DNA of 64,000 nucleotides from Simplicispira suum (GTDB taxonomy: Bacteria > Pseudomonadota > Gammaproteobacteria > Burkholderiales > Burkholderiaceae_C): contig NZ_CP027669.1 of NCBI RefSeq assembly GCF_003008595.1, positions 2,480,001 through 2,544,000 of the forward strand, in the 5' to 3' direction. The notes under the pieces were generated by a model. The model was not told the origin of the DNA and ran no database searches. It saw only the letters and a program-made list of their open reading frames with translations. A program made the position numbers and the translations under genes. Below, piece by piece: positions 1 to 64,000 of the stretch. Position 1 is the first letter of the stretch. Every line of letters starts with the position of its first letter.

Positions 1-130
1 GTGCGACGGCATCCAGATCGGCGGCGCTGACGCTGTGCTGGCGGCAAGCATCTTTCACTATGGCGAGTTCACCGTGGAGCAGGCCAAACGCGCCATGGCC
101 GAGCGCGGCATTCCGGTGCGCTTGGCTTGA
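1..130 (+). CDS. hisF: Imidazole glycerol phosphate synthase cyclase subunit HisF (3' end only)
   Basis: Partial gene; its start lies left of the window. The last 42 codons (frame beginning at base 2) read [17 protein letters not shown] and end [13 protein letters not shown], which matches the C-terminal beta-alpha segment of the HisF (beta/alpha)8 barrel. HisF uses ammonia from HisH to turn PRFAR into imidazole glycerol phosphate and AICAR in histidine synthesis. In related betaproteobacteria hisI and hisE follow directly. Here a repeat and the end of a convergent regulator gene follow instead, and hisI-hisE lie at 42.9 kb. The short length limits certainty, but the residue match is characteristic. 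Confidence 0.8.
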
Positions 131-150
131 GTTTACGCCAAAAATACCGG

Positions 151-206
151 TTAAAACAGGCTCTGGCGCTTTATGGGTAAGCGTTAGTAGCTACTAATTT
201 CATAGT
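151..206 (-). repeat. Interspersed palindromic repeat, copy 1
   Basis: Diverged copy of the family described in the findings, in reverse orientation: on the minus strand it reads TAGCTACTAACGCTTACCC followed by ATAAAGCGCCAGAGCC. It occupies almost the whole gap between the convergent ends of hisF and the LytTR regulator, so it could act as a bidirectional transcript end. It has no long T-run. Confidence 0.6.
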
Positions 207-218
207 AAAAGACACGCT

Positions 219-977
219 TCAGCCGTGTGCTATTTCTTCTCGCACCGCAGCCACCTGGCGGCGCGAGACCATGACCGGCTCGGCCAGCCCCGCCAGCCGA
301 ACCGCCCAGCAATCGCCTTCTTCGGCGTCAAAGTGCTTCTCCAGCGCGCGCATTGCGTGGCGTGCCACCAGCGCATTGCGGTGCACGCGCAGCAACTGCG
401 TGCCGTGGCGCGCTTCGAGTTCGGCCAGGGTGCTGTCGAGAACGTAGCTGCGCGATGCGGTGCGCAAGGTCACGTATTTCAGTTCGGCCTTGCATAGCAG
501 CACTTCGGCCAAGGGCACGCGTTCGGTGCGCCCTCGGTCCTGAATCACGAGCACTTCGCCAGACGTGGTCTGCGCGGAAACCGGTGGTGTGTGGGGTGCC
601 ATTTCGCGCAGGCGCTGCACCTTGGCCAGCGCCTGCTGCAGGCGCTCCAGGCGCACCGGTTTGGTCAAATAGTCGGCCGCATCCAGCTCGAACGCGCTGA
701 CCGCGTGCTCGGTGTGTGCGGTGACGAAGACGATGGCTGGCACCCAGGCCAGCGCGCGCACCCGGTGCGCGAACGACAGGCCGTCGAGCCCCGGCATGTG
801 GATGTCCAGCAGCAGCAGATCAAAGCCGCGTCCGTCCACCGGTGCCAGCACGGCCAGGGCGTCGGCGCTGCTGGCGGCTTCGCTGACGCGGTGCGGCGGG
901 TTGGCTGGGCATTCGGCAAGCAAGCTCGCCAGGCGGCGGCGCGCCAGCGCCTCGTCGTCAACGATCAGGATATTCAT
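219..977 (-). CDS. algR: LytTR-family response regulator (AlgR-like)
   Basis: A 252-aa response regulator. The N-terminal receiver domain (about 1-125) has the acidic pair D7/D8, phosphoacceptor D58 in LLLLDIHMPG, T86 and K106 in YLTKPV. A LytTR DNA-binding domain follows (about 145-250, with LLCKAELKYVTLRT and LLRVHRNALVA). The start was chosen at [10 protein letters not shown], because the longer upstream frame is the shadow of the kinase gene. It overlaps the kinase stop by 4 bp (ATGA), so the two are co-transcribed and probably translationally coupled. The family relays kinase signals to promoters through direct-repeat operators. The target genes are not visible here. The symbol is by resemblance to the Pseudomonas AlgZ/AlgR pair. 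Confidence 0.85.
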   Translation of the reverse strand: MNILIVDDEALARRRLASLLAECPANPPHRVSEAASSADALAVLAPVDGRGFDLLLLDIHMPGLDGLSFAHRVRALAWVPAIVFVTAHTEHAVSAFELDAADYLTKPVRLERLQQALAKVQRLREMAPHTPPVSAQTTSGEVLVIQDRGRTERVPLAEVLLCKAELKYVTLRTASRSYVLDSTLAELEARHGTQLLRVHRNALVARHAMRALEKHFDAEEGDCWAVRLAGLAEPVMVSRRQVAAVREEIAHG

Positions 978-2086
978 GTCTTGCGTGTGGCTGGGCTGCG
1001 ATGGCCCGTTTCGGCGGAGTTGGTGGCGCGCTTTGGCGGCAGCGTCAGGCGCACTTCGTACAGGCTGCCACGTACCCCCGCACTGAATTCGGCTTGCACG
1101 TCGTGCAGCAGCGCCAGGCGGGCGCGTACGTTGGCCAGCGCAATGCCGTGTCCAGGCCTCGGTGCGCCAATGCGGGCGCTTTCGGCTGGCAGGGTATTGG
1201 TGATACGAACCACTACACGGCTGCCGCGCAGCTCCGTACTGACGCGCAGGCGCCCGCCCCAACTGCTGGGCTCGACCCCGTGCTTGACGGCGTTTTCGAC
1301 CAGCGGCTGCAACAGCAGCGGCGGCAGCAAGGCGGTGCCCGCGCGCGGATCGATCTGCCACTGCACCTGGAGGCGCTCGCCAAAGCGCACCTGCTCGATG
1401 CCCAGGTAACGCTGCGCCAGCACCAGTTCCTCGGCCAGCGTGACCGCCTCGCCCTGCTCGACCAGCGCATGGCGAAACAAATCGCTCAGGTCTTCCAGCA
1501 GCGATTCGGCCTTGGCCGGTTCGGCCCGCACCAAGGCAATGGCGCTGTTGAGCGTGTTGAACAAAAAATGGGGCCGGATGCGCGATTGCAACTCCGTGAG
1601 CCGCGCAGTGGTGGCGGCCGGAGTGCGCCCGCGCGCGCGCAGCGCCAGCGCCACCACCAGCAGGGCGGCCAGCAGCGCACCCGTAGCGGCGCTGGCCCAC
1701 CAGGGAGGGGATGCGGCCGCACCGACAAAGGCCAGCATGGCGCAGGCCCACAGACCGGCGAGCGCGCCCAGCAGCACGCCGGCGGCGTACTGGCCACGCG
1801 TGGGCAGCCGCTGGATGAGGCGCTTGGCGCTGCAGGCGGCAATCAACCAGGCCAGCGTGGCCGGCAGTGCGCCGCCGGTGAGCAAGGCCAGGCGCGCCAC
1901 CCATTCGACGGGGTTTTGCGTGCCAAACATGGCCCCGACGGCCAGCACGATTTCGACGAACAACACGGCGCGCAGCACGACCCCCAGGTCGCAGGCGTCG
2001 AACACCAGCGCACGCGCGCGTCCCTGCGACTTGAGCGCTGGTTCGGACACTCCGGGAAGGGTCGATAAAATTTGCGTCTCGTGCAT
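974..2086 (-). CDS. algZ: LytS/AlgZ-type membrane sensor histidine kinase
   Basis: A 370-aa kinase. About four hydrophobic segments (roughly 35-55, 63-85, 100-124 and 132-150) form a membrane sensor. The cytoplasmic part carries the His_kinase box with phosphoacceptor H173 in [10 protein letters not shown], the N-box LVENAVKHG (N265) and a glycine box [13 protein letters not shown] near 306. This is the HPK family that pairs with LytTR regulators. It is divergent from argH with about 52 bp between starts, an arrangement I recall from other betaproteobacteria, where hemC usually follows the regulator. Here hemC is absent and hisF converges instead. The signal is unknown. Confidence 0.85.
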
Positions 2087-2138
2087 TGCGGCATCCGGAA
2101 TGGTCCGGCTGTCATTGGTGCGCGATTATTGCCCTCCC

Positions 2139-3647
2139 ATGCCCACCAGCCAAGACCAGAACGCGCCCACCGGCGCCGCGCCCAACGCCTCCGCCAACCA
2201 GCTCGACACCAAGGCCCAGGCCTGGTCGGCGCTGTTTTCCGAACCCATGAGCGATCTGGTCAAGCGCTACACCGCCAGCGTGTCCTTCGACCAGCGTCTG
2301 TGGCGCGCCGACATCGAGGGCAGCCTGGCGCACGCGGAAATGCTCGCTGCGCAAAGCATCCTCTCGGACTCTGACCACCAGGAGATCGTGCGCGGCCTAC
2401 AGCAGATCCACAGCGAGATTGAAACCGGCCGTTTTGACTGGAAGCTCGATCTGGAAGACGTGCACCTCAACATCGAGGCGCGGCTGACGCAGCTCGTCGG
2501 CGACGCCGGCAAGCGATTGCACACCGGCCGCAGCCGCAATGACCAGGTCGCCACCGATGTGCGCCTGTGGCTGCGCGGCGAGATTGACCTGATTGCCGTG
2601 CTGATGCAAGACCTGCAACGCGCGCTGGTCGAAGTCGCCAGCCGCAACGTCGAAGTCATCCTGCCCGGCTTCACGCACCTGCAGGTGGCACAGCCGGTGA
2701 GCTTCGCCCACCACCTGCTGGCCTATGTCGAGATGTTTGCGCGCGATGCCGAGCGCATGGCGGACGTGCGCCGTCGCGTCAACGTGCTGCCGCTGGGCAG
2801 CGCAGCGCTGGCCGGCACCACCTACCCGCTGGACCGCGAGCGCGTGGCGCGCACGCTGGGCATGGTCGACGAAGACGGCGCCGCCCGCGTCTGCCAGAAC
2901 AGCCTGGACGCGGTGAGCGATCGCGACTTCGCGATCGAGTTCTCCGCTGCCGCCAGCCTGGTGATGGTGCACATCAGCCGCCTGTCGGAAGAACTGGTGC
3001 TGTGGATGAGCCAGAACTTTGCCTTCATCCGCATTGCCGACCGCTTCACCACCGGCTCGTCCATCATGCCGCAGAAGAAAAACCCCGACGTGCCGGAACT
3101 GGCGCGCGGCAAGACCGGGCGCGTGGTCGGGCACCTGATGTCGCTGATCACGCTGATGAAAGGCCAGCCCCTGGCCTACAACAAGGACAACCAGGAAGAC
3201 AAGGAGCCCTTGTTCGACACCGTGGACACGCTCAAGGACACGCTGCGCATCTTTGCCGAGATGATCGGCGGGCAGGTCGATGCGGCCACGGGCGAGAAGA
3301 GTGGCGGCATCACCGTCAACCCTCAGCCCATGGAGGATGCGGCGCGCAAGGGCTATGCCACGGCGACCGATCTGGCCGACTATCTGGTGAAAAAGGGTCT
3401 GCCATTTCGCGACGCGCACGAAACCGTGGCGCATGCCGTGAAGGCGGCGCAATCCCATGGCTGCGATTTGTCCGAGCTGCCGCTCTCCGTGCTGCAGGGT
3501 TTTCACCCGCAAATCGAAAAGGACGTGTACGACGTGCTGAGCCTGCGCGGCTCGCTGGACGCGCGCAATACCCTGGGCGGAACTGCGCCCGCGCAGGTCA
3601 GAATGCAGCTTGCGCGCCACCAGGCGCGCCTGGCCTCAAAAAATTGA
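2139..3647 (+). CDS. argH: Argininosuccinate lyase
   Basis: A 502-aa enzyme that splits argininosuccinate into arginine and fumarate, the last step of arginine synthesis (cytoplasmic homotetramer). Family marks include [13 protein letters not shown] near residue 130, the [12 protein letters not shown] region, and the superfamily signature [15 protein letters not shown] around 306-320 that carries the catalytic serine loop. The ATG at MPTSQDQN was chosen. It leaves a roughly 20-residue Ala/Asn-rich extension before the conserved part, so a slightly later start is possible. It is a stand-alone gene, divergent from the kinase and followed by a repeat copy. Confidence 0.95.
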
Positions 3648-3656
3648 ATGAAATCG

Positions 3657-3712
3657 TGCTCTAGCGCTTACTGAATAAGCGCTGGAAGCTATACAAATGA
3701 TAGTTTTCAGCA
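3657..3712 (+). repeat. Interspersed palindromic repeat, copy 2
   Basis: One of the best-preserved copies: the core reads CTAGCGCTTACTGAATAAGC then GCTGGAAGCTAT. It lies between argH and the tctC-like gene in the same direction as both. The AGCGCTTA/TAAGCGCT arms can form a short perfect hairpin. Confidence 0.8.
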
Positions 3713-3764
3713 TGCGTCTTCGCATGCTGCTGTGCAGATTTCTACCCGCCAAAGGAGTTCGCCG

Positions 3765-4754
3765 ATGTCCCCGTCCCGCCGCAGCCTGATCTCGCGCGTT
3801 TTGCGCACCACCGCCGCTCTGGGTGCCAGCCTGGCCCTGTGCAGCGCGTTCGCGCAGAGCGCCAAGCCGATACGCATCATGGTGGGCTTTCCGGCCGGTG
3901 GCGGCTCGGACGCCATTGCCCGCCTGCTGGCCGCCAAGCTGCGCACGCCGCTCGGCACCGAGGTGCTGGTGGAAAACCGCCCCGGCGCGGGGGGCCAGAT
4001 TGCAGCGCAGGCGCTCAAGGCGGCGCCCGCAGATGGCAGTGTGTTGTTTCTCTCGCACGATCACACGATTTCGATTCTTCCTTTGGTCGTCAAAAACCCC
4101 GGCTACGCGAGCGAAGCCGATTTCGTTCCCGTGGCGGGTATCGCCACCTTCGTGAACGCCTTTGCAGTCTCGGGCGGCACGCCGGCCAACAGCTTTGCTG
4201 CGTATGTAGATTGGGTCAAGGCGAAGAACGGCGGCAAGGACGCGGTGGGTATTCCGGCACCTGCCTCCACGCCGGAGTTTCTGGTGAAGGTGATTGCCGA
4301 CAAATACAAGCTCGATCTGGTGTCCGCCCCGTACCGCGGCAGCGCGCCCATGGTCACCGACATGCTGGGCAACCAGATTCACGCCGGCGTTGGCTCAGTG
4401 CAGGACTTTATTGAAAACCACCGCGCCGGCAAGATTCGCGTCGTCGCGGTACTGGGCACTGAACGGCAGGCGGCACTGCCCGATGTACCCACGTTCGACG
4501 AAATCGGCCTCAAGGGGTTTGAAGACCTGCCGTACTACGGCATCTACGCGCCCAAGGGCACCCCAGCGGCCGAACTCAAGCGCCTGTCTGGCGGCGTGGC
4601 GCAGGTGCTGGCGCTGCCTGATGTGAACGCCCAGCTGACGGCACTGGGGCTCACGGTCGAGTACATGACCGGCGAGCAGCTGGCCAAACGCCAGAGCGCC
4701 TACACCAAGGCCTGGACGCGCATCATCCAGACCAGCGGCTTTCAACCTCAGTAG
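3765..4754 (+). CDS. Tripartite tricarboxylate transporter substrate-binding protein (Bug/TctC family)
   Basis: A 329-aa periplasmic solute-binding protein. The N-terminal 30 or so residues are a signal peptide (RRSLISRVLRTTAALGAS then ALCSAFAQS). The mature part begins KPIRIMVGFPAGGGSDAIAR, the hallmark phosphate/carboxylate-loop region of Bug proteins. The motif VENRPGAGGQIAAQAL and the C-terminal YMTGEQLAKR are also typical. The start is supported by an AAAGGAG ribosome site 7 bases upstream. Bug proteins are greatly expanded in Burkholderiales and often occur without TctA/TctB membrane partners, as here. The ligand, usually a carboxylate, cannot be told from sequence. A good hairpin terminator follows. 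Confidence 0.9.
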   Translation: MSPSRRSLISRVLRTTAALGASLALCSAFAQSAKPIRIMVGFPAGGGSDAIARLLAAKLRTPLGTEVLVENRPGAGGQIAAQALKAAPADGSVLFLSHDHTISILPLVVKNPGYASEADFVPVAGIATFVNAFAVSGGTPANSFAAYVDWVKAKNGGKDAVGIPAPASTPEFLVKVIADKYKLDLVSAPYRGSAPMVTDMLGNQIHAGVGSVQDFIENHRAGKIRVVAVLGTERQAALPDVPTFDEIGLKGFEDLPYYGIYAPKGTPAAELKRLSGGVAQVLALPDVNAQLTALGLTVEYMTGEQLAKRQSAYTKAWTRIIQTSGFQPQ

Positions 4755-4775
4755 GGCGGTTGGATCGGTAGCGGC

Positions 4776-4804
4776 GGCAGCGTCGCCCGCTGCCCTGTTT
4801 TTTT
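4776..4804 (+). terminator. Intrinsic terminator after the Bug-family gene
   Basis: A perfect 7-bp stem, GGCAGCG paired with CGCTGCC around a 5-base loop, is followed within four bases by a run of seven T residues. It lies 22 bases after the stop codon. The convergent GGDEF-EAL gene ends 41 bases further on. Confidence 0.8.
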
Positions 4805-4844
4805 CGCCAACGCGATAGACCTGAATCAGCGGGGTCTGAAAACC

Positions 4845-7800
4845 TCAGATGCCCTCGCCTATCTCTGCAAAAGCTGCGGCCTGGCTGCTGTCGGCATATT
4901 CCTCCAGCGCTTGGATGGCAAGGGGTCGGCTGAAGAAGTAGCCCTGATAGGCTTGGCAGCCCTGCCGTGCCAGAAAGTCGCGCTGTTCGGCCTGCTCGAC
5001 CCCTTCGGCAATAACCTCCAGCCCCAGGCTCTCTGACAGGGCCACGATCATGCGGGCGATGGCGGCATCGTTGGCATCCGTCAGCACATGGGAGACAAAT
5101 CCCTGGTCGATTTTCAGCTGATCCAGGGGCAGGCGCTTGAGGTAGCCCAGCGACGAGTAGCCGGTACCGAAATCATCCAGCGAGAAGCACACGCCCCGGG
5201 CCTTGAGGGCACTCATCTTGGCGATCACTTCCTCGATATTGGTGATAAGCAGGCTTTCCGTCAGCTCAAGTTTCAGCCGCCGGGGGTTGGCGCTGGTCTC
5301 CTGCAGCACCGCGAGCACCTGCTCGACAAAATCGGCATGGTGGAACTGCCGGGCACTTACATTCACGGCCATGGTCAGGTGCTGGCGGTCGGGACGCTGT
5401 GCCCATGCAGCCAGTTGTCTGCAAGCGGTTTCCAGCACCCAGCGGCCCAGGGGCAAAATCAGGCCGGTGTCCTCTGCCAGCGCAATGAATTCAAGCGGTG
5501 AGACGACGGAGCGCTGCGGATGCTGCCAGCGCACCAGCGCCTCCACGCCCACCATGGCGCCCGCCTGATTCACCTGGGGCTGGTAGTGCAGGATGAATTC
5601 CTGCTGCTGCAGCGCGATGCGCAATTCCTTTTCCAGCGCCACGCGTTCGGCCAGCACCGACTGCATCTGCGGGTCGAAGAAGCACAAGGCATTGCGCCCG
5701 GACGCCTTGGCGCGGTACATCGCCAGGTCGGCCTGCTTGAGCAGTTCTTCCACAGAACCCAGGGGCTCGCCAAACAGCGTCACCCCAATGCTGGGCGTGT
5801 TGTGGTGCACGCTGTCCTGCAGCACATAGGGCTCGTTAAGGGCGAGCAGGATGGCAGTGCCCACCGCTTCGGCCTGCTTGACGGTCTGCAGGGTGTCCTG
5901 GCTCAGGCCCTCGAGCATGACGACAAATTCATCGCCTCCGAGCCGGGCCACGGTATCTCCTTCGCGCACGCAGCCGATCAGGCGCTGGGCCACCTGCTGT
6001 AGCAGCAGGTCTCCAACGTAGTGGCCGCGCGTGTCGTTGAGGCCCTTGAAATCATCGAGGTCGATGAAAAACAGCGCCCCCCCGCGCTGGTTGCGCATGC
6101 TGACGATCAGGGCATGCTCCAGGCGGTCCAGCAGCAAGCGCCGGTTGGGCAGGCCCGTCAGCGGGTCCGAAAACGCAAGCAACTGGATGCGCTCTTCGTT
6201 CTGCTTCTGGCGTGTGATGTCCGAGAACGTGGCGACGTAGTGTGTCGGCTGGCCCGGCGGCGCGTCCACCGTCGTGATGGACAGCCATTGGGGGTAGATT
6301 TCACCCGCTTTGCGCCGGTTCCATACCTCGCCTTGCCAGCGGCCGTAGCGTGTGATGGCTTCCCACATGTCGGTGTAGAACTTGCGATCATGGCGCCCCG
6401 ATTGAAGCATGCGGGGGTTCTGGCCAATCGCTTCTTCGCGGTCGTAGCCGGTGATGGTGCAGAAGGCCCGGTTGACGGCAATGATGGTGCCATCGCGTTC
6501 GGTAATGGTCACTCCCTCGGCGATGTTGTCGAAGACCGTGGCCGCCTGGCGCAAGTCATTTTCCATGCGCGTGCGTTCGGTGATGTCGAGCATGACACCG
6601 ACCAGCCCGCCCACGCTGCCGTCAGGGAGGGTGAACGTGGCTTTGTGGAAGATGACCTGGCGCAGCTGCCCATCGGCATGGCGGACCTCGCTTTCGTAGA
6701 TTTGTTTTCCGCGCTGCGCCAGAAGCTCACGGTCCGCGCTCAGGTACCTGTCGGCCAGCGGCTGGGTGGCAATGCCAAGGGGTGTTTTTCCAATGAAGTC
6801 TGCCGCAGGTTTTCCGATGAAGGACTCGAAGGCGCTGTTGCAACCCAGATAGCGAAGTTGAGCGTCCTTGTAAAACAGCGGGCTGGGAATGGCCTCGATC
6901 AGCTGGTGCATGAAGCTCAGCTGCCGCGACAACTCCTCGGTGCGCGCCTGAACGCGCTCTTCCATTGCCACGTTGGCTTGCTGCAGTGCGTTGCTGCGCT
7001 CCTCAAGCAGCTGCTGGTCGTGCCGCCGTTCCGTCACGTCCTGTACGGTTTCGATCGCGCCTGTCAGCTGGCCCTGCGCATCGTGCAGCGGGGCGGCCGT
7101 AATGTGCAGCCAGCGCCCGTTCTCTCCCACGTCGGGCAGAAACAGCTCGGCCTCCAGCGCGCCTGCGATCAGGCTCGAGTGGCGGAAGCCGGGGCAATGG
7201 GCAGCAAGCACATCGTCCTCAGCCTGGTCCACCAGCAGGCTGGCTAGGGTAGGCCGGGGGCTTTCGTACCAGCCGCGCCAGGCCTCGTCGTGGCCCAGCA
7301 TGGTGGCGGCGTCCATACCCGTCAGGGCGGTGCAGGCACGGTTCCAGTGGGTGATGCGGTGCCGAGCGTCGATGACAAAGGTGGCCAGCGGGCTGCCATC
7401 GACAATCTGCGCGAGCTGGCGTTCCCGCTCGCGAATCGCCAGTTCCGCACGCCGAAGTTCGGTGATGTTGCTGCCGATACCGTGGTAGCCCACGAAGTGC
7501 CTTTGGTCGTCAAACCGGGGGCCACCGCTGACCGAAAAATATTGGGTACTGCCGTCTTCCGCATCGATTTCGTATTCAAAGTGGCGGAACGATTCGCGCC
7601 GCTCGTGAAAGGCAAGATGCTCTGCCAACTGCTCGGCTGAAATTCCTTGAATCGGCAAGTCCCAGCGCCGCTTGCCCAGGAAGTAGCTGGGATCGCGGCG
7701 CAATTTTTCCGTCGAGTTTCCGAAAAAACGGGTAAAACGAAATTCCGTGTCCTGTTCCCAGAACCAGTCGGACGATAGATTGGAAAAATCCGTCAGTGTG

Positions 7801-8699
7801 CGGGTGCGCAGTTTGACCTGGCGCTCCGCGCTTTCGTAGGCCGCGCGCAATGCGGTGTCGGCCCGGTGTCGTTCGGTGACATCGGTGTAAGTGGAAACCA
7901 GGCTGCCATCGGGCAGCGGCCTGTCGACAACGGCCAGGACGGTGCCCTGGGGATTCACATGCTCGAAGGCGCTGGGTTGGCCCGCGCGCACCCGTGCCAC
8001 CCTGCGGAACACCAGGGACTGCAGTTCTGCCGGGGAATGGCCCGTGCTTTCTGCGTAGCGCTGCAATATCTCTTCCAGCGGCTGGCCAAAGTGAACCGCA
8101 GTTTCGGGAACGCCGATCAGTTCCAAAAACCGCCGGTTCCACACGACCAGTTGCAAACGACTGTCGAACAGCGTGATGCCCTGGTCAATGTGGTTGACGG
8201 CGTCATGCAGGCGGCTGAGACTGAATGCCATGGCCTGGCTGGCATGGCCCAGCAAGTCGGTCAGCCGGGTATTTGGGGTACTGCGGCCCAGCGCTTGTCC
8301 GGTGGTGGGAGGTGCGGGCGCAGAGGATGCAGCGGCTTCCCTTCGCACCTGCAGCAGCGATGTCACGCAAAAGCGCACGACCCGCGCCAGAGGTCGCACC
8401 ACCTGCAGCGGCCCGGCAATAGCGAAGCAGGCCACTCGCTGACCACCCAGGTCGATACCCATATTGATGCCCTCGCGCACGGTCGCCGAGCGGGCGGCTT
8501 CCTCCGGTGTGACGCTGTATTCTTCCAGCGCCCCTTGCATGATGCGCAGCGCCACCTCGTGCGTGTGGCCGATACGCTCGCGCTCGCTCGACGCCACGAT
8601 TCGCCCGGCGTCACCCATGAAGCTGCAGACCAAACCCAACTCCGCGTGAAGTACATCACACAGGTCCTGACCAAAAGGTATGTCGAACGGCGTGGGCAT
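4845..8699 (-). CDS. Diacid-recognition / multi-PAS / GGDEF-EAL cyclic-di-GMP protein
   Basis: A 1284-aa protein with no signal peptide or membrane span, so probably cytoplasmic. The first about 120 residues resemble the putative sugar-diacid recognition domain of CdaR regulators (VCSFMGDAGRIVASSERERI, REGINMGIDLGGQRVACFAI). About five PAS segments follow (roughly 170-800). The GGDEF domain has the intact motif near 919-923 and an intact RxxD inhibitory site (REGD). The EAL domain has EALVRW near 1051, ELTESLL and DDFGTGYSSL, so both catalytic halves look competent for making and breaking c-di-GMP. The start at MPTPFDIPFG was preferred to an ATG 27 codons upstream because the homologous domain begins there. 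Neither has a strong ribosome site. Confidence 0.88.
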   Translation of the reverse strand: MPTPFDIPFGQDLCDVLHAELGLVCSFMGDAGRIVASSERERIGHTHEVALRIMQGALEEYSVTPEEAARSATVREGINMGIDLGGQRVACFAIAGPLQVVRPLARVVRFCVTSLLQVRREAAASSAPAPPTTGQALGRSTPNTRLTDLLGHASQAMAFSLSRLHDAVNHIDQGITLFDSRLQLVVWNRRFLELIGVPETAVHFGQPLEEILQRYAESTGHSPAELQSLVFRRVARVRAGQPSAFEHVNPQGTVLAVVDRPLPDGSLVSTYTDVTERHRADTALRAAYESAERQVKLRTRTLTDFSNLSSDWFWEQDTEFRFTRFFGNSTEKLRRDPSYFLGKRRWDLPIQGISAEQLAEHLAFHERRESFRHFEYEIDAEDGSTQYFSVSGGPRFDDQRHFVGYHGIGSNITELRRAELAIRERERQLAQIVDGSPLATFVIDARHRITHWNRACTALTGMDAATMLGHDEAWRGWYESPRPTLASLLVDQAEDDVLAAHCPGFRHSSLIAGALEAELFLPDVGENGRWLHITAAPLHDAQGQLTGAIETVQDVTERRHDQQLLEERSNALQQANVAMEERVQARTEELSRQLSFMHQLIEAIPSPLFYKDAQLRYLGCNSAFESFIGKPAADFIGKTPLGIATQPLADRYLSADRELLAQRGKQIYESEVRHADGQLRQVIFHKATFTLPDGSVGGLVGVMLDITERTRMENDLRQAATVFDNIAEGVTITERDGTIIAVNRAFCTITGYDREEAIGQNPRMLQSGRHDRKFYTDMWEAITRYGRWQGEVWNRRKAGEIYPQWLSITTVDAPPGQPTHYVATFSDITRQKQNEERIQLLAFSDPLTGLPNRRLLLDRLEHALIVSMRNQRGGALFFIDLDDFKGLNDTRGHYVGDLLLQQVAQRLIGCVREGDTVARLGGDEFVVMLEGLSQDTLQTVKQAEAVGTAILLALNEPYVLQDSVHHNTPSIGVTLFGEPLGSVEELLKQADLAMYRAKASGRNALCFFDPQMQSVLAERVALEKELRIALQQQEFILHYQPQVNQAGAMVGVEALVRWQHPQRSVVSPLEFIALAEDTGLILPLGRWVLETACRQLAAWAQRPDRQHLTMAVNVSARQFHHADFVEQVLAVLQETSANPRRLKLELTESLLITNIEEVIAKMSALKARGVCFSLDDFGTGYSSLGYLKRLPLDQLKIDQGFVSHVLTDANDAAIARMIVALSESLGLEVIAEGVEQAEQRDFLARQGCQAYQGYFFSRPLAIQALEEYADSSQAAAFAEIGEGI

Positions 8700-8854
8700 G
8701 GCGTATTGTGCTGGCAGGATGGCACGACGCCGGGGTACTTGCAAGGGGTTGCAAGCGCAGCCGCGTGCCTTCGTGAGCATGGCACCATCGGTGTTTGCCA
8801 GCGCGTAAGCGCGGCTATTTTTGCTCGCTTTGTCGTTGCGCTGAGGAGACCAGG

Positions 8855-11800
8855 GTGAATATCAGAATCGCAGTGTGGGGCCTTGCGCTGTTGGCCGCGA
8901 GCGCGCAGGCTTTGCAAACCAGCCGCTTCTCGCCGCAGGGCGAAGTGGCCAGCGTGCGCCAGGTGGTGGCGCGCTTTGATGCTCCGGCGGTGCAGTTTGG
9001 CGACCCGAAGGCCCCCGCTCCCTTTGCCATCACCTGCAGCGATGCGGCGGCCAGCCAGGGGTCGGGGCGGTGGATCAGCGAGCGCGAATGGGTGTTTGAT
9101 TTTGCCCAGCACCTGCCGCCCGGCGTGCGCTGCACTGCACAAGCCAATTCAGAGCTTAAATCGCCCTCTGGCGCAGAGTGGAAGGGCGCTAAAAGCTATG
9201 AATTCAATAGCGGCGGTCCCCTGGTGGAGTTGGTGCGCCCACGCACCTGGCAGGAGTTGGACGAAGAGCAGTATTTCGTCCTGCAGTTCAGCGGCCCGGC
9301 CACGCTGGCAAGTGTGAAAGCCAGTGTCTGGTGCAGCATGGAAGGCGTGGGTGAGCGCATTCCGGTGCGCCTGATCGAAGGCGCGCAGCGCGAAGAATTG
9401 CTCAAGGCACTGCGCCTGGACAAAGAAGCTGCCAAAGCGCCGCTTGCCGTTGCTACGCTGGCCTGCAACCGGCGCCTGACGGCTGGCAGCAAGCTGCAAT
9501 TGGTGGTGGGCAAGGGCCTCTCCACGCCCAGTGGCGTGGTCACCAAGGTAGAAAAGCGTTTTGGCTACACGGTGCGTGAGGCGTTCACTGCCGAGCTGCG
9601 CTGCGAGCGCGAGAACGCGCAGGCCGCCTGCCTGCCGATTCGCCCAATGACGGTGGCGTTCAGCGCGCCGGTGCCCTACAAGCTGGCTTCGGCGCTGCGC
9701 TTGCGCGGGCCGCACGAGACGCAAAAACCGGTGTTCGATGGGGACGACCAAGCCACGCCGCCCAAGGGCGACACCTTGGTTGGCAGTGTGCGCTTTGCGC
9801 CGCCGTTCGCTGAAGCCACGGCGTACTCGCTCGAGTTGCCCAAAGACTTTGCCGACGCTGCCGGCCGCACGCTCGCCAACGCCAGCATGTTTCCGCTGGC
9901 AGTTGCTACGGGGGCCATGCCGCCACTGGCCAAGTTCGCCGCCGCACCGTTTGGCATTGTCGAGCGCTTTGCCGAGGGGCCCAATGGCCCGGCGCTGCTG
10001 CCCATCACCCTGCGCAAGGTCGAACCGGCGCTGAGGGTGCAAGCCCTGGGCCCGGCGCCCGGCGCCGCAGGCGCGCAGATGGCTACGCTCACGCCTCAGA
10101 CGGATGCCGACATCATTGCCTGGTACCGCCGCGTACAGTATTACGACCGCAGCGAGGTCACGCGCAAGCAGGCCCGGCGCGATGCGCGGGGTGCGCTGCC
10201 GCCGGTGCTCAAGGATGGCGACAAGAACTACCTGCAAACGCGCATGGTGTCCTTGCTGGCCGGCTTGCCCGGCGCCCGCAGCATCGCCTTGCCGCAGGCC
10301 GATGCCGCCGACCCGCGCCCGTTCGAAGTGGTGGGGGTGCCGCTGTCGCCAGGTTTTCATGTGCTGGAAGTCGCTTCGCCGGTGCTGGGCGCCTCGCTGC
10401 TGGCGCCGGAATACGGTGCCAAGCGCACCATGTACGTGCGCACCAGCGCGCTGGTGACGAATCTGGCGGTGCACTTCAAACTGGGCCGCGAAAACGCGCT
10501 GGCCTGGGTGACTTCGCTCGACAAGGGCAAGGTCGTCGAAGGCGCCAAGGTGCAAGTCTCGGGATGTGACGGCCGCCTGCTGGCGGAGGGCGTCACCGAC
10601 GCCCAGGGCCGCGCGCCCATCACCGGTCTGCCCACCAGCGCTCCGATCTGTGATGATCGCCAGGACGACTACAGCACCGCCGAAGGGTACTTCGTCAGCG
10701 TGCGCCACACCGATGGCGACGGCGTGGCCGATATGGCGTTCACCTGGAGCGAATGGCAGCGCGGCATCGAGCCCTGGCGTTTCAATGTGCCCACCAGCAG
10801 CGACGCCGAGCGCGACCAGCGGGCCCACACCGTGTTTGACCGTACGCTGCTGCGCGCCGGAGAAACGGTGTCAATGAAGCATTTCCTGCGCGCCGAGACG
10901 GCAGCGGGTTTTGCGCTCTCTGAATCCGAACCCACCGAGCTGTTGGTCACGCATGTGGGCAGTGGTCAGCAGTTCATCCAGCCGCTGGTCTGGCGCAGTA
11001 CCGCAACCGGCGGCCGCAGCGCGCAGAGTGAATTTGCTGTGCCGCCAGCCGCCAAGCTGGGCGTGTACAGCGTGGAATTGCGTGGCAAAGGCGGGCAGGG
11101 ACAAAGCCTGGCGTCGGGTCAGTTCCGTGTTGAAGCCTTTCGCCTGCCGGTGCTGGAGGGTCGCGTCGGTCCACAGCAGAAGGGCGCCCTGGTCAATCTG
11201 CGCAAGCTGCCCGTGGATGTGCAGGTGAACTATGTCTCTGGAGGCCCTGCTGCGCGCTTGCCAGTGCGTGTCTCGGCGCTGGTGCGCGGCAAAAGTCTGT
11301 CGTTTGCCGACTATGACGAATTTACCTTCAGCCCACCACGCCAGCGCGATGCGCAGAATGCGCAACAAGGCATGGCCGAGGACGAAGACGAATCCGGCGC
11401 TCCCTCTACCTCCGCCAGCGACAGCCGCATCATTGCGGACAAGCTCCCGTTGACGCTGGACGCCAAGGGCGGTGGGCATTTGACGCTCGATCCGGTGCCG
11501 CGCGCCGCAAGTGCACAAGAATTGGTCATCGAGGCCACCTACGCAGACCCGAGCGGCGAGGTGCAGACGCTGCGCAGCAGCAGAACGCTCTGGCCAGCCG
11601 GCGTCGTGGCCGGCATCAAGACCGAGGGCTGGGTGTCGTCCGGGAGCAAGGCGCGCTTCCAGGTGTTGGCGCTCTCGCCCGATGGCAAACCGCTGGCAGC
11701 GGTGCCGCTGCAGGTGCAAGCTGTAGCGCGCACCACCACCAGCAGCCGCAAGCGCATCGTCGGCGGCTTCTACAGCTACGACAACCACACCGAAACGCAC

Positions 11801-14800
11801 GACCTGGGCACACTGTGCACCGGCAAGAGCGATGCGCGCGGCCTGCTTCTGTGCGAGGCGCGGCTCGACGAGGTTGGGGAAATCGAGCTGGTCGCCACAG
11901 CGCGCGACAAGGACGGCAACACCTTTGACGCGGCCTCGTCCGTCTGGGTCAGCCGGGCCGGCGAACAATGGTTTGGCGGCCAGAACCACGACCGCGTCGA
12001 CGTGCTGCCCGAGCGACGCAGCTACCAGCCGGGCGAGACCGCACGCCTGCAGGTGCGCATGCCGTTCCGTGAAGCCACGGCCCTGGTGGCGGTGGAACGC
12101 GAGGGCATCATCGAGACGCAAGTGATGAAGCTCTCGGGCAAGGACCCCAGCGTTTCGCTCAAGGTGCAGCCCCACTGGGGGCCGAATGTGTACATCAGCG
12201 TGCTGGCGCTGCGCGGGCGCCTGCACGAGGTGCCCTGGTACAGCTTCTTCACCTGGGGCTACAAGGCGCCGCGCGAGTGGTGGGGCGCCTTCTGGTACGA
12301 CGGCAAGCAGTACCAGCTGCCGACCGCCCTGGTGGACCTGAGCAAGCCGGCGTTCCGCTTTGGCATGGCGGAGATCAAGGTGGGTGCAGCGGCGCACCGC
12401 ATTGATGTGAAGGTGGCGGCCGACAAAGCCAGCTACTCGGTGCGCGGCAAGGCGCAAGTCACCATTACGGCCCTGCTCCCCGATGGCAAACCTGCGGCGA
12501 ACGCCGAAGTGGCGCTGGCCGCAGTGGATGAAGCGCTGCTCGAACTCATGCCCAACACCAGCTGGAACCTGCTTGGCGCCATGCTGCAGCGCCGCGCCTG
12601 GGGCGTGCAGACGGCCACAGCCCAAATGGAAATCATTGGCCGGCGCCACTACGGCAAGAAAGCCGCCGCGCCTGGCGGTGGTGGCGGCCGTGCGCCGACC
12701 CGCGAGCTGCTCGACACCTTGCTGCTCTGGCAACCCGTGGTCAAGCTGGACGACAAGGGCCAGGCCCAGGTCACGGTGCCGCTGAACGACGCGCTGACGA
12801 GCTTTCGCATCGTCGCGGTGGCCGATGCGGAGGTAGGCCTGTTTGGCACGGGCTCGACGACCATCCGCAGCACGCAGGACCTGCAAATCATCAGCGGCCT
12901 GCCGCCACTGGTGCGGGAGGGGGATCAGTTCCGCGCGCAAATCACGCTGCGCAACACCACGGCCAAGGCCATGAAGGTGGGAGTTGCTCCGCGCGCCACT
13001 TTGCTGGAAATCAAATCGCAAACGGTGGATATACCGGCTGGCGAGGCGCGCGAGCTGGCCTGGAGCGTGACAGCGCCCGAGCAGCTGGGCCAGACCCGCG
13101 CCCAATCCCTGCTGTGGGAAATCGAGGCGCACGACACCCTGGGCGGCGCGCGCGACGCGCTCAAGGCGCAGCAGCGCATCGTGCCCGCCGTGCCAGTCTC
13201 GGTGCAGCAGGGCACGTTGGTGCAGCTGGACGGCAGCTACGAGCTGCCCGTCGCGCCGCCGCCCACCGCGTTGCCGGGGCGCGGCGGCATCAGTCTGGCG
13301 GTGCAGCCCAAGCTGGCCGAGGGGCTGCCCGGCGTTCGCGACTGGTGGGCGCGCTACCCCTACAGCTGCCTGGAGCAGCTGGCCAGCAAGGCCATTGGCA
13401 TGGACGATGCGGCGGCCTGGCGCGCGCTGATGGCGCGCGTGCCGACCTACCTCGATGAAGATGGCCTGGCGAACTACTTCCCGCCGCGCGCCGGCGAAAC
13501 GCGCCGGGGCAGCGACACACTCACTGCCTTCCTGATCTCCGCCGCCGACGAAGCCGCCAAGCTCGACCCCAGCATGGGCCTGCCGGACGCCGTGCGCGCA
13601 CCCATGGAGCATGCGCTGGTAGCCTTTGTCGAAGGGAAAATTGCGCGCAAGTTCTGGAGCCCGCGCGAGGATTTGCCGATGCGCAAGCTCGCCGCCATTG
13701 AGGCGCTGTCGCGCAGTGGCAAGGCGCAGGCGCGCATGCTCTCAAGCATCACGATCGCCCCCAACCAGTGGCCCACGCACGCGGTTATCGACTGGCTGCG
13801 CATTTTGCGCCGCGTGCCGGGCATCGCCAACCAGGCCGCGCGCCTGCAGGAAGCCGAGCAGATTCTGCACAGCCGCCTGAATTACCAGGGCACGCGCGTG
13901 GCGTTCAGCACCGAGCAGCAAGACAGCTGGTGGTGGCTGATGCAGGGCAGCGACGTGAACGCCGCCCGTTTGCTGTTGACGGTTATGGATGATCCAGCCT
14001 GGCAGAGTGAGCTGCCGCGCCTCGTCACCGGCTTCATCGCGCGCCAGCAAGGCGGTGCCTGGCACACCACGACGGCCAATTTGTGGGGCGCGCTGGCGCT
14101 GCGCAGTTTTTCTGCCAAGTTCGAGCGCACGCCCGTTGCTGGCAGCACGCAGGCCAGCCTGGGCAGCGAGACTGCCAAGGTGGACTGGACCAAGGTCACG
14201 CGGCGCAAATCCACCGACGCTGCAGGAGCGCCGCACCAAGCCAGCGCCTTTGGCGCGCCATCGGCGCCCGGCATGCTCAGCGGCAACACGATGTTCCTGC
14301 CTTGGCCGAAAGCTGGAGGCCAAACCCTGGCCGTCACGCACCAGGGGACGGGCAAGCCCTGGCTGACGGTGCAGTCGCTCGCCGCTGTGCCGCGCACCGC
14401 ACCGCTGGACGCGGGCTACCGCGTGCGCCGCACGGTGGAGGCAGTGGAGCAGGCCGACAAGAGCTTGCCTGCTGGCCAGTATTCGCGCGGCGACGTGCTG
14501 CGCGTCACGCTGGAAGTGGACGCCAGCGCCAACATGACCTGGGTGGCGATCACCGACCCGATTCCCGGCGGCGCCACCATTCTGGGCAGCGGCCTGGGGC
14601 GCGATTCCGAAATTGCGACCCAGGGCGAAAAGCGCTCAGGCAATGGCTGGATGGCGTTTGAGGAGCGCAGCTTTGAATCCTTCCGCAGCTACTACGAATA
14701 CCTGCCCGAGGGCAAGGTGAAGCTGCAGTACACGATTCGCTTGAACAACGCGGGCAGCTTCGCGTTGCCGCCGACCCGTGTCGAAGCGCTGTACGCGCCG

Positions 14801-14875
14801 GAGATGTTTGGCGAATCGCCCAATGCGCCGGTGAAAGTGGTGCAAGGGAAGGTGGAGAATGCTTCTGAAAAGTGA
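8855..14875 (+). CDS. Bacterial alpha-2-macroglobulin family protein (large YfhM-like)
   Basis: A 2006-aa exported protein. The GTG start at VNIRIAVWG was chosen because GAGGAGA sits 6-12 bases upstream and a signal peptide follows at once (VWGLALLAASAQALQ). There is no lipobox cysteine, so it is probably soluble in the periplasm. Middle regions carry macroglobulin MG2 and alpha-2-macroglobulin segments (DRTLLRAGETVSMKHFLR; WQPVVKLDDKGQAQVTVPLN). The thioester motif YPYSCLEQ (Cys about 1505, Gln about 1508) is intact. Family members trap proteases and usually partner pbpC. Here pbpC is four genes downstream. A repeat-like tract lies in frame at 9150-9210. Confidence 0.93.
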   Translation: MNIRIAVWGLALLAASAQALQTSRFSPQGEVASVRQVVARFDAPAVQFGDPKAPAPFAITCSDAAASQGSGRWISEREWVFDFAQHLPPGVRCTAQANSELKSPSGAEWKGAKSYEFNSGGPLVELVRPRTWQELDEEQYFVLQFSGPATLASVKASVWCSMEGVGERIPVRLIEGAQREELLKALRLDKEAAKAPLAVATLACNRRLTAGSKLQLVVGKGLSTPSGVVTKVEKRFGYTVREAFTAELRCERENAQAACLPIRPMTVAFSAPVPYKLASALRLRGPHETQKPVFDGDDQATPPKGDTLVGSVRFAPPFAEATAYSLELPKDFADAAGRTLANASMFPLAVATGAMPPLAKFAAAPFGIVERFAEGPNGPALLPITLRKVEPALRVQALGPAPGAAGAQMATLTPQTDADIIAWYRRVQYYDRSEVTRKQARRDARGALPPVLKDGDKNYLQTRMVSLLAGLPGARSIALPQADAADPRPFEVVGVPLSPGFHVLEVASPVLGASLLAPEYGAKRTMYVRTSALVTNLAVHFKLGRENALAWVTSLDKGKVVEGAKVQVSGCDGRLLAEGVTDAQGRAPITGLPTSAPICDDRQDDYSTAEGYFVSVRHTDGDGVADMAFTWSEWQRGIEPWRFNVPTSSDAERDQRAHTVFDRTLLRAGETVSMKHFLRAETAAGFALSESEPTELLVTHVGSGQQFIQPLVWRSTATGGRSAQSEFAVPPAAKLGVYSVELRGKGGQGQSLASGQFRVEAFRLPVLEGRVGPQQKGALVNLRKLPVDVQVNYVSGGPAARLPVRVSALVRGKSLSFADYDEFTFSPPRQRDAQNAQQGMAEDEDESGAPSTSASDSRIIADKLPLTLDAKGGGHLTLDPVPRAASAQELVIEATYADPSGEVQTLRSSRTLWPAGVVAGIKTEGWVSSGSKARFQVLALSPDGKPLAAVPLQVQAVARTTTSSRKRIVGGFYSYDNHTETHDLGTLCTGKSDARGLLLCEARLDEVGEIELVATARDKDGNTFDAASSVWVSRAGEQWFGGQNHDRVDVLPERRSYQPGETARLQVRMPFREATALVAVEREGIIETQVMKLSGKDPSVSLKVQPHWGPNVYISVLALRGRLHEVPWYSFFTWGYKAPREWWGAFWYDGKQYQLPTALVDLSKPAFRFGMAEIKVGAAAHRIDVKVAADKASYSVRGKAQVTITALLPDGKPAANAEVALAAVDEALLELMPNTSWNLLGAMLQRRAWGVQTATAQMEIIGRRHYGKKAAAPGGGGGRAPTRELLDTLLLWQPVVKLDDKGQAQVTVPLNDALTSFRIVAVADAEVGLFGTGSTTIRSTQDLQIISGLPPLVREGDQFRAQITLRNTTAKAMKVGVAPRATLLEIKSQTVDIPAGEARELAWSVTAPEQLGQTRAQSLLWEIEAHDTLGGARDALKAQQRIVPAVPVSVQQGTLVQLDGSYELPVAPPPTALPGRGGISLAVQPKLAEGLPGVRDWWARYPYSCLEQLASKAIGMDDAAAWRALMARVPTYLDEDGLANYFPPRAGETRRGSDTLTAFLISAADEAAKLDPSMGLPDAVRAPMEHALVAFVEGKIARKFWSPREDLPMRKLAAIEALSRSGKAQARMLSSITIAPNQWPTHAVIDWLRILRRVPGIANQAARLQEAEQILHSRLNYQGTRVAFSTEQQDSWWWLMQGSDVNAARLLLTVMDDPAWQSELPRLVTGFIARQQGGAWHTTTANLWGALALRSFSAKFERTPVAGSTQASLGSETAKVDWTKVTRRKSTDAAGAPHQASAFGAPSAPGMLSGNTMFLPWPKAGGQTLAVTHQGTGKPWLTVQSLAAVPRTAPLDAGYRVRRTVEAVEQADKSLPAGQYSRGDVLRVTLEVDASANMTWVAITDPIPGGATILGSGLGRDSEIATQGEKRSGNGWMAFEERSFESFRSYYEYLPEGKVKLQYTIRLNNAGSFALPPTRVEALYAPEMFGESPNAPVKVVQGKVENASEK
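9150..9210 (+). repeat. Interspersed repeat-like tract inside the macroglobulin gene, copy 3
   Basis: The tract reads AGCTTAAATCGCCCTCTGG, then a spacer, then GGGCGCTAAAAGCTATGAAT. The CGCCCTCTGG block is shared with the intergenic copy at 49413, and GCGCTnnnAGCTAT matches the right arm of the family. It stays in frame and encodes a Ser/Lys/Glu-rich stretch just after the N-terminal domain. Confidence 0.5.
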
Positions 14876-14925
14876 GCTGTTAACCGTTATGGAATAAGCG
14901 CTGGCGGGCTATTTCTATCAGATTT
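14874..14925 (+). repeat. Interspersed palindromic repeat, copy 4
   Basis: Begins inside the macroglobulin stop codon region. It reads GAGCTGTTAACCGTTATGG then AATAAGCGCTGGCGGGCTAT. The left arm is degraded and the right arm well preserved. It separates the macroglobulin from betT. Confidence 0.7.
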
Positions 14926-15043
14926 TTGAGGCGCCCGAGAGGCAGTGCATTCGATGACAGCGCGCACACTGTCATCCAATCGCCCGCGCAGCTTGGCTGC
15001 CGTGGCTCGGCGCCGCCTTGGCGCCAACTTTTCAGGAGGCCGC

Positions 15044-17143
15044 ATGTCCGCTCCCCACACCGACGAATCGCTTCCCGACGATAGTGGCATGGCCTTGCCC
15101 CCTGCTGCGGCCACCGGCCCTCTGTCGGCGGCCGAGCCGACCCCGCGCATGACGCTGGCCGCGCCGGTGGTACTGCCGGCGCTCGCCGTACTTGGCGCGC
15201 TGCTGGTGTTTTGCACCCTGCAACCTGAGCGTGCCGTCAGCCTTTTCTCGGGTGCCCAGAGCTGGGTGGTGGGGCATTTCGACTGGTTCTACACCGTGGT
15301 GGTCACGGTGTTCCTGGTGTTTCTGGTGCTGATCGCTTCCAGCCGCTACGGCGACATCAAGCTCGGGCCCGACAATTCCGCGCCTGAGTTCAATTTCGTC
15401 TCGTGGACGGCCATGCTGTTCGCAGCCGGCATGGGCATCGGCCTGATGTATTTCGGCGTGGCCGAGCCGCTGCAGCACTTCCTCAAGCCCCCGACCACCA
15501 TCGCCGGCACGCCAGCCGCCGCGCGCGAGGCGCTGGAGGTGACGTTCTTCCACTGGGGTTTTCATGCCTGGGCGATCTACGGCACCATGGGCTTGGTGCT
15601 GGCGTATTTCGGCTTTCGCTACAACCTGCCGCTGACGCTGCGCTCGGGCCTGTACCCGCTGCTCAAGGAGCGCATCAACGGGCCGATTGGCCACACGGTC
15701 GATGCGTTTGCGCTGGTGGGCACCATTGCCGGCATCGCCACCACACTGGGCTACGGTGCGCTGCAGCTTTCCGCAGGTTTGGGGCGGGTGGGCGGCTGGG
15801 ACACCAGCACCGATGTGTTTCGCGTCGGCATCATCGTCGTGGTGGTCGCTCTGGCCGGCATTTCCGCCGTCAGCGGTCTGGACAAGGGCGTGCGGCGCCT
15901 GAGCGAGCTCAATCTCTCGCTCTCGTTCCTGCTGCTGGGCTTTGTCATCATCGCCGGGCCGACGGTGTTCCTGTTCCAGGCGCTGAGCGAGAACATCGGC
16001 CACTATGTCTCGCAGCTGGTGTCGCTCTCGCTGCGCACCTTTGCCTACGAAGGCACGCAGGAGGCCGGCTGGTTCGGTGGCTGGACGATCCTGTACTGGG
16101 CCTGGTGGATTTCCTGGTCACCGTTCGTCGGCATGTTCATTGCACGCATTTCGCGCGGGCGCAGCATTCGGCAGTTCATCGTCGGCGTATTGCTGGTGCC
16201 CACCGCCTTCAACCTGCTGTGGATGACCACCTTTGGCAACAGCGCCATCTGGCTCGACACCCACGCCGCGCAAGGTGTGCTCGGCGCCACGGTGGGCAAT
16301 GTCGATGCGCTGCTGTTCAACTTCCTCGAGCTGCTGCCCTGGTCCACGGCCGTGTCCTGGCTGGCGATTGTGCTGATTGCGGTGTTCTTCGTGACCTCGG
16401 CCGACTCGGGGGCGTTTGTGGTGGACACCATCGCCTCGCGCGGCCACCCGCGCTCACCGGTCTGGCAGCGCCTGTTCTGGGCGGCGGTGCTGGGCGTGAC
16501 GGCGGCCATCTTGATGCTCGCCGGCGGCCTCAAGGCGCTGCAGGCCATGACGCTGGTGGCGGCCTTGCCGGTAGCGCTCATCATGCTGGTGCTGTGCTGG
16601 GGCCTGTGGCGCGGCTTGCAGGCCGACCGGGCGCATTCCACGCGCGACCTGGCGCCCGCCACCAGCTTCTGGAGTGGGGCGCACTGGCGCCACCGGTTGG
16701 AGCAGATGGTGCGCGATTCCACCGAGGCCGAGGTACGTGCCTACCTGGCGGAGACCGTGGTGCCGGCCATGCGCGACGTGGCCGCCGAGTTGGGCCAACG
16801 CGGCGTCGTGGCTGAGCTGCAGGGTGACCCGCAGCAGGACGAAACGCTGCGCTTTGCCATCCCCGATGCGCGGTTGCGCGATTTCGTCTATGGGGTGCGC
16901 GTGACGCGCCGGGCCGCCGCCACCTTTGCGGTGCGCGACGCCGCGCCCGAGGGCTCGCTGCCCTATGTGTTCGAACCCATCACCTTCTTTGCCGATGGCC
17001 GCGAAGGCTACGACATCCAGTACCTGCGGCGTGAGGAAGTCATCGTGGACATCCTGCGCCAGTACGAGCGCTACCGCATCACCAGCGCCGACCAGCGCAG
17101 CGGACTGCTGCACCGATCGCCCAGCCACAAGGGGCCGTATTGA
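15044..17143 (+). CDS. betT: BCCT-family choline/glycine betaine transporter
   Basis: A 699-aa inner-membrane secondary transporter for quaternary ammonium osmolytes. About 12 hydrophobic segments span roughly 45-540. They include the BCCT Trp-rich signature region WTILYWAWWISWSPFVGMF followed by ISRGRSIRQF. A cytoplasmic tail of about 150 residues follows, the longer form seen in BetT-like choline carriers. The start is supported by AGGAGG 4 bases before the ATG. It is co-directional with the macroglobulin but separated by a repeat, and it ends 12 bases from the convergent alkB-like gene. Substrate assignment to choline is by similarity only. Confidence 0.85.
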   Translation: MSAPHTDESLPDDSGMALPPAAATGPLSAAEPTPRMTLAAPVVLPALAVLGALLVFCTLQPERAVSLFSGAQSWVVGHFDWFYTVVVTVFLVFLVLIASSRYGDIKLGPDNSAPEFNFVSWTAMLFAAGMGIGLMYFGVAEPLQHFLKPPTTIAGTPAAAREALEVTFFHWGFHAWAIYGTMGLVLAYFGFRYNLPLTLRSGLYPLLKERINGPIGHTVDAFALVGTIAGIATTLGYGALQLSAGLGRVGGWDTSTDVFRVGIIVVVVALAGISAVSGLDKGVRRLSELNLSLSFLLLGFVIIAGPTVFLFQALSENIGHYVSQLVSLSLRTFAYEGTQEAGWFGGWTILYWAWWISWSPFVGMFIARISRGRSIRQFIVGVLLVPTAFNLLWMTTFGNSAIWLDTHAAQGVLGATVGNVDALLFNFLELLPWSTAVSWLAIVLIAVFFVTSADSGAFVVDTIASRGHPRSPVWQRLFWAAVLGVTAAILMLAGGLKALQAMTLVAALPVALIMLVLCWGLWRGLQADRAHSTRDLAPATSFWSGAHWRHRLEQMVRDSTEAEVRAYLAETVVPAMRDVAAELGQRGVVAELQGDPQQDETLRFAIPDARLRDFVYGVRVTRRAAATFAVRDAAPEGSLPYVFEPITFFADGREGYDIQYLRREEVIVDILRQYERYRITSADQRSGLLHRSPSHKGPY

Positions 17144-17155
17144 ACCTGGCGTGCG

Positions 17156-18361
17156 TCACACAGTTGGCACTGGCTGCGGTGCATCCGTCAGCCCGTACTG
17201 CCGCACCAGTGCCGCACGCTTGCGCGGATCGAGATTGATCCGGCTCGCGTCGCGCCCCACGGCGGCAAGCAGACGCGGGTCCATCACGCGGCGCCACAGC
17301 GGCGGAAAGTAGGCGAGGGTGAACATCCCAAAGTAACCGGTGGGTAGTTGCGGTGCTTCATCGAAATGGCGCAGCGACTGGTAGCGTCGAAACGGGTGGG
17401 CATGGTGGTCCGAGTGGCGCTGCAGATGAAACAGTGCCCAGTTGGAAAACACGTGGTTGCTGTTCCACGAGTGGCGCGGCAGGCAGGGTTCGTAGCGTCC
17501 GGAAGGGCGGCGCTGGCGCAGCAGGCCGTAGTGCTCGACATAGTTGGCCGAGGTGAGCTGGAAGTTGGCCCAGAACGACGCTGCCAGCACAAACACCAGG
17601 ATGCCCGGCCCCAGCCAGAGCGCCAGGCCACCCCAGAGCGCCAGCGTGACCAATGCGGTTTGCAGAATCTCGTTGTGTGCCGACCAGGCGGAGCGGCGGT
17701 TGACCGCCAGCCGGGCGCTCTCGATGGCCCAGGCGCGGCGCAGCGCGCCCGGCATCTCCCGCAGCAAGAACCCATAAATCGACTCGCCCATGCGCGAGGA
17801 TGCCGGGTCCGCTGGCGTCGCCACGTGGCGGTGGTGCCCCTGGTTGTGCTCTATGGAGAAATGTCCATACCCCGTGGGTGCCAAAACCAGGCGGGCCAGC
17901 GTGCGCTCCAGCGCAGGAAGCTTGTGGCCCAGTTCGTGCCCCAGGTTGATGCAAAAACCGCCCACAGACCCCGCCGTGAGCACCATTGCCACCATGCCCC
18001 ACCAAGGCAGGTCGTGGCGCGCCACAAACCAGGCGCTGAAGATGAATGCCGCCCACAGCACGGGTACCAAAAGGTAGCACACCAGGCGGTAATAGCGGTC
18101 GGCTTCCAATGCCGGCACCGCCGATTCCGGCGGGTTGCTGCGGTCTTCTCCCAGCAGCCAGTCGATGAGTGGCGCCACCAGATAGAAGAACCCCACCGGC
18201 AGCCACAGCAGCCGCGCATCGCCGGTGCGCAGCATCAGCAGCGGGCCGATCAACACCACCGTAGGGACGGCCACCGACAGCAGCCAGGCCCAGCGCTTGT
18301 GGTCGCGGTAAGCTTCGGCCGGGGCGTCAGAGCGGCTGCCAGGGTTAAGCGATTCGGACAT
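17156..18361 (-). CDS. alkB: Alkane 1-monooxygenase-like membrane diiron hydroxylase (AlkB type)
   Basis: A 401-aa membrane enzyme. All diiron histidine boxes are present: HELGHK (142-147), EHNQGHHRH (171-179) and LQRHSDHHA (313-321), with the AlkB-specific NYVEHYGL (273-280). These distinguish it from ordinary fatty-acid desaturases. About six hydrophobic segments hold it in the inner membrane. AlkB hydroxylates the terminal carbon of n-alkanes and needs rubredoxin and rubredoxin reductase. No rubredoxin domain is fused and none is encoded in the window, so electrons must come from elsewhere. The gene stands alone on this strand, converging on betT. Confidence 0.88.
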   Translation of the reverse strand: MSESLNPGSRSDAPAEAYRDHKRWAWLLSVAVPTVVLIGPLLMLRTGDARLLWLPVGFFYLVAPLIDWLLGEDRSNPPESAVPALEADRYYRLVCYLLVPVLWAAFIFSAWFVARHDLPWWGMVAMVLTAGSVGGFCINLGHELGHKLPALERTLARLVLAPTGYGHFSIEHNQGHHRHVATPADPASSRMGESIYGFLLREMPGALRRAWAIESARLAVNRRSAWSAHNEILQTALVTLALWGGLALWLGPGILVFVLAASFWANFQLTSANYVEHYGLLRQRRPSGRYEPCLPRHSWNSNHVFSNWALFHLQRHSDHHAHPFRRYQSLRHFDEAPQLPTGYFGMFTLAYFPPLWRRVMDPRLLAAVGRDASRINLDPRKRAALVRQYGLTDAPQPVPTV

Positions 18362-18537
18362 AAGGGCGCTCCTGTCTGAGGACTCGATTGTCGGTCAACC
18401 CCCGCTGGACCGTGTGCGACACCGCGTTTTCGGCGACCTCGCGGAGGGTGGTCGGGCCATGCCGCCTGGTTCGCGCCGACAGTCTGGCATGCTGGAGGAT
18501 CTTCCCAGCTGAGCGCGCTATTTGCGTCCCATTTTCC

Positions 18538-18906
18538 ATGCCTTCGAGTGTTTTCCCCGAATTGCGTTTCTGGCTGTTGATCGCGGTTTCGCTGGTCCTG
18601 CCCATTGCAATCTATCTCGCACTGCTGTTTCGCCGCGCAGTGTCTTCTCTCACGGTGCTGGCGCTTGGCATGCTGCTGATCGTGTTGGCCGGGGTGGATG
18701 TGTATTTGCTGCAGTCGCTCAGCCATTTGGCAGAGAAAACGGTATCGGTGCTGGACGACGCGGTGTTTCTCTCGGAAGTGGGCCTGGCCTTGTACGTGCT
18801 GCCCGTGCTCTTTGGCGGCATTGGTGTCAACCTCGTCTCGCATGTGCTGCTGCGCCATCTGACGCAGGCTGAGCGCCGATTTGACGCCGAGCACCGCGAT
18901 GATTGA
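18538..18906 (+). CDS. Small membrane protein upstream of pbpC, function unknown
   Basis: A 122-aa protein with three strong hydrophobic segments (about 9-30, 36-58 and 80-102) and a charged tail ending AERRFDAEHRDD. The ATG at MPSSVFPELRF was chosen, because the longer upstream frame lacks hydrophobic character and runs into the promoter region shared with alkB. Its last 8 bases overlap the start of pbpC, so the two are almost surely one transcript and translationally coupled. I do not recognise a family. A role beside the PBP1C peptidoglycan enzyme is inference from position only. Confidence 0.7.
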   Translation: MPSSVFPELRFWLLIAVSLVLPIAIYLALLFRRAVSSLTVLALGMLLIVLAGVDVYLLQSLSHLAEKTVSVLDDAVFLSEVGLALYVLPVLFGGIGVNLVSHVLLRHLTQAERRFDAEHRDD

Positions 18907-21193
18907 GCGTGGTGCCCTGCGCGCCTGCGTCTGTACGGCGCTGCTGGTGTTCGCAGCGGCCCCGGCTATGGCACTGCCCTCGTACGCGGCCGTGCGCGCC
19001 CGATGGCATTCCTCGGAAACCCTGCTGCTGTCGCGCGAAGGCGAGGTGCTCCAGCGCGTGCGCACCGACCCCCGCGTGCGGCGCGGCGAGTGGGTGGCGC
19101 TGGCCGACGTGTCGCCCGCGCTGCGCAGCGCCATGCTGCTGTCGGAAGACAAGCGTTTTTACGAGCACAGCGGCGTCGATTGGCAGGCCGCCACGGCCGC
19201 CGCCTGGGCCAATCTGTGGAACGAGCGCACGCGTGGCGCCAGCACCATCACCATGCAGCTGGCCGGCCTGATCGACGAGCCCGGCGGCGCCGATTTGCGG
19301 CAGCGGCCAGGTGGGCGCAGCGTGGTGCAGAAAATTGGCCAGGTGGCGGCGGCCGAGGTGCTGGATCGGCGCTGGCGCAAGGCGCAGATTCTGGAGGCCT
19401 ATCTGAATCTGGTGCCGTTTCGGGGCGAGCTGGTGGGCATCGACGCGCTCAGCCGCACGCTCTTCGACAAAGCGCCGCAAGGCCTGGACGAGCGCGAAGC
19501 GGCGATTGCCGCAGCGCTGGTGCGCGCGCCCAATGCCAGCAGCGCGCAGGTAGCGCGCCGGGCCTGCGGGGTGCTGCGCGAGATGCAGGCGGCAGGCCAC
19601 AGTGGCGCTGCGCCAGCGGGCACCGACTGCGATGCGCTGGCACTGCTCGCCAGCGGCGCCCTGGCACGCCGCGCCTTTGCCGCCAGCGAGGGCATCGCCC
19701 CGCACTTTGCGCGCCGTGCGCTGGCAGCGCTGCCGACCGGTTCGCCGCCTCCGGCACGTCTGACCACCACGCTGCGCGCGCCGCTACAGCGTTTTGCCGT
19801 GCAGACCCTGTCGCAGCAGTTGCGCGAGCTGAGCGGGCGCAATGTGCAGGACGGATCCATTGTGGTGCTCGACAACGCCAGCGGCGAGGTGCTGGCCTGG
19901 GTCGGTTCGTCGGGTGAGCTGAGCCAGGCCGGGGAGGTGGATGCGGTGCTGGCGCGCAGGCAGCCCGGCTCCACGCTCAAGCCGTTTTTGTACGCCCAGG
20001 CATTGCAAGAGCGGCGCCTGACCGCCGCGTCGCTCATTGACGACTCGCCCGCGCACATCGCCACGGCGGGCGGCTTGTACATCCCGCAGAACTACGATCT
20101 GCGCTTCAAGGGCTGGGTGTCGGCGCGCACGGCTCTGGCGTCCTCGCTCAACGTGCCCGCAGTGCGCACGCTGGCCATGGTCTCGCCCGATGCGTTTTTT
20201 CAGGAGCTGCAGGCCCTCGGCCTGGAGCTGCGCGAGAGCGGCGGCTTCTACGGCCTGAGCCTGGCGCTGGGCAGCAGCGAAGTCACCCTGCTGCAACTGG
20301 CCAACGCCTACCGCGCGCTGGCCAACGCTGGGCGCTTGAGCGCGGTGGCGTCGCCGCTGGCTCGGGCGAAGCCGCAGCCAGTGAAGTGGACACGCGCCGT
20401 CGACCCTGGCGCCGCCTTCATTGTCGGCGACATCCTGTCCGACCCGAATGCCCGCGCCCGCACCTTCGGGCTCGACAGTGTGCTGGCCACGCGCTTCTGG
20501 AGCGCTGTCAAGACCGGCACCAGCAAGGACATGCGCGACAACTGGGCGCTGGGCTGGTCCGAGCGCTACACCGTCGGCGTCTGGGTGGGCAACGCAGCGG
20601 GCGGCGCCATGCACGATGTCAGCGGCAGCAGCGGCGCGGCGCCCATGTGGGCGGCGGTGATGGGCTATCTGCACGCGCACGAGGCCAGCCGCGCGCCGAG
20701 CCCGCCCAAGGGCGTGGTCCAGGCGGCGGTGCGCTTTGGCCCCGATGCAGTGGCTGGCAGCCCCTTGGAAGCGGCGCGCAGCGAATGGTTTTTGAAGGGT
20801 ACAGAGCAGCCGATTTTTGCTATAGAAAGTGAAGCTGCCAGCGCTTACGCATCAAGCGCTAGAAGCCAAAAAGAATCAAAAAATTCGTCTTCTGCCTTGG
20901 TCTCGATACTGCGTATTGCCGAGCCCGCCTCGGGTGCCGTGGTGGCGCTGGACCCCGATATTCCGCCGGCCTACCAGCGCCTGCGCTTTGTCGCCGCAGG
21001 CGCGGCGCCTGGCGCCCCGCTGCGCTGGCGGCTCGACGGCAAGCTGGTCGGCCGCCGGCCAGTGCACGCCTGGCTGCCCTGGCCGGGGCGTCACCAACTG
21101 CAACTGGAGGACGCGGGCGGACGGGTGCTCGACGAAGTGCGCTTTGAGGTGCGCGGGGCCGGCGTGGGGGTGCATGCGCCGGGCGTGCCTTAA
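18899..21193 (+). CDS. pbpC: Penicillin-binding protein 1C (transglycosylase/transpeptidase)
   Basis: A 764-aa periplasmic murein synthase anchored by an N-terminal hydrophobic segment (8-26). The GT51 transglycosylase domain has the catalytic glutamate E83 in LLSEDKRFYEHSGVD and the GASTITMQLAGL motif. The transpeptidase domain has the active-site motifs STLK (S358), SSLN and KTGTS (K538). A C-terminal PBP1C domain of about 90 residues follows. A repeat copy in frame at 20813-20882 forms the linker before that last domain. The start overlaps the preceding small membrane gene. PBP1C genes commonly accompany alpha-2-macroglobulin genes, and here that gene is four genes upstream. Confidence 0.93.
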   Translation: MIERGALRACVCTALLVFAAAPAMALPSYAAVRARWHSSETLLLSREGEVLQRVRTDPRVRRGEWVALADVSPALRSAMLLSEDKRFYEHSGVDWQAATAAAWANLWNERTRGASTITMQLAGLIDEPGGADLRQRPGGRSVVQKIGQVAAAEVLDRRWRKAQILEAYLNLVPFRGELVGIDALSRTLFDKAPQGLDEREAAIAAALVRAPNASSAQVARRACGVLREMQAAGHSGAAPAGTDCDALALLASGALARRAFAASEGIAPHFARRALAALPTGSPPPARLTTTLRAPLQRFAVQTLSQQLRELSGRNVQDGSIVVLDNASGEVLAWVGSSGELSQAGEVDAVLARRQPGSTLKPFLYAQALQERRLTAASLIDDSPAHIATAGGLYIPQNYDLRFKGWVSARTALASSLNVPAVRTLAMVSPDAFFQELQALGLELRESGGFYGLSLALGSSEVTLLQLANAYRALANAGRLSAVASPLARAKPQPVKWTRAVDPGAAFIVGDILSDPNARARTFGLDSVLATRFWSAVKTGTSKDMRDNWALGWSERYTVGVWVGNAAGGAMHDVSGSSGAAPMWAAVMGYLHAHEASRAPSPPKGVVQAAVRFGPDAVAGSPLEAARSEWFLKGTEQPIFAIESEAASAYASSARSQKESKNSSSALVSILRIAEPASGAVVALDPDIPPAYQRLRFVAAGAAPGAPLRWRLDGKLVGRRPVHAWLPWPGRHQLQLEDAGGRVLDEVRFEVRGAGVGVHAPGVP
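20813..20882 (+). repeat. Interspersed palindromic repeat inside pbpC, copy 5
   Basis: Well-preserved copy inside the coding frame: it reads AAGCTGCCAGCGCTTACGC then ATCAAGCGCTAGAAGCC. It is AT-richer than the flanking codons and encodes a Ser/Ala/Lys-rich low-complexity linker (about residues 639-661) between the transpeptidase and C-terminal domains. Confidence 0.75.
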
Positions 21194-21255
21194 GCAGCGC
21201 ATGGCCCGAGAGACCTGATATTACAATTCGTAATACTTATATTCGTTTCCTGTTT

Positions 21256-23544
21256 GTGCACCCGCCTGCATTCCGTCGCTTGATTCTGCTGGCCGTATTG
21301 GTCGCACTGGGCATCGGCGCCTTGTTTTGCCAAACGATCTGGTCCATGCGCAACTACGCGTGGCAGCACGCCGAGCGCACGGGTGTGAATCTGGCCTATA
21401 CCCTGCAGCAGTCCATTGCCACACTGCTCAAGAATCTCGATCCGTCGCTCCAGGGTCTGGCAAAAGACCTGGCGAGTCCACAAATCCTGGCCATGGATCC
21501 CGACCTGCGCAACCGCGTGTTGTTCGACCATTCGCTGCGTGCGGAAGGCCTGTCGGCAGTGTTGGTGCTGGACGCGCAAGGACAGCGCATGTTTGACTCC
21601 GGCGGGTTCGTCCCCGACGTGGTCGATTTTTCCGACCGCGACTATTTCCAGGCGTTCCAGTCAGGGGCACAGCAGGGCCTGTTCATAGGCAAGCCGGTGC
21701 GCTCGCGGCTGACCGGCCGGGGCACCTTGCCGATCAGCCGCGCCTGGTTCCAGCAGGACGGCAGCTTTGGTGGTGTGGTGGCGGGCTCTATTCGGCTCGA
21801 CTATTTCCACGCGCTGTTCGCCGCTGTCCAGATCGGACCGAAAAGCAGCCTGAACCTCTACCACACCGACGGCACCCTGATCGCGCGCCTGCCGCAAGAG
21901 GCAGGTGATATGGGACGCAGCGTTGCAGGCTCGGAAAACCATGCCCGCATTGCCTCGCGCTCCAGCGGCACGTTCACCAACCGGGCCGTGATTGACGGAG
22001 TGGAGCGCCTGTACGCCTTTCAGCAGGTGGGCGATTTTCCGCTGGTGGTCACCGTCGGGCAGTCAGCGGATGAAGTTCTGGCCAGCTGGCGCCGCAATTC
22101 CACGCTGCTGGGTAGCTTTGCCCTGCTGTTGATGCTGGCCTGCCTCGGGCTGGCCCTACTCTTTGTGCGTGAACTGCAGCAGCGCCAGCAATTGGCCGCG
22201 CAGCTGCACCAAGCTGAACGCGATCTGCACGCCATTCTCGACAACCTGCCCTCCATGATCAGCTATTGGGACAGCGAGCAGCGCAACCGCTTTGTCAACC
22301 AGAGCACCAGCGCCATGTTCGGGCACTCGCCGGAGGCGGTTCGCGGCATGTTGGCGCGGGAACTTCTGGGTGAGAAAGACTACGCTCTGGTCCGGCCGTA
22401 CCTCGAACAGGCGTTGCAAGGGCGTGTGCAGGTGTTTGAGCGAACCCTCACCGATGCCAAGGGGCAAAAGCGGCACATGCAAGTCAGCTACACCCCGGAC
22501 AGGGGCGGCAGCAACGGCCCGGTGCAAGGTATTTTTGTACAGATGACCGATATCTCCGAGCGCAAACGCATGGAGGATGAGCTGTTCCAGGAAAAAGAGC
22601 TCATGCGCCTGACCCTGCATTCCATCGGCGATGCTGTGGTCTGTGCCGACGCCGAGGGCCGCGTGAGCTACCTCAATCCGGTGGCCGAGCGCATGACCGG
22701 CTGGCAGGCCTTTGACGCCTCCGGGCGCGATGTGGACGAGGTCGCACCGCTGTACCTTGCCAATGGCCAGCAGACCCAGCCCAGCCCGCTGCGCGTGGCG
22801 TTGGCCACGCAGGCTGCCTGCGGTCCTACGCGCGGCGTGGTGTTGCACCGCAAGGACGGCCAGCGCTTTGAGGTAGAGGAGTCGGCCTGCCCCATCATTG
22901 ACCGCCAGCAGCGGCTTACCGGCGCCGTGATGGTGCTGCACGACGTGACCGAAACCATGGCCATGGCCGAGCGCATGGCGCGCCTGGCGCAGTACGACGC
23001 CTTGACCGATCTGCCCAACCGCGTACTGCTGCAGGACCGCGCGCAGCACGCGCTGGCGCTGGCGCGCCGCGAGAAGAGGGGCCTGGGCGTGATGTACCTC
23101 GACCTGGACGGGTTCAAGCAGGTCAACGACACCCTGGGCCACGACGCGGGCGACCAGCTGCTGGTGCAGTTTGCGCACCGCCTGGTGGCCGCCATGCGCC
23201 AGTCCGACACCGTGTGCCGCCAGGGCGGGGACGAATTTGTGCTGCTGCTGCCTGGGTTGGAGGACCCGCGCCAGGTGTGCGCGGTCGCCGGCAAGGTCTT
23301 GGGGGTATGCCAGGAGCCCTTTGTTCTTCGGGGTCAGGCGCTGAAAGTGGGCCTGAGCGGTGGACTGGCGCTGTTCCCGCAGCATGGCAGCGACTACGAG
23401 GAACTGGCCCGCCATGCCGATGCGGCGCTGTATGCCGCCAAGCGCGGCGGGCGCATGCAAGTGCGCAGTTACGTGGGGCCGGAGGCAGAGCCTGAACGGA
23501 TAGCGCCAACGGATCCGCCAGCCCCCGCGTTGCCAGACGTTTGA
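21256..23544 (+). CDS. Membrane diguanylate cyclase with periplasmic Cache-like sensor and two PAS domains
   Basis: A 762-aa protein. Membrane segments at about 9-28 and 289-312 bracket a periplasmic region resembling a double-Cache sensor (YFQAFQSGAQQGLFIGKPV, then a YHTDGTLIARLP strand). Two cytoplasmic PAS domains (about 325-440 and 450-570) lead to a GGDEF domain with YDALTDLPNR, an intact GGDEF motif at about 657 and the inhibitory site RQSD, so it should make c-di-GMP. There is no EAL domain. The start is GTG at 21256 with no clear ribosome site, and a different start nearby is possible. It follows pbpC by 62 bases. Confidence 0.88.
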   Translation: MHPPAFRRLILLAVLVALGIGALFCQTIWSMRNYAWQHAERTGVNLAYTLQQSIATLLKNLDPSLQGLAKDLASPQILAMDPDLRNRVLFDHSLRAEGLSAVLVLDAQGQRMFDSGGFVPDVVDFSDRDYFQAFQSGAQQGLFIGKPVRSRLTGRGTLPISRAWFQQDGSFGGVVAGSIRLDYFHALFAAVQIGPKSSLNLYHTDGTLIARLPQEAGDMGRSVAGSENHARIASRSSGTFTNRAVIDGVERLYAFQQVGDFPLVVTVGQSADEVLASWRRNSTLLGSFALLLMLACLGLALLFVRELQQRQQLAAQLHQAERDLHAILDNLPSMISYWDSEQRNRFVNQSTSAMFGHSPEAVRGMLARELLGEKDYALVRPYLEQALQGRVQVFERTLTDAKGQKRHMQVSYTPDRGGSNGPVQGIFVQMTDISERKRMEDELFQEKELMRLTLHSIGDAVVCADAEGRVSYLNPVAERMTGWQAFDASGRDVDEVAPLYLANGQQTQPSPLRVALATQAACGPTRGVVLHRKDGQRFEVEESACPIIDRQQRLTGAVMVLHDVTETMAMAERMARLAQYDALTDLPNRVLLQDRAQHALALARREKRGLGVMYLDLDGFKQVNDTLGHDAGDQLLVQFAHRLVAAMRQSDTVCRQGGDEFVLLLPGLEDPRQVCAVAGKVLGVCQEPFVLRGQALKVGLSGGLALFPQHGSDYEELARHADAALYAAKRGGRMQVRSYVGPEAEPERIAPTDPPAPALPDV

Positions 23545-23605
23545 ATAGCTATTGAAAAGATAGCTTTAGACGCTTGTCTGACAAGCTAGAAGAGCCGATT
23601 TTTTC
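23544..23605 (+). repeat. Interspersed palindromic repeat, copy 6
   Basis: Diverged copy directly after the diguanylate cyclase stop. It reads AGCTTTAGACGCTTGTCTG then ACAAGCTAGAAGAGCCGATT and ends in six T residues. The CGCTTGTCTGACAAGC arms are near self-complementary, so it could terminate transcription. Confidence 0.6.
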
Positions 23606-23734
23606 AAGACCTTGGTGCTTTGACGGCGCTCCAGATTTAAATTTGCTCCGAAGTCGCGCAAATAATTTTGATGGTGCGCTCCGCGCCGTGCGCCTACGAT
23701 TGGCAGCACCCAGAAAACCTGCCAGGAGACCAGC

Positions 23735-24898
23735 GTGAGCGATCTTTCCACCATGACCTGCATCGAAGACCTGCGCCGCGTCTACAAGCGCCGCGTGCCG
23801 CGCATGTTCTACGACTACTGCGACTCGGGTTCGTGGACCGAAGGCACCTACCGCGCCAACATCGACGACTTTCAGTCCATCCTGCTGCGCCAGCGCGTGG
23901 CGGTGAACATGACCGGTCGCAGCACGCGCAGCACCATGATTGGCCAGGACGTCGCCATGCCCGTGGCGCTGGCCCCCACGGGCCTGACCGGCATGCAGCA
24001 TGCGGACGGCGAAATTCTGGCGGCGCGTGCAGCGCGCGATTTTGGCGTGCCCTTCACGCTCTCGACCATGAGCATCTGCTCGATCGAAGACGTGGCCGAG
24101 CACGCCGGACCGGGCTTCTGGTTCCAGCTGTATGTGATGCGCGACCGCGACTACATCGAACGCCTGATCGACCGCGCCAAGGCCGCCGGCTGCAGCGCGC
24201 TGCAGCTCACGCTGGATTTGCAGATCCTCGGCCAGAGGCACAAGGACATCAAGAACGGCCTGTCGTCGCCGCCCAAGCCCACGTTGGCCAACATGATCAA
24301 CCTGGCGACCAAGCCGCGCTGGTGCTTAGGGATGCTGGGCACCAAGCGGCGCAGCTTTGGCAACATCGTCGGCCACGCCAAGGGTGTGGGCGATATGTCG
24401 TCGCTGGCGTCCTGGACGGCCGAGCAGTTCGACCCGGAACTCAACTGGGGCGATGTCGAGTGGATCAAAAAGCGTTGGGGCGGCAAGCTGATCATCAAAG
24501 GCATCATGGATGCCGAAGACGCCCGCCTGGCTGCCGACAGTGGCGCCGACGCGCTCATCGTCAGCAACCACGGTGGCCGCCAGCTTGACGGCGCGCCCTC
24601 GTCGATTGCTGCGCTCCCGGCCATTGTGCAGGCGGTGGGCAAGGACATCGAAGTGTGGATGGACGGCGGCATCCGCAGCGGGCAGGACGTCCTCAAGGCC
24701 CGCGCCCTGGGCGCACGCGGCACCATGATTGGCCGCGCCTTCCTGTATGGCCTGGGCGCTTACGGCGAGCTGGGCGTGACCCGCGCGCTGGAGATCATCC
24801 GCCGCGAACTGGACCTCACCATGGCCTTTTGCGGCCACACCCGCATTGACACAGTGGATGAGGGCATCTTGCTGCCGGGGACCTATCCCAAGCCCTGA
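23735..24898 (+). CDS. lldD: FMN-dependent L-2-hydroxyacid (L-lactate-type) dehydrogenase
   Basis: A 387-aa member of the FMN alpha-hydroxyacid dehydrogenase family, a (beta/alpha)8 flavoenzyme that oxidises L-lactate or a related 2-hydroxyacid to the keto acid and feeds electrons to quinones. Motifs include PVALAPTGLTGMQHADGE near the N-terminus, the catalytic histidine H279 in IVSNHGGRQLDG, and the FMN phosphate site VWMDGGIRSGQDVLKA followed by GRAFLYGLGAYG. The GTG start has AGGAG 7 bases upstream. It has no regulator or permease neighbour. L-lactate is the likely but unproved substrate, and mandelate or glycolate oxidising relatives look similar. Confidence 0.82.
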   Translation: MSDLSTMTCIEDLRRVYKRRVPRMFYDYCDSGSWTEGTYRANIDDFQSILLRQRVAVNMTGRSTRSTMIGQDVAMPVALAPTGLTGMQHADGEILAARAARDFGVPFTLSTMSICSIEDVAEHAGPGFWFQLYVMRDRDYIERLIDRAKAAGCSALQLTLDLQILGQRHKDIKNGLSSPPKPTLANMINLATKPRWCLGMLGTKRRSFGNIVGHAKGVGDMSSLASWTAEQFDPELNWGDVEWIKKRWGGKLIIKGIMDAEDARLAADSGADALIVSNHGGRQLDGAPSSIAALPAIVQAVGKDIEVWMDGGIRSGQDVLKARALGARGTMIGRAFLYGLGAYGELGVTRALEIIRRELDLTMAFCGHTRIDTVDEGILLPGTYPKP

Positions 24899-25012
24899 TC
24901 TGATCGTCCTTGCCAGAGCGTAATCAGGCGTTCTGGCAACCGGCTGAATCCACTCGGCGGCGCGGTGCGTACAGGGAAAGCAAGATTTGCCTTCCTCAAC
25001 CACAATCCATGC

Positions 25013-25588
25013 ATGCCGCCACCTTCTTCCGACGCCCATCTGGTGGCGCTGATCGACCGCGTAGCCCAGCGCGACGAAGCCGCGCTGCGTGCCCTCTACG
25101 ACCTGACCTCGCCGCGCCTGTTTGGCCTGGCAATGCGCGTGCTGCGGCGGCGCGATGCTGCCGAAGACGTGCTGCAGGAGAGTTTTCTCACCGTCTGGCG
25201 CGCTGCCGGCGACTACCGGCTCTCGCTCAGCCCGCCGCTGGCCTGGCTGGGCGTCATCGTGCGCAGCCGGGCGCTCGACGCCTTGCGCAAGCACGCCAGC
25301 TCGCGCGCCGACCGCACCCAGGAGCTGGACGACAGCCTGGGCCATGCGCTGGAGAGCGACACGCCCGACCCCATGGACGCGGCCGACGCCAGCGAGCAGG
25401 CCACGGCCTTGCATACCTGCCTGCAGCGCCTGGAGGCCAAACAGCGCGAGGTGGTGAGCCTGGCCTATCTACGCGACCTGAGCCACAGCGAACTGGCCCA
25501 GCAGCTCGCCTTGCCGCTGGGCACCGTCAAGACCTGGATTCGGCGCGGGCTGGAACAACTGCGCGGCTGCATGGCGCGCTACGTGTGA
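25013..25588 (+). CDS. ECF RNA polymerase sigma factor (paired with RskA-type anti-sigma)
   Basis: A 191-aa sigma-70-family protein. Region 2 (about 18-85) includes ALYDLTSPRLFGLAMRVLRR then AAEDVLQESFLTVW, the core-polymerase and -10 contact segment. Region 4 (about 130-185) has YLRDLSHSELAQQLALPLGT then VKTWIRRGLEQL, the helix-turn-helix. The spacing is that of ECF factors without region 3. The ATG at MPPPSSDAHL was chosen, although an ATG-like start 16 codons earlier is open. It sits 10 bases before its anti-sigma gene and heads a run of exported proteins that are probably its regulon. Confidence 0.9.
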   Translation: MPPPSSDAHLVALIDRVAQRDEAALRALYDLTSPRLFGLAMRVLRRRDAAEDVLQESFLTVWRAAGDYRLSLSPPLAWLGVIVRSRALDALRKHASSRADRTQELDDSLGHALESDTPDPMDAADASEQATALHTCLQRLEAKQREVVSLAYLRDLSHSELAQQLALPLGTVKTWIRRGLEQLRGCMARYV

Positions 25589-25598
25589 GGGGCATGAC

Positions 25599-26390
25599 AT
25601 GAACCTCAACCAACACCCCGAATTGCTGCAAAAACTCGCGGCCAGCTACGCCCTTGGCACGCTGCGCGGCGGTGCGCGCCGCCGCTTTGAAACCCTGGCG
25701 CGCGAGCACCCGGCTGTGCGCGCTGCCGCACTTTTGTGGCAAAGCCATTGGGCGGGCCTCACCGAACTGCAGGCCCCCGAGCAGCCCCCGGCGGCCGTGT
25801 GGACACGCATAGCCAACCTGGTGCAGGCGGAGCGTGCAGCATTGCAGCACCAGAGCCACCAGCGCGCCCGACAGGCGCAGGCGGCTCCGTGGTGGCAGCG
25901 CATTGGGCTGTGGCAGGGTGCAGCAGCCCTGGGCGCGTTTGCCACCGCTGCAGCGGTCGTCGTTGCCTTGCAGGCCACCGGCGGCCTGCGCGACTCTTCT
26001 CAGCAGATTGCCAGCCTGCAGGCCGAACTGGCCGAGCGCGCGGCCCCGCAATCGACTTACGTGGCCGTGCTGCGCGACGAGAAAGCTGCGGCCGCGCTGC
26101 TTGTCACCTTCGACGCCCGCGATCAGCAACTGCAACTGCAGCGCGTTGGCGGCTTTGAAGTGCCAGGCGATCGCTCGTTGCAGCTCTGGGCCCTGCCCGC
26201 AGCTGGCAAGCCGCGCTCGCTGGGCGTGCTGGCCGACGGCCGCAGCCAGGCCCTGCCGGCAACGCCTGGCGAAGTGCAGGGCGTGCCCATGCTCGCCATC
26301 AGCCTGGAGCCCAAGGGCGGTGTGCCGTCTGAAGGCGGGCCGACCGGGCCGGTGCTGTTCACCGGCGAGTGGATTCAGAAATCCGCGTGA
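25599..26390 (+). CDS. RskA-like membrane anti-sigma factor
   Basis: A 263-aa single-pass protein. The cytoplasmic N-terminal half (1-100) holds a helical sigma-binding segment with YALGTLRGGARRRFETLA, typical of this family. There is no HxxxCxxC zinc motif, so it is not a ZAS-type redox sensor. One transmembrane helix lies at about 104-126. The C-terminal periplasmic RskA domain (about 135-262) carries LLVTFDARDQQLQLQ and LQLWALPAAGKPRSLGVL. It should hold the upstream ECF sigma factor inactive until released, possibly by proteolysis. The trigger is unknown. It lies 10 bases after the sigma gene. Confidence 0.88.
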   Translation: MNLNQHPELLQKLAASYALGTLRGGARRRFETLAREHPAVRAAALLWQSHWAGLTELQAPEQPPAAVWTRIANLVQAERAALQHQSHQRARQAQAAPWWQRIGLWQGAAALGAFATAAAVVVALQATGGLRDSSQQIASLQAELAERAAPQSTYVAVLRDEKAAAALLVTFDARDQQLQLQRVGGFEVPGDRSLQLWALPAAGKPRSLGVLADGRSQALPATPGEVQGVPMLAISLEPKGGVPSEGGPTGPVLFTGEWIQKSA

Positions 26391-26422
26391 CCATTCCAAC
26401 CAAGCCCAACCAAGCGAACCAC

Positions 26423-27364
26423 ATGGAAACCAAAATGAACTGGAAAACGCTGTCTCTGCTGGCGGCTCTGGCCTGCTCGCCGGCCCTGGCGCAGGCCGAA
26501 ACCGGCAAACTGCTGCTGACGGGCGGCGTCAGCAGCATCACCGGCACGGCCGGCGGCGGCATTACGCCCTGGGCGGTGATTGGCAGCAACGCCACCGAGG
26601 GCGAGTGGGGCGCCAGCGCCTTCACCACCCGCGCTGTGACGCACGACTACGCGCTGACCAGTTACGGCGCTGCGCTGGGCTGGAACGAGCGCGTCGAGCT
26701 CTCGGTGGCGCGGCAGGATTTCGACGCCGGCGCCGCGGTGGCGCTCAACGGCATTGCGCCGTTCGGCGTGCAGAGTGGCCAGCACATTCGCATGGACGTG
26801 CTCGGCCTGAAAGTGCGCGTGGCGGGCGACGCCGTCCTGGACGCCGACAGCTGGATGCCGCAAATTGCCATTGGCCTGGAGCACAAGCGCGTGCGCCCTG
26901 GCTCGCTGCAATCGGTGTTCGATTTTCTGGGCGCCGACACGCATGGGACCGATGTCTACGTCAGCGCCACCAAGCTGGTGCTGGACAAAGGCCTGCTGCT
27001 GAACGCCACCTTGCGCTCCACCCGCGCCAATCAGAACGGCCTGCTCGGTTTCGGTTCTGCGGCCCCAGGGCGCAACAGCCGCAGCCTGCAACCCGAGTTT
27101 TCGGTGGCCTGGTTGCTGAGGCGCGACCTCGCCATCGGTGCGGAATGGCGCTTCAAGCCCGACAACCTGCAGGCCACTGGTCGTGCAGCAGGCCTGGGCG
27201 CTGCGCTGCGCGAGGATGCGTGGCGGGACCTCTTTGTTGCCTGGGCGCCGAGCAAAAACCTCTCGCTCACATTGGCCTGGGCGGACCTGGGGCGTGTCGT
27301 TCCCGGCATCACCAACAACAGGCGCCAAAGTGGCGCGTATCTATCGGCCCAGGTGGCTTTTTAA
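26423..27364 (+). CDS. DUF3034 family exported protein, probable beta-barrel
   Basis: A 313-aa protein with a cleavable signal peptide (MNWKTLSLLAALACSPALAQ then A). The mature part begins ETGKLLLTGGVSSITGTAGG, which is characteristic of DUF3034. The rest alternates short beta-strand-like stretches and ends QSGAYLSAQVAF, a terminal-Phe pattern typical of outer-membrane beta-barrels, so an outer-membrane location is likely. The family has no known function to my knowledge. Two starts 4 codons apart (METKMNWK) are equally possible. It lies in the sigma/anti-sigma gene run, 32 bases after the anti-sigma gene and 13 bases before the globin gene. Confidence 0.8.
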   Translation: METKMNWKTLSLLAALACSPALAQAETGKLLLTGGVSSITGTAGGGITPWAVIGSNATEGEWGASAFTTRAVTHDYALTSYGAALGWNERVELSVARQDFDAGAAVALNGIAPFGVQSGQHIRMDVLGLKVRVAGDAVLDADSWMPQIAIGLEHKRVRPGSLQSVFDFLGADTHGTDVYVSATKLVLDKGLLLNATLRSTRANQNGLLGFGSAAPGRNSRSLQPEFSVAWLLRRDLAIGAEWRFKPDNLQATGRAAGLGAALREDAWRDLFVAWAPSKNLSLTLAWADLGRVVPGITNNRRQSGAYLSAQVAF

Positions 27365-27377
27365 GGCGGAACATCCC

Positions 27378-27824
27378 ATGAAAATATTCTCCTTGTGCTT
27401 CGCCCTGGCGCTTGCGGGCACGCAGCTGGCCCACGCCCAGACTGCTGCGGCCCCCGACGCCCCACCGCCCGGCCTCTACGCCGCGCTGGGTGAAAAAGCC
27501 GGCATCGACCGCCTGGCCGACGATTTTGTCGAGCGCCTGCTGCGCCACCCGCGCATCGGCCCTCAGTTCAAAGAAGTGAAACCCGCCGCGCTCAAAGAAA
27601 GCCTGGCCGAGCAGTTCTGCGTGCTGAGCGGTGGCCCGTGCACCTACCAGGGCGCCGACATGCTCGACGTACACGCCGACATGGACATCAACAAGGGCGA
27701 TTTCAACGCGCTGGTCGAGGTGCTGCAGCGCGCCATGGATGCGCAAGGCATTGCCTTCAGCCAACAAAACCGCTTGCTGGCGCTGCTCGCGCCCATGCAC
27801 CGCGACATCATCACGGTGCGCTGA
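27378..27824 (+). CDS. Exported group-1 truncated hemoglobin
   Basis: A 148-aa protein with a clear signal peptide (KIFSLCFALALAGTQLAHA) followed by a group-1 truncated-globin domain. LYAALGEKAGIDRLADDF forms the A-B helices, CVLSGGPCTYQGADM the E-F region, and the proximal haem ligand is H99 in DVHADMDI. Truncated globins bind O2, NO or other small ligands. Most are cytoplasmic, so an exported form beside a cupredoxin suggests a periplasmic gas, redox or detoxification role, which is inference. ATG 13 bases after the DUF3034 stop; only one base separates it from the cupredoxin gene. Confidence 0.85.
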   Translation: MKIFSLCFALALAGTQLAHAQTAAAPDAPPPGLYAALGEKAGIDRLADDFVERLLRHPRIGPQFKEVKPAALKESLAEQFCVLSGGPCTYQGADMLDVHADMDINKGDFNALVEVLQRAMDAQGIAFSQQNRLLALLAPMHRDIITVR

Positions 27825-27825
27825 C

Positions 27826-28473
27826 ATGCGCAGAAATACTCTTCTTTTGATAGCTGCTTGTGCAATCAGTGCAAGCGCTGGGGCCGGAAATGTGCAGTTT
27901 CAGGTGCTGGACAAGGAGGGCCGCGCCGTTCCCGACGCCGTGGTAGTCCTCTATCCGGCCAGCCCCGGCGCGCCGCCCGTGGCCAGCAAGGTCACGATCG
28001 GCCAGCAACGCATGCGCTTTTTGCCGCCCGTTACCGTGGTGGCGCCGGGCAGTACGCTGCACTTCACCAACCTCGACCGCTGGGACCACCACATTCGCGG
28101 CACCACGGCTGCACTGGGTTTTGCCGATCCCCGTGCCGGAGCCGATTTTGAGCTTCGGCTCGCCGGTGCCGAGGCCGGCGCATCCGGCGGAGAAGCCGAG
28201 GTCACGGTGGACAAGCCGGGCCCCATCCTGCTCGGCTGCCATTTGCACAGCTCCATGCGCGGCCATGTTTTTGTCAGTGATTCGGCCTGGACAGTCAAGA
28301 CCGACGACGACGGCATTGCCCGCTTCGGCGCCGTGCCCGAAGGCGCGGTGCAGCTGCGCGTCTGGCACCCTGAGCAACTGGTGGAACTGCCGCGCCGCAA
28401 CCTGCAGGTGGGCGCCGCGCCGGTGCTCGACAGCGTGCAGCTGAGTGTGGTGCCGCGGCGCAAGCGTTCCTGA
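27826..28473 (+). CDS. Exported cupredoxin-like (plastocyanin-type) protein
   Basis: A 215-aa periplasmic protein with a signal peptide (about 1-20). The cupredoxin fold spans about 22-150, with type-1 copper ligand candidates in LDRWDHHIRG (H88 or H89) and LLGCHLHSSMRGHVF (C138, H141, M144). The remaining C-terminal part is a beta-rich carboxypeptidase-regulatory-like segment (GIARFGAVPEGAVQLRVWHP). Similar proteins are sometimes labelled methylamine-utilisation proteins, but no methylamine genes are near. It starts one base after the globin stop, so the two are coupled. Part of its signal peptide coding resembles the interspersed repeat. Confidence 0.82.
   Translation: MRRNTLLLIAACAISASAGAGNVQFQVLDKEGRAVPDAVVVLYPASPGAPPVASKVTIGQQRMRFLPPVTVVAPGSTLHFTNLDRWDHHIRGTTAALGFADPRAGADFELRLAGAEAGASGGEAEVTVDKPGPILLGCHLHSSMRGHVFVSDSAWTVKTDDDGIARFGAVPEGAVQLRVWHPEQLVELPRRNLQVGAAPVLDSVQLSVVPRRKRS
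27846..27884 (+). repeat. Possible repeat-like tract in the cupredoxin signal sequence, copy 7
   Basis: Reads GATAGCTGCTTGTGCAATC then AGTGCAAGCGCTGGGG. It has the family order TAGCTGC, short spacer and AAGCGCTGG, but only one arm is well kept. Signal-peptide codons can give this by chance, so this is the weakest copy. Confidence 0.35.
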
Positions 28474-28576
28474 CACCCTTGCCGCGTCGGCGAATGGATG
28501 GAGTCCAGCGCTGCGGTGATCGGTTTCTCTGAGTTCTACGGCAACCCGACAGGACGACTCGGGCAGGATCCCAAGC

Positions 28577-29880
28577 TCAGCCTCGCGCGTCGGCATCGAT
28601 ACAGATGCCACCGCGGCCATTGCCTTTGGCTTGGTACATGGCTGCATCTGCGCGCTTCATACAGGCATCGGCGCTGGCCAACGGATTGCGCAAAATCACC
28701 ACCCCCAAGCTAGCGCTACAGGCGTAGCGCAGCGTGGCGGCCTCGCCACCGAGATCAAAGTCGTTTGCCAGCGCCTGCATCACCTTGTCTGCCGCCGTGC
28801 GGGTGTGGCGCATGGCCCGCTGGTCATCGGCGTCCACATTTTCCATGAGGATGGTGAACTCGTCTCCTCCCAGGCGCGCTACCGTGTCGACGCTGCGCAC
28901 ACACCCAGTGAGGCGCTGTGCCACCTGCTGCAGCAGCGAGTCGCCCGCTGCATGCCCTTGCCGGTCATTCAGCGACTTGAAGCTGTCGAGATCCAGAAAC
29001 ATCAGCACGGCGTAGCTGCCGGTACGGGCCATGCTGTTCAGGGCTTGTTGCAGGCGGTCCATGAACAGACGGCGATTGGCCAGGCCAGTGAGCACATCAT
29101 GAAACGCCATGTGCCGAATCAACTCTTCGGACTCGCGGCGGCGGGTTACGTCCCGGCCGATGCCACGGTAGCCGACAAAGACTCCCGCACTGTCGAAAAT
29201 CGGCGCGCCACTGATGGCGTGCCACAGCAGGCGATTGTTGTCGCCTTGAATCGCCATCTCGAAATCATAGAACGTCTCCCGTCGGTCCAGGATGGCTTGG
29301 TACGTGGCCCATTGCGAGGCGCTGAGATCAATTTGCGGCAGTTGCTGGCGTGACTTGCCAAGCACTTCTTCCGAAGCGCCGGGGTTGATGCCCCGACTCC
29401 CAATGTCCAGGCGCACAAAGCGGCCCATGGCATCGAGTTCCCAATACCAGTCCGATGACAGTTCTGTCATTGCCCGAAAGCGGCTTTCACTGGCGTGCAG
29501 ATCGCGTTGGCGCTGGTATTCGTCTGTGATTTCCTGCACCGTACCTTCAAAATAGCACACGCGCCCCTGCGCATCACACACCTGGTGCGCGTGTTCACGC
29601 ACCCAGATGCGCTCTCTCGTCTTGTGGCGGTAGACTTCGGAGACAAATCCACCACCTGACCGTGCTCGCTGAGCAGACGGGTGAATTGTTCGCGGCGCTG
29701 GGGATCGCAATACCACTCGGTGCCAATGTCATGGATGGCCGCCAGCATCTCGGCTTCCGTCTGGTAGCCGTTGAGCTTGACCAAAGCCGCATTGGCGCGC
29801 AACTGGTGCCCAGCCGAGCTGGAGCGGTAGGCGCCGATGGGAAGCCGCTCAAACAGCGTCTGGAAGGAGTCTGTGTACAA
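28577..29880 (-). pseudogene. PAS-PAS-GGDEF diguanylate cyclase, broken by a one-base frameshift
   Basis: Two minus-strand frames join into one gene. The first (start 29880, MYTDSFQTLFERLPIGAYRS) encodes an N-terminal PAS segment to EHGQVV. The second resumes with GFVSEVYRHKTRERIWVREH and carries a second PAS domain and a GGDEF domain with intact GGDEF and RSVD inhibitory motifs. One missing G in a GG run (about 29649-29650) accounts for the break, and restoring it gives exactly 435 codons. It is either a recent pseudogene or a sequencing error. If translated from an internal start, the 3' part could still make a short cyclase. It converges on the cupredoxin gene. Confidence 0.8.
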
Positions 29881-30057
29881 AGCGATCGCTCCTGGGCTCG
29901 CTATAGGCAGTTATGGTCTTCCCTGAGATTTTCCTGAAACTGGCAGCGTGGCTGCCTTCATTTCTTGCGCGTTCTGCCCCCCGCCAACGTGGTGGCACGA
30001 CACCCCTTCCTGCTCGACAGCTACCGATGCGGCATCCATTTTCAGTAGGATACACCC

Positions 30058-30468
30058 ATGAAAATCACCGGCACATTCAAGACCAAGAACTTCAAGCCCG
30101 GAGTGCTTTCCCCCACACCGGAAATCCAGACGGAACTGCCTACCGGGGTCGCCACGATGGAAAAACAGTACTTCGGGCAGATTGAGGGGCGCTCAGCGAC
30201 CTTGTTCACTGCGGCATTCGACCCTGAGTCCGGGCTGGGCGCGTATTGCGCCATGGAATCCTTCGAGGGCTCTTTGAATGGAAAGAGCGGCACATTCAAT
30301 TTCATTCACTCAGCGGCGACAAGTGGAAAAGACAGAACCAACGAGTTCTTCTCGATCGTTGAAGGCAGCGGAACCGGCGATCTCCGAGCCATTCAAGGCA
30401 GCGGCGGTATGCGGATCGATCCGGATGGCACCCACCACATCTGGTTTGATGTAAGCGGCTTGTCTTAG
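30058..30468 (+). CDS. DUF3224 domain protein
   Basis: A 136-aa cytoplasmic protein that fits DUF3224 over its full length: ITGTFKTKNFKP at the start, TMEKQYFGQIEGRSATLF in the middle, then SFEGSLNGKSGTFNFIHSA and a Gly-rich end (GSGTGDLRAIQGSGGM). The family is a small all-beta fold of uncertain function, sometimes found near regulators. It has no signal peptide. It is divergent from the broken cyclase, with a 177-bp gap in which I see no recognisable element, and it ends 23 bases before dinB, so the two may share a transcript. Confidence 0.8.
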   Translation: MKITGTFKTKNFKPGVLSPTPEIQTELPTGVATMEKQYFGQIEGRSATLFTAAFDPESGLGAYCAMESFEGSLNGKSGTFNFIHSAATSGKDRTNEFFSIVEGSGTGDLRAIQGSGGMRIDPDGTHHIWFDVSGLS

Positions 30469-30491
30469 CACCGCCGCGCACAATACCGGGC

Positions 30492-31772
30492 GTGACCGTT
30501 TCCGCGACAAATTCCGACGCAGACGACCTGCCCGCTCCGCACGCACCCGGCGGCAAGCTGCGCCGCATCGCCCACCTCGACATGGATGCGTTCTTCGCCT
30601 CGGTCGAACTGCTGCGCTACCCGCAGCTCAAGGGCTTGCCAGTCGTCATTGGCGGCGCGCGGCGCACGGTGGACGAATTGCTGCTGCAGGGGACGGACGG
30701 CAGCGGTGAGCGCGAGCGCTGCTTTGTGCCGGTGGCTGATTTTCCCCTGCTCAAGGACTACGTCGGCCGGGGCGTGATCACCACAGCCACTTACCCGGCG
30801 CGGCAGTTTGGCGTGGGATCGGCCATGGGCATGATGAAGGCGGCCAAGCTGTGCCCGCAGGCCATCGTGCTGCCGGTCGATTTTGACGAGGTGCGCCGTT
30901 TCTCGCGGTTGTTCAAAAACACGATTGCCGAGATCGCGCCGGTCATGGAGGACCGTGGCGTCGACGAGGTCTACATCGACTTCACCGACGTCCCTGGGGG
31001 CCAGCGCGAAGGCGGGCGCGTGCTGGCGCGGTTGATTCAAAAGTCGATTTTTCAGGCCACCGGCCTGACCTGCTCGCTCGGTGTCGCACCGAACAAATTG
31101 CTGGCCAAGATGGCCAGCGAATTCGACAAACCCAATGGCGTCGCCATCTTGTACGAACACGAAGTGCAGCAGCGCATCTGGCCGCTGGCCTGCCGCAAGA
31201 TCAACGGCATTGGCCCCAAGGCGGGCGACAAGCTGGCCCGGCATGGCATCCAGACGATTGGGGAACTCGCTGCGCAGCCCAAAGATTGGTTGGTGCAGCA
31301 CTTTGGCCGCGCCACGGGCGCCTGGCTGCATGAATCAGCCTGGGGGCGCGACAGCCGCCCGGTGCAGACCCACAGCGAGCCGGTGAGCATGAGCCGCGAA
31401 ACCACTTTTGAGCGCGATTTGCACGCAGTGCAGGACCGCCGCGAGCTGGGCGCCATCTTCACCCAGTTGTGCCAGCAGGTGGCGGCCGATCTGCAGCGCA
31501 AAGGTTACGTGGGCCGGGGCATAGGCATCAAGCTGCGCTATGCCGATTTTTCTACGGTCACCCGCGATCACACGCTCGCTGCCGCCACGCATGACGCAGC
31601 TGCCATTCGCCGTGCGGCCGGGCTGTGCCTCAAGCGTGCACCGCTGAATCAGCGCTTGCGGCTTCTCGGCGTGCGGGTGGGTGGATTGAGCCGCGTGGGC
31701 GAGGGGCTGCTGCACCCGCCGTCCCAATCTGGTGCTCTGAGCGCGCCAGCGCGCCAGCCCGGGCTTTTTTGA
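30492..31772 (+). CDS. dinB: DNA polymerase IV (Y-family, translesion)
   Basis: A 426-aa Y-family polymerase. The catalytic carboxylates are visible in HLDMDAFFASVE (palm, first Asp) and DRGVDEVYIDF (Asp-Glu pair). TCSLGVAPNKLLAKMASEF and the thumb helix-hairpin-helix region INGIGPKAGDKLARHGI follow, then the little-finger domain. It bypasses damaged bases with low fidelity. An insertion around GGARRTVDELLLQGTDGSGE in the fingers is longer than in E. coli DinB. The GTG start was chosen, and an earlier start is blocked by the DUF3224 gene. No C-terminal beta-clamp motif is obvious beyond the final QPGLF, which fits the QLxLF clamp-binding pattern. Confidence 0.93.
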   Translation: MTVSATNSDADDLPAPHAPGGKLRRIAHLDMDAFFASVELLRYPQLKGLPVVIGGARRTVDELLLQGTDGSGERERCFVPVADFPLLKDYVGRGVITTATYPARQFGVGSAMGMMKAAKLCPQAIVLPVDFDEVRRFSRLFKNTIAEIAPVMEDRGVDEVYIDFTDVPGGQREGGRVLARLIQKSIFQATGLTCSLGVAPNKLLAKMASEFDKPNGVAILYEHEVQQRIWPLACRKINGIGPKAGDKLARHGIQTIGELAAQPKDWLVQHFGRATGAWLHESAWGRDSRPVQTHSEPVSMSRETTFERDLHAVQDRRELGAIFTQLCQQVAADLQRKGYVGRGIGIKLRYADFSTVTRDHTLAAATHDAAAIRRAAGLCLKRAPLNQRLRLLGVRVGGLSRVGEGLLHPPSQSGALSAPARQPGLF

Positions 31773-31895
31773 TTTCCACGGCGCTGTTGTTCGCGCACCA
31801 CTGACTTGCGTCAACAAGTCCCCGTTGGCGCAAGGGATCACCGCAAAACGCAAGCCATTTTTATACTCGGTTACATCTGGATTTCAGAGGCTTGC

Positions 31896-33461
31896 ATGCG
31901 CACCAACCTTCCCGTCACCCACACCGAATTCGACTATCCCAGCCACGAGCTGCTGATGTCGACCACCGACAACAAGGGGGTGATGACGCATTGCAACGCC
32001 GCTTTTGCGCGGGTCAGCGGTTACTCCATGGACGAACTCATGGGCCAGCCGCACAACCTGATTCGCCACCCCGATATGCCGCCCGAGGCCTACAAGGACC
32101 TGTGGGCCACCATTGGCCGAGGCCGCAACTGGACAGGCATGGTGAAGAACCGGCGCAAGAACGGGGACTTCTATTGGGTGCGCGCCAATGTCACCCCCAT
32201 GATGGTGGACGGCAAGCCGCGCGGTTACATGTCGGTGCGCGTCAAGCCCACGCGCGAGGAAGTGCGTGCGGCCGAGGCCTTGTACCAACAGATCCGTGAG
32301 GAGCGCGAGCGCGGCGCCAGCAGCTTTTACCTGCATGCCGGGCGCGTGCGGCGGCCAGGCTGGCGCAACGCGCTGGGCAAGTTGCAGCGCTTGAATCCGA
32401 CGCACCGCCTGTTCGGGCTTCTGCTGCCGCTTTTGGCGGTGGCTCTGCTCCCTGGGTTTCTCGGCTGGACAACAACCATGGAGCTGGTTGCTGGCCAGGC
32501 GGTGGCGCTGGTAGCCCTCGCGGCCCTCACACTGTGGTGGTGTCAGCGGAGCATCACCGCGCCCTTGGCCACCACAGCGCGGCTGATGACCGACATTGCC
32601 GGTTGCGACCTGGCCCACACGCAACAAGAACCGGTCGGCAACAGCCCGGTCGAACTACTGCTTGAGCGCGTGCAGCGCATTCACCTCAACCTGCGTGCGG
32701 TGGTGGGCGATGCACGCCAGGAAATCGGCGGCTTTGGCAGCATTTCCTCCGAGATCGCGCAGAGCGCGCAGGATTTGTCCGAGCGCACCGAATCGCAGGC
32801 CAGCAGCCTGGAGGAAACGGCGGCGGCGATGGAGGAACTCTCCAGCACGGTGCGTCAATCGGCAGAAACCACGCAGAAGGTGCAAAAAGAAAGCGAACAC
32901 AGCGCCGAACTGGCGCGCAGCGGCGGCGAAGCCGTGGCCCAGGTCGGTGCGGTGGTGCAGGCCATTGCGCAGTCGTCAGGCAAGATGGGTCAGATCATCG
33001 CCACCATTGAGGGCATTGCCTTCCAGACCAACATCCTGGCGCTCAACGCTGCGGTCGAGGCCGCGCGGGCGGGCGAGCAGGGCCGGGGCTTTGCCGTGGT
33101 GGCCAGCGAGGTGCGGGCGCTGGCGCAGCGCAGCGCCACGGCGGCGGGCGAAATCCGTGGCTTGATTGGTGAGTCTGGGGCCCACATCGAACGCGGCGCA
33201 GGGCAGATGCAGGCGGCGGGCAAAACCATTGCCGAGGTGGTCCGGTCGGTGGCGCACGTCAATACCTTGATGGGCCAGATCAGCATTGCCACGCGCGAGC
33301 AGGCCCAGGGCATTTCGCAAGTGAACGAGGCCGTGACCGACCTGGACCGCGTGACGCAGCAAAACGCCGCGCTGGTGGAAGAGTCCGCCGCTTCGGCCCG
33401 CTCCATGAGCGACAACGCCGGCGTGCTCGGCCGCACGCTCGAAGTTTTCCGCCTCCATTGA
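31896..33461 (+). CDS. PAS-containing methyl-accepting chemotaxis protein (Aer-like)
   Basis: A 521-aa chemoreceptor. The N-terminal PAS domain (about 10-120) contains [18 protein letters not shown] and [19 protein letters not shown], characteristic of Aer-type FAD-binding redox/oxygen sensors. Two hydrophobic segments at about 170-215 anchor it without a periplasmic domain. The signalling domain has the conserved hairpin tip ([20 protein letters not shown] then [20 protein letters not shown]). No C-terminal CheR-docking pentapeptide is present. The ATG at [12 protein letters not shown] was preferred to one 30 codons upstream, where the PAS homology does not reach. No che genes are nearby. 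Confidence 0.92.
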
Positions 33462-33480
33462 CGCGAAGGCTCTGGCGCCC

Positions 33481-34326
33481 CTACTGCCGCGCCGTGCGCA
33501 CGTTGGGCGGCGGCGCCATGGGGTGGCTGGTGCGCCAGGGGTTGATGTCCAGGCCACCGCGGCGCGTATAGCGTGCATACACCTCCAGCTTGACGGGCTG
33601 GCAGTGTGTCCACAGGTCCATGAAAATGCGTTCCACGCACTGCTCGTGGAATTCGTTGTGGTTGCGGAAACTCACCAGGTACTGCAGCAGCGATTCCTGG
33701 TCCATTTGCGCGCCGCTGTAGGCAATGCGAATGCTGCCCCAGTCGGGCTGGCCGGTGACCAGGCAGTTGCTTTTGAGCAGGTTGCTGGTGAGCACCTCGC
33801 TGACGGGGGCTTCGTCATGCGCCGCTCGCAGCAAATCGGGTGCCGGCGTGTAGCGCGTGCATTCGATGTCCAGCCGGTCCAGGCTGAGGCCGTCGAGTTC
33901 CTGCACCGCCTCGCGCTCGAACAGCTCGGGCAGCAGCAGGCGCACGCCCACGCTGCCGTTGCGCTCCGAGCCCGCCCAGGCGGCCTCCGACAAATCGCTG
34001 CGGATGTGCGCTGCGACGTCTTGCGGGCTGGCGAAAGGCGTGTTGGCAAAGCTGCCCAGGTAGAGCTTGAGGGATTTGCTCTCGATGATGTTGGGCGACT
34101 CGCAGGGCACGGTGAGGTGCGCCAGCGCCACCTGCGGTTTGCCGCGCGCATTCAGCCAGGAGAGTTCGAATGCTGTCCACAGGTCGGCGCCGAAGAAGCG
34201 GGGCTGGGCACCGACGCCGATTTCGGCGCGCTTGGCGGCGCGGGCAATGGGAAACAGCAGCGCCGGGTCGTAGTGCTCGGGTGTGGCGCTGTCTTTGCCC
34301 AGCGGGGATTGTTCAGGGGTGTTCAT
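33481..34326 (-). CDS. queF: NADPH-dependent 7-cyano-7-deazaguanine reductase (long form)
   Basis: A 281-aa enzyme that reduces the nitrile of preQ0 to preQ1 in queuosine tRNA modification. It is the two-domain QueF type. The N-half has the family motif ESKSLKLYL (82-90), and the C-half has the catalytic cysteine C188 in [15 protein letters not shown] and the substrate glutamate in [13 protein letters not shown]. Length and order match E. coli QueF. It follows the prolyl-hydroxylase-like gene on the same strand, with a repeat copy in the 60-base gap. No preQ1 riboswitch was seen upstream. It converges on the chemoreceptor gene. Confidence 0.95.
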
Positions 34327-34344
34327 GGGAAATACTATAAAAAC

Positions 34345-34392
34345 AATAGCTGTCAGTGCTTATCACATAAGCGCTAGAGGCTATTTTTATTC
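34345..34392 (+). repeat. Interspersed palindromic repeat, copy 8
   Basis: The clearest copy in the window: ATAGCTGTCAGTGCTTATC then ACATAAGCGCTAGAGGCTAT and a T-rich tail. It fills the gap between queF and the upstream 2OG-oxygenase gene and contains that gene's stop codon (34387-34389, minus strand). Confidence 0.85.
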
Positions 34393-35250
34393 AAATTTTC
34401 GCTCGCGCAGCCACTTGGTGGCAATCCACTTTTCCCCTGCCAGTACCGGCGCACCGCCGTGCAGCGTGCGCGTGTCAGGGCGTGGCCGGTCGTAGCTGAA
34501 GAAGACGGCGTTGCCGCGCTGGGGCGACACCGTGAGGCCCAGGCAGGGGAACACCGTGGCGCCGCCGGCCTGGGGTGTGTTGAGGTACATCACCAGCGTG
34601 GCCACGCGCTGCCCGCCCCGGCGCAGCATGCTGGCGGTGCCCGCCTCGGCCGGGTCGAAATAGTCGTAGTGCGGCTTGTATTCGGCGCCCGGCCCATAGT
34701 GCAGCACCTGCAGGCCTTCTCCGTGATCCACCGGCCAGTCCAGCAATGCGGCAATGCGCTCTTCCAGGCGCTGCACCACGGCGTTCTCGCCGCGCTGGAA
34801 AAACATGCCTTCGCTGGTGCGGTCGGCGTTGATCTCTTCGCCGCCGGTCTGCGTTTGTACGGTGAGCGAGCGCGCCAGGCGGGGGCGTGCGGCGTCGATC
34901 AAGGCGGCGCATTCATCGGCGGAGAGCAACTGCGAAAACACGACAAGGGGCGGGCGATCGAGCGCCACCTGCACCCCCACCGCCTGCCCGGCCGCGTCCA
35001 GCACGTGGGGTGCGTCGGACAGCCTGGGACCGGGCACGCGGGGCGGCGCAGCGCCCGGTTCATCCAACACCTGGCCAAGCGCCGCCTCGGCTGCAGCCGC
35101 CTCCCAGCCGGCAGCGGTCAAGGCCGCGTGCATGGCAGCGCGGGCCACGCCGGCCGCGCCTTGCTCGTTCACCCAGACGCGCACTTCGTCGGATACAAGA
35201 GCAGCCTGCTGGCCAATGGTGGCGAAAGGGAAGGGTTTGTGCTCGTCCAT
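34387..35250 (-). CDS. 2-oxoglutarate/Fe(II) oxygenase, prolyl 4-hydroxylase-like
   Basis: A 287-aa cytoplasmic enzyme. The C-terminal jelly-roll domain (about 100-285) carries the iron triad H194 and D196 in YKPHYDYFDP and H264 in RTLHGGAPV, plus K274 for the 2-oxoglutarate carboxylate in GEKWIATKW. This is the P4Hc arrangement. The first 90 or so residues are Ala-rich, include a segment starting EVRVWVNEQG, and may bind the protein partner. Bacterial P4H-like enzymes hydroxylate proline in targets such as EF-Tu, but this one's substrate is unknown. Its last codon lies inside a repeat copy. Confidence 0.85.
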   Translation of the reverse strand: MDEHKPFPFATIGQQAALVSDEVRVWVNEQGAAGVARAAMHAALTAAGWEAAAAEAALGQVLDEPGAAPPRVPGPRLSDAPHVLDAAGQAVGVQVALDRPPLVVFSQLLSADECAALIDAARPRLARSLTVQTQTGGEEINADRTSEGMFFQRGENAVVQRLEERIAALLDWPVDHGEGLQVLHYGPGAEYKPHYDYFDPAEAGTASMLRRGGQRVATLVMYLNTPQAGGATVFPCLGLTVSPQRGNAVFFSYDRPRPDTRTLHGGAPVLAGEKWIATKWLRERKFE

Positions 35251-35282
35251 GGCGCCCTTTTACCGCATCTGCAGCGCTGCAT

Positions 35283-36062
35283 TCATGCGCTGCGACGGCG
35301 AAACACCAGGCGGTCGGCAGAAGACGCGGCAGGAGCAAAGGCATAGCCGTCTGCATCAAAGCCTTGCAGATCCTCCAGCGCCTGGGCGCGCTGCAAGATG
35401 GCAAAGCGCGCCATGCGCCCGCGCGCCCGCTTGGCGTGAAAGCCGATGACCTTCCAGGCGCCCGCGTGCCAGTCTTCAAAGACGCATTCGGCGACGCGGG
35501 CGCGCAGCGCCTTGCGATCCACAGACTTGAAATATTCTTGCGACGCCAGGTTCACCACAAGGGGCTCGCCAGGGTGCTTGCGCAGCTGTTTGTCCAGGTG
35601 GCGCGCGATCTGCGCACCCCAGAAGTCGTACAGGTTGGTGCCATGGGGCGTGGCCAGGCGCGTACCCATCTCCAGGCGGTAGGGCTGCATGCGGTCCAGC
35701 GGCCGCAGCACGCCGTAGAGGCCGCTCAGAATCGCCAGGTGGTCTTGCGCCCAGGCGAGCGCTTGCGCATCGAGGCTGTGCGCGCCGAGACCGTCGTAGG
35801 CGTCGCCATTGAAGGCCAGCAACGCCTGGCGCGCGTGGGCTTCCCCCGGGCGTGCTCGAAAGTTTGCGTAGCGCGCCACGTTCAGTGCCGCCAGTGCGTC
35901 GCTGATGTGCATCAGGGAGGCCAGCTCCTGCGGTGCAAAGCCGCGCAGGATCCCCACCAGTTCGCGGGCCTGCGCAGGAAAGGCAGGCAGCGTGTGCGCC
36001 AGTCCGGGTGGCAGCGGCGTTTCGAAATCGAGCGACTTGGCGGGCGAGAGCAGGATCAGCAT
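35283..36062 (-). CDS. yaaA: Peroxide stress protein YaaA (UPF0246/DUF328)
   Basis: A 259-aa protein matching YaaA throughout: MLILLSPAKSLDFE at the N-terminus, SGLYGVLRPLDRMQPYRLEM in the centre, NLYDFWG, VVNLASQEYFKSV and VIGFHAKRARGRMARF. E. coli YaaA lowers free iron and limits oxidative DNA damage during H2O2 stress, and related proteins bind DNA. The start was chosen at MLILLSPAKS, where all homologues begin, rather than four codons upstream. It is 81 bases after rne on the same strand, separated from it by a hairpin terminator. Confidence 0.92.
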   Translation of the reverse strand: MLILLSPAKSLDFETPLPPGLAHTLPAFPAQARELVGILRGFAPQELASLMHISDALAALNVARYANFRARPGEAHARQALLAFNGDAYDGLGAHSLDAQALAWAQDHLAILSGLYGVLRPLDRMQPYRLEMGTRLATPHGTNLYDFWGAQIARHLDKQLRKHPGEPLVVNLASQEYFKSVDRKALRARVAECVFEDWHAGAWKVIGFHAKRARGRMARFAILQRAQALEDLQGFDADGYAFAPAASSADRLVFRRRSA

Positions 36063-36073
36063 GCGGTTCCTCA

Positions 36074-36113
36074 CAAAAAGAAACGCCGCTTCGCGGTGAG
36101 GCGAGAGCGGCGT
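36074..36113 (-). terminator. Intrinsic terminator after rne
   Basis: On the minus strand an 8-bp perfect stem (ACGCCGCT with AGCGGCGT) is followed by TTTCTTTTT. It lies 30 bases beyond the rne stop and ends just before yaaA, so yaaA probably has its own promoter or relies on read-through. Confidence 0.7.
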
Positions 36114-36142
36114 ACGGTTGCGGGCGGTGGCCCGCAGCGGGG

Positions 36143-39100
36143 TCAGCCGCGTGGCTGATCGAAGGGGAGCTTCAGATCACTCAGGTCGCGGTGGGTTTCC
36201 ACCAGCACCAGCGGGCCATCGTCCAGCTTGGGCACCGGAGGGCGTTCGCGTGGCACGCGCAGGGGCTGCGGCTCGGCCGCGGCGGCGGCCTGGGCCGCAG
36301 CGACCTTGGAAGGGTCGGAACCGACCCACTGCAGCCCCGAACTGGCAGCCACTTGCTGCATTTCGTCGACCGGCAGGCTGTAGGACGCCACACGTGGCAT
36401 CGCGGTGCTGGCCGCTTGGGCTGGCGCCGGAGCGGGAGCTGGCGCCGGCCGGGGCGCGACAGGCACGGCTGCTTGTGGCGGCGGGCTTGGTGCACGCTCA
36501 CCAGCAGGCGCTGCGACGGTCTGTGCGACTTCGCTGAACGCAGCTGGCGGGGGCGTGAGGGCCGGCGGCGGCTCTGCAGGCAGGTTCGCTGCGGGCACGG
36601 GAGCCGGTGCCGGAGCAGCTTCAGCGGCAGGTGCAGCGGCGGCAAAGTAGCTGCGCCGTGGCGCCTCGTCGCTGGCTTCGGAAGCCGCAGCAGCGGGCTC
36701 GTCGAAGGACATCATTTCGCCTTCGACGGCCGGGGCTGCCTGCTGGCGGCTGCCGCGCTGGCGGTCGCGCCCGTAGCGGTCGCGCGAGCGGCGCTCGCTG
36801 CGCTCCTGCGGTTCCGTGGCCTGGGCAGCATTCACGCCTTCGTCTGCCGAGAGATCGATGTCCGGCAACGAATCAATCGGCGCGGTATCTGCAAAGTCAG
36901 GAGCTTGCGATGCTGTGGCATCGTTGCTGCGCGGCGTGCGTTCGCGGCCTTCGCCACGCGGGGCGCGCTCGCGCCGGCCGTTGCCTTCGCCGCGCTCGCG
37001 CCGTGCTTCGTTGCTGCGGGCCGGGCGTTCGCTGCGGGTTTCGCCCTCGGGGGCCTGCAAGGACATGTCGGCGCCGGTTGAAGCGGTCTGGTCGGTGGCC
37101 ATTGCGGAGCCGCTAGAGCGATTGTCGCTGTCGCCGCGTCCGTTGCGGCCGCGTCCACGTCCGTCGCTGCGGCCCTCGCTGCGTCCATCCATGCGCTCGC
37201 CGTCGCGGGGCGCGCGCGCTTCGGTATTGCCGCGTTCACCGCGCGAGCGGCCGCGGCCCTCGCCACGGCTTTCACCCTGGGCTTCGCGGTTGCCATCGCG
37301 TGGTGCGTCGCGGCCACCGCCCCGGCGGCTGCGGTCGCCACTGCCATTGCGTCCGTCGCGGCGGGGTTCCCGTGCAGGCGCGGTTGCCACAGGCGCCGGC
37401 TGCGGCGCTGGCACGGCCGCTGGCGGCGTATCGCCCATGCCAAAGAGGTTCTTGAGCCAGCTCAGGAAGCCGGGTTCGGGCGCGCGCAAACCCTGCGGGG
37501 TGGCTGGCGCAGGGGCGGCTGCCACAGGCGCGGCGGTAGCAGCCGCGCTGGGCCGTGTGCCGCCGCGCGGTGCGCGCACTTCACCTTCAGCGCGGGGTGC
37601 GGCTTGCGGTGCCGGAGCGTCGGGCAGCACGCCCTTGATCACCGGGGTCTGCTTGTTGGTCGGCTCTTGCGAGCGGCGGGTGACGGCCGTGGGGTCTTCT
37701 TCCTGGTCGGCAAGCAGGTAGCTGGCTTCCACATGGTCCAGGCGCGGGTCGTCGTGCTTGAGGCGCTCCAACTTGTAGTTGGGCGTTTCCAGTGCCTTGC
37801 TGGGCACCATCAACACGGTGATGCGCTGCTTGAGCTCGATTTTGGCAATTTCGGTGCGTTTTTCGTTCAGCAGGAAACTCGCCACTTCCACCGGCACCTG
37901 GCAGTGCACGGCGGCGGTGTTGTCCTTCATGGATTCTTCCTGAATGATGCGCAGGATCTGCAGCGCCGAAGACTCGGTGTCGCGGATGTGGCCGGAGCCG
38001 CCGCAGCGCGGGCAGGGGATGGAAGAGCCTTCGCTGAGCGCAGGCTTTAAGCGCTGGCGGCTCATTTCCATCAGGCCGAACTTGGAAATCGTGCCGAACT
38101 GCACGCGGGCGCGGTCCTGGCGCAGCGCGTCGCGCAAGCGGTTTTCGACTTCGCGGCGGTTCTTCGACTCTTCCATGTCGATGAAGTCGATGACGATCAG
38201 GCCGCCCAGGTCGCGCAGCCGCATCTGGCGCGCCACTTCGTCGGCGGCTTCCAGGTTGGTGCGGGTGGCAGTTTCCTCGATGTCGCCGCCCTTGATGGCG
38301 CGGGCCGAGTTCACGTCCACGGAAACCAATGCTTCGGTGTGGTCGATCACGATGGCGCCTCCGGACGGCAGCTGCACGGTGCGCGCGTAGGCCGACTCGA
38401 TCTGGTGCTCGATCTGGAAGCGGGAAAACAGCGCGGCGTCGTCGCGGTAGCGCTTCACGCGGGCGGCATGCTCGGGCATGACGTGCGCCATGAATTGCTG
38501 CGCCTGCTCGTAGATGTCGTCGGTATCGATGAGGATGTCGCCGATGTCGTTGTTGAAGTAATCGCGGATGGCGCGAATCACCAGGCTCGATTCTTGGTAA
38601 ATCAGGAAGGCGCCTTTGCCGCCCTGGGCCGCGCCGTCGATGGCGTTCCAGAGTTTCAGCAAGTAGTTCAGGTCCCACTGCAGCTCGGGCGCGCTGCGGC
38701 CGATGCCGGCGGTGCGGGCGATGATGGACATGCCGTTGGGGTATTCCAGCTGGTCCATGTTCTCCTTGAGCTCGGCACGGTCCTCGCCCTCGATGCGGCG
38801 CGAAACGCCGCCTCCGCGCGGGTTGTTGGGCATCAGCACCACGTAGCGGCCGGCCAGCGAGATGAAGGTCGTCAGGGCTGCACCCTTGTTGCCGCGCTCT
38901 TCCTTCTCGACCTGAATCAGCAGCTCCTGGCCTTCTTTGATGACCTCGTTGATGCGCGCCTGGCTGGGCGAGACACCGGGGGCGAAATACTGTTTGGAGA
39001 TTTCCTTGAACGGCAGGAAGCCGTGGCGGTCTTCGCCGTAGTCGACGAAGCAGGCTTCCAGACTGGGCTCGACGCGCGTGACGACGGCCTTGTAGATGTT

Positions 39101-39217
39101 GCCCTTGCGCTGTTCGCGCCCTTCGATCTCGATTTCGTAGTCGAGGAGTTTTTGTCCGTCGACGATGGCCAGGCGGCGCTCTTCAGGCTGCGTGGCATTG
39201 ATCAGCATCCGTTTCAT
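36143..39217 (-). CDS. rne: Ribonuclease E
   Basis: A 1024-aa endonuclease central to mRNA decay and rRNA/tRNA processing. The N-terminal catalytic half (1 to about 510) contains the S1 domain (GNIYKAVVTRVEPSLEACFV near 45), the DNase-I-like domain with metal-binding aspartates in SVDVNSARAIKGG and IVIDFIDM, and the Zn-link CPRCGGSG near 403. The C-terminal half is disordered: Arg/Gly/Asp-rich repeats (about 600-820) and Pro/Ala-rich tracts, as expected for an RNA-binding degradosome scaffold. The start was chosen at MKRMLINATQ with a GGAA ribosome site. It is divergent from rluC with a 589-bp gap. Confidence 0.96.
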   Translation of the reverse strand: MKRMLINATQPEERRLAIVDGQKLLDYEIEIEGREQRKGNIYKAVVTRVEPSLEACFVDYGEDRHGFLPFKEISKQYFAPGVSPSQARINEVIKEGQELLIQVEKEERGNKGAALTTFISLAGRYVVLMPNNPRGGGVSRRIEGEDRAELKENMDQLEYPNGMSIIARTAGIGRSAPELQWDLNYLLKLWNAIDGAAQGGKGAFLIYQESSLVIRAIRDYFNNDIGDILIDTDDIYEQAQQFMAHVMPEHAARVKRYRDDAALFSRFQIEHQIESAYARTVQLPSGGAIVIDHTEALVSVDVNSARAIKGGDIEETATRTNLEAADEVARQMRLRDLGGLIVIDFIDMEESKNRREVENRLRDALRQDRARVQFGTISKFGLMEMSRQRLKPALSEGSSIPCPRCGGSGHIRDTESSALQILRIIQEESMKDNTAAVHCQVPVEVASFLLNEKRTEIAKIELKQRITVLMVPSKALETPNYKLERLKHDDPRLDHVEASYLLADQEEDPTAVTRRSQEPTNKQTPVIKGVLPDAPAPQAAPRAEGEVRAPRGGTRPSAAATAAPVAAAPAPATPQGLRAPEPGFLSWLKNLFGMGDTPPAAVPAPQPAPVATAPAREPRRDGRNGSGDRSRRGGGRDAPRDGNREAQGESRGEGRGRSRGERGNTEARAPRDGERMDGRSEGRSDGRGRGRNGRGDSDNRSSGSAMATDQTASTGADMSLQAPEGETRSERPARSNEARRERGEGNGRRERAPRGEGRERTPRSNDATASQAPDFADTAPIDSLPDIDLSADEGVNAAQATEPQERSERRSRDRYGRDRQRGSRQQAAPAVEGEMMSFDEPAAAASEASDEAPRRSYFAAAAPAAEAAPAPAPVPAANLPAEPPPALTPPPAAFSEVAQTVAAPAGERAPSPPPQAAVPVAPRPAPAPAPAPAQAASTAMPRVASYSLPVDEMQQVAASSGLQWVGSDPSKVAAAQAAAAAEPQPLRVPRERPPVPKLDDGPLVLVETHRDLSDLKLPFDQPRG

Positions 39218-39806
39218 GATGCGTTTCCTTCTCAGAGTGGCGGGGCCGGCAGCGCGGCAACCGGGGTTGCATGCGGCCTGAGCCCAAAAATCCAAACAAC
39301 AGCTTGCGCGCGCCTAAAGCGCTGCGCAAAGCCAACGGTGCCTGGACGGACGCCTTGAAACGAAGGGAATTGCCGAAGTCGCCAATGACGCTGTGCTTAG
39401 CAGAGCGGCAGGGGCGGGGGCGCGTGGAAGGGGGCGAGCCTGGGGGAGGGCATGAATACTACTGAAAGAGTAGCTGCCTGCGCAGGTGTGACAAGCGCTG
39501 GAGCACGATTGGACGCCCATGACAAAGGCAGACGCCATTGCCAGAGAGAGATCCATCGCATTACCAGAGCCAGCATGTTTCGCTTCGATCCGTTGGCAGG
39601 CCCTGCCTCGTGGGAGCGCCTGCAAACTCAGTATTCCGTATCGGTGTTTCAATGTGTCCGCCCTCCGAGCGAGGCACCGGCCATGGCAGGCAATTGGCCT
39701 GTCATCTGCAAGTGCGACGCGCGCTGGCATCGACCTGCCTGCGCAAGGGAAATAGTTGTGTCGACTAAAATTCAGACAAATCAACCACTTACAAAATAGT
39801 GCGCAG
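39218..39806. other. Long rne/rluC intergenic region
   Basis: 589 bp between divergent starts, the longest gene-free stretch in the window. It should hold both promoters and a long rne leader. In enterobacteria the rne leader mediates RNase E autoregulation, and whether that applies here is unknown. It contains one repeat copy (39458-39508). Its AT content rises near rluC (39750-39800). Short frames in it look like noise, and no known RNA motif was recognised. Confidence 0.6.
39458..39508 (+). repeat. Interspersed palindromic repeat, copy 9
   Basis: Diverged copy in the rne leader region: AGTAGCTGCCTGCGCAGGTG then TGACAAGCGCTGGAGCACG. The right arm AAGCGCTGGAG is well kept, while the left arm is degraded. 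Confidence 0.6.
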
Positions 39807-40826
39807 GTGAAACAGATTATAGGGGCCAAACCCTCCGCGCACTCGGCGCCGCCGACCGCGCACCCGGTAGCGCCGGTCGTACGTTTTCAAGCCGTAGACG
39901 CCAATTCGGCCGGTCAGCGGCTGGACAACTTTCTGCTGCGCGAACTCAAGGGCGTGCCCAAGACGCATGTCTACCGCATCATCCGCAGTGGCGAGGTGCG
40001 CGTGAACAAGGGGCGGGCGGGCGCCGATACGCGCTTGCAAGAAGGCGACCTGGTGCGCGTGCCGCCGGTGCGTGTGTCCGACCGAATCGAGGAAAAGGCC
40101 GCGCACCCGGCGCCAGCGCGCGAATTTCCCATCCTGCTTGATGACGACGCAATGCTTGCCATCGACAAGCCGGCCGGCGTGGCCGTGCATGGCGGTAGTG
40201 GAGTGAGCTTTGGCGTGATTGAGCAGTTGCGCCAGGCGCGGCCACAAGCGCGCTTTTTAGAACTGGTGCACCGCTTGGACCGGGAAACCTCCGGAATCTT
40301 GCTGATCGCCAAAAAACGCAGCGCACTGACCCACCTGCAAGAACAGTTTCGTGAGCGCGAGACCGGAAAAACCTATTTGGCGCTGGTCGTGGGCGCCTGG
40401 CAGGCGAATAAAAAGGTCATCGACACGCCGTTGCACAAATACTTGCAGGCGGATGGCGAGCGCCGCGTGCGCACCACCACGGCGGATGATCCGGACGGAA
40501 TGCGCTCGATCACACTGGTCAAGCTGCGCCAGCGCCTGCCGGCGCGCCCCGAAGCCGGTCTGCCGGAGTTTTCTCAGCTCGAAGTAACGATCAAGACCGG
40601 CCGCACGCACCAGATTCGTGTTCACTTGGCCAGCCAGGGCTGCCCCATTGCCGGGGACGAAAAATATGGCGACTTTGAGCTCAACCGCCGCTTGCAGCGG
40701 CACGGCCTCAAGCGCATGTACCTGCATGCCTGGCGATTGCAGTTCACCCATCCCGCGACGGGGCAGCGCAGCGAGCTGATGGCACCGCTGCCGCCTGATC
40801 TGTCCACTTTTTGTCCGCTTTCATGA
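39807..40826 (+). CDS. rluC: 23S rRNA pseudouridine synthase RluC
   Basis: A 339-aa RluA-family enzyme. An S4 RNA-binding domain (about 28-85, GQRLDNFLLRELKGV then PKTHVYRIIRSGEVRVN) precedes the catalytic domain with D158 in LVHRLDRETSGILLIAKK and the RTHQIRVHLA motif. E. coli RluC modifies 23S positions 955, 2504 and 2580. The GTG start at VKQIIGAKPS was chosen. It lacks a strong ribosome site, and a start 17 codons earlier is open. The rne-rluC divergence is also seen in E. coli. It overlaps the next gene by 4 bp, heading a tight five-gene run. Confidence 0.92.
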   Translation: MKQIIGAKPSAHSAPPTAHPVAPVVRFQAVDANSAGQRLDNFLLRELKGVPKTHVYRIIRSGEVRVNKGRAGADTRLQEGDLVRVPPVRVSDRIEEKAAHPAPAREFPILLDDDAMLAIDKPAGVAVHGGSGVSFGVIEQLRQARPQARFLELVHRLDRETSGILLIAKKRSALTHLQEQFRERETGKTYLALVVGAWQANKKVIDTPLHKYLQADGERRVRTTTADDPDGMRSITLVKLRQRLPARPEAGLPEFSQLEVTIKTGRTHQIRVHLASQGCPIAGDEKYGDFELNRRLQRHGLKRMYLHAWRLQFTHPATGQRSELMAPLPPDLSTFCPLS

Positions 40827-41494
40827 CCGATTCCCTGCCACCACGGCGCTTTGACCTCATTGCTTTCGACTGGGATGGCACCTTGTTCGACTCGACCGCC
40901 ATCATCGTGCGCTGCATTCAGGAGGCGGTGTGCGACGTGGGCGGTGAGCGCCCGAGTGACCTGGCCGCAAGCTATGTCATCGGCATGGCGCTGGCCCAGG
41001 CGCTCGCCCATGCGGCCCCTGACGTGCCGCCAGAGAAATATTCCGAGCTGGGCCTGCGCTACCGTTATCACTACGCGCGCCAACAGGACGATCTGGTGTT
41101 GTTCGAGGGCGTGCTCCCGCTGCTTGAGCGTTTGCGCGCGCGCGGCCACCTGCTGACCGTGGCCACAGGCAAGAGCCGGCGCGGGCTGGACGAAGCGCTG
41201 CACAGCGCGCAGCTTCGCGGCATGTTCGACGGCTCGCGCACGGCAGACGAGACCGCCGGCAAACCGCATCCGCTGATGCTGCAGGAGCTGATGGCGGAGT
41301 TCGGCGTGCCTGCTGAGCGCGTGCTGATGATTGGCGACACCACGCACGACCTGCAGATGGCGCAAAGCGCCGGCTGCGCCAGTGTGGGGGTGAGTTACGG
41401 CGCGCACGAGAGCCAGGCCTTTGCAGCGTTTGCGCCGCGCTACGTAGCGCGATCGGTGGCCGATCTTTCCGCCTGGCTGGAGAAAAACGCATGA
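40823..41494 (+). CDS. HAD-superfamily hydrolase (phosphoglycolate phosphatase-like)
   Basis: A 223-aa cytoplasmic phosphatase. HAD motif I FDWDGTLFDST gives nucleophile D16 and acid/base D18. Motif II is in LTVATGKSRRGL, the motif III lysine in ETAGKPHPLMLQ, and motif IV in VLMIGDTTHDLQMAQSAGC. The helical cap between motifs I and II is the type-1 cap of Gph-like enzymes. The exact substrate is not determinable, and phosphoglycolate is only one option. ATGA overlaps link it to both rluC and the Rieske gene, so all are translationally coupled. Confidence 0.88.
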   Translation: MTDSLPPRRFDLIAFDWDGTLFDSTAIIVRCIQEAVCDVGGERPSDLAASYVIGMALAQALAHAAPDVPPEKYSELGLRYRYHYARQQDDLVLFEGVLPLLERLRARGHLLTVATGKSRRGLDEALHSAQLRGMFDGSRTADETAGKPHPLMLQELMAEFGVPAERVLMIGDTTHDLQMAQSAGCASVGVSYGAHESQAFAAFAPRYVARSVADLSAWLEKNA

Positions 41495-41862
41495 ATGAGC
41501 CGCAGGTGCTGGATCTGTGCGCCAGCGAAGCGCTGGCCGATAGCGGCGTGGCCGTGCCGTTCGACGTGGTCTATCTGGGCGAGGGCTGCCGGGCCTTTGC
41601 GGTGCGCTTTCAAGGCCAGGTGCAGGCCTACGTGAATCGCTGCGGTCATGTTCCGATGGAAATGGACTACGTCGACGGCCAGTTCTTTGATTCGACCGGC
41701 CAATGGCTGATGTGCGCAACGCACGGTGCCATGTACGCCCCTGCCAGCGGCACCTGCGTGGCCGGGCCGTGCCGCCGCGGTCTGGTCAAAATTGCCGTTT
41801 CGGAAGAAGACGGACGGGTGCGCTGGCATACTTCCGCCCAACTCCAGCCACCTGGGTGGTGA
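41491..41862 (+). CDS. Small Rieske [2Fe-2S] ferredoxin-like protein
   Basis: A 123-aa single-domain Rieske protein without a signal peptide or membrane anchor. Cluster ligands are C51 and H53 in RCGHVPMEM, and C75 and H78 in MCATHGAMYAP. This is the soluble, low-potential ferredoxin type seen with oxygenases, rather than the bc1-complex type encoded at 51149. There is no oxygenase in the operon, so its redox partner is unknown. It starts within the HAD stop (ATGA) and ends 1 base before sppA's ATG. Confidence 0.88.
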   Translation: MNEPQVLDLCASEALADSGVAVPFDVVYLGEGCRAFAVRFQGQVQAYVNRCGHVPMEMDYVDGQFFDSTGQWLMCATHGAMYAPASGTCVAGPCRRGLVKIAVSEEDGRVRWHTSAQLQPPGW

Positions 41863-41863
41863 C

Positions 41864-42901
41864 ATGACAGACGCCAATGATCCGAACGCAAGTTCACAAC
41901 AAAAATACCCACCAGCGCCCGATCTATGGGCAAAGAATGCTATGAATTCAGAAGTAAAACAGGGTGCTGCCAACAGTGGCTGGGAGCGCGGCGTGCTGGA
42001 AGAACTGGTGCTGGCCACCGTGCGCGAACAGCGCGCTGCCCGCCGCTGGCGTACCTTTACCCGCTTGCTCTGGCTGGCGCTGATTGGAGCCGTTGCCTGG
42101 GCGGTGTTCTCGCGCGACATGACCGGCACCAGCAAAAGCAGTCCGCATACCGCCGTGGTGGAAATCAAGGGCGAAATAGCCTCGGACAGCAACGCCAGCG
42201 CCGAGTACATCATGGCCGCCATGCGCAGCGCCTTTGAAGACGAAGGCTCGCAGGCTGTGGTGCTCCTGGTCAACTCACCCGGCGGCAGTCCGGTACAGGC
42301 CGGCATGATCAACGACGAGATCGTGCGGCTCAAGGCCAAATACAACAAACCGGTCTATGCCGTAGTGGAAGAAACCTGCGCCTCGGCCGCGTATTACATT
42401 GCTGCGGCGGCGGACGACATCTATGTTGACAAGGCCAGCATCGTTGGCAGCATCGGCGTGCTGATGGACGGTTTCGGTTTTACCGGCACCATGGACAAGC
42501 TCGGTGTCGAGCGCCGTCTGCTGACCGCTGGCGAAAACAAGGGCTTTCTTGATCCCTTCAGCCCGCAGACCGAAAAGCAGCGCGCCTTTGCCCAGACCAT
42601 GCTCAATCAGATTCACCAGCAGTTCATTGCTGCCGTGAAGGCGGGGCGGGGCGACCGGCTCAAGGAAACGCCCGAAACCTTCAGTGGCTTGTTCTGGACC
42701 GGCCAGCAAGCCATTGACATGGGCCTGGCGGATCATTTGGGCAGCCTCGACCAGGTGGCGCGCGACGTGGTCAAGGCCGACGAAGTGATCGACTACACGC
42801 GCCGTGAGAACGTCGCCGAGCGTCTGGCCAAACGTTTTGGCGCGGCGCTGGGCGCGGGCGCGATGCGCGCCGCGCAGTCTGCTGCGCTGCAGTTGCGTTG
42901 A
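41864..42901 (+). CDS. sppA: Signal peptide peptidase SppA-type serine protease (S49, 36-kDa form)
   Basis: A 345-aa inner-membrane protease. One transmembrane segment lies at about 62-82, with the catalytic domain outside. The Ser-Lys dyad is S174 in [12 protein letters not shown] and K226 in [11 protein letters not shown], 52 residues apart as in the B. subtilis enzyme. [11 protein letters not shown] forms the oxyanion strand. It digests cleaved signal peptides in the membrane. The N-terminal about 40 residues are hydrophilic and partly encoded by a repeat-like tract. It is the last gene of the rluC run, and hisI begins only 7 bases later. Confidence 0.9.
41898..41950 (-). repeat. Possible interspersed repeat-like tract in the sppA N-terminus, copy 10
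   Basis: Read on the minus strand: GAATTCATAGCATTCTTTGC then CGGGCGCTGGTGGGTATTTTT. The order TAGC, spacer and GCGCTGG-GG-TATTTTT fits a diverged family member. It is locally AT-rich compared with the gene and falls in the poorly conserved cytoplasmic tail. Confidence 0.45.
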
Positions 42902-42908
42902 GGGCAGC

Positions 42909-43298
42909 ATGGACTGGCTTGGCCAAGTGAAATGGGACGCGCAAGGCCTGGTGCCCGTCATTGCGCAGGAAAAATCCACGGGCGACGTGCTGATGTTCGC
43001 CTGGATGAACCAGGAAGCTCTGCAGAAAACGGCCGAGCTGGGCCGCGCGGTGTACTTCAGCCGCTCGCGTGGCAAGCTGTGGTTCAAAGGCGAAGAGTCG
43101 GGCCATGTGCAGGAGGTGCACGACATTCGCATCGATTGCGATCAGGATGTCATATTGCTCAGCGTCACGCAGCGGGGCCACGAGCCCGGCATTGCCTGCC
43201 ACACGGGTCGCCACAGTTGCTTTTTCAGCGTACTCAAAGACGGCCAATGGCAGGCTACCGACCCGGTCTTGAAAGACCCGGCTTCCATCTACAAATAA
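42909..43298 (+). CDS. hisI: Phosphoribosyl-AMP cyclohydrolase
   Basis: A 129-aa zinc enzyme that opens the adenine ring of PR-AMP in histidine synthesis. Family motifs are [30 protein letters not shown] and [12 protein letters not shown]. The zinc-binding cysteines and histidine are in DCDQD and [13 protein letters not shown]. It is the stand-alone HisI, with HisE as a separate gene 5 bases after it. It directly follows sppA rather than hisF, which is unusual for the group. Confidence 0.95.
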
Positions 43299-43303
43299 GG
43301 CCC

Positions 43304-43699
43304 ATGCAAGAGAACACTCCATCGGCAGGTGACGAAGGCGCGCTCGCCCGGCTTGCCGCCACCATCGAGAGCCGCAAGCGCGAGCATGGCGGAGACCCCG
43401 ACAAGAGCTATGTAGCACGTTTGTTGCACCAGGGCCCGGACGCTTTCCTGAAAAAGATTGGCGAAGAGGCCACAGAGGTGGTCATGGCCGCCAAAGACCT
43501 GGACCATGGCGGTGATCGCTTCAAGTTGGTCGGTGAAATGGCCGACCTATGGTTTCACTGCATGGTCGCGCTGGCGCACTACGGCGCCACGCCGCACGAC
43601 GTGATTGCCGAACTGGAGCGCCGCATGGGCACCAGCGGCATCGAGGAGAAAGCTTTGCGCAAAGCGCAGGGCCGAGCCGCCAGCGAGGCACAACCATGA
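43304..43699 (+). CDS. hisE: Phosphoribosyl-ATP pyrophosphatase
   Basis: A 131-aa MazG-like all-alpha enzyme that removes pyrophosphate from PR-ATP, the step before HisI. Motifs: [20 protein letters not shown] then [11 protein letters not shown], with the metal-binding EExxE-type and D residues, and [18 protein letters not shown]. It follows hisI by 5 bases and overlaps the next gene by 4 bases (ATGA), forming one operon. Confidence 0.95.
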
Positions 43700-44085
43700 A
43701 CAACGACATCATTGACGTTTCCAGCGACGAGCAACGCGCAGAAGGCCTCAAGGCCTGGGGTTGGGTGAGCTATGTGCTGCACCTGATCGTGGCGCTGGGC
43801 GCAGTCATTCCCGGGGCGCAGCCGGGCGCGCTGCTGCTTCTCATCGCTCTGCTCATCGATCTCGTCAAGCGCTCGGATGCGCAGGGTACCTGGCAGGCCA
43901 GCCATTTCTCCTGGCGCATCCGCACGGTGCTCTGGGCCGGCGTGCTCTACATTGTCACAGCCCCGCTGTGGCTGCTGTTTTTCCTGCCGGGCTGGCTGGC
44001 CTGGTGCATGATTTCCTTGTGGTTCCTTTACCGCATCGTGCGCGGCATGGTCGCGATGAACCAGAACCAGGCGTTGAATGTCTGA
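43696..44085 (+). CDS. DUF4870-like small membrane protein
   Basis: A 129-aa protein with about three hydrophobic segments (roughly 26-45, 48-60 and 80-118 as a pair). It begins with an acidic soluble stretch, [20 protein letters not shown]. The pattern fits the DUF4870/Tic20-like family, whose role is unknown. It is wedged between hisE (ATGA overlap) and the patatin gene (8-base overlap), an order that I recall recurring in Burkholderiales, so it is expressed with histidine genes without any proved link. Confidence 0.78.
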
Positions 44086-45106
44086 ACGGCGCAAAGCTCC
44101 GCCCCAGCCACTGAGCCTGGCATTGCAGGGCGGCGGATCGCATGGCGCGTTGACCTGGGGTGTGCTTGACGCCTTGCTTGAAGATGGCGGCGTCGATTTG
44201 GATGGCATCAGCGGAACCAGCGCCGGGGCCATGAACGCGGTGGCTGTTGCGCATGGTTTTGCGCAGGCCGCAGCGCAGACAGCCGACCCGCAGCAGGCGC
44301 GAGAGGAGGGTGCCGCCTTGGCGCGAGCCACGCTGACGCGGCTGTGGGAGGGCATTGGTGCGCTGGGCGGGTCGGGCTGGGGTGGTCCACTGGTGCTGCC
44401 TGCCATGGCCTGGATGACGCCATGGCTTGCGCCTGTGCAATCGAATCCTCTGGACATCAACCCGCTGCGCCAACTGCTGGAGCGGGAAATCGACTTTGAC
44501 TGCCTGACCGCAGCGCCCGCCAGCGTACCCAGGGTTTTTGTTTGCGCCACCAACGTGCGCACGGGCCGCGGCGAGATTTTTTCCGGCCCCCGCCTGAGCG
44601 CTGCAGCGGTGATGGCTTCTGCCTGCCTGCCGATGGTGTTTCAGCCCGTGACCATCGAAGGCCAGGCGTATTGGGATGGTGGTTATTCCGGGAACCCGGC
44701 GCTGTATCCGCTCATCTATCAGGCGCGTTGCAGCGATATTCTGCTGGTGCAAATCAACCCCATTGAGCACGCAGAAGTGCCGGACACCGTCCCCGAAATC
44801 ATGGACCGCATGAACGAGATCAACTTCAATGCTTGCCTGCTGGCCGAATTGCGTGCCATTGAATTTGTGCGCCGACTGCTGGCTGAGGGCAAGCTGGACC
44901 CTGAGCACTACCGCAATATTCGCATGCACCGGGTGGATGGCGGCGCGGCGCTGGCAGAGTTCGGCGCCGCCAGCAAGGCGCGCGCTGATCTGAATTTTGT
45001 GCGCAAGCTGTTTGATTTGGGACGCACTGCCGGAGCGAAATGGCTGGCGGCGCACCGCAAAGACCTGGGCGTGCGCGCAACTCTGCAGCTCACGCACAAT
45101 GCATGA
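44078..45106 (+). CDS. Patatin-like phospholipase family protein
   Basis: A 342-aa lipolytic enzyme. The patatin Ser-Asp dyad is intact: oxyanion loop LQGGGSHGALTWG, nucleophile S48 in GISGTSAGAMNA, and the aspartate in YWDGGYSGNPALYPL. There is no signal peptide, so it is probably cytoplasmic or peripheral on the inner membrane. The substrate, whether a phospholipid or PHB-type ester, cannot be told. The start overlaps the upstream membrane gene by 8 bases, so the two are translationally coupled. Confidence 0.9.
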   Translation: MSERRKAPPQPLSLALQGGGSHGALTWGVLDALLEDGGVDLDGISGTSAGAMNAVAVAHGFAQAAAQTADPQQAREEGAALARATLTRLWEGIGALGGSGWGGPLVLPAMAWMTPWLAPVQSNPLDINPLRQLLEREIDFDCLTAAPASVPRVFVCATNVRTGRGEIFSGPRLSAAAVMASACLPMVFQPVTIEGQAYWDGGYSGNPALYPLIYQARCSDILLVQINPIEHAEVPDTVPEIMDRMNEINFNACLLAELRAIEFVRRLLAEGKLDPEHYRNIRMHRVDGGAALAEFGAASKARADLNFVRKLFDLGRTAGAKWLAAHRKDLGVRATLQLTHNA

Positions 45107-45126
45107 TTGATTGAATGACGTTGGCC

Positions 45127-45483
45127 ATGCACGACCCGAACTGCCTTTTTTGCAAAATCGCCGCTGGCGAGATACCGTCCCGCAAGGTGTATGAAGACGA
45201 AGAAATCTTCGCCTTTCACGACATTCACCCCCATGCGCCGGTCCATTTTCTGTTGGTGCCGCGCCTGCACTTGCCCTCGATGGCGCACGCGGAGCCAGTG
45301 CATGCGGGCTTGCTCGGGCGCATGATGGTCTTGGCGCCACGGCTCGCCTTGGAGCAAGGATGCCGCCCGTACCCGGAAGGCGGCTTTCGCATCATGGTAA
45401 ACACCGGCCAAGAAGGTGGGCAAGAAGTCCAGCATTTGCACATGCATGTGATGGGGGGCCCCCGCCCCTGGCTCAAAGGCTGA
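45127..45483 (+). CDS. HIT-family nucleotide-binding protein (HinT-like)
   Basis: A 118-aa histidine-triad protein. CLFCKIAAGEIPSRKVYEDE marks the N-terminus and EVQHLHMHVMGG is the His-x-His-x-His active site that hydrolyses adenosine phosphoramidates. MHDPNCLFCK was chosen as the start, because homologues begin there. An ATG four codons earlier (45115) is equally open, and neither has a good ribosome site. It sits in the conserved his-HIT-tat string. Confidence 0.9.
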   Translation: MHDPNCLFCKIAAGEIPSRKVYEDEEIFAFHDIHPHAPVHFLLVPRLHLPSMAHAEPVHAGLLGRMMVLAPRLALEQGCRPYPEGGFRIMVNTGQEGGQEVQHLHMHVMGGPRPWLKG

Positions 45484-45526
45484 TAGCCTGGGCTCTTTGG
45501 CGCATCGCAGGGTATCTGCAAGCTCC

Positions 45527-45558
45527 TTGCAAGTCCCCGCGAACCAGCCGACTAAAAT
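45527..45558 (+). promoter_or_regulatory. Candidate promoter for tatABC
   Basis: TTGCAA (45527-45532) and TAAAAT (45553-45558) resemble sigma-70 elements. The 20-base spacing is long, so this is tentative. A strong ribosome site, TTAGGAGA, follows before tatA. Confidence 0.35.
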
Positions 45559-45583
45559 GTTCTGTATTCCTTAGGAGATTCTC

Positions 45584-45829
45584 ATGGGCTCTTTATCTAT
45601 CTGGCACTGGCTGATCGTGCTGCTGATCGTGGTCATGGTTTTTGGCACGAAGAAGCTCAAGAACATGGGCTCGGATCTGGGCGGCGCCGTCAAGGGCTTC
45701 AAGGACGGCATGAAAGACGGCTCGGCCGCCGATGCCGCCGTGCCGCCGACCCCGCCTTCCCAAGTGACCAACACATCTGCCGCTGAGGATCCGTCGACCA
45801 TCGACGTACAAGCCAAGCAGAAAAGCTGA
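45584..45829 (+). CDS. tatA: Sec-independent translocase subunit TatA
   Basis: An 81-aa single-span protein. The N-terminal transmembrane helix ([20 protein letters not shown]) is followed by the hinge and amphipathic helix with [14 protein letters not shown], the TatA signature including the FGxKK motif. Many copies assemble into the pore for folded proteins. It is the first gene of tatABC, with a good TTAGGAGA ribosome site. Confidence 0.95.
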
Positions 45830-45853
45830 TCTGCGGCATCCAGGCGCAAAGGC

Positions 45854-46330
45854 ATGATTGATATCGGTCTCTCCAAAATGGCCTTGATCGGCGTCGTGGC
45901 GCTGATCGTCGTTGGGCCGGAGAAGCTGCCGCGTGTGGCCCGAACCGTGGGCACCTTGCTGGGCAAGGCCCAGCGCTATGTGGCCGACGTCAAGTCCGAA
46001 GTCAATCGCTCGATGGAGCTCGACGAGCTGCGCAAGATGAAGGACACGGTGGAGAGCGCAGCACGCGATGTCGAGCAGACCATCCACACCAGCGCCAGCG
46101 ATTTCGAGCGCGAACTGAACGATGCCGCCGACACAGCGAACGCCACGAATTCTGCCTACTTGAGCGGTTCCCAGAGCAGCGTGGTTCCCACGTACCGCAA
46201 TCCGGGCAAGAACTGGCGTCTCAAGCGTGGCGCCATGCCCCAGTGGTACAAGTCGCGTGCCGGTGTTCGCACCAAGGCGCAGTCGGGCGCGGCGCGCGTG
46301 GCGCGCTACCGCCCCCAGAAATTTCACTGA
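45854..46330 (+). CDS. tatB: Twin-arginine translocase subunit TatB
   Basis: A 158-aa protein. [20 protein letters not shown] then [10 protein letters not shown] is the TatB-type transmembrane helix and hinge, with the characteristic Glu near residue 8 replaced by Ser-Lys, and GPEKLP kept. A long amphipathic helix with [19 protein letters not shown] follows, then a basic tail. TatB binds TatC to receive twin-arginine signal peptides. It lies 24 bases after tatA. Confidence 0.93.
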
Positions 46331-46387
46331 CCGCTGCGCCGCCAGCCGCGCGGCTACGGGCGCAACCCGCCCGGCACTTCCTGACTC

Positions 46388-47182
46388 ATGTCCCAGACCC
46401 CATCCTCAGACGACGAGCTAGCCGGTACCGAGCAACCTTTTGTGCAGCACCTGATGGAGCTGCGCGATCGGCTTGTCAAAGCCATCGTTGCCGTGGGCCT
46501 CGTGGCCGCCGTGCTGTTTTTCTTTCCTGGCCCGGGTGCCCTCTACGACCTGTTGGCCGCGCCTCTGGTGGCGCACCTGCCAAAAGGGGCCACGCTGATC
46601 GCCACCTCGGTGATTTCGCCGTTCATGGTGCCACTCAAGATTTTGCTGATGTCGGCGTTCATGATTGCACTGCCGGTAGTCCTGTGGCAGGTCTGGGGCT
46701 TCATTGCGCCGGGCCTCTACATCCATGAAAAAAAGCTGGTGCTGCCCTTGGTAGTCTCCAGCACCTTGTTGTTCCTGGTTGGTGTGGCGTTCTGCTACTT
46801 TTTCGTCTTCGGTAAGGTGTTTGCATTCATTCAGGGCTTTGCGCCTAAGAGCATTACCGCAGCGCCAGACATCGAGGCCTACCTGAGCTTTGTGATCACG
46901 ATGTTCATCTCGTTCGGTCTGGCGTTCGAGGTGCCGATTGTCGTCGTCGTGCTGGCGCGACTGGGGATGGTCAGCGTGGCCCAGCTCAAGAGCTTTCGGG
47001 GCTACTTCATCGTGCTGGCCTTCGTGATCGCAGCCATCGTGACGCCGCCTGATGTGGTCTCTCAGTTGGCGCTCGCCATTCCCATGGTAATGCTCTATGA
47101 GCTGGGGATCTGGGCTGCGCAACTGTTCATACGCCACACCAAGGCACCCGAGGACGACGAAGAGGCCGCGTCCGGCCCCTGA
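46388..47182 (+). CDS. tatC: Twin-arginine translocase subunit TatC
   Basis: A 264-aa polytopic protein with about six transmembrane helices, the receptor for twin-arginine signal peptides. Signature stretches are FVQHLMELRDRLVKAIVAVG (with the essential first loop and Glu in the E/D-L-R motif), VLWQVWGFIAPGLYIHEKK, and YLSFVITMFISFGLAFEVP. It completes tatABC, and the Rieske protein of petA at 51149 is a probable client. Confidence 0.95.
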   Translation: MSQTPSSDDELAGTEQPFVQHLMELRDRLVKAIVAVGLVAAVLFFFPGPGALYDLLAAPLVAHLPKGATLIATSVISPFMVPLKILLMSAFMIALPVVLWQVWGFIAPGLYIHEKKLVLPLVVSSTLLFLVGVAFCYFFVFGKVFAFIQGFAPKSITAAPDIEAYLSFVITMFISFGLAFEVPIVVVVLARLGMVSVAQLKSFRGYFIVLAFVIAAIVTPPDVVSQLALAIPMVMLYELGIWAAQLFIRHTKAPEDDEEAASGP

Positions 47183-47190
47183 CGCCAGGC

Positions 47191-47210
47191 GCGTGCATCT
47201 TGCACGCCCG
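47191..47210 (+). terminator. Weak hairpin after tatC
   Basis: A perfect 7-bp stem (GCGTGCA with TGCACGC) and 3-base loop lie 9 bases after the tatC stop. They are followed only by CCGTTT, so the U-tract is poor. Confidence 0.4.
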
Positions 47211-47235
47211 TTTCTGCGTCGAATACGCTTGACGA

Positions 47236-47339
47236 TGCAGCTGCCTCAGAAAAGCCGACCGACAACAGTGAGAGCGAAGCTTTGATGGGCTCGCGCCCTG
47301 TGCAAATGGCGCGCCTCGATCTTGTCTGAGGCAGCTACA
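47236..47339. repeat. Inverted repeat pair flanking 74 bp (MITE-like or structured element)
   Basis: TGCAGCTGCCTCAGA at 47236-47250 is matched 14 of 15 by the reverse complement of TCTGAGGCAGCTACA at 47325-47339. The interior has no gene. It lies between convergent tatC and the DegS-like protease. It could be a miniature element remnant or a large stem-loop. Confidence 0.55.
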
Positions 47340-47344
47340 AAATC

Positions 47345-47395
47345 AGGAAAATAGGTCTGTAGCGCAATACTGAAAACAGTCAGTCGCTATTATTT

Positions 47396-47398
<3 letters not shown>
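47345..47398 (-). repeat. Interspersed palindromic repeat, copy 11
   Basis: On the minus strand: ATAATAGCGACTGACTGTTT, a short spacer, then GCGCTACAGACCTATTTTCC. It is a strongly diverged member with conserved ends (ATAGC...GCGCTAnnGnCCTATTTT). It abuts the stop of the DegS-like protease gene. Confidence 0.5.
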
Positions 47399-48547
<1,149 letters not shown>

Positions 48548-48633
48548 GGGAGATGCAGTGCAAGAAAGGAAGGCGCAAAGGATCCGAATGCGCGCGGTGC
48601 CTATTGTCGCGCAGCGCACGCCACAATAGCGCC

Positions 48634-49383
48634 ATGAGCATATCGCGCCAGAGCTTGCTGCACAGCTTGGACATGCTGCTGCAGCCCGAAAAATTCAAGG
48701 ACTACGGCCCCAATGGCTTGCAGGTGGAAGGCATGGAGCAGGTCTCTTTGCTGGTGAGCGGCGTCACTGCCAGCCTGGCCCTGATTGACGCAGCCATCGA
48801 AGCCCAGGCTGACGCCATTCTGGTGCATCACGGCCTGTTCTGGCGCGGCCAGGACGGCCGGGTCACCGGATGGATGAAGCAGCGCCTGCAGCGCCTTCTG
48901 GCGCACGACATCAACCTGTTTGCCTACCACTTGCCGCTCGATGCGCACCCTGCGCTGGGAAATAACGCGCGCCTGGGGGCTGAGCTGGGCTGGAAAGCGG
49001 ACGCGTATTTTGGCGAACAAGACCTTGGTTGCCTGGCCCATGTCCAGTACGCCAGCAGCGCTGATCTGTGCGCGCAGGTGGGCAGGGTGCTGCGCCGCGA
49101 GCCTGTTTTCGTTGCGGGCCATGCCGGCCCTATCACGCGGGTCGGCTGGTGCACGGGTGGCGCGCAGGGGTATTTTGAATCCGCTGCAGCGGCGGGTGCG
49201 CAGGTGTTTGTCACGGGCGAGATCTCTGAACCGCAGGCGCATCTGGCCAAGGAAATGGGCGTGGGCTTTGTGGCTGCCGGCCACCATGCCACCGAGCGCT
49301 ACGGCGCACCCGCTGTGGCAGCCCACGTGGCGCAACAGCTGGGAATTCGACATCGCTTCATTGAAGTGGACAACCCGGCCTAG
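48634..49383 (+). CDS. NIF3/YbgI-family dinuclear metal-binding protein
   Basis: A 249-aa protein of the NIF3 family. Metal-ligand histidines appear in ILVHHGLFWRGQ and FAYHLPLDAHPALGNN, and the C-terminal pair in AAGHHATERYG with the preceding FVTGEISEPQ. It is sometimes named GTP cyclohydrolase I type 2, but the physiological role is unsettled. The start was chosen at MSISRQSLLH. The DegS-like gene lies divergently 86 bases upstream, and a repeat copy follows the gene. Confidence 0.85.
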   Translation: MSISRQSLLHSLDMLLQPEKFKDYGPNGLQVEGMEQVSLLVSGVTASLALIDAAIEAQADAILVHHGLFWRGQDGRVTGWMKQRLQRLLAHDINLFAYHLPLDAHPALGNNARLGAELGWKADAYFGEQDLGCLAHVQYASSADLCAQVGRVLRREPVFVAGHAGPITRVGWCTGGAQGYFESAAAAGAQVFVTGEISEPQAHLAKEMGVGFVAAGHHATERYGAPAVAAHVAQQLGIRHRFIEVDNPA

Positions 49384-49412
49384 CCGGCATCAGGCTGGAA
49401 TGACTCAAAAAA

Positions 49413-49455
49413 CATAGCTATTAGCGCCCTCTGGATAAGCGCTAGAGCCCTATTT
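49413..49455 (+). repeat. Interspersed palindromic repeat, copy 12
   Basis: Reads ATAGCTATTAGCGCCCTCTG then GATAAGCGCTAGAGCCCTAT and TTC. The right arm is perfect. The left arm carries a CCCTCTGG variant shared with the tract at 9150. It lies between the NIF3 gene and pdxA. Confidence 0.8.
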
Positions 49456-49467
49456 CACTGATATTTC

Positions 49468-50523
49468 ATGGTTCCCATCACGCAGCACGCTCACCCGCTT
49501 CTGGCCATCACCCAGGGTGACCCGGCGGGCATCGGGCCGGAGATCATTGCCAAGGCATTCCGCGATGCGCCGGACCAGATGCATGGCGCCTTCGTCGTCG
49601 GCGAGCTCGCCACGCTGCGACGCGCGGCCGCATGCGTGCGCCGGTCCGGCGTTCCTGATCTGCCGGTGGCGGTCATCACTTCACCGGTGCAGGCGCGCGA
49701 GATGCCGCCGCGCTGTCTGCCGGTGCTGCCGCTTGCCGGTTTGCCCGGCCCCTTGCCCTTTGGCGCCGTCGCGGCGCAAGCCGGGCGCGCTGCTGCGGAC
49801 TGCGTGGTGTGGGCGGCCCAGGCGGCGCTGCGCGGTGAGATTGCCGGCTTGGTAACCGCGCCGCTGCACAAGGAGTCGCTGGCTGCAGCAGGGGTGGACT
49901 TTCCGGGGCACACCGAACTGCTGCAGGCGCAAGCGGCGGCGCATGCTGGCGTGGAGCTTGCGCAGATGCCGGTGCGCATGATGCTGGCCAGCGACGAGCT
50001 GTGTACCGTGCTGGTGAGCATTCACATGGCACTGCGCGACGCCATCGACGCCGTCACGGACTGCAACGTGCTGCAAACCTTGCGCATTACGCACGCTGCA
50101 CTATGCAAAAGTCTGGGCCGCGCGCCACGCATTGGTGTGGCCGGGCTCAACCCGCACGCAGGCGAGGCGGGACTTTTCGGGCGTGAGGAAATCGACATCA
50201 TTGCGCCGGCTATCGCCGCAGCGCGCCGCGAAGGCTTGGATGCCACCGGTCCCTGGGCGCCAGATACCGTGTTCATGCGCGCTCGCAACACGCCAGTACA
50301 CCCCGGCGAGTTCGACGTGGTGGTGGCCATGTACCACGACCAGGGCTTGATTCCGGTGAAATACCTGGGCGTGGACAAGGGTGTGAACGTCACCCTCGGC
50401 CTGCCGCTGGTGCGCACCAGCCCGGACCACGGCACGGCGTTCGACATTGCGGGCACAGGCAAGGCCGACCCGGCAAGCTTGATCGAGGCGGTGCGCTGGG
50501 CGCGCCGCCTCTCGGTCCAATGA
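49468..50523 (+). CDS. pdxA: 4-hydroxythreonine-4-phosphate dehydrogenase PdxA
   Basis: A 351-aa NAD-dependent, metal-requiring oxidative decarboxylase of pyridoxal 5'-phosphate synthesis. Motifs run through its length: LAITQGDPAGIGPEIIAKAF, LVTAPLHKESL with GHTELLQ, GLNPHAGEAGLFGREE, VVVAMYHDQGLIPVKYLG and RTSPDHGTAFDIAGTG, including the metal-ligand histidines. A PdxA2-like paralogue is possible, because pdxA often neighbours ksgA, which is not here. It follows a repeat copy and ends 2 bases before convergent mscL. Confidence 0.9.
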   Translation: MVPITQHAHPLLAITQGDPAGIGPEIIAKAFRDAPDQMHGAFVVGELATLRRAAACVRRSGVPDLPVAVITSPVQAREMPPRCLPVLPLAGLPGPLPFGAVAAQAGRAAADCVVWAAQAALRGEIAGLVTAPLHKESLAAAGVDFPGHTELLQAQAAAHAGVELAQMPVRMMLASDELCTVLVSIHMALRDAIDAVTDCNVLQTLRITHAALCKSLGRAPRIGVAGLNPHAGEAGLFGREEIDIIAPAIAAARREGLDATGPWAPDTVFMRARNTPVHPGEFDVVVAMYHDQGLIPVKYLGVDKGVNVTLGLPLVRTSPDHGTAFDIAGTGKADPASLIEAVRWARRLSVQ

Positions 50524-50525
50524 AG

Positions 50526-50969
50526 TCAGGCATTGGAAGGAGGGCGCTTGAGGCTGTCGCGAATTTCACGCAGCAGTACGATGTCTTCGGGCGTCACAGC
50601 GGGCGCGGGAGCTGGCTCCGGGTTATTGCGCTTGAGGCGGTTGACCTGCTGAATCATCAGGAAAATGATGAAGGCCAGAATGAAAAAGTTCACGGCCACT
50701 GTAATGAAGCTGCCGTAGGCCAGCACAGGGACGCCGGCCTTCTTGAGCGCGTCCAGGGTCATCGCAGTGCCTTGCGGTACCGTGCCCAGGACCACAAAGA
50801 GATTGGAAAAATCGAGCTTGCCGAACACCAGTCCCACCACCGGCATGATCAGATCCTTGACAACGGAATCGACGATCTTGCCGAAGGCACCGCCAATGAT
50901 CACGGCCACCGCCAGGTCGATCACGTTGCCTTTGATGGCAAATTCGCGAAATTCTTTCAACATTCCCAT
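50526..50969 (-). CDS. mscL: Large-conductance mechanosensitive channel
   Basis: A 147-aa channel that opens under membrane tension to vent solutes during osmotic downshock. [20 protein letters not shown] then [13 protein letters not shown] is the N-terminal amphipathic helix and pore-lining TM1. [20 protein letters not shown] is TM2, and the charged C-terminal helix bundle follows ([12 protein letters not shown]). The start is supported by GGGAGAA upstream, with a second ATG two codons in. It is divergent from petABC and convergent with pdxA. Confidence 0.95.
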
Positions 50970-51098
50970 CAAATTCTCCCGTGGTTTTCGATGGTTTGCA
51001 GTATCTCCGAACCGACGCAGCGGCGCTGAAGCTTGCCGGGGGTCAAACACTGCGCGGTCTGCACCGGTAGTAAACGAGGTTGGGGTTTTCACTCCGCT

Positions 51099-51104
51099 AC
51101 AATT
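51099..51104 (+). promoter_or_regulatory. Candidate -10 element of the petABC promoter
   Basis: TACAAT lies 45 bases upstream of petA in the 179-base divergent gap with mscL. No good -35 hexamer is at standard spacing, so only the -10 is suggested. Confidence 0.3.
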
Positions 51105-51148
51105 TCGGGCTGTCTCCCCAACCCCAGCGATGTACATCGAGGACCCCC

Positions 51149-51748
51149 ATGAGTGACACTCCAATCGACTCCAGCAAGCGGACGTGGCTGATCGCGACCG
51201 GCTGTGCTGGCGCGGTGGGCGGCGTGGCAACCGCCGTTCCCTTCGTGAGCTCTTTCCAGCCATCCGAGAAGGCCAAAGCCGCAGGCGCTGCAGTCGAAGT
51301 GGACATCTCTGCTCTGAAGCCTGGTGAAAAAATGACCGTGGAATGGCGCGGCAAGCCGGTCTGGATCGTGCGCCGCACCCCGGAACAGGTGGCCGAGCTG
51401 CCGCAGAACGACGACAAGCTGGCTGACCCCAAGTCGCTGCGCAAGCCCGACGAGTTCACGCCTCCGTATGCTCGCAACGAGCAGCGCTCCATCAAGCCCG
51501 AGTACTTTGTGGCGGTCGGCATCTGCCCGCACCTGGGTTGCTCGCCTTCCGATCGCTTTGCTGCTGGCGCCCAGCCTTCCTTGCCCGATGACTGGCCGGG
51601 CGGTTTCCTCTGCCCTTGCCACGGTTCCACCTTCGACTTGGCTGGCCGCGTCTACAAGAACAAGCCCTCGCCAGACAACCTGGAAGTGCCCCCGCACATG
51701 TATCTCTCCGACACCCGCCTGCTCGTTGGCGAAGACAAGAAAGCCTGA
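51149..51748 (+). CDS. petA: Ubiquinol-cytochrome c reductase iron-sulfur (Rieske) subunit
   Basis: A 199-aa membrane-anchored Rieske protein of respiratory complex III. The N-terminus has a twin-Arg-like segment ([18 protein letters not shown]) that serves as anchor. The cluster motifs are CPHLGCSP and CPCHGSTFD near 130 and 153, with the disulfide cysteines. It passes electrons from ubiquinol to cytochrome c1. It is the first gene of petABC, 12 bases before petB, and probably needs the Tat system encoded at 45.6-47.2 kb. Confidence 0.95.
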
Positions 51749-51759
51749 GGGACTGCACT

Positions 51760-53172
51760 ATGGCTGTGTTCAAGGAAATTTCCCCCAACGCTTCGGCGGG
51801 CGCCAAGCTCACCAACTGGTTTGAAAACCGGTTTCCTACAGCGTTTGACGCCTACCGCGTCCACATGTCGGAGTACTACGCTCCGAAGAACTTCAACTTC
51901 TGGTACATCTTTGGCTCGCTCGCCCTTCTGGTGCTGGTGCTCCAGATCGTCACCGGTATCTTCCTCACGATGCACTACAAGCCAGACGCTGCGCTGGCGT
52001 TTGGCTCGGTGGAATACATCATGCGCGACGTGCCATGGGGCTGGTTGATCCGCTACATGCACTCCACGGGGGCGTCGGCGTTCTTCATCGTCGTCTATCT
52101 GCACATGTTCCGCGGCCTGCTCTACGGCAGCTACCGCAAGCCGCGCGAGCTGGTCTGGATCTTTGGTTGTGCGATTTTCCTGGCGCTCATGGCCGAAGCC
52201 TTCATGGGCTACCTGCTGCCCTGGGGTCAGATGTCGTATTGGGGTGCTCAGGTCATCGTGAACTTGTTCTCTGCCATTCCATTTATCGGCCCCGATCTGG
52301 CCTTGCTGATCCGTGGCGACTACGTGGTGGGTGATGCGACCCTCAACCGTTTCTTCAGCTTCCACGTTATCGCCGTTCCGCTGGTGCTGCTGGGCTTGGT
52401 GGTGGCGCACCTGTTGGCGCTGCACGACGTGGGTTCCAACAATCCTGACGGCATTGAAATCAAGGGCCCGAACGCTCCACGCGACGACAAGGGCCATCCC
52501 CTCGACGGCATTCCCTTCCATCCCTATTACACGGTGCACGACATCCTGGGCGTCTGCCTGTTTCTGATGGCTTTCACGGCGGTGATCTTCTTTGCTCCGG
52601 AAGCGGGCGGGTATTTCCTGGAGTACAACAACTTCATCCCCGCTGACCCGCTGAAGACGCCCCTTCATATTGCCCCGGTTTGGTATTTCACACCGTACTA
52701 TTCCATGCTGCGCGCCATCACCAGTGAGATGGTGTATGTGCTGATTGCCTGCGTAGTGCTGGGTGCCGGCTTTGGTGTGATCAAGGGCCGCATGCCCGTG
52801 ATCTTCAAGGGCATCATTGCTGCCACAGCCGCCGTTGGCATCCTGTTGATGCTCAATATCGACGCCAAGTTCTGGGGCGTGGTGATCATGGGCGGCGCGG
52901 TCGTCATCCTGTTCTTCCTGCCTTGGCTCGACTGCAGCCCGGTCAAGTCCATCCGCTATCGCCCGAGCTGGCATAAATATGTCTATGGCGTTTTCGTCAT
53001 CAACTTCTTCATGCTGGCCTATTTGGGCGTGCAGCCGGTGTCGCCTTTGGGTGAGCGCCTGTCGCAAATCGGCACCCTGTTCTATTTTGGGTTCTTCCTC
53101 CTCATGCCCTGGTGGAGTCGGCTGGGAGAACCCAAGCCAGTGCCTGACCGCGTAACCTTTGCTGCGCACTGA
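51760..53172 (+). CDS. petB: Cytochrome b subunit of the bc1 complex
   Basis: A 470-aa integral membrane protein with eight or more helices carrying two b-type haems and the quinone sites. Recognisable stretches are FNFWYIFGSLALLVLVLQIV, MHSTGASAFFIVVYLHMFRG (haem-ligand His), FMGYLLPWGQMSYWGAQV, FHVIAVPLVLLGLVVAHLLA and the Qo-site PEWY-equivalent PVWYFTPYYSMLRA. Here the Glu of PEWY is Val, as in many bacteria. It lies between petA and petC with short gaps. Confidence 0.95.
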   Translation: MAVFKEISPNASAGAKLTNWFENRFPTAFDAYRVHMSEYYAPKNFNFWYIFGSLALLVLVLQIVTGIFLTMHYKPDAALAFGSVEYIMRDVPWGWLIRYMHSTGASAFFIVVYLHMFRGLLYGSYRKPRELVWIFGCAIFLALMAEAFMGYLLPWGQMSYWGAQVIVNLFSAIPFIGPDLALLIRGDYVVGDATLNRFFSFHVIAVPLVLLGLVVAHLLALHDVGSNNPDGIEIKGPNAPRDDKGHPLDGIPFHPYYTVHDILGVCLFLMAFTAVIFFAPEAGGYFLEYNNFIPADPLKTPLHIAPVWYFTPYYSMLRAITSEMVYVLIACVVLGAGFGVIKGRMPVIFKGIIAATAAVGILLMLNIDAKFWGVVIMGGAVVILFFLPWLDCSPVKSIRYRPSWHKYVYGVFVINFFMLAYLGVQPVSPLGERLSQIGTLFYFGFFLLMPWWSRLGEPKPVPDRVTFAAH

Positions 53173-53189
53173 GCCAGGAGATGCAGATC

Positions 53190-53948
53190 ATGAAAAAAAT
53201 CATTCTCTCGTTCGTTGCGGCGCTGGGTCTCATTGCAGGTGCTGCGCATGCTGCCGGTGGAGGGGCTGCCCTGGACAAGGCGCCCAACCGCATCAATGAC
53301 CTGCCAGCGCTGCAAAACGGTGCCAAGCTGTTTGTGAATTACTGCATTGGCTGCCATTCCGCTGCGTTCATGCGCTACAACCGCCTGACCGATATCGGCC
53401 TGACACCGCAGCAGATCAAGGACAACCTGCTGTTCACCACGGAAAAGATCGGTGAGACCATGAAGGCCACCATTGATCCCCACCAGGCCAAGGAATGGTT
53501 TGGCGCCAATCCACCAGACCTCACGGTGATCGCGCGCTCGCGCGCCGGTCTCGGCGGTTCAGGTGCGGATTACCTCTATACCTTTCTGCGGACCTTCTAT
53601 CGGGATGACACCAAGGCCACGGGTTGGAACAACATCGTGTTTCCCAATGTAGGCATGCCCAATCCGTTGTGGCAGTTGCAGGGTGACCACCGCCCGGTTT
53701 TTGAAGAGCACGAGAGCCATGGCCAGACAGTGCATGCCTTGAAGGGTTGGGAGCAGAAGGCAGCTGGCAGCATGACGCCTGTTCAGTACGACGAAGCGAT
53801 CGGCGATCTCGTCGGCTATATGCAGTGGATGGGCGAACCGGCACAAAAGACCCGCGTGCGGATTGGTGTGTGGGTGCTGATATTCCTGGCTTTCACCACG
53901 GTGCTTGCCTGGAAGCTCAATGGGGCATTCTGGAAAGACGTCAAGTAG
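53190..53948 (+). CDS. petC: Cytochrome c1
   Basis: A 252-aa periplasmic c-type haem subunit of complex III. A signal peptide (KKIILSFVAALGLIAGAAHA) is followed by the haem motif CIGCH (C52, C55, H56). The Met-ligand region is NVGMPNPLWQLQGDHRP, and one C-terminal membrane anchor is present (RIGVWVLIFLAFTTVLAW). The second ATG was chosen because AGGAG is spaced 9 bases from it and abuts the first. A terminator follows, closing petABC. Confidence 0.95.
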   Translation: MKKIILSFVAALGLIAGAAHAAGGGAALDKAPNRINDLPALQNGAKLFVNYCIGCHSAAFMRYNRLTDIGLTPQQIKDNLLFTTEKIGETMKATIDPHQAKEWFGANPPDLTVIARSRAGLGGSGADYLYTFLRTFYRDDTKATGWNNIVFPNVGMPNPLWQLQGDHRPVFEEHESHGQTVHALKGWEQKAAGSMTPVQYDEAIGDLVGYMQWMGEPAQKTRVRIGVWVLIFLAFTTVLAWKLNGAFWKDVK

Positions 53949-53964
53949 TCCAGGGCTTTGCCAT

Positions 53965-53990
53965 GCCGCATCGAGCGATGCGGCGTTTTT
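53965..53990 (+). terminator. Intrinsic terminator of petABC
   Basis: Stem GCCGCATCG with CGATGCGGC, immediately followed by GTTTTT, 17 bases after the petC stop. Confidence 0.8.
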
Positions 53991-54045
53991 CTGAGAGTGG
54001 GCGTCATCGGCGTTCCACTCTTTTGGTTTTTAGGAGATTCGCTTC

Positions 54046-54657
54046 ATGATGGTGCTTTATTCGGGTACGACCTGTCCTTTTTCCCACCGTTGCCGGTTCG
54101 TCCTGTTCGAAAAAGGAATGGATTTTGAGATTCGCGACGTCGATCTCTACAACAAGCCAGAAGACATCGCGGTGATGAATCCCTATGGCCAGGTGCCCAT
54201 CCTGGTTGAGCGCGACTTGATTCTCTATGAGTCGAACATCATCAACGAGTACATTGACGAGCGCTTCCCACACCCCCAGTTGATGCCAGGCGACCCGGTA
54301 GACCGGGCCCGCGTGCGGCTGTTTTTGTTGAACTTCGAGAAGGAGCTCTTCGTTCACGTCAACAGCCTTGAATCGCGCGCAAGCAAGGGCAATGAAAAGG
54401 CCTTGGAGAAAGCGCGTGCGCATATCCGCGACCGCCTGACGCAGCTCGCCCCCGTATTTCTGAAGAACAAGTACATGTTGGGCGAGAATTTTTCGATGCT
54501 CGATGTCGCCATCGCTCCCCTCCTCTGGCGCCTGGACTACTACGGCATCGATCTGAGCAAGAACGCTGCACCTCTGCTGAAGTATGCCGAGCGCATCTTT
54601 TCGCGGCCGGCGTACATCGAAGCACTCACGCCGTCGGAAAAGGTCATGCGCAAGTAA
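54046..54657 (+). CDS. sspA: Stringent starvation protein A (glutathione-transferase fold)
   Basis: A 203-aa RNA-polymerase-associated protein of the GST fold. The N-terminal thioredoxin-like half contains YSGTTCPFSHRCRFVLFEKG and PYGQVPILVERDLILYESN. The C-terminal helical half contains MLGENFSMLDVAIAPLLWRL. SspA binds sigma-70 holoenzyme and is needed for stress and virulence gene control. A good ribosome site, TAGGAGA, precedes the ATG. It is followed 14 bases later by sspB. Confidence 0.93.
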   Translation: MMVLYSGTTCPFSHRCRFVLFEKGMDFEIRDVDLYNKPEDIAVMNPYGQVPILVERDLILYESNIINEYIDERFPHPQLMPGDPVDRARVRLFLLNFEKELFVHVNSLESRASKGNEKALEKARAHIRDRLTQLAPVFLKNKYMLGENFSMLDVAIAPLLWRLDYYGIDLSKNAAPLLKYAERIFSRPAYIEALTPSEKVMRK

Positions 54658-54670
54658 AAGACACGTCGCC

Positions 54671-55189
54671 ATGAACGCTCAGGAATCCACCTCGACCCGG
54701 CCTTATCTGATCCGGGCGCTGCACGAATGGTGCAGCGACAACGGCTTTACGCCGCATATCGCTGTGAAGGTCGACGAATCGGTTCGTGTTCCGCTAGAGT
54801 ACGTGAACAACGGGGAAATCATTCTGAACGTCGCTATGGATGCCACCAGCAGCCTGCAGCTGGGCAATGATTTCATCGAGTTCAAGGCCCGTTTTGGTGG
54901 GCAGCCGCGAGACATTCTCGTGCCGGTAGGGCGCGTGATCGCCATCTACGCGCGCGAGAATGGGCAGGGTATGGCGTTTCCGCCGCCGACAGATTTTTTG
55001 CCCGACACGCTGGACGAAGGCAGTGCGCTGCTGGTGCAGGATCCGCCCCCCCCAGATGCCAGACCCGTGGTGCAGTTGGTGCCTGAACCGGCAAGTGACA
55101 GCCAACGCCAGCCCCCCGACGAGCCCAGACCACCGGAAGGCGGGAAGGGTACGCAGCGCCGCCCGCCCTCGCTAAAGCGCGTGAAATGA
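54671..55189 (+). CDS. sspB: ClpXP adaptor / stringent starvation protein B
   Basis: A 172-aa adaptor that tethers ssrA-tagged proteins to ClpXP. The folded domain (about 10-115) contains RPYLIRALHEWCSDNGFTPH, VRVPLEYVNNGEIILNVAMD and FKARFGGQPRDILVPVGRV then IAIYARENGQGM. A Pro-rich flexible tail ends RRPPSLKRVK, the ClpX-binding type of terminus. It is co-transcribed with sspA as in E. coli. Confidence 0.93.
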   Translation: MNAQESTSTRPYLIRALHEWCSDNGFTPHIAVKVDESVRVPLEYVNNGEIILNVAMDATSSLQLGNDFIEFKARFGGQPRDILVPVGRVIAIYARENGQGMAFPPPTDFLPDTLDEGSALLVQDPPPPDARPVVQLVPEPASDSQRQPPDEPRPPEGGKGTQRRPPSLKRVK

Positions 55190-55236
55190 GTTCGAACGCC
55201 GAGAGATCCGAAATCCACGTTTAAAATCTCTGGTTC

Positions 55237-55311
55237 GCCGATTTAGCTCAGTGGTAGAGCAACCGCCTTGTAAGCGGTAGGTCGTCAGTTCAATCCCGAC
55301 AATCGGCACCA
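55237..55311 (+). tRNA. tRNA-Thr (anticodon TGT)
   Basis: A 75-base cloverleaf including an encoded CCA. The acceptor stem GCCGATT pairs with AATCGGC. D-arm TAGCTCAGTGGTAGAGC. Anticodon stem ACCGCC with loop TTGTAAG gives TGT. T-arm GTCAGTTCAATCCCGAC. TAAAAT at 55222 is a possible -10 element. Confidence 0.95.
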
Positions 55312-55388
55312 TCTGGATGCAAACGTGATGAGAAGAAAAAGAGCGCAGTGTCTCTTGTTGCTTGGCCCGATAGATAGAAAAATCGAGC

Positions 55389-55394
55389 TATAAT
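55389..55394 (+). promoter_or_regulatory. Candidate -10 element of tRNA-Arg
   Basis: Perfect TATAAT 11 bases before the mature tRNA-Arg start, conspicuous in GC-rich DNA. No clear -35 at 16-18 bases. Confidence 0.5.
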
Positions 55395-55404
55395 TTATGA
55401 CTTG

Positions 55405-55481
55405 GCGGCTGTAGCTCAGTTGGATAGAGTACTTGGCTACGAACCAAGGGGTCGTGGGTTCAATTCCTGCCAGCCGCACCA
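55405..55481 (+). tRNA. tRNA-Arg (anticodon ACG)
   Basis: A 77-base cloverleaf including an encoded CCA. The acceptor stem GCGGCTG pairs with CAGCCGC with a G-U-free fit. Anticodon stem CTTGG with loop CTACGAA gives ACG, presumably edited to ICG by TadA. T-arm CGTGGGTTCAATTCCTGC. A strong terminator follows 8 bases after CCA. Confidence 0.95.
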
Positions 55482-55489
55482 AAAAGGTA

Positions 55490-55521
55490 AGCCCTGATAC
55501 TGCAAGGTATCAGGGCTTTTT
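55490..55521 (+). terminator. Intrinsic terminator after tRNA-Arg
   Basis: A perfect 11-bp stem, AGCCCTGATAC with GTATCAGGGCT, around a 6-base loop, ending in a run of T residues. It isolates the tRNAs from greB. Confidence 0.9.
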
Positions 55522-55573
55522 CCTTTTGTGCTTTGATTTGTGGTGCTTGGCTTCGTATGGAAAGGGACATTGC

Positions 55574-56131
55574 ATGAGCAAAGCGTTCACACGCGAAACG
55601 GATGAGGAAACTCCCTATTCGCTGCCTCCTCTGCCGCCCCTTGGTGCGGCGCGCAATTACATGACACCGGGCGGCTACGCGAGCTTGCGTAGCGAGTTGC
55701 TGCAATTGATGGACGAAGAACGTCCGCAAGTGGTCGAGGTGGTGCATTGGGCGGCACGCAACGGTGACCGTTCAGAAAACGGCGACTACCTCTACGGCAA
55801 GAAGCGCCTGCGCGAAATTGATCGCCGCATTCGCTTTCTAACGTCACGTCTGGAGACAGCCGAAATCGTTGATCCCAGCGTGCACGCGGGCAGCGATCAG
55901 GTGTTCTTCGGCGCTACAGCGCGATATCTTGATGAGCAGGGTAAGGAGACCACAGTCACGATCAAGGGAATCGATGAGGCTGACAGTGGGCAGGGCGAGA
56001 TCAGCTGGATTTCTCCGGTGGCGCGGGCGCTTTTAAAAGCTCGAATAGGGGACGAGGTGCGGCTGGAGACGCCCTCGGGTATGCGCTTGCTGGAGATTCT
56101 CTCGGTGAGCTACCCGGATCGGTCAGTGTAG
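55574..56131 (+). CDS. greB: Transcription elongation factor GreB
   Basis: A 185-aa protein. The coiled-coil N-domain has YMTPGGYASLRSELLQLMDE and VVHWAARNGDRSENGDYLYG, with the acidic tip residues that stimulate RNA cleavage in backtracked polymerase. The C-domain has SWISPVARALLKARIGDEV. GDYLYGKKRLREIDRRIRFL is the GreB-type signature rather than GreA. An N-terminal extension of about 25 residues (KAFTRETDEETPYSLPPLPP) is longer than E. coli GreB. ATG at MSKAFTRE. It converges on spoT. Confidence 0.93.
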   Translation: MSKAFTRETDEETPYSLPPLPPLGAARNYMTPGGYASLRSELLQLMDEERPQVVEVVHWAARNGDRSENGDYLYGKKRLREIDRRIRFLTSRLETAEIVDPSVHAGSDQVFFGATARYLDEQGKETTVTIKGIDEADSGQGEISWISPVARALLKARIGDEVRLETPSGMRLLEILSVSYPDRSV

Positions 56132-56156
56132 GAACCAGCAAATGGCTCCGCCGCCA

Positions 56157-58430
56157 CTACTGCGTCGGTAGTGAGCGTACAACGCGCAAGACTGCGGGGA
56201 TGCGCCGCAGGCTGCGCAGCGCCGCCTCGAGATGCAGGGTGTCTCGCACGCCAATCACCAGGCGCAAATTCAAGGTGTCGAGCGCCATTTCCTCGTCCAT
56301 GTCGATATGCGTGATGTCCGCTTCTGCCGTTGCCAGTTCGGCAGCAATGCGCGCGAGAAGTCCTTTGCCATTGTTCACAGTCACCGTCACACCGGTCTCG
56401 AACATGCGCGTGGGCTCGTCGCTCCAGTCCACGGAGATGAAGCGCTCGCTGTCTTTGGCTTGCAGCCGCTGGGCGACTGCGCACCAGGCCACGTGCACCA
56501 CCAGACCTTCACCCCGGCCCAGATAACCCACGATCTGGTCACCTGGTACGGGCCGACAGCAATGCGCATATTTCACCGATGCGTTTTCGCTGCCATCGAG
56601 CGAAACACCCCCTTGTGAAATGGTTTCGTGCGATGTGAAGCGTTCGCGCGTAAGAAGCAGTGCGTCGGGCCGGTGGCCGTGCTCAGCCATCAGCACGAAC
56701 AAGCGCTTGGCAACAATGGTGGCGATGCGTTTGCCCAGGCCGATATCGACCATCAGTTCGCTGCGATCGCGGCTGCCAGTGAAACGCAGAAGCTTGTCCC
56801 ACAGGGGCTGCATTTCGTCAGAGCTTGGCGGCAGCTGTTCCAGGCCCTCGGCTCGCAAGGCCTGGGTGAGGAGTTTTTCTCCAAGTGCTTCGGAATCCAC
56901 CTGGTTGAGCAGCTTGAGGTGGCTGCGAATCCGCGAACGTGCTCGGCCTGTACGTACGAAGCCCAGCCAGGCCGGGTTGGGCGTGGTGGTTGGATTGGTG
57001 ATGATCTCTACGACGTCGCCGTTGTGGATCTCGGTGCGCAGCGGCACTTGTTCGTCGTTGACTTTGGCTGCCGCCGTGTGGTCCCCCACGTCGCTGTGTA
57101 TGGCGTAGGCGAAGTCAATGACTGTGGCACCGCGCGGGAGCGCAAGAATCTGGCCTTTGGGCGTGAAGACGTAAACGGCATCGGGGAAGAGATCCACTTT
57201 GACATGGTCCCAGAACTCGGCGGCGTCGCGGGTTTCATTCTGGATGTCCAGCAAAGATTGCAGCCATTTGGTTCCCAGGCGCTCGGCGGAGCTCCCTTCG
57301 GCATCTTGCTGCTTGTAGAGCCAGTGCGCGGCTACGCCCGCTTCTGCCACCAGATGCATTTCTTCGGTACGCATCTGAAACTCGATATTCACGTTCGAAG
57401 GACCCACCAACGTGGTGTGCAGCGATTGGTAGCCGTTGACTTTGGCAATCGCGATATGGTCCTTGAACTTGCCCGGCACGGGCTTGTACATCTGATGGAG
57501 GATGCCGAGCGCGGTGTAGCATGCAGTGACGCTTCCCACGATCACGCGAAAGCCATAAATATCGGTCACCTGGGCAAAGCTCAGGTGCTTTTGTTCCATT
57601 TTCTGATAAATCGCGTAAAGCGTTTTCTCTCTGCCCGCCAGGCGCGCCTGCAGCCCCACCCGCGCAAAGGCAGCATCCACGTCGGCTTGCACCTTCTGCA
57701 CCAGATCGCGTCGCCGATTGCGCGCTTTTCCTACGGCCTTGGACAGCGTCATGTAGCGCCACGGATGCAGGTAGCGAAATGACAGGTCCTGCAGTTCGCG
57801 ATAGGTTTGGTTCAGCCCCAGGCGGTGGGCGATAGGAGCGTAGATTTCCAGCGTTTCTGAGGCAATGCGCCCCCATTTGGCGCGCGGCATGTCGCCCATG
57901 GTGCGCATGTTGTGGGTGCGGTCTGCCAACTTGATGAGGATGACACGCACGTCGCGCGCCATCGCAAGCAGCATTTTGCGAAACGATTCGGCCTGGTTTT
58001 CTTCGCGCGTGTCGAACTGCAGCTTGTCGAGCTTGGTCAAGCCGTCCACGAGTTCCGCCACGCTGGCGCCAAAACGCTCTATCAGATCCGCTTTGGTGAC
58101 GCCGCAGTCTTCCATGGCGTCGTGCAAGAGCGCTGCCATCAGAGCCTGGGCGTCAAGCTTCCATTCGGCACATTGCGCCGCCACGGCAATCGGGTGCGTG
58201 ATATAGGGCTCGCCGCTGTTGCGCAATTGCCCGAGGTGGGCTTCGTCGGCATAGCGATAAGCCTGGCGCACCAGTTCCACCTGCGAAGGCTCCAGGTAGT
58301 CCAGACTGTCGGTCAGCGCAGCGAAGCTGGCGGCTGCTGCGTTGGCGGCGGCCACGGCATTGCTCACAGGGAGTGTGCGCTCCTGTGCCTGACTATCAGC
58401 CACAGGGGCTGCGTTCGACTCCACGTTCAT
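56157..58430 (-). CDS. spoT: Bifunctional (p)ppGpp synthetase/hydrolase
   Basis: A 757-aa Rel/SpoT protein that sets the alarmone level. The HD hydrolase domain (about 50-200) has ITHPIAVAAQCAEWKLDAQ and ALLHDAMEDCGV with the metal-binding His-Asp. The synthetase domain (about 255-390) has YGFRVIVGSVTACYTALGIL and EFQMRTEEMHLVAEAG. TGS (YVFTPKGQILALPRGATVID) and a C-terminal ACT domain follow. Both catalytic halves look intact. It lies downstream of rpoZ and gmk on the same strand, a standard order, though a hairpin intervenes. Confidence 0.95.
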   Translation of the reverse strand: MNVESNAAPVADSQAQERTLPVSNAVAAANAAAASFAALTDSLDYLEPSQVELVRQAYRYADEAHLGQLRNSGEPYITHPIAVAAQCAEWKLDAQALMAALLHDAMEDCGVTKADLIERFGASVAELVDGLTKLDKLQFDTREENQAESFRKMLLAMARDVRVILIKLADRTHNMRTMGDMPRAKWGRIASETLEIYAPIAHRLGLNQTYRELQDLSFRYLHPWRYMTLSKAVGKARNRRRDLVQKVQADVDAAFARVGLQARLAGREKTLYAIYQKMEQKHLSFAQVTDIYGFRVIVGSVTACYTALGILHQMYKPVPGKFKDHIAIAKVNGYQSLHTTLVGPSNVNIEFQMRTEEMHLVAEAGVAAHWLYKQQDAEGSSAERLGTKWLQSLLDIQNETRDAAEFWDHVKVDLFPDAVYVFTPKGQILALPRGATVIDFAYAIHSDVGDHTAAAKVNDEQVPLRTEIHNGDVVEIITNPTTTPNPAWLGFVRTGRARSRIRSHLKLLNQVDSEALGEKLLTQALRAEGLEQLPPSSDEMQPLWDKLLRFTGSRDRSELMVDIGLGKRIATIVAKRLFVLMAEHGHRPDALLLTRERFTSHETISQGGVSLDGSENASVKYAHCCRPVPGDQIVGYLGRGEGLVVHVAWCAVAQRLQAKDSERFISVDWSDEPTRMFETGVTVTVNNGKGLLARIAAELATAEADITHIDMDEEMALDTLNLRLVIGVRDTLHLEAALRSLRRIPAVLRVVRSLPTQ

Positions 58431-58473
58431 GCCTTAAATGTAGCGCGCGAGCTTGCCGAACTGCAGCAGCATG

Positions 58474-58498
58474 AAAAAAGCACCGGCTTGCGGTGCTT
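58474..58498 (-). terminator. Hairpin terminator between rpoZ and spoT
   Basis: On the minus strand an 8-bp stem, AAGCACCG with CGGTGCTT, and a 5-base loop are followed by a run of T residues. It lies 22 bases past the rpoZ stop, so spoT may be partly uncoupled from gmk-rpoZ. Confidence 0.75.
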
Positions 58499-58519
58499 GT
58501 TTTCGGATGGGCCCGCGCG

Positions 58520-58723
58520 TCAGCCGGGAACCTTCTTGAGCATTTCTATGCCCACCTTGCCCGCTGCAATTTCGCGCAGCGCCGTGACACCGGGCTTGTT
58601 GCGGCTTTCGATACGCGGCGTATGGCCCTGGCTCAGCATGCGCGCACGGTAGGTTGCAGCAAGAACAAGCTGAAAACGGTTGGGGATCTGCTCAAGGCAG
58701 TCTTCGACGGTGATGCGGGCCAT
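58520..58723 (-). CDS. rpoZ: DNA-directed RNA polymerase subunit omega
   Basis: A 67-aa small subunit that folds the beta-prime C-terminus and forms part of a ppGpp site. [20 protein letters not shown] then [10 protein letters not shown] matches the conserved core, and the length is normal for betaproteobacteria. It lies 16 bases after gmk and before the hairpin and spoT. Confidence 0.95.
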
Positions 58724-58739
58724 GGATTCTCCGAAAGGG

Positions 58740-59372
58740 TCAAGGGATGTTCAGCAATTCGAACGTCTCTGAACGTGCGCGGCGTTGCGCCGCGTATTTG
58801 AGTCGCTGGGCGTGTGCAATTGCCTTGAGGTCAAAAAGCGCGCGCTCAAATAGCTCGTTGATTATAACGAAGTCGAATTTGTGCACCTGCGCCATTTCCG
58901 CCTTGGCGTTGCGCAGCCGCATTTGTATGACTTCTGACGAATCCTCGCCCCGGCGCTCCAGACGCGAGCGCAACTCGTCCCAACTCGGCGGCAGGACGAA
59001 GACGAGCACCGCGTTGGCAAATGCCGCCTTGATCTGCAGAGCACCTTGAAAGTCAATCTCCAGAATGACGTCGTTTCCCTGTGCGATCCGCTCCTCGATG
59101 GATTTCTTGGAGGTGCCGTAGCGATTGCCGTGCACCAGCGCCCATTCCACGAACGCGTCGCTGGCCACCATGGCGTCAAATTCGGACTCGGAGGCGAAGA
59201 AATACTCCCGTCCATGCTTTTCCTGCCCACGCGGTGCGCGCGTCGTGTGGGAGATGGACGGGTGGACGTGCGAATCGAGTTCCAGCAGGGCTTTGACAAG
59301 GCTCGATTTGCCAGCGCCACTGGGGGCGGCAACGACGAAAAGGTTGCCTGGGTATTCCTTGCTTGTACTCAT
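58740..59372 (-). CDS. gmk: Guanylate kinase
   Basis: A 210-aa cytoplasmic kinase converting GMP to GDP. P-loop [16 protein letters not shown] near 11-26, GMP-binding [37 protein letters not shown], and the lid arginines in [17 protein letters not shown]. It is a full-length member of the family. The gmk-rpoZ-spoT order is conserved, tying guanine nucleotide supply to ppGpp. Confidence 0.96.
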
Positions 59373-59398
59373 GATCGGTTGGCGCCGCAGCGGGCGTT

Positions 59399-60316
59399 TT
59401 ACTCTAGGTTTTGCACCTGTTCGCGCATCTGCTCGATCAGGACTTTCATGTCTACGCTGATGCGTGTGAGCTCCAGGGCCGATGATTTGGACCCCAGCGT
59501 GTTGGCTTCGCGGTGCAGTTCTTGAATCAGGAAGTCCAGCCGCTTGCCCACTTCGCCACCCTTGCCCAGGAGCCGCTCGATCTCGGTGATATGCGAGTCG
59601 AGCCGCGTCACTTCCTCGGCCACGTCGATGCGGATCGCGAAGGCGGTGGCTTCGGACAGCGCCCGATCCTGCGCTGCCTCGGGCGTGGCGCTTCCCTCGG
59701 CCAGGCCCATGGCCTCCTTCCAGCGATCCATGAAACGCTGGCGCTGCTGTTCCACCAACTGTGGTACGAGGGGGGTGGCCAGCTCCGTCAGTGCACGCAA
59801 TTGCTTGAGGTGGCCGCGCAGCATGGCCGACAGGCGCTCTCCCTCCTGGGCGCGGGCATCCAGAAGGCCCGTGAGCACGTTTTGTGCGAGTTGCGTGATG
59901 TTGAGGGCGCCGGCGTCAAGCGCAGGCGTCGAGTTGCTGCACAGACGCAAGACGTCGGCTACGGAAAGCGGGCGAGCTTCTGGCAGCCAGGACTGCACGG
60001 CGTCCTGCATGGACGACAGGCGCTGCAGAACGCGCGTGGGTGGGTCAGGCAGTGCATTGCTGTCCAGACCTTCAAGTGCGGCACGTACTTCGATCTTGCC
60101 GCGTTTGACTTTGGCGGTGACCAGGGCGCGCAGCATGGGCTCGAAACTACGCAGCTCGTCAGGCAGGCGAAACGACAGGTCGAGAAAGCGGCTGTTGACC
60201 GAGCGAATCTCCATGCCCAAGCGGCGCACGGCTTGCGTGCGAGGCTCGCCTTCCGCGCTTGCGGCAGGGGCGCCAGTCTGGGCGCTGGCGTAGCCGGTCA
60301 TGCTGTAAACTGCCAT
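59399..60316 (-). CDS. yicC: YicC/YloC-family endoribonuclease
   Basis: A 305-aa protein of the YicC family. Conserved ends are present: [14 protein letters not shown] with [20 protein letters not shown] near the start, and [20 protein letters not shown] then [20 protein letters not shown] at the C-terminus. E. coli YicC cleaves RNA and destabilises the small RNA RyhB. The start was chosen at [10 protein letters not shown], where homologues begin. It lies 26 bases upstream of gmk on the same strand, probably co-transcribed, and divergent from the kinase gene. Confidence 0.9.
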
Positions 60317-60390
60317 GGGACTTTTCTTGTTTGCTAGCGAACCGGCGATTATCCGGGTTCTCGTCCGCCATCGAAACACACGCGCAGAAT

Positions 60391-61407
60391 ATGTCCAAAA
60401 TCAAGCCGGCACCGCTGCCCCCCGACACCGTGATTGGCGGCTACCGCGTGGTACGGCGGGTGTCGTCCGGCGGCTTCGGTGTCGTTTATCTGTGCATGGA
60501 CCCAGATGGTCAGCAGGTGGCCGTCAAAGAGTACCTGCCTTCGTCCTTGGCAACGCGTACCCCAGGCGAGCTGCTGCCCAAGGTGCCGCCTGAAAAGCTG
60601 TCTCTCTATCGCCTGGGGCTCAAGAGTTTTTTTGAAGAAGGCCGCGCCTTGGCGCAGATATCGCACGCCTCGGTGGTCAGCGTCCTCAATTTCTTCCGGG
60701 AAAACGAAACCGTCTACATGGTGATGAACTACCTGGAGGGCGCCACCCTGCAGGATTTCATCATCACAGCGCGCGATCTCAAGCAGCAAAAGGTGTTCCG
60801 CGAGTCCACCATCCGCTCGCTCTTTGACGAAGTGCTGCGCGGCATGCGCATCGTGCACCAGCACAAGATGCTGCACCTGGATATCAAGCCAGCCAATATT
60901 TTCATCACCGACGACAACAAGGCAGTGATGATTGATTTTGGCGCGGCGCGTGAAGTGCTCTCCAAAGAAGGTAACTTCATTCGCCCGATGTACACGCCGG
61001 GCTTTGCTGCCCCCGAGATGTACCGGCGCGATTCCTCCATGGGCCCCTGGACCGACATTTACGCCCTTGGTGCCTGCATCTACGCCTGCATGCAAGGTTT
61101 TCCGCCCAATGAAGCGCCGCAGCGGCAGGACAAGGATCGCCTTTCGCTCTCGCTCGCGAAGCTGCGCGGCGTGTATTCCGACAATCTCATTGAGGTGGTC
61201 GAGTGGTGCATGGCGCTGGACCCGCTCTCGCGGCCGCAATCGGTGTTTGCGCTGCAAAAGGAACTCTCGCGCGAGGGCGAGCGCCGGTACACCAAGCTCA
61301 CAGTGACCGAAAAAATGCGCCTGCAGCTCGATACCCTGGTTGCGGAAACGCGCAAAAGCGTGACGCGGCCTGGCGACGCTCCGGCAGCCGGAGTCAAGGC
61401 CAAATGA
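60391..61407 (+). CDS. Hanks-type serine/threonine protein kinase
   Basis: A 338-aa soluble kinase. Gly-rich loop RVSSGGFGVVYLC, VAVKEYLP (ATP lysine), catalytic loop LHLDIKPANIFI (HLD rather than the usual HRD), VMIDFGAA (DFG Mg loop) and an APE-type FAAPEMY. The short C-terminal tail (about 290-338) lacks a membrane span or PASTA repeats, so the activating input is unknown. The next gene, a PP2C phosphatase, starts inside its stop codon (ATGA), making a kinase/phosphatase pair. Confidence 0.9.
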   Translation: MSKIKPAPLPPDTVIGGYRVVRRVSSGGFGVVYLCMDPDGQQVAVKEYLPSSLATRTPGELLPKVPPEKLSLYRLGLKSFFEEGRALAQISHASVVSVLNFFRENETVYMVMNYLEGATLQDFIITARDLKQQKVFRESTIRSLFDEVLRGMRIVHQHKMLHLDIKPANIFITDDNKAVMIDFGAAREVLSKEGNFIRPMYTPGFAAPEMYRRDSSMGPWTDIYALGACIYACMQGFPPNEAPQRQDKDRLSLSLAKLRGVYSDNLIEVVEWCMALDPLSRPQSVFALQKELSREGERRYTKLTVTEKMRLQLDTLVAETRKSVTRPGDAPAAGVKAK

Positions 61408-62303
61408 AGTTTTCCATTTTTCAGATCAGTCGGCGTGGCGGGCGTGAGAACAACGAAGACCGCATGGGGTACTGCTACACGCGGGAGTCGGGCCTTTTTG
61501 TGCTTGCCGATGGGATGGGTGGTCACCCTGAGGGCGAAGTGGCAGCCCAGATTGCGCTGCAGACCGTGGCCGCCATGTACCAGCGGCAGGCCAAGCCGCA
61601 ACTGCCAGATGTGCCGGAGTTTCTATCGAACGCCCTGCTTGCGGCCCACCACCAGATCCTGCGTTACGCAAGCGACAAGGGAATGATCGATTCGCCGCGC
61701 ACCACCTTGGTGGCGGCCGTGGTCCAGAACGGCTGCGCGAGCTGGGTGCACTGCGGCGATTCGCGCCTGTACATGGTGCGCGGCGGCGGCTTGCTGACGC
61801 GCACGCGCGACCACTCTTATCTTGAACTGCACAACATGCCACCAGGGCTTGAGCACATCAACCGCAACGTGCTGTTCACCTGCCTGGGTTCGCCCACCAA
61901 ACCCATTTACGACACCACCGGACCGGTGCCCCTGGAGCAGGGGGACCGCATCTTGCTCTGCTCGGATGGCCTCTGGGGCACGCTGAGCGACGAGGAAATC
62001 GCCGCCGAACTGGGGCGCAACGTGGTGTCGCAGTCGGTTCCGGAACTGGTCGAAACTGCATTGCGCAAGGCCGGCGACAGCAGCGACAACGTCACCGTGG
62101 TGGCGCTGGAATGGGAGACGCCTGACAGTTTCGAGTCCACGCAGGGCGTGTCCACCGACAGCATCAGCGACGACGTGTTTGCCTCCACCATCCAGGCCGG
62201 ACCGCTCGATGGACTGGTGGACGACCTGGACGACGCCGCCATCGAGCGCTCGATTGCCGAGATCAACGAGGCCATTCGGCGCTCGGCCGAGCGCAGACGC
62301 TGA
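61404..62303 (+). CDS. PP2C-family serine/threonine phosphatase
   Basis: A 299-aa metal-dependent phosphatase. PP2C motifs: SRRGGRENNEDRMGYC, LFVLADGMGGHPEGEVAA (metal Asp), WVHCGDSRLYMVRGG, RILLCSDGLWGTLSDEEI and SSDNVTVVALEW, all with their aspartates. A C-terminal acidic tail of about 60 residues follows (VDDLDDAAIERSIAEINEAI). It is coupled to the kinase gene by ATGA and probably reverses its phosphorylations. Confidence 0.92.
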   Translation: MKFSIFQISRRGGRENNEDRMGYCYTRESGLFVLADGMGGHPEGEVAAQIALQTVAAMYQRQAKPQLPDVPEFLSNALLAAHHQILRYASDKGMIDSPRTTLVAAVVQNGCASWVHCGDSRLYMVRGGGLLTRTRDHSYLELHNMPPGLEHINRNVLFTCLGSPTKPIYDTTGPVPLEQGDRILLCSDGLWGTLSDEEIAAELGRNVVSQSVPELVETALRKAGDSSDNVTVVALEWETPDSFESTQGVSTDSISDDVFASTIQAGPLDGLVDDLDDAAIERSIAEINEAIRRSAERRR

Positions 62304-62387
62304 CCATGCGTCGCGCAGAGCACTGCGCAGATTGGCTCGCGCCCCACAGGCCGGCGCTTTCATTTTTTCAGAAGAATCTTGCCCATC

Positions 62388-63119
62388 ATGAACCCAGTTT
62401 CCCGCTCCGGCGGCCGCGCCAGCCATGCGCTTCGCCCGGTGCGCATCACGCGCCAGTTCACCATGCATGCCGAAGGCGCTGTGCTGATCGAGTTTGGCAA
62501 TACGCGTGTGCTGTGCACCGCATCGGTCGAAGAAAAAGTGCCCCCGCACCAGCGCGGCAGCGGGAAAGGTTGGGTCACGGCGGAATACGGCATGCTGCCG
62601 CGCGCCACGCACAAGCGCAGCGACCGCGAAGCTGCCAAGGGCAAGCAAAGTGGGCGCACCCAGGAGATCCAGCGCCTCATTGGCCGGTCGCTGCGCGCGG
62701 TGTTTGATCTGGAGGCCCTGGGAGAGCGCAGCATCGTGCTCGACTGTGATGTGCTGCAGGCCGACGGCGGCACCCGCACGGCCGCCATCACCGGCGCGTG
62801 GGTGGCCGCGCAGGACGCTGTCGCTTCGCTCGTAGCGCGCGGCCTGCTGGCGCGCTCCCCCATTCGGGACGCCGTGGCGGCCGTCTCGGTGGGCGTGGTG
62901 GACGGAGTGCCCCTGCTTGACCTGGACTACCCCGAGGACGCCGCCTGCGACACCGACATGAACGTGGTTATGACCGGTGCTGGACACTTCGTGGAAGTGC
63001 AGGGCACGGCAGAAGGCGCGGCATTCAGTCGCGCAGAAATGAATGCGCTGCTTGACCTGGCGCAGCAAGGCATTGCCGAGTTGGTACTGTTGCAGCGTGA
63101 ATCGCTCCTAAAAAAGTAG
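62388..63119 (+). CDS. rph: Ribonuclease PH
   Basis: A 243-aa phosphorolytic 3'-5' exonuclease that trims tRNA precursors. Signature runs are [75 protein letters not shown] and [20 protein letters not shown]. The ATG was chosen over a TTG three codons upstream. Its last codons (KK-stop) run into a repeat copy, with the stop TAG forming the repeat's first bases. It begins the conserved rph-rdgB-hemW run. Confidence 0.95.
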
Positions 63120-63157
63120 CTGCTGGCGATTTCTGGATAAGCGCTGGAGGCATATTT
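63116..63157 (+). repeat. Interspersed palindromic repeat, copy 13
   Basis: Reads GTAGCTGCTGGCGATTTCTG then GATAAGCGCTGGAGGCATAT and TT. It holds the rph stop codon at its left end, and its GGAGG (63146-63150) sits 11 bases before the rdgB ATG, serving as the probable ribosome site. Confidence 0.8.
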
Positions 63158-63161
63158 GACT

Positions 63162-63764
63162 ATGAAAATCGTTCTTGCATCGAACAACCTGGGCAAGCTT
63201 GCAGAACTGCAGGTCTTGTTCGCCCCGCTGGGCGTCTCGCTGGTGCGCCAGGCCGAGCTGGGCGTGGGCGAAGCCGAAGAACCGCATCGCACATTTGTCG
63301 AGAACGCGCTGGCCAAAGCACGCTTTGCCGCACAGCACACGGGCCTGCCGGCACTGGCTGACGATGCGGGCTTGTGCGTGGATGCATTCGGCGGGCTGCC
63401 GGGCGTCGACACGGCGCACTACGCCGTGCAGTTCGGCTACCCCAAGGGCGACGACAACAACGTGCGCGCCCTGCTCGAACAAATGCGGGGCCAGGACAAT
63501 CGCCGCGCCGCGCTGGTCAGCACCCTGGTGGCGCTGCGCAGCCCGCAAGACCCAGAGCCCTTGATTGCCGTGGGCCGGGTCGTGGGCGAGATCGCGCTTG
63601 CGCCACGGGGTGGGCACGGTTTTGGCTTTGATCCGGTGATGGTCATTCCTGAACTCGGCAAGACCTTTGCCGAGCTTGATCCGGAAGTCAAAAACAGCCT
63701 GAGCCACCGGGGCCGCGCGGCTCGCAGCATGCTGGCCTTGATGCGCGCCAACTGGATGGGATGA
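63162..63764 (+). CDS. rdgB: dITP/XTP pyrophosphatase (RdgB/HAM1)
   Basis: A 200-aa house-cleaning enzyme that hydrolyses dITP, ITP and XTP to prevent base misincorporation. KIVLASNNLGKLAELQVLF, FVENALAKARFAAQHTGLPA, ADDAGLCVDAFGGLPGVDT and HGFGFDPVMVIPELGKTFAE with SHRGRAARSM match the family. ATG 63162 is preceded by GGAGG lying inside a repeat copy. An upstream TTG is in frame but less likely. It is followed by hemW. Confidence 0.95.
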   Translation: MKIVLASNNLGKLAELQVLFAPLGVSLVRQAELGVGEAEEPHRTFVENALAKARFAAQHTGLPALADDAGLCVDAFGGLPGVDTAHYAVQFGYPKGDDNNVRALLEQMRGQDNRRAALVSTLVALRSPQDPEPLIAVGRVVGEIALAPRGGHGFGFDPVMVIPELGKTFAELDPEVKNSLSHRGRAARSMLALMRANWMG

Positions 63765-63797
63765 CCACCAGTTTGAGCCACTGCGTACCGCCACCCC

Positions 63798-64000
63798 ATG
63801 ACCATTCCCATCCTTCCCGCCGACGAAGCGGCGCCAGCGCCGCAGCGCGACATCCAGCACTACATGCGTCCCGGCCTGCTGCAACTGCGGGCGCTGCCGC
63901 CGCTTTCTCTCTATGTGCACCTGCCCTGGTGCCTGAAGAAATGCCCATACTGCGACTTCAACTCGCATGCCGTCGGGGGTGCGGGTGCCTTGCCCGAGGC
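63798..64000 (+). CDS. hemW: HemW-like radical SAM haem chaperone (5' end only)
   Basis: Partial gene running off the right edge (67 complete codons). A Pro/Ala-rich start (MTIPILPADEAAPAP) leads to LSLYVHLPWCLKKCPYCDFN followed by SH. The CxxxCxxC motif that binds the 4Fe-4S cluster of radical SAM enzymes is complete. This is the HemW/HemN-like family. HemW inserts haem into respiratory enzymes and is often misnamed oxygen-independent coproporphyrinogen oxidase. It lies 33 bases after rdgB, the usual neighbour. Confidence 0.85.
   Translation, partial: MTIPILPADEAAPAPQRDIQHYMRPGLLQLRALPPLSLYVHLPWCLKKCPYCDFNSHAVGGAGALPE

Follow-up and report, generated by a model that had tools for sequence, protein, structure and literature searches.

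A five-gene operon of Simplicispira suum is probably a SigK/RskA-type envelope redox-stress operon that has captured an effector module of outer-membrane barrel, globin and cupredoxin, for which alternative signal transducers would serve elsewhere. The operon lies in the window, by which we mean the whole stretch of 64,000 nucleotides that was analysed, which comes from a genome of 4.15 Mb in three contigs. All five co-directional open reading frames proposed by a sequence-only reading were confirmed, with gaps of 10, 32, 13 and 1 nt, and Pfam placed the ECF sigma, RskA_C, DUF3034 and Bac_globin domains above their cut-offs and Copper-bind slightly below its own, bearing out the proposed genes, coordinates and spacing (Table 1). 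The two flanking GGDEF genes (21256–23544 and 28577–29716) were considered as a c-di-GMP partner and rejected; their products are dCache_1/PAS–GGDEF and PAS–GGDEF proteins that have no EAL domain.

Table 1 Features of the operon and its predicted promoter (window coordinates).
Feature	Coordinates	Strand	Basis
Predicted sigma-dependent promoter, TGAATCC-N16-CGTA (-35/-10)	24945..24971	+	Upstream-region comparison; 41 nt before the sigma start codon
ECF sigma factor, SigK-like, with both SigK redox cysteines	25013..25588	+	Pfam/NCBIfam; PDB 4nqw alignment; Cys conservation
RskA-type membrane anti-sigma factor, RskA_C	25599..26390	+	PF10099; one hydrophobic segment by eye; no Cys
DUF3034, predicted 12-stranded outer-membrane beta-barrel, conserved N-terminal GGG segment	26423..27364	+	Pfam; model
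Group-I-type truncated globin, predicted exported; Cys81, Cys88 pair, proximal His99	27378..27824	+	PF01152; PDB group 1 trHbs; conservation; hydrophobic N-terminus
Plastocyanin-like cupredoxin, predicted exported, in carboxypeptidase-regulatory-like (Ig-like) domain	27826..28473	+	Copper-bind; predicted fold

We compared DUF3034 neighbourhoods from surveyed genomes (70), from named contigs (80) and from the window; with three duplicates dropped and one 38.8-bit fragment (G286) left out, these gave 148 distinct loci, which we annotated with purpose-built profiles. The named-contig loci are the best 80 of 561 matches and hence rich in Burkholderiales; among these 80, the nearest named relatives are Comamonadaceae, and the nearest genus-named one is a Giesbergeria MAG (L075), with a DUF3034 that is 91% identical. 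DUF3034 was detected in 20 of the 80 genomes that comprise the window's own and its relatives, in 18 of 369 at class level and in 39 of 398 at phylum level, these sets overlapping. In 137 of the 148 loci a globin gene is found no more than 600 nt from DUF3034; among the 11 exceptions are two loci at contig ends (L088, L100) and one degenerate second copy (L212). In an independent collection, each of the 13 plasmid records that carry DUF3034 has a globin gene no more than 250 nt away. Strong globin matches (E < 1e-35) were found in 22 of the 80 genomes, including all 20 that carry DUF3034; G063, with three globin copies, and G077 have such a match and no DUF3034. A cupredoxin is encoded within 6 kb in 91 loci and was not found in 57, some of them short stretches. 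The pairing of DUF3034 with globin is thus conserved. The proposed co-occurrence of all five genes stood in part: DUF3034 and globin, with or without cupredoxin, recur together, but the sigma/RskA pair is not part of the core. By this comparison the conserved core is DUF3034–globin(–cupredoxin), with sigma/RskA outside it. We found no description of the module among the matches listed in the open-access literature, which defined the scope of the search, subscription literature lying outside it; two cable-bacteria papers contain truncated-hemoglobin terms (PMC11976967, PMC12093952). The barrel–globin–cupredoxin envelope set is widespread and apparently undescribed.

A structural model of DUF3034 has 12 barrel strands (pLDDT 85) and ends in Phe, and its fold matches are outer-membrane barrels (FapF, KdgM and COG4313), with sequence identities of at most 13% to the COG4313 channel (PDB 4rl8) and FapF (5o65). 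An even-stranded predicted barrel with a C-terminal aromatic residue and such fold matches agrees with the earlier suggestion of an outer-membrane protein. The globin, with a Bac_globin domain (PF01152, 40.4 bits), shares its family, the proximal His and a GGP turn with HbN (PDB 1idr) and relatives, and differs from HbN in its predicted export, a conserved Cys pair and aliphatic residues, Val51 and Leu76, at the places of HbN Tyr33 and Gln58. We take these two HbN residues to be B10 and E11. Among aligned relatives the proximal His is kept in 140 of 140 and the Cys pair in 139 of 140, and the commonest residues at the two distal places are V/L/M/I and L/I/F/V. The lack of HbN's polar distal residues argues against simple O2 storage, and an aliphatic pocket would not favour a classical NO dioxygenase or peroxidase. 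Export of the globin, also part of the sequence-only reading, is supported by a crude test of N-terminal hydrophobicity.

The cupredoxin carries type-1 His-Cys-His-Met ligands in a predicted plastocyanin fold, and these Cu ligands are conserved in 96 of 97 aligned cupredoxins. It would share both ligand set and fold with plastocyanin and amicyanin and differ from them in being set in an Ig-like domain; a search of PDB sequences returned only a weak amicyanin match. Two Caballeronia plasmids are annotated, in turn, with DUF3034, group 1 truncated hemoglobin, methylamine utilization protein (the name given to the cupredoxin homologue) and an EAL protein, and neither of these two annotated regions contains methylamine dehydrogenase genes. 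Globin and cupredoxin both appear to be exported, with their respective haem and copper ligands intact.

The regulatory pair turned out to be more specific than first described. Its domains and the Cys-free RskA are as the sequence-only reading had them, but the sigma factor is not an anonymous ECF factor: on sequence evidence the pair is a SigK/RskA relative. Among 18 PDB sequences the best match to the sigma is Mycobacterium tuberculosis SigK (4nqw, E 7e-26), and the NCBIfam SigK family PRK09646 is its second best, at 139.5 against a cut-off of 226 and thus below it. SigK C133 and C183 (numbering derived from the 4nqw chain offset) both align with Cys in the window sigma, and the pair is kept in 40 of 46 aligned sigmas. 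Five of the six exceptions (L073, L112 and the second sigmas of L093, L094 and L109) are in no case the module's own pair, and the sixth, from L098, ends before the second Cys position. The adjoining anti-sigma gene encodes RskA_C (PF10099, 91.4 bits against a cut-off of 29.4); a PDB sequence search with this RskA gave no real match.

Available extracts of PMC7509140 place the SigK cysteines in 94% of ECF18, 56% of ECF19 and fewer than 2% of other groups, report that the cysteine disulfide stabilises the SigK–RskA complex, describe an mpt83-sigK-rskA cassette with a SigK site even in Yersinia, and state (in 2020) that the activating signal of SigK is unknown. The window operon resembles the SigK/RskA systems of M. 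tuberculosis and Yersinia (ECF18/ECF19) in that the ECF sigma adjoins RskA and has both redox cysteines. MPT83 and MPT70 are fasciclin proteins. As in SigK/RskA systems, the window genome has a fasciclin (MPT83-like) gene with the cognate site; this gene is not adjacent to sigma/RskA and lies about 0.57 Mb away. Unlike those cassettes, the operon has DUF3034, globin and cupredoxin in place of an adjacent fasciclin gene, and, unlike in M. tuberculosis or Yersinia, msrPQ of the same genome shares the operon's site.

That site emerged from gapped-word enumeration upstream of sigma and DUF3034 in sigma-type loci, where the top word was TGAAT-N18-CGTA. Across 57 distinct sites, selected on TGAAT and CGTA and unselected in their other columns, the fuller pattern is TGAATCC(A/G) with GCGTA, a pattern derived from these loci themselves. 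Of the 40 sigma-type loci, 29 have TGAATC-N17-CGTA in the 400 nt upstream of DUF3034, as against 0 of 38 dCache–EAL loci and 6 of 65 with neither. In the window, L050, L051 and L052 the site precedes sigma instead of DUF3034, and the window match at 24945–24971 is the sole one there. Among the loci with all five genes and sites ahead of sigma and/or DUF3034 are those of the culturable Acidovorax benzenivorans D2M1 (L077) and Acidovorax soli (L087). Seven of the 40 sigma-type loci lack a strict site immediately ahead of either sigma or DUF3034: L098, L105, L120 and L141 have none in the whole stretch, and L079, L089 and L132 have it only before other genes. The six loci with a site and no near sigma predicted a sigma elsewhere in the genome, and RskA matches were found in all six genomes (five full length; a 55-residue fragment for L115); in 10 genomes selected from the 59 loci that lack both sigma and site, RskA matched below 1e-30 in three, more weakly in two and not at all in five. 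This promoter footprint upstream of sigma and DUF3034 supports the proposed sigma control of the module.

Genome-wide, TGAATCCR-N14-GCGTA has 3, 3, 3 and 5 sites in G000, G007, G017 and G019, the four same-genus genomes with full-length RskA (below 1e-100), and none in the other 22 of the genus, which include several incomplete genomes and two (G001, G010) whose RskA-like match is partial; the reversed-pattern control gave 0. Sites and sigma factor have thus been lost together within the genus. Outside it, 5 of 22 genomes have one site each: G027 before its own sigma, G049 and G057 with distant RskA matches, and G048 and G066 with no RskA match, which indicates that single sites also arise by chance. 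Allowing up to one mismatch, the window's own genome has 27 matches against 7 for the reversed control; matches at C2:51344, C2:116566 and C1:3354078, and a one-mismatch match at window position 49176, were rejected because they lie inside open reading frames or break the consensus.

That sigma and module are mere neighbours, with ordinary housekeeping expression of the operon, is in our view very improbable. It would suit four same-genus genomes, G004 (complete) and G018, G021 and G025 (77–89% complete), which have the module, no RskA match and no site, and which imply that the sigma is dispensable for the module; against it, the site precedes DUF3034 also in loci where sigma is convergent or encoded at another place in the genome, and within the genus no site is found outside sigma-bearing genomes.

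The three fuller-consensus sites of the window genome precede this operon, msrPQ (periplasmic methionine-sulfoxide repair) and the fasciclin gene; MsrP and MsrQ exceed their NCBIfam cut-offs and the fasciclin its Pfam cut-off. Sites in G000, G007 and G017 likewise precede the sigma operon, msrP and fasciclin. Of the 26 genomes in the genus, 23 have msrP, in one case as a partial match; the site lies upstream of it in 3 of 4 sigma-bearing loci and in 0 of the 18 others examined (Fisher p 0.0026), a comparison that leaves out the partial match in G011 and in which the upstream stretch in G025, a genome with no site anywhere, is too short for the site's usual place. The sigma-bearing exception, G019 msrP, has no site; in this genome sites precede glutathione peroxidase (GSHPx, with a signal-like N-terminus), DUF4331 and DUF3455. 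In related loci, including L045, L085 and L115 with no sigma nearby, sites precede DUF4331, DUF3455, Ferritin_2 and cytochrome c genes, which are further predicted targets. Comparison thus gives good support to a SigK/RskA-type pair that would drive the module, methionine-sulfoxide repair and surface proteins. The regulon reads most simply as an envelope oxidative-stress response, and the sites at msrPQ and fasciclin here and at a signal-like GSHPx in G019 support the envelope redox theme of the sequence-only reading.

In Brucella, too, MsrPQ is under the control of an ECF sigma, one that belongs to a different ECF group and has a different type of anti-sigma (extracts of PMC8315932 and PMC10151825). 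There the ECF16 factor BcrS/AbcS likewise drives MsrPQ-type periplasmic methionine-sulfoxide repair, but with a six-TM NrsF-type anti-sigma and a methionine-rich peptide partner, and the available extracts of PMC8315932 mention no globin or cupredoxin. Separately, in extracts of a transcriptome of root-attached Delftia acidovorans (PMC7725335), one fasciclin gene and two DUF3455 genes are reported to be strongly induced, and a ferritin-like gene whose number adjoins that of the fasciclin gene to be up-regulated; these root-induced families (fasciclin, DUF3455, ferritin-like) are among the predicted target families, a likeness at family level only.

The predicted targets also bear on whether the module handles haem or copper, with DUF3034 as importer or exporter and globin and cupredoxin as carriers for cofactor supply or metal resistance. 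We regard this as improbable: the DUF3034 match behind a transport reading is weaker than those to FapF, KdgM and COG4313, msrPQ, GSHPx and fasciclin indicate oxidation rather than metal transport, and copper-resistance genes are annotated in none of the three regions examined.

The company kept by the module varies. A SigK-like sigma lies within 8 kb in 40 of the 148 loci and a sensor–GGDEF–EAL protein, called by matches to purpose-built sensor and EAL profiles, within 6 kb in 39; no locus has both. Pfam assigned dCache_3–HAMP–GGDEF–EAL to all four sensor–EAL proteins analysed (L061, L066, L039, L040), and in L063 a dCache_3–HAMP–Pkinase protein stands beside cupredoxin and DUF3034, with no globin found. 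On a quick DUF3034 tree of 143 loci, in which 49 of 140 inner branches are poorly supported, the sigma versus dCache–EAL label changes once and sigma versus not-sigma 16 times; because the latter count includes 65 loci with neither transducer nearby, it points to a sigma that was lost or moved repeatedly. Across the tree the sigma pair is upstream in 17 loci, downstream in 17, convergent in 5 and divergent in 1. We rejected the idea that sigma/RskA is intrinsic to the module: 108 of the 148 loci have no such sigma within 8 kb (some stretches being shorter), and G027, which has RskA and a site ahead of its own sigma, lacks DUF3034.

This alternation bears on a different reading, in which exported globin and cupredoxin would be the receptors of an envelope gas or redox sensor that passes its signal to the adjacent transducer, RskA–sigma or dCache_3–HAMP–GGDEF–EAL. 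Mutually exclusive partners, their single change on the tree, the kinase at L063 and an apolar distal pocket suited to a ligand sensor all speak for it, and yet the 65 tree loci with neither transducer do not, sigma control of the module equally fits an effector, and contact of RskA or dCache_3 with globin or cupredoxin is conjecture. Alternation of transducers somewhat favours sensing and control by sigma favours a redox-pair effector; on balance we judge the sensor reading unlikely, if less so than metal handling. Framed more broadly, it is quite possible, though not probable, that DUF3034, exported globin and cupredoxin constitute an undescribed haem–copper apparatus in the envelope of Pseudomonadota, one for sensing or processing a small oxidant or gas and coupled to interchangeable transducers: SigK/RskA in Comamonadaceae-type bacteria, dCache_3 c-di-GMP enzymes elsewhere and once, with no globin, a dCache_3 protein kinase.

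In the preferred reading, a SigK/RskA-type stress operon with a captured effector module, RskA would keep the sigma factor at the membrane until an envelope signal, which we infer to be oxidative (or of NO or copper type), frees it, probably by regulated proteolysis and/or through the SigK-type cysteine pair. The freed sigma would transcribe TGAATCCR-N14-GCGTA promoters, here those of its own operon, msrPQ and the fasciclin gene, and in relatives those of glutathione peroxidase, Ferritin_2, DUF4331, DUF3455 and cytochrome c genes. The operon would yield the effector module of DUF3034 barrel, exported haem globin and exported type-1-copper protein. The likeliest role of the latter two would be as a periplasmic haem/copper redox pair, in which the cupredoxin would hand electrons to the globin or take them from it, and the globin would react with a small ligand or oxidant, for example NO or peroxide. 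DUF3034 would be a small-molecule channel or an outer-membrane anchor.

DUF3034 and exported or periplasmic globins are scarcely mentioned in the parts of the open-access literature that the search reached. That the module also stands next to c-di-GMP enzymes suggests an envelope unit to which different outputs can be coupled. Here a SigK-type switch apparently controls haem, copper and methionine-repair proteins in environmental bacteria that can be cultured, so that the question of the SigK signal would become testable.

Three genes flank the module operon in the window (table below), and in several genomes of the same genus relatives of the dCache_1/PAS-GGDEF gene and of the FMN-dependent dehydrogenase gene also lie upstream of the module. 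Elsewhere the module has other neighbours. In Massilia glaciei a peroxidase gene stands immediately upstream of DUF3034, and in Lysobacter an ORF for which Pfam gives no match below 1e-4 separates the cupredoxin and DUF3034 genes, a frequent place of the EAL protein. At locus L063 a protein kinase domain replaces GGDEF-EAL in fusion with the dCache_3-HAMP sensor; cupredoxin and DUF3034 genes adjoin this gene, and no globin was found at the locus.

Genes flanking the operon and genes beside or inside the module at other loci
Locus	Coordinates	Gene or product	Position
Window	21256-23544	dCache_1/PAS-GGDEF	flanks operon
Window	23735-24898	FMN-dependent dehydrogenase	flanks operon
Window	28577-29716	PAS-GGDEF	flanks operon
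L125 (Massilia glaciei)	5670-7868	PF00141 peroxidase, 732 aa	immediately upstream of DUF3034
L153 (Lysobacter)	6095-7222	375-aa ORF	between cupredoxin and DUF3034
L063	9083-12412	dCache_3-HAMP-kinase	adjoins cupredoxin and DUF3034

Four loci (L070, L071, L072 and L073) encode divergent DUF3034 proteins, with neither globin nor cupredoxin in the stretch read around them; each has a PAS sigma-54 activator nearby, and these activators belong to a single family (Pfam was run on L070 and L072 only). Conversely, module-family globins occur in two genomes without DUF3034, G063 (three copies, on contigs C5, C8 and C11) and G077 (contig C145). Judging from the alignment, some module globins resemble lipoproteins (L180, L185, L195 and L200), and a loose lipobox pattern matches 31 of the 140.

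A DUF4331 gene and two further genes are common to L045 and L064, near the module in both. L064 carries the dCache sensor, and L045 has no sigma factor gene within 8 kb; a TGAATCC-N16-CGTA site, the pattern predicted to serve as promoter for the SigK-like sigma factor's targets, is present at the DUF4331 gene of L045. A study of Delftia acidovorans RAY209 reports fasciclin, ferritin-like and DUF3455 genes as induced in root-attached cells (PMC7725335); these families are among the predicted targets.
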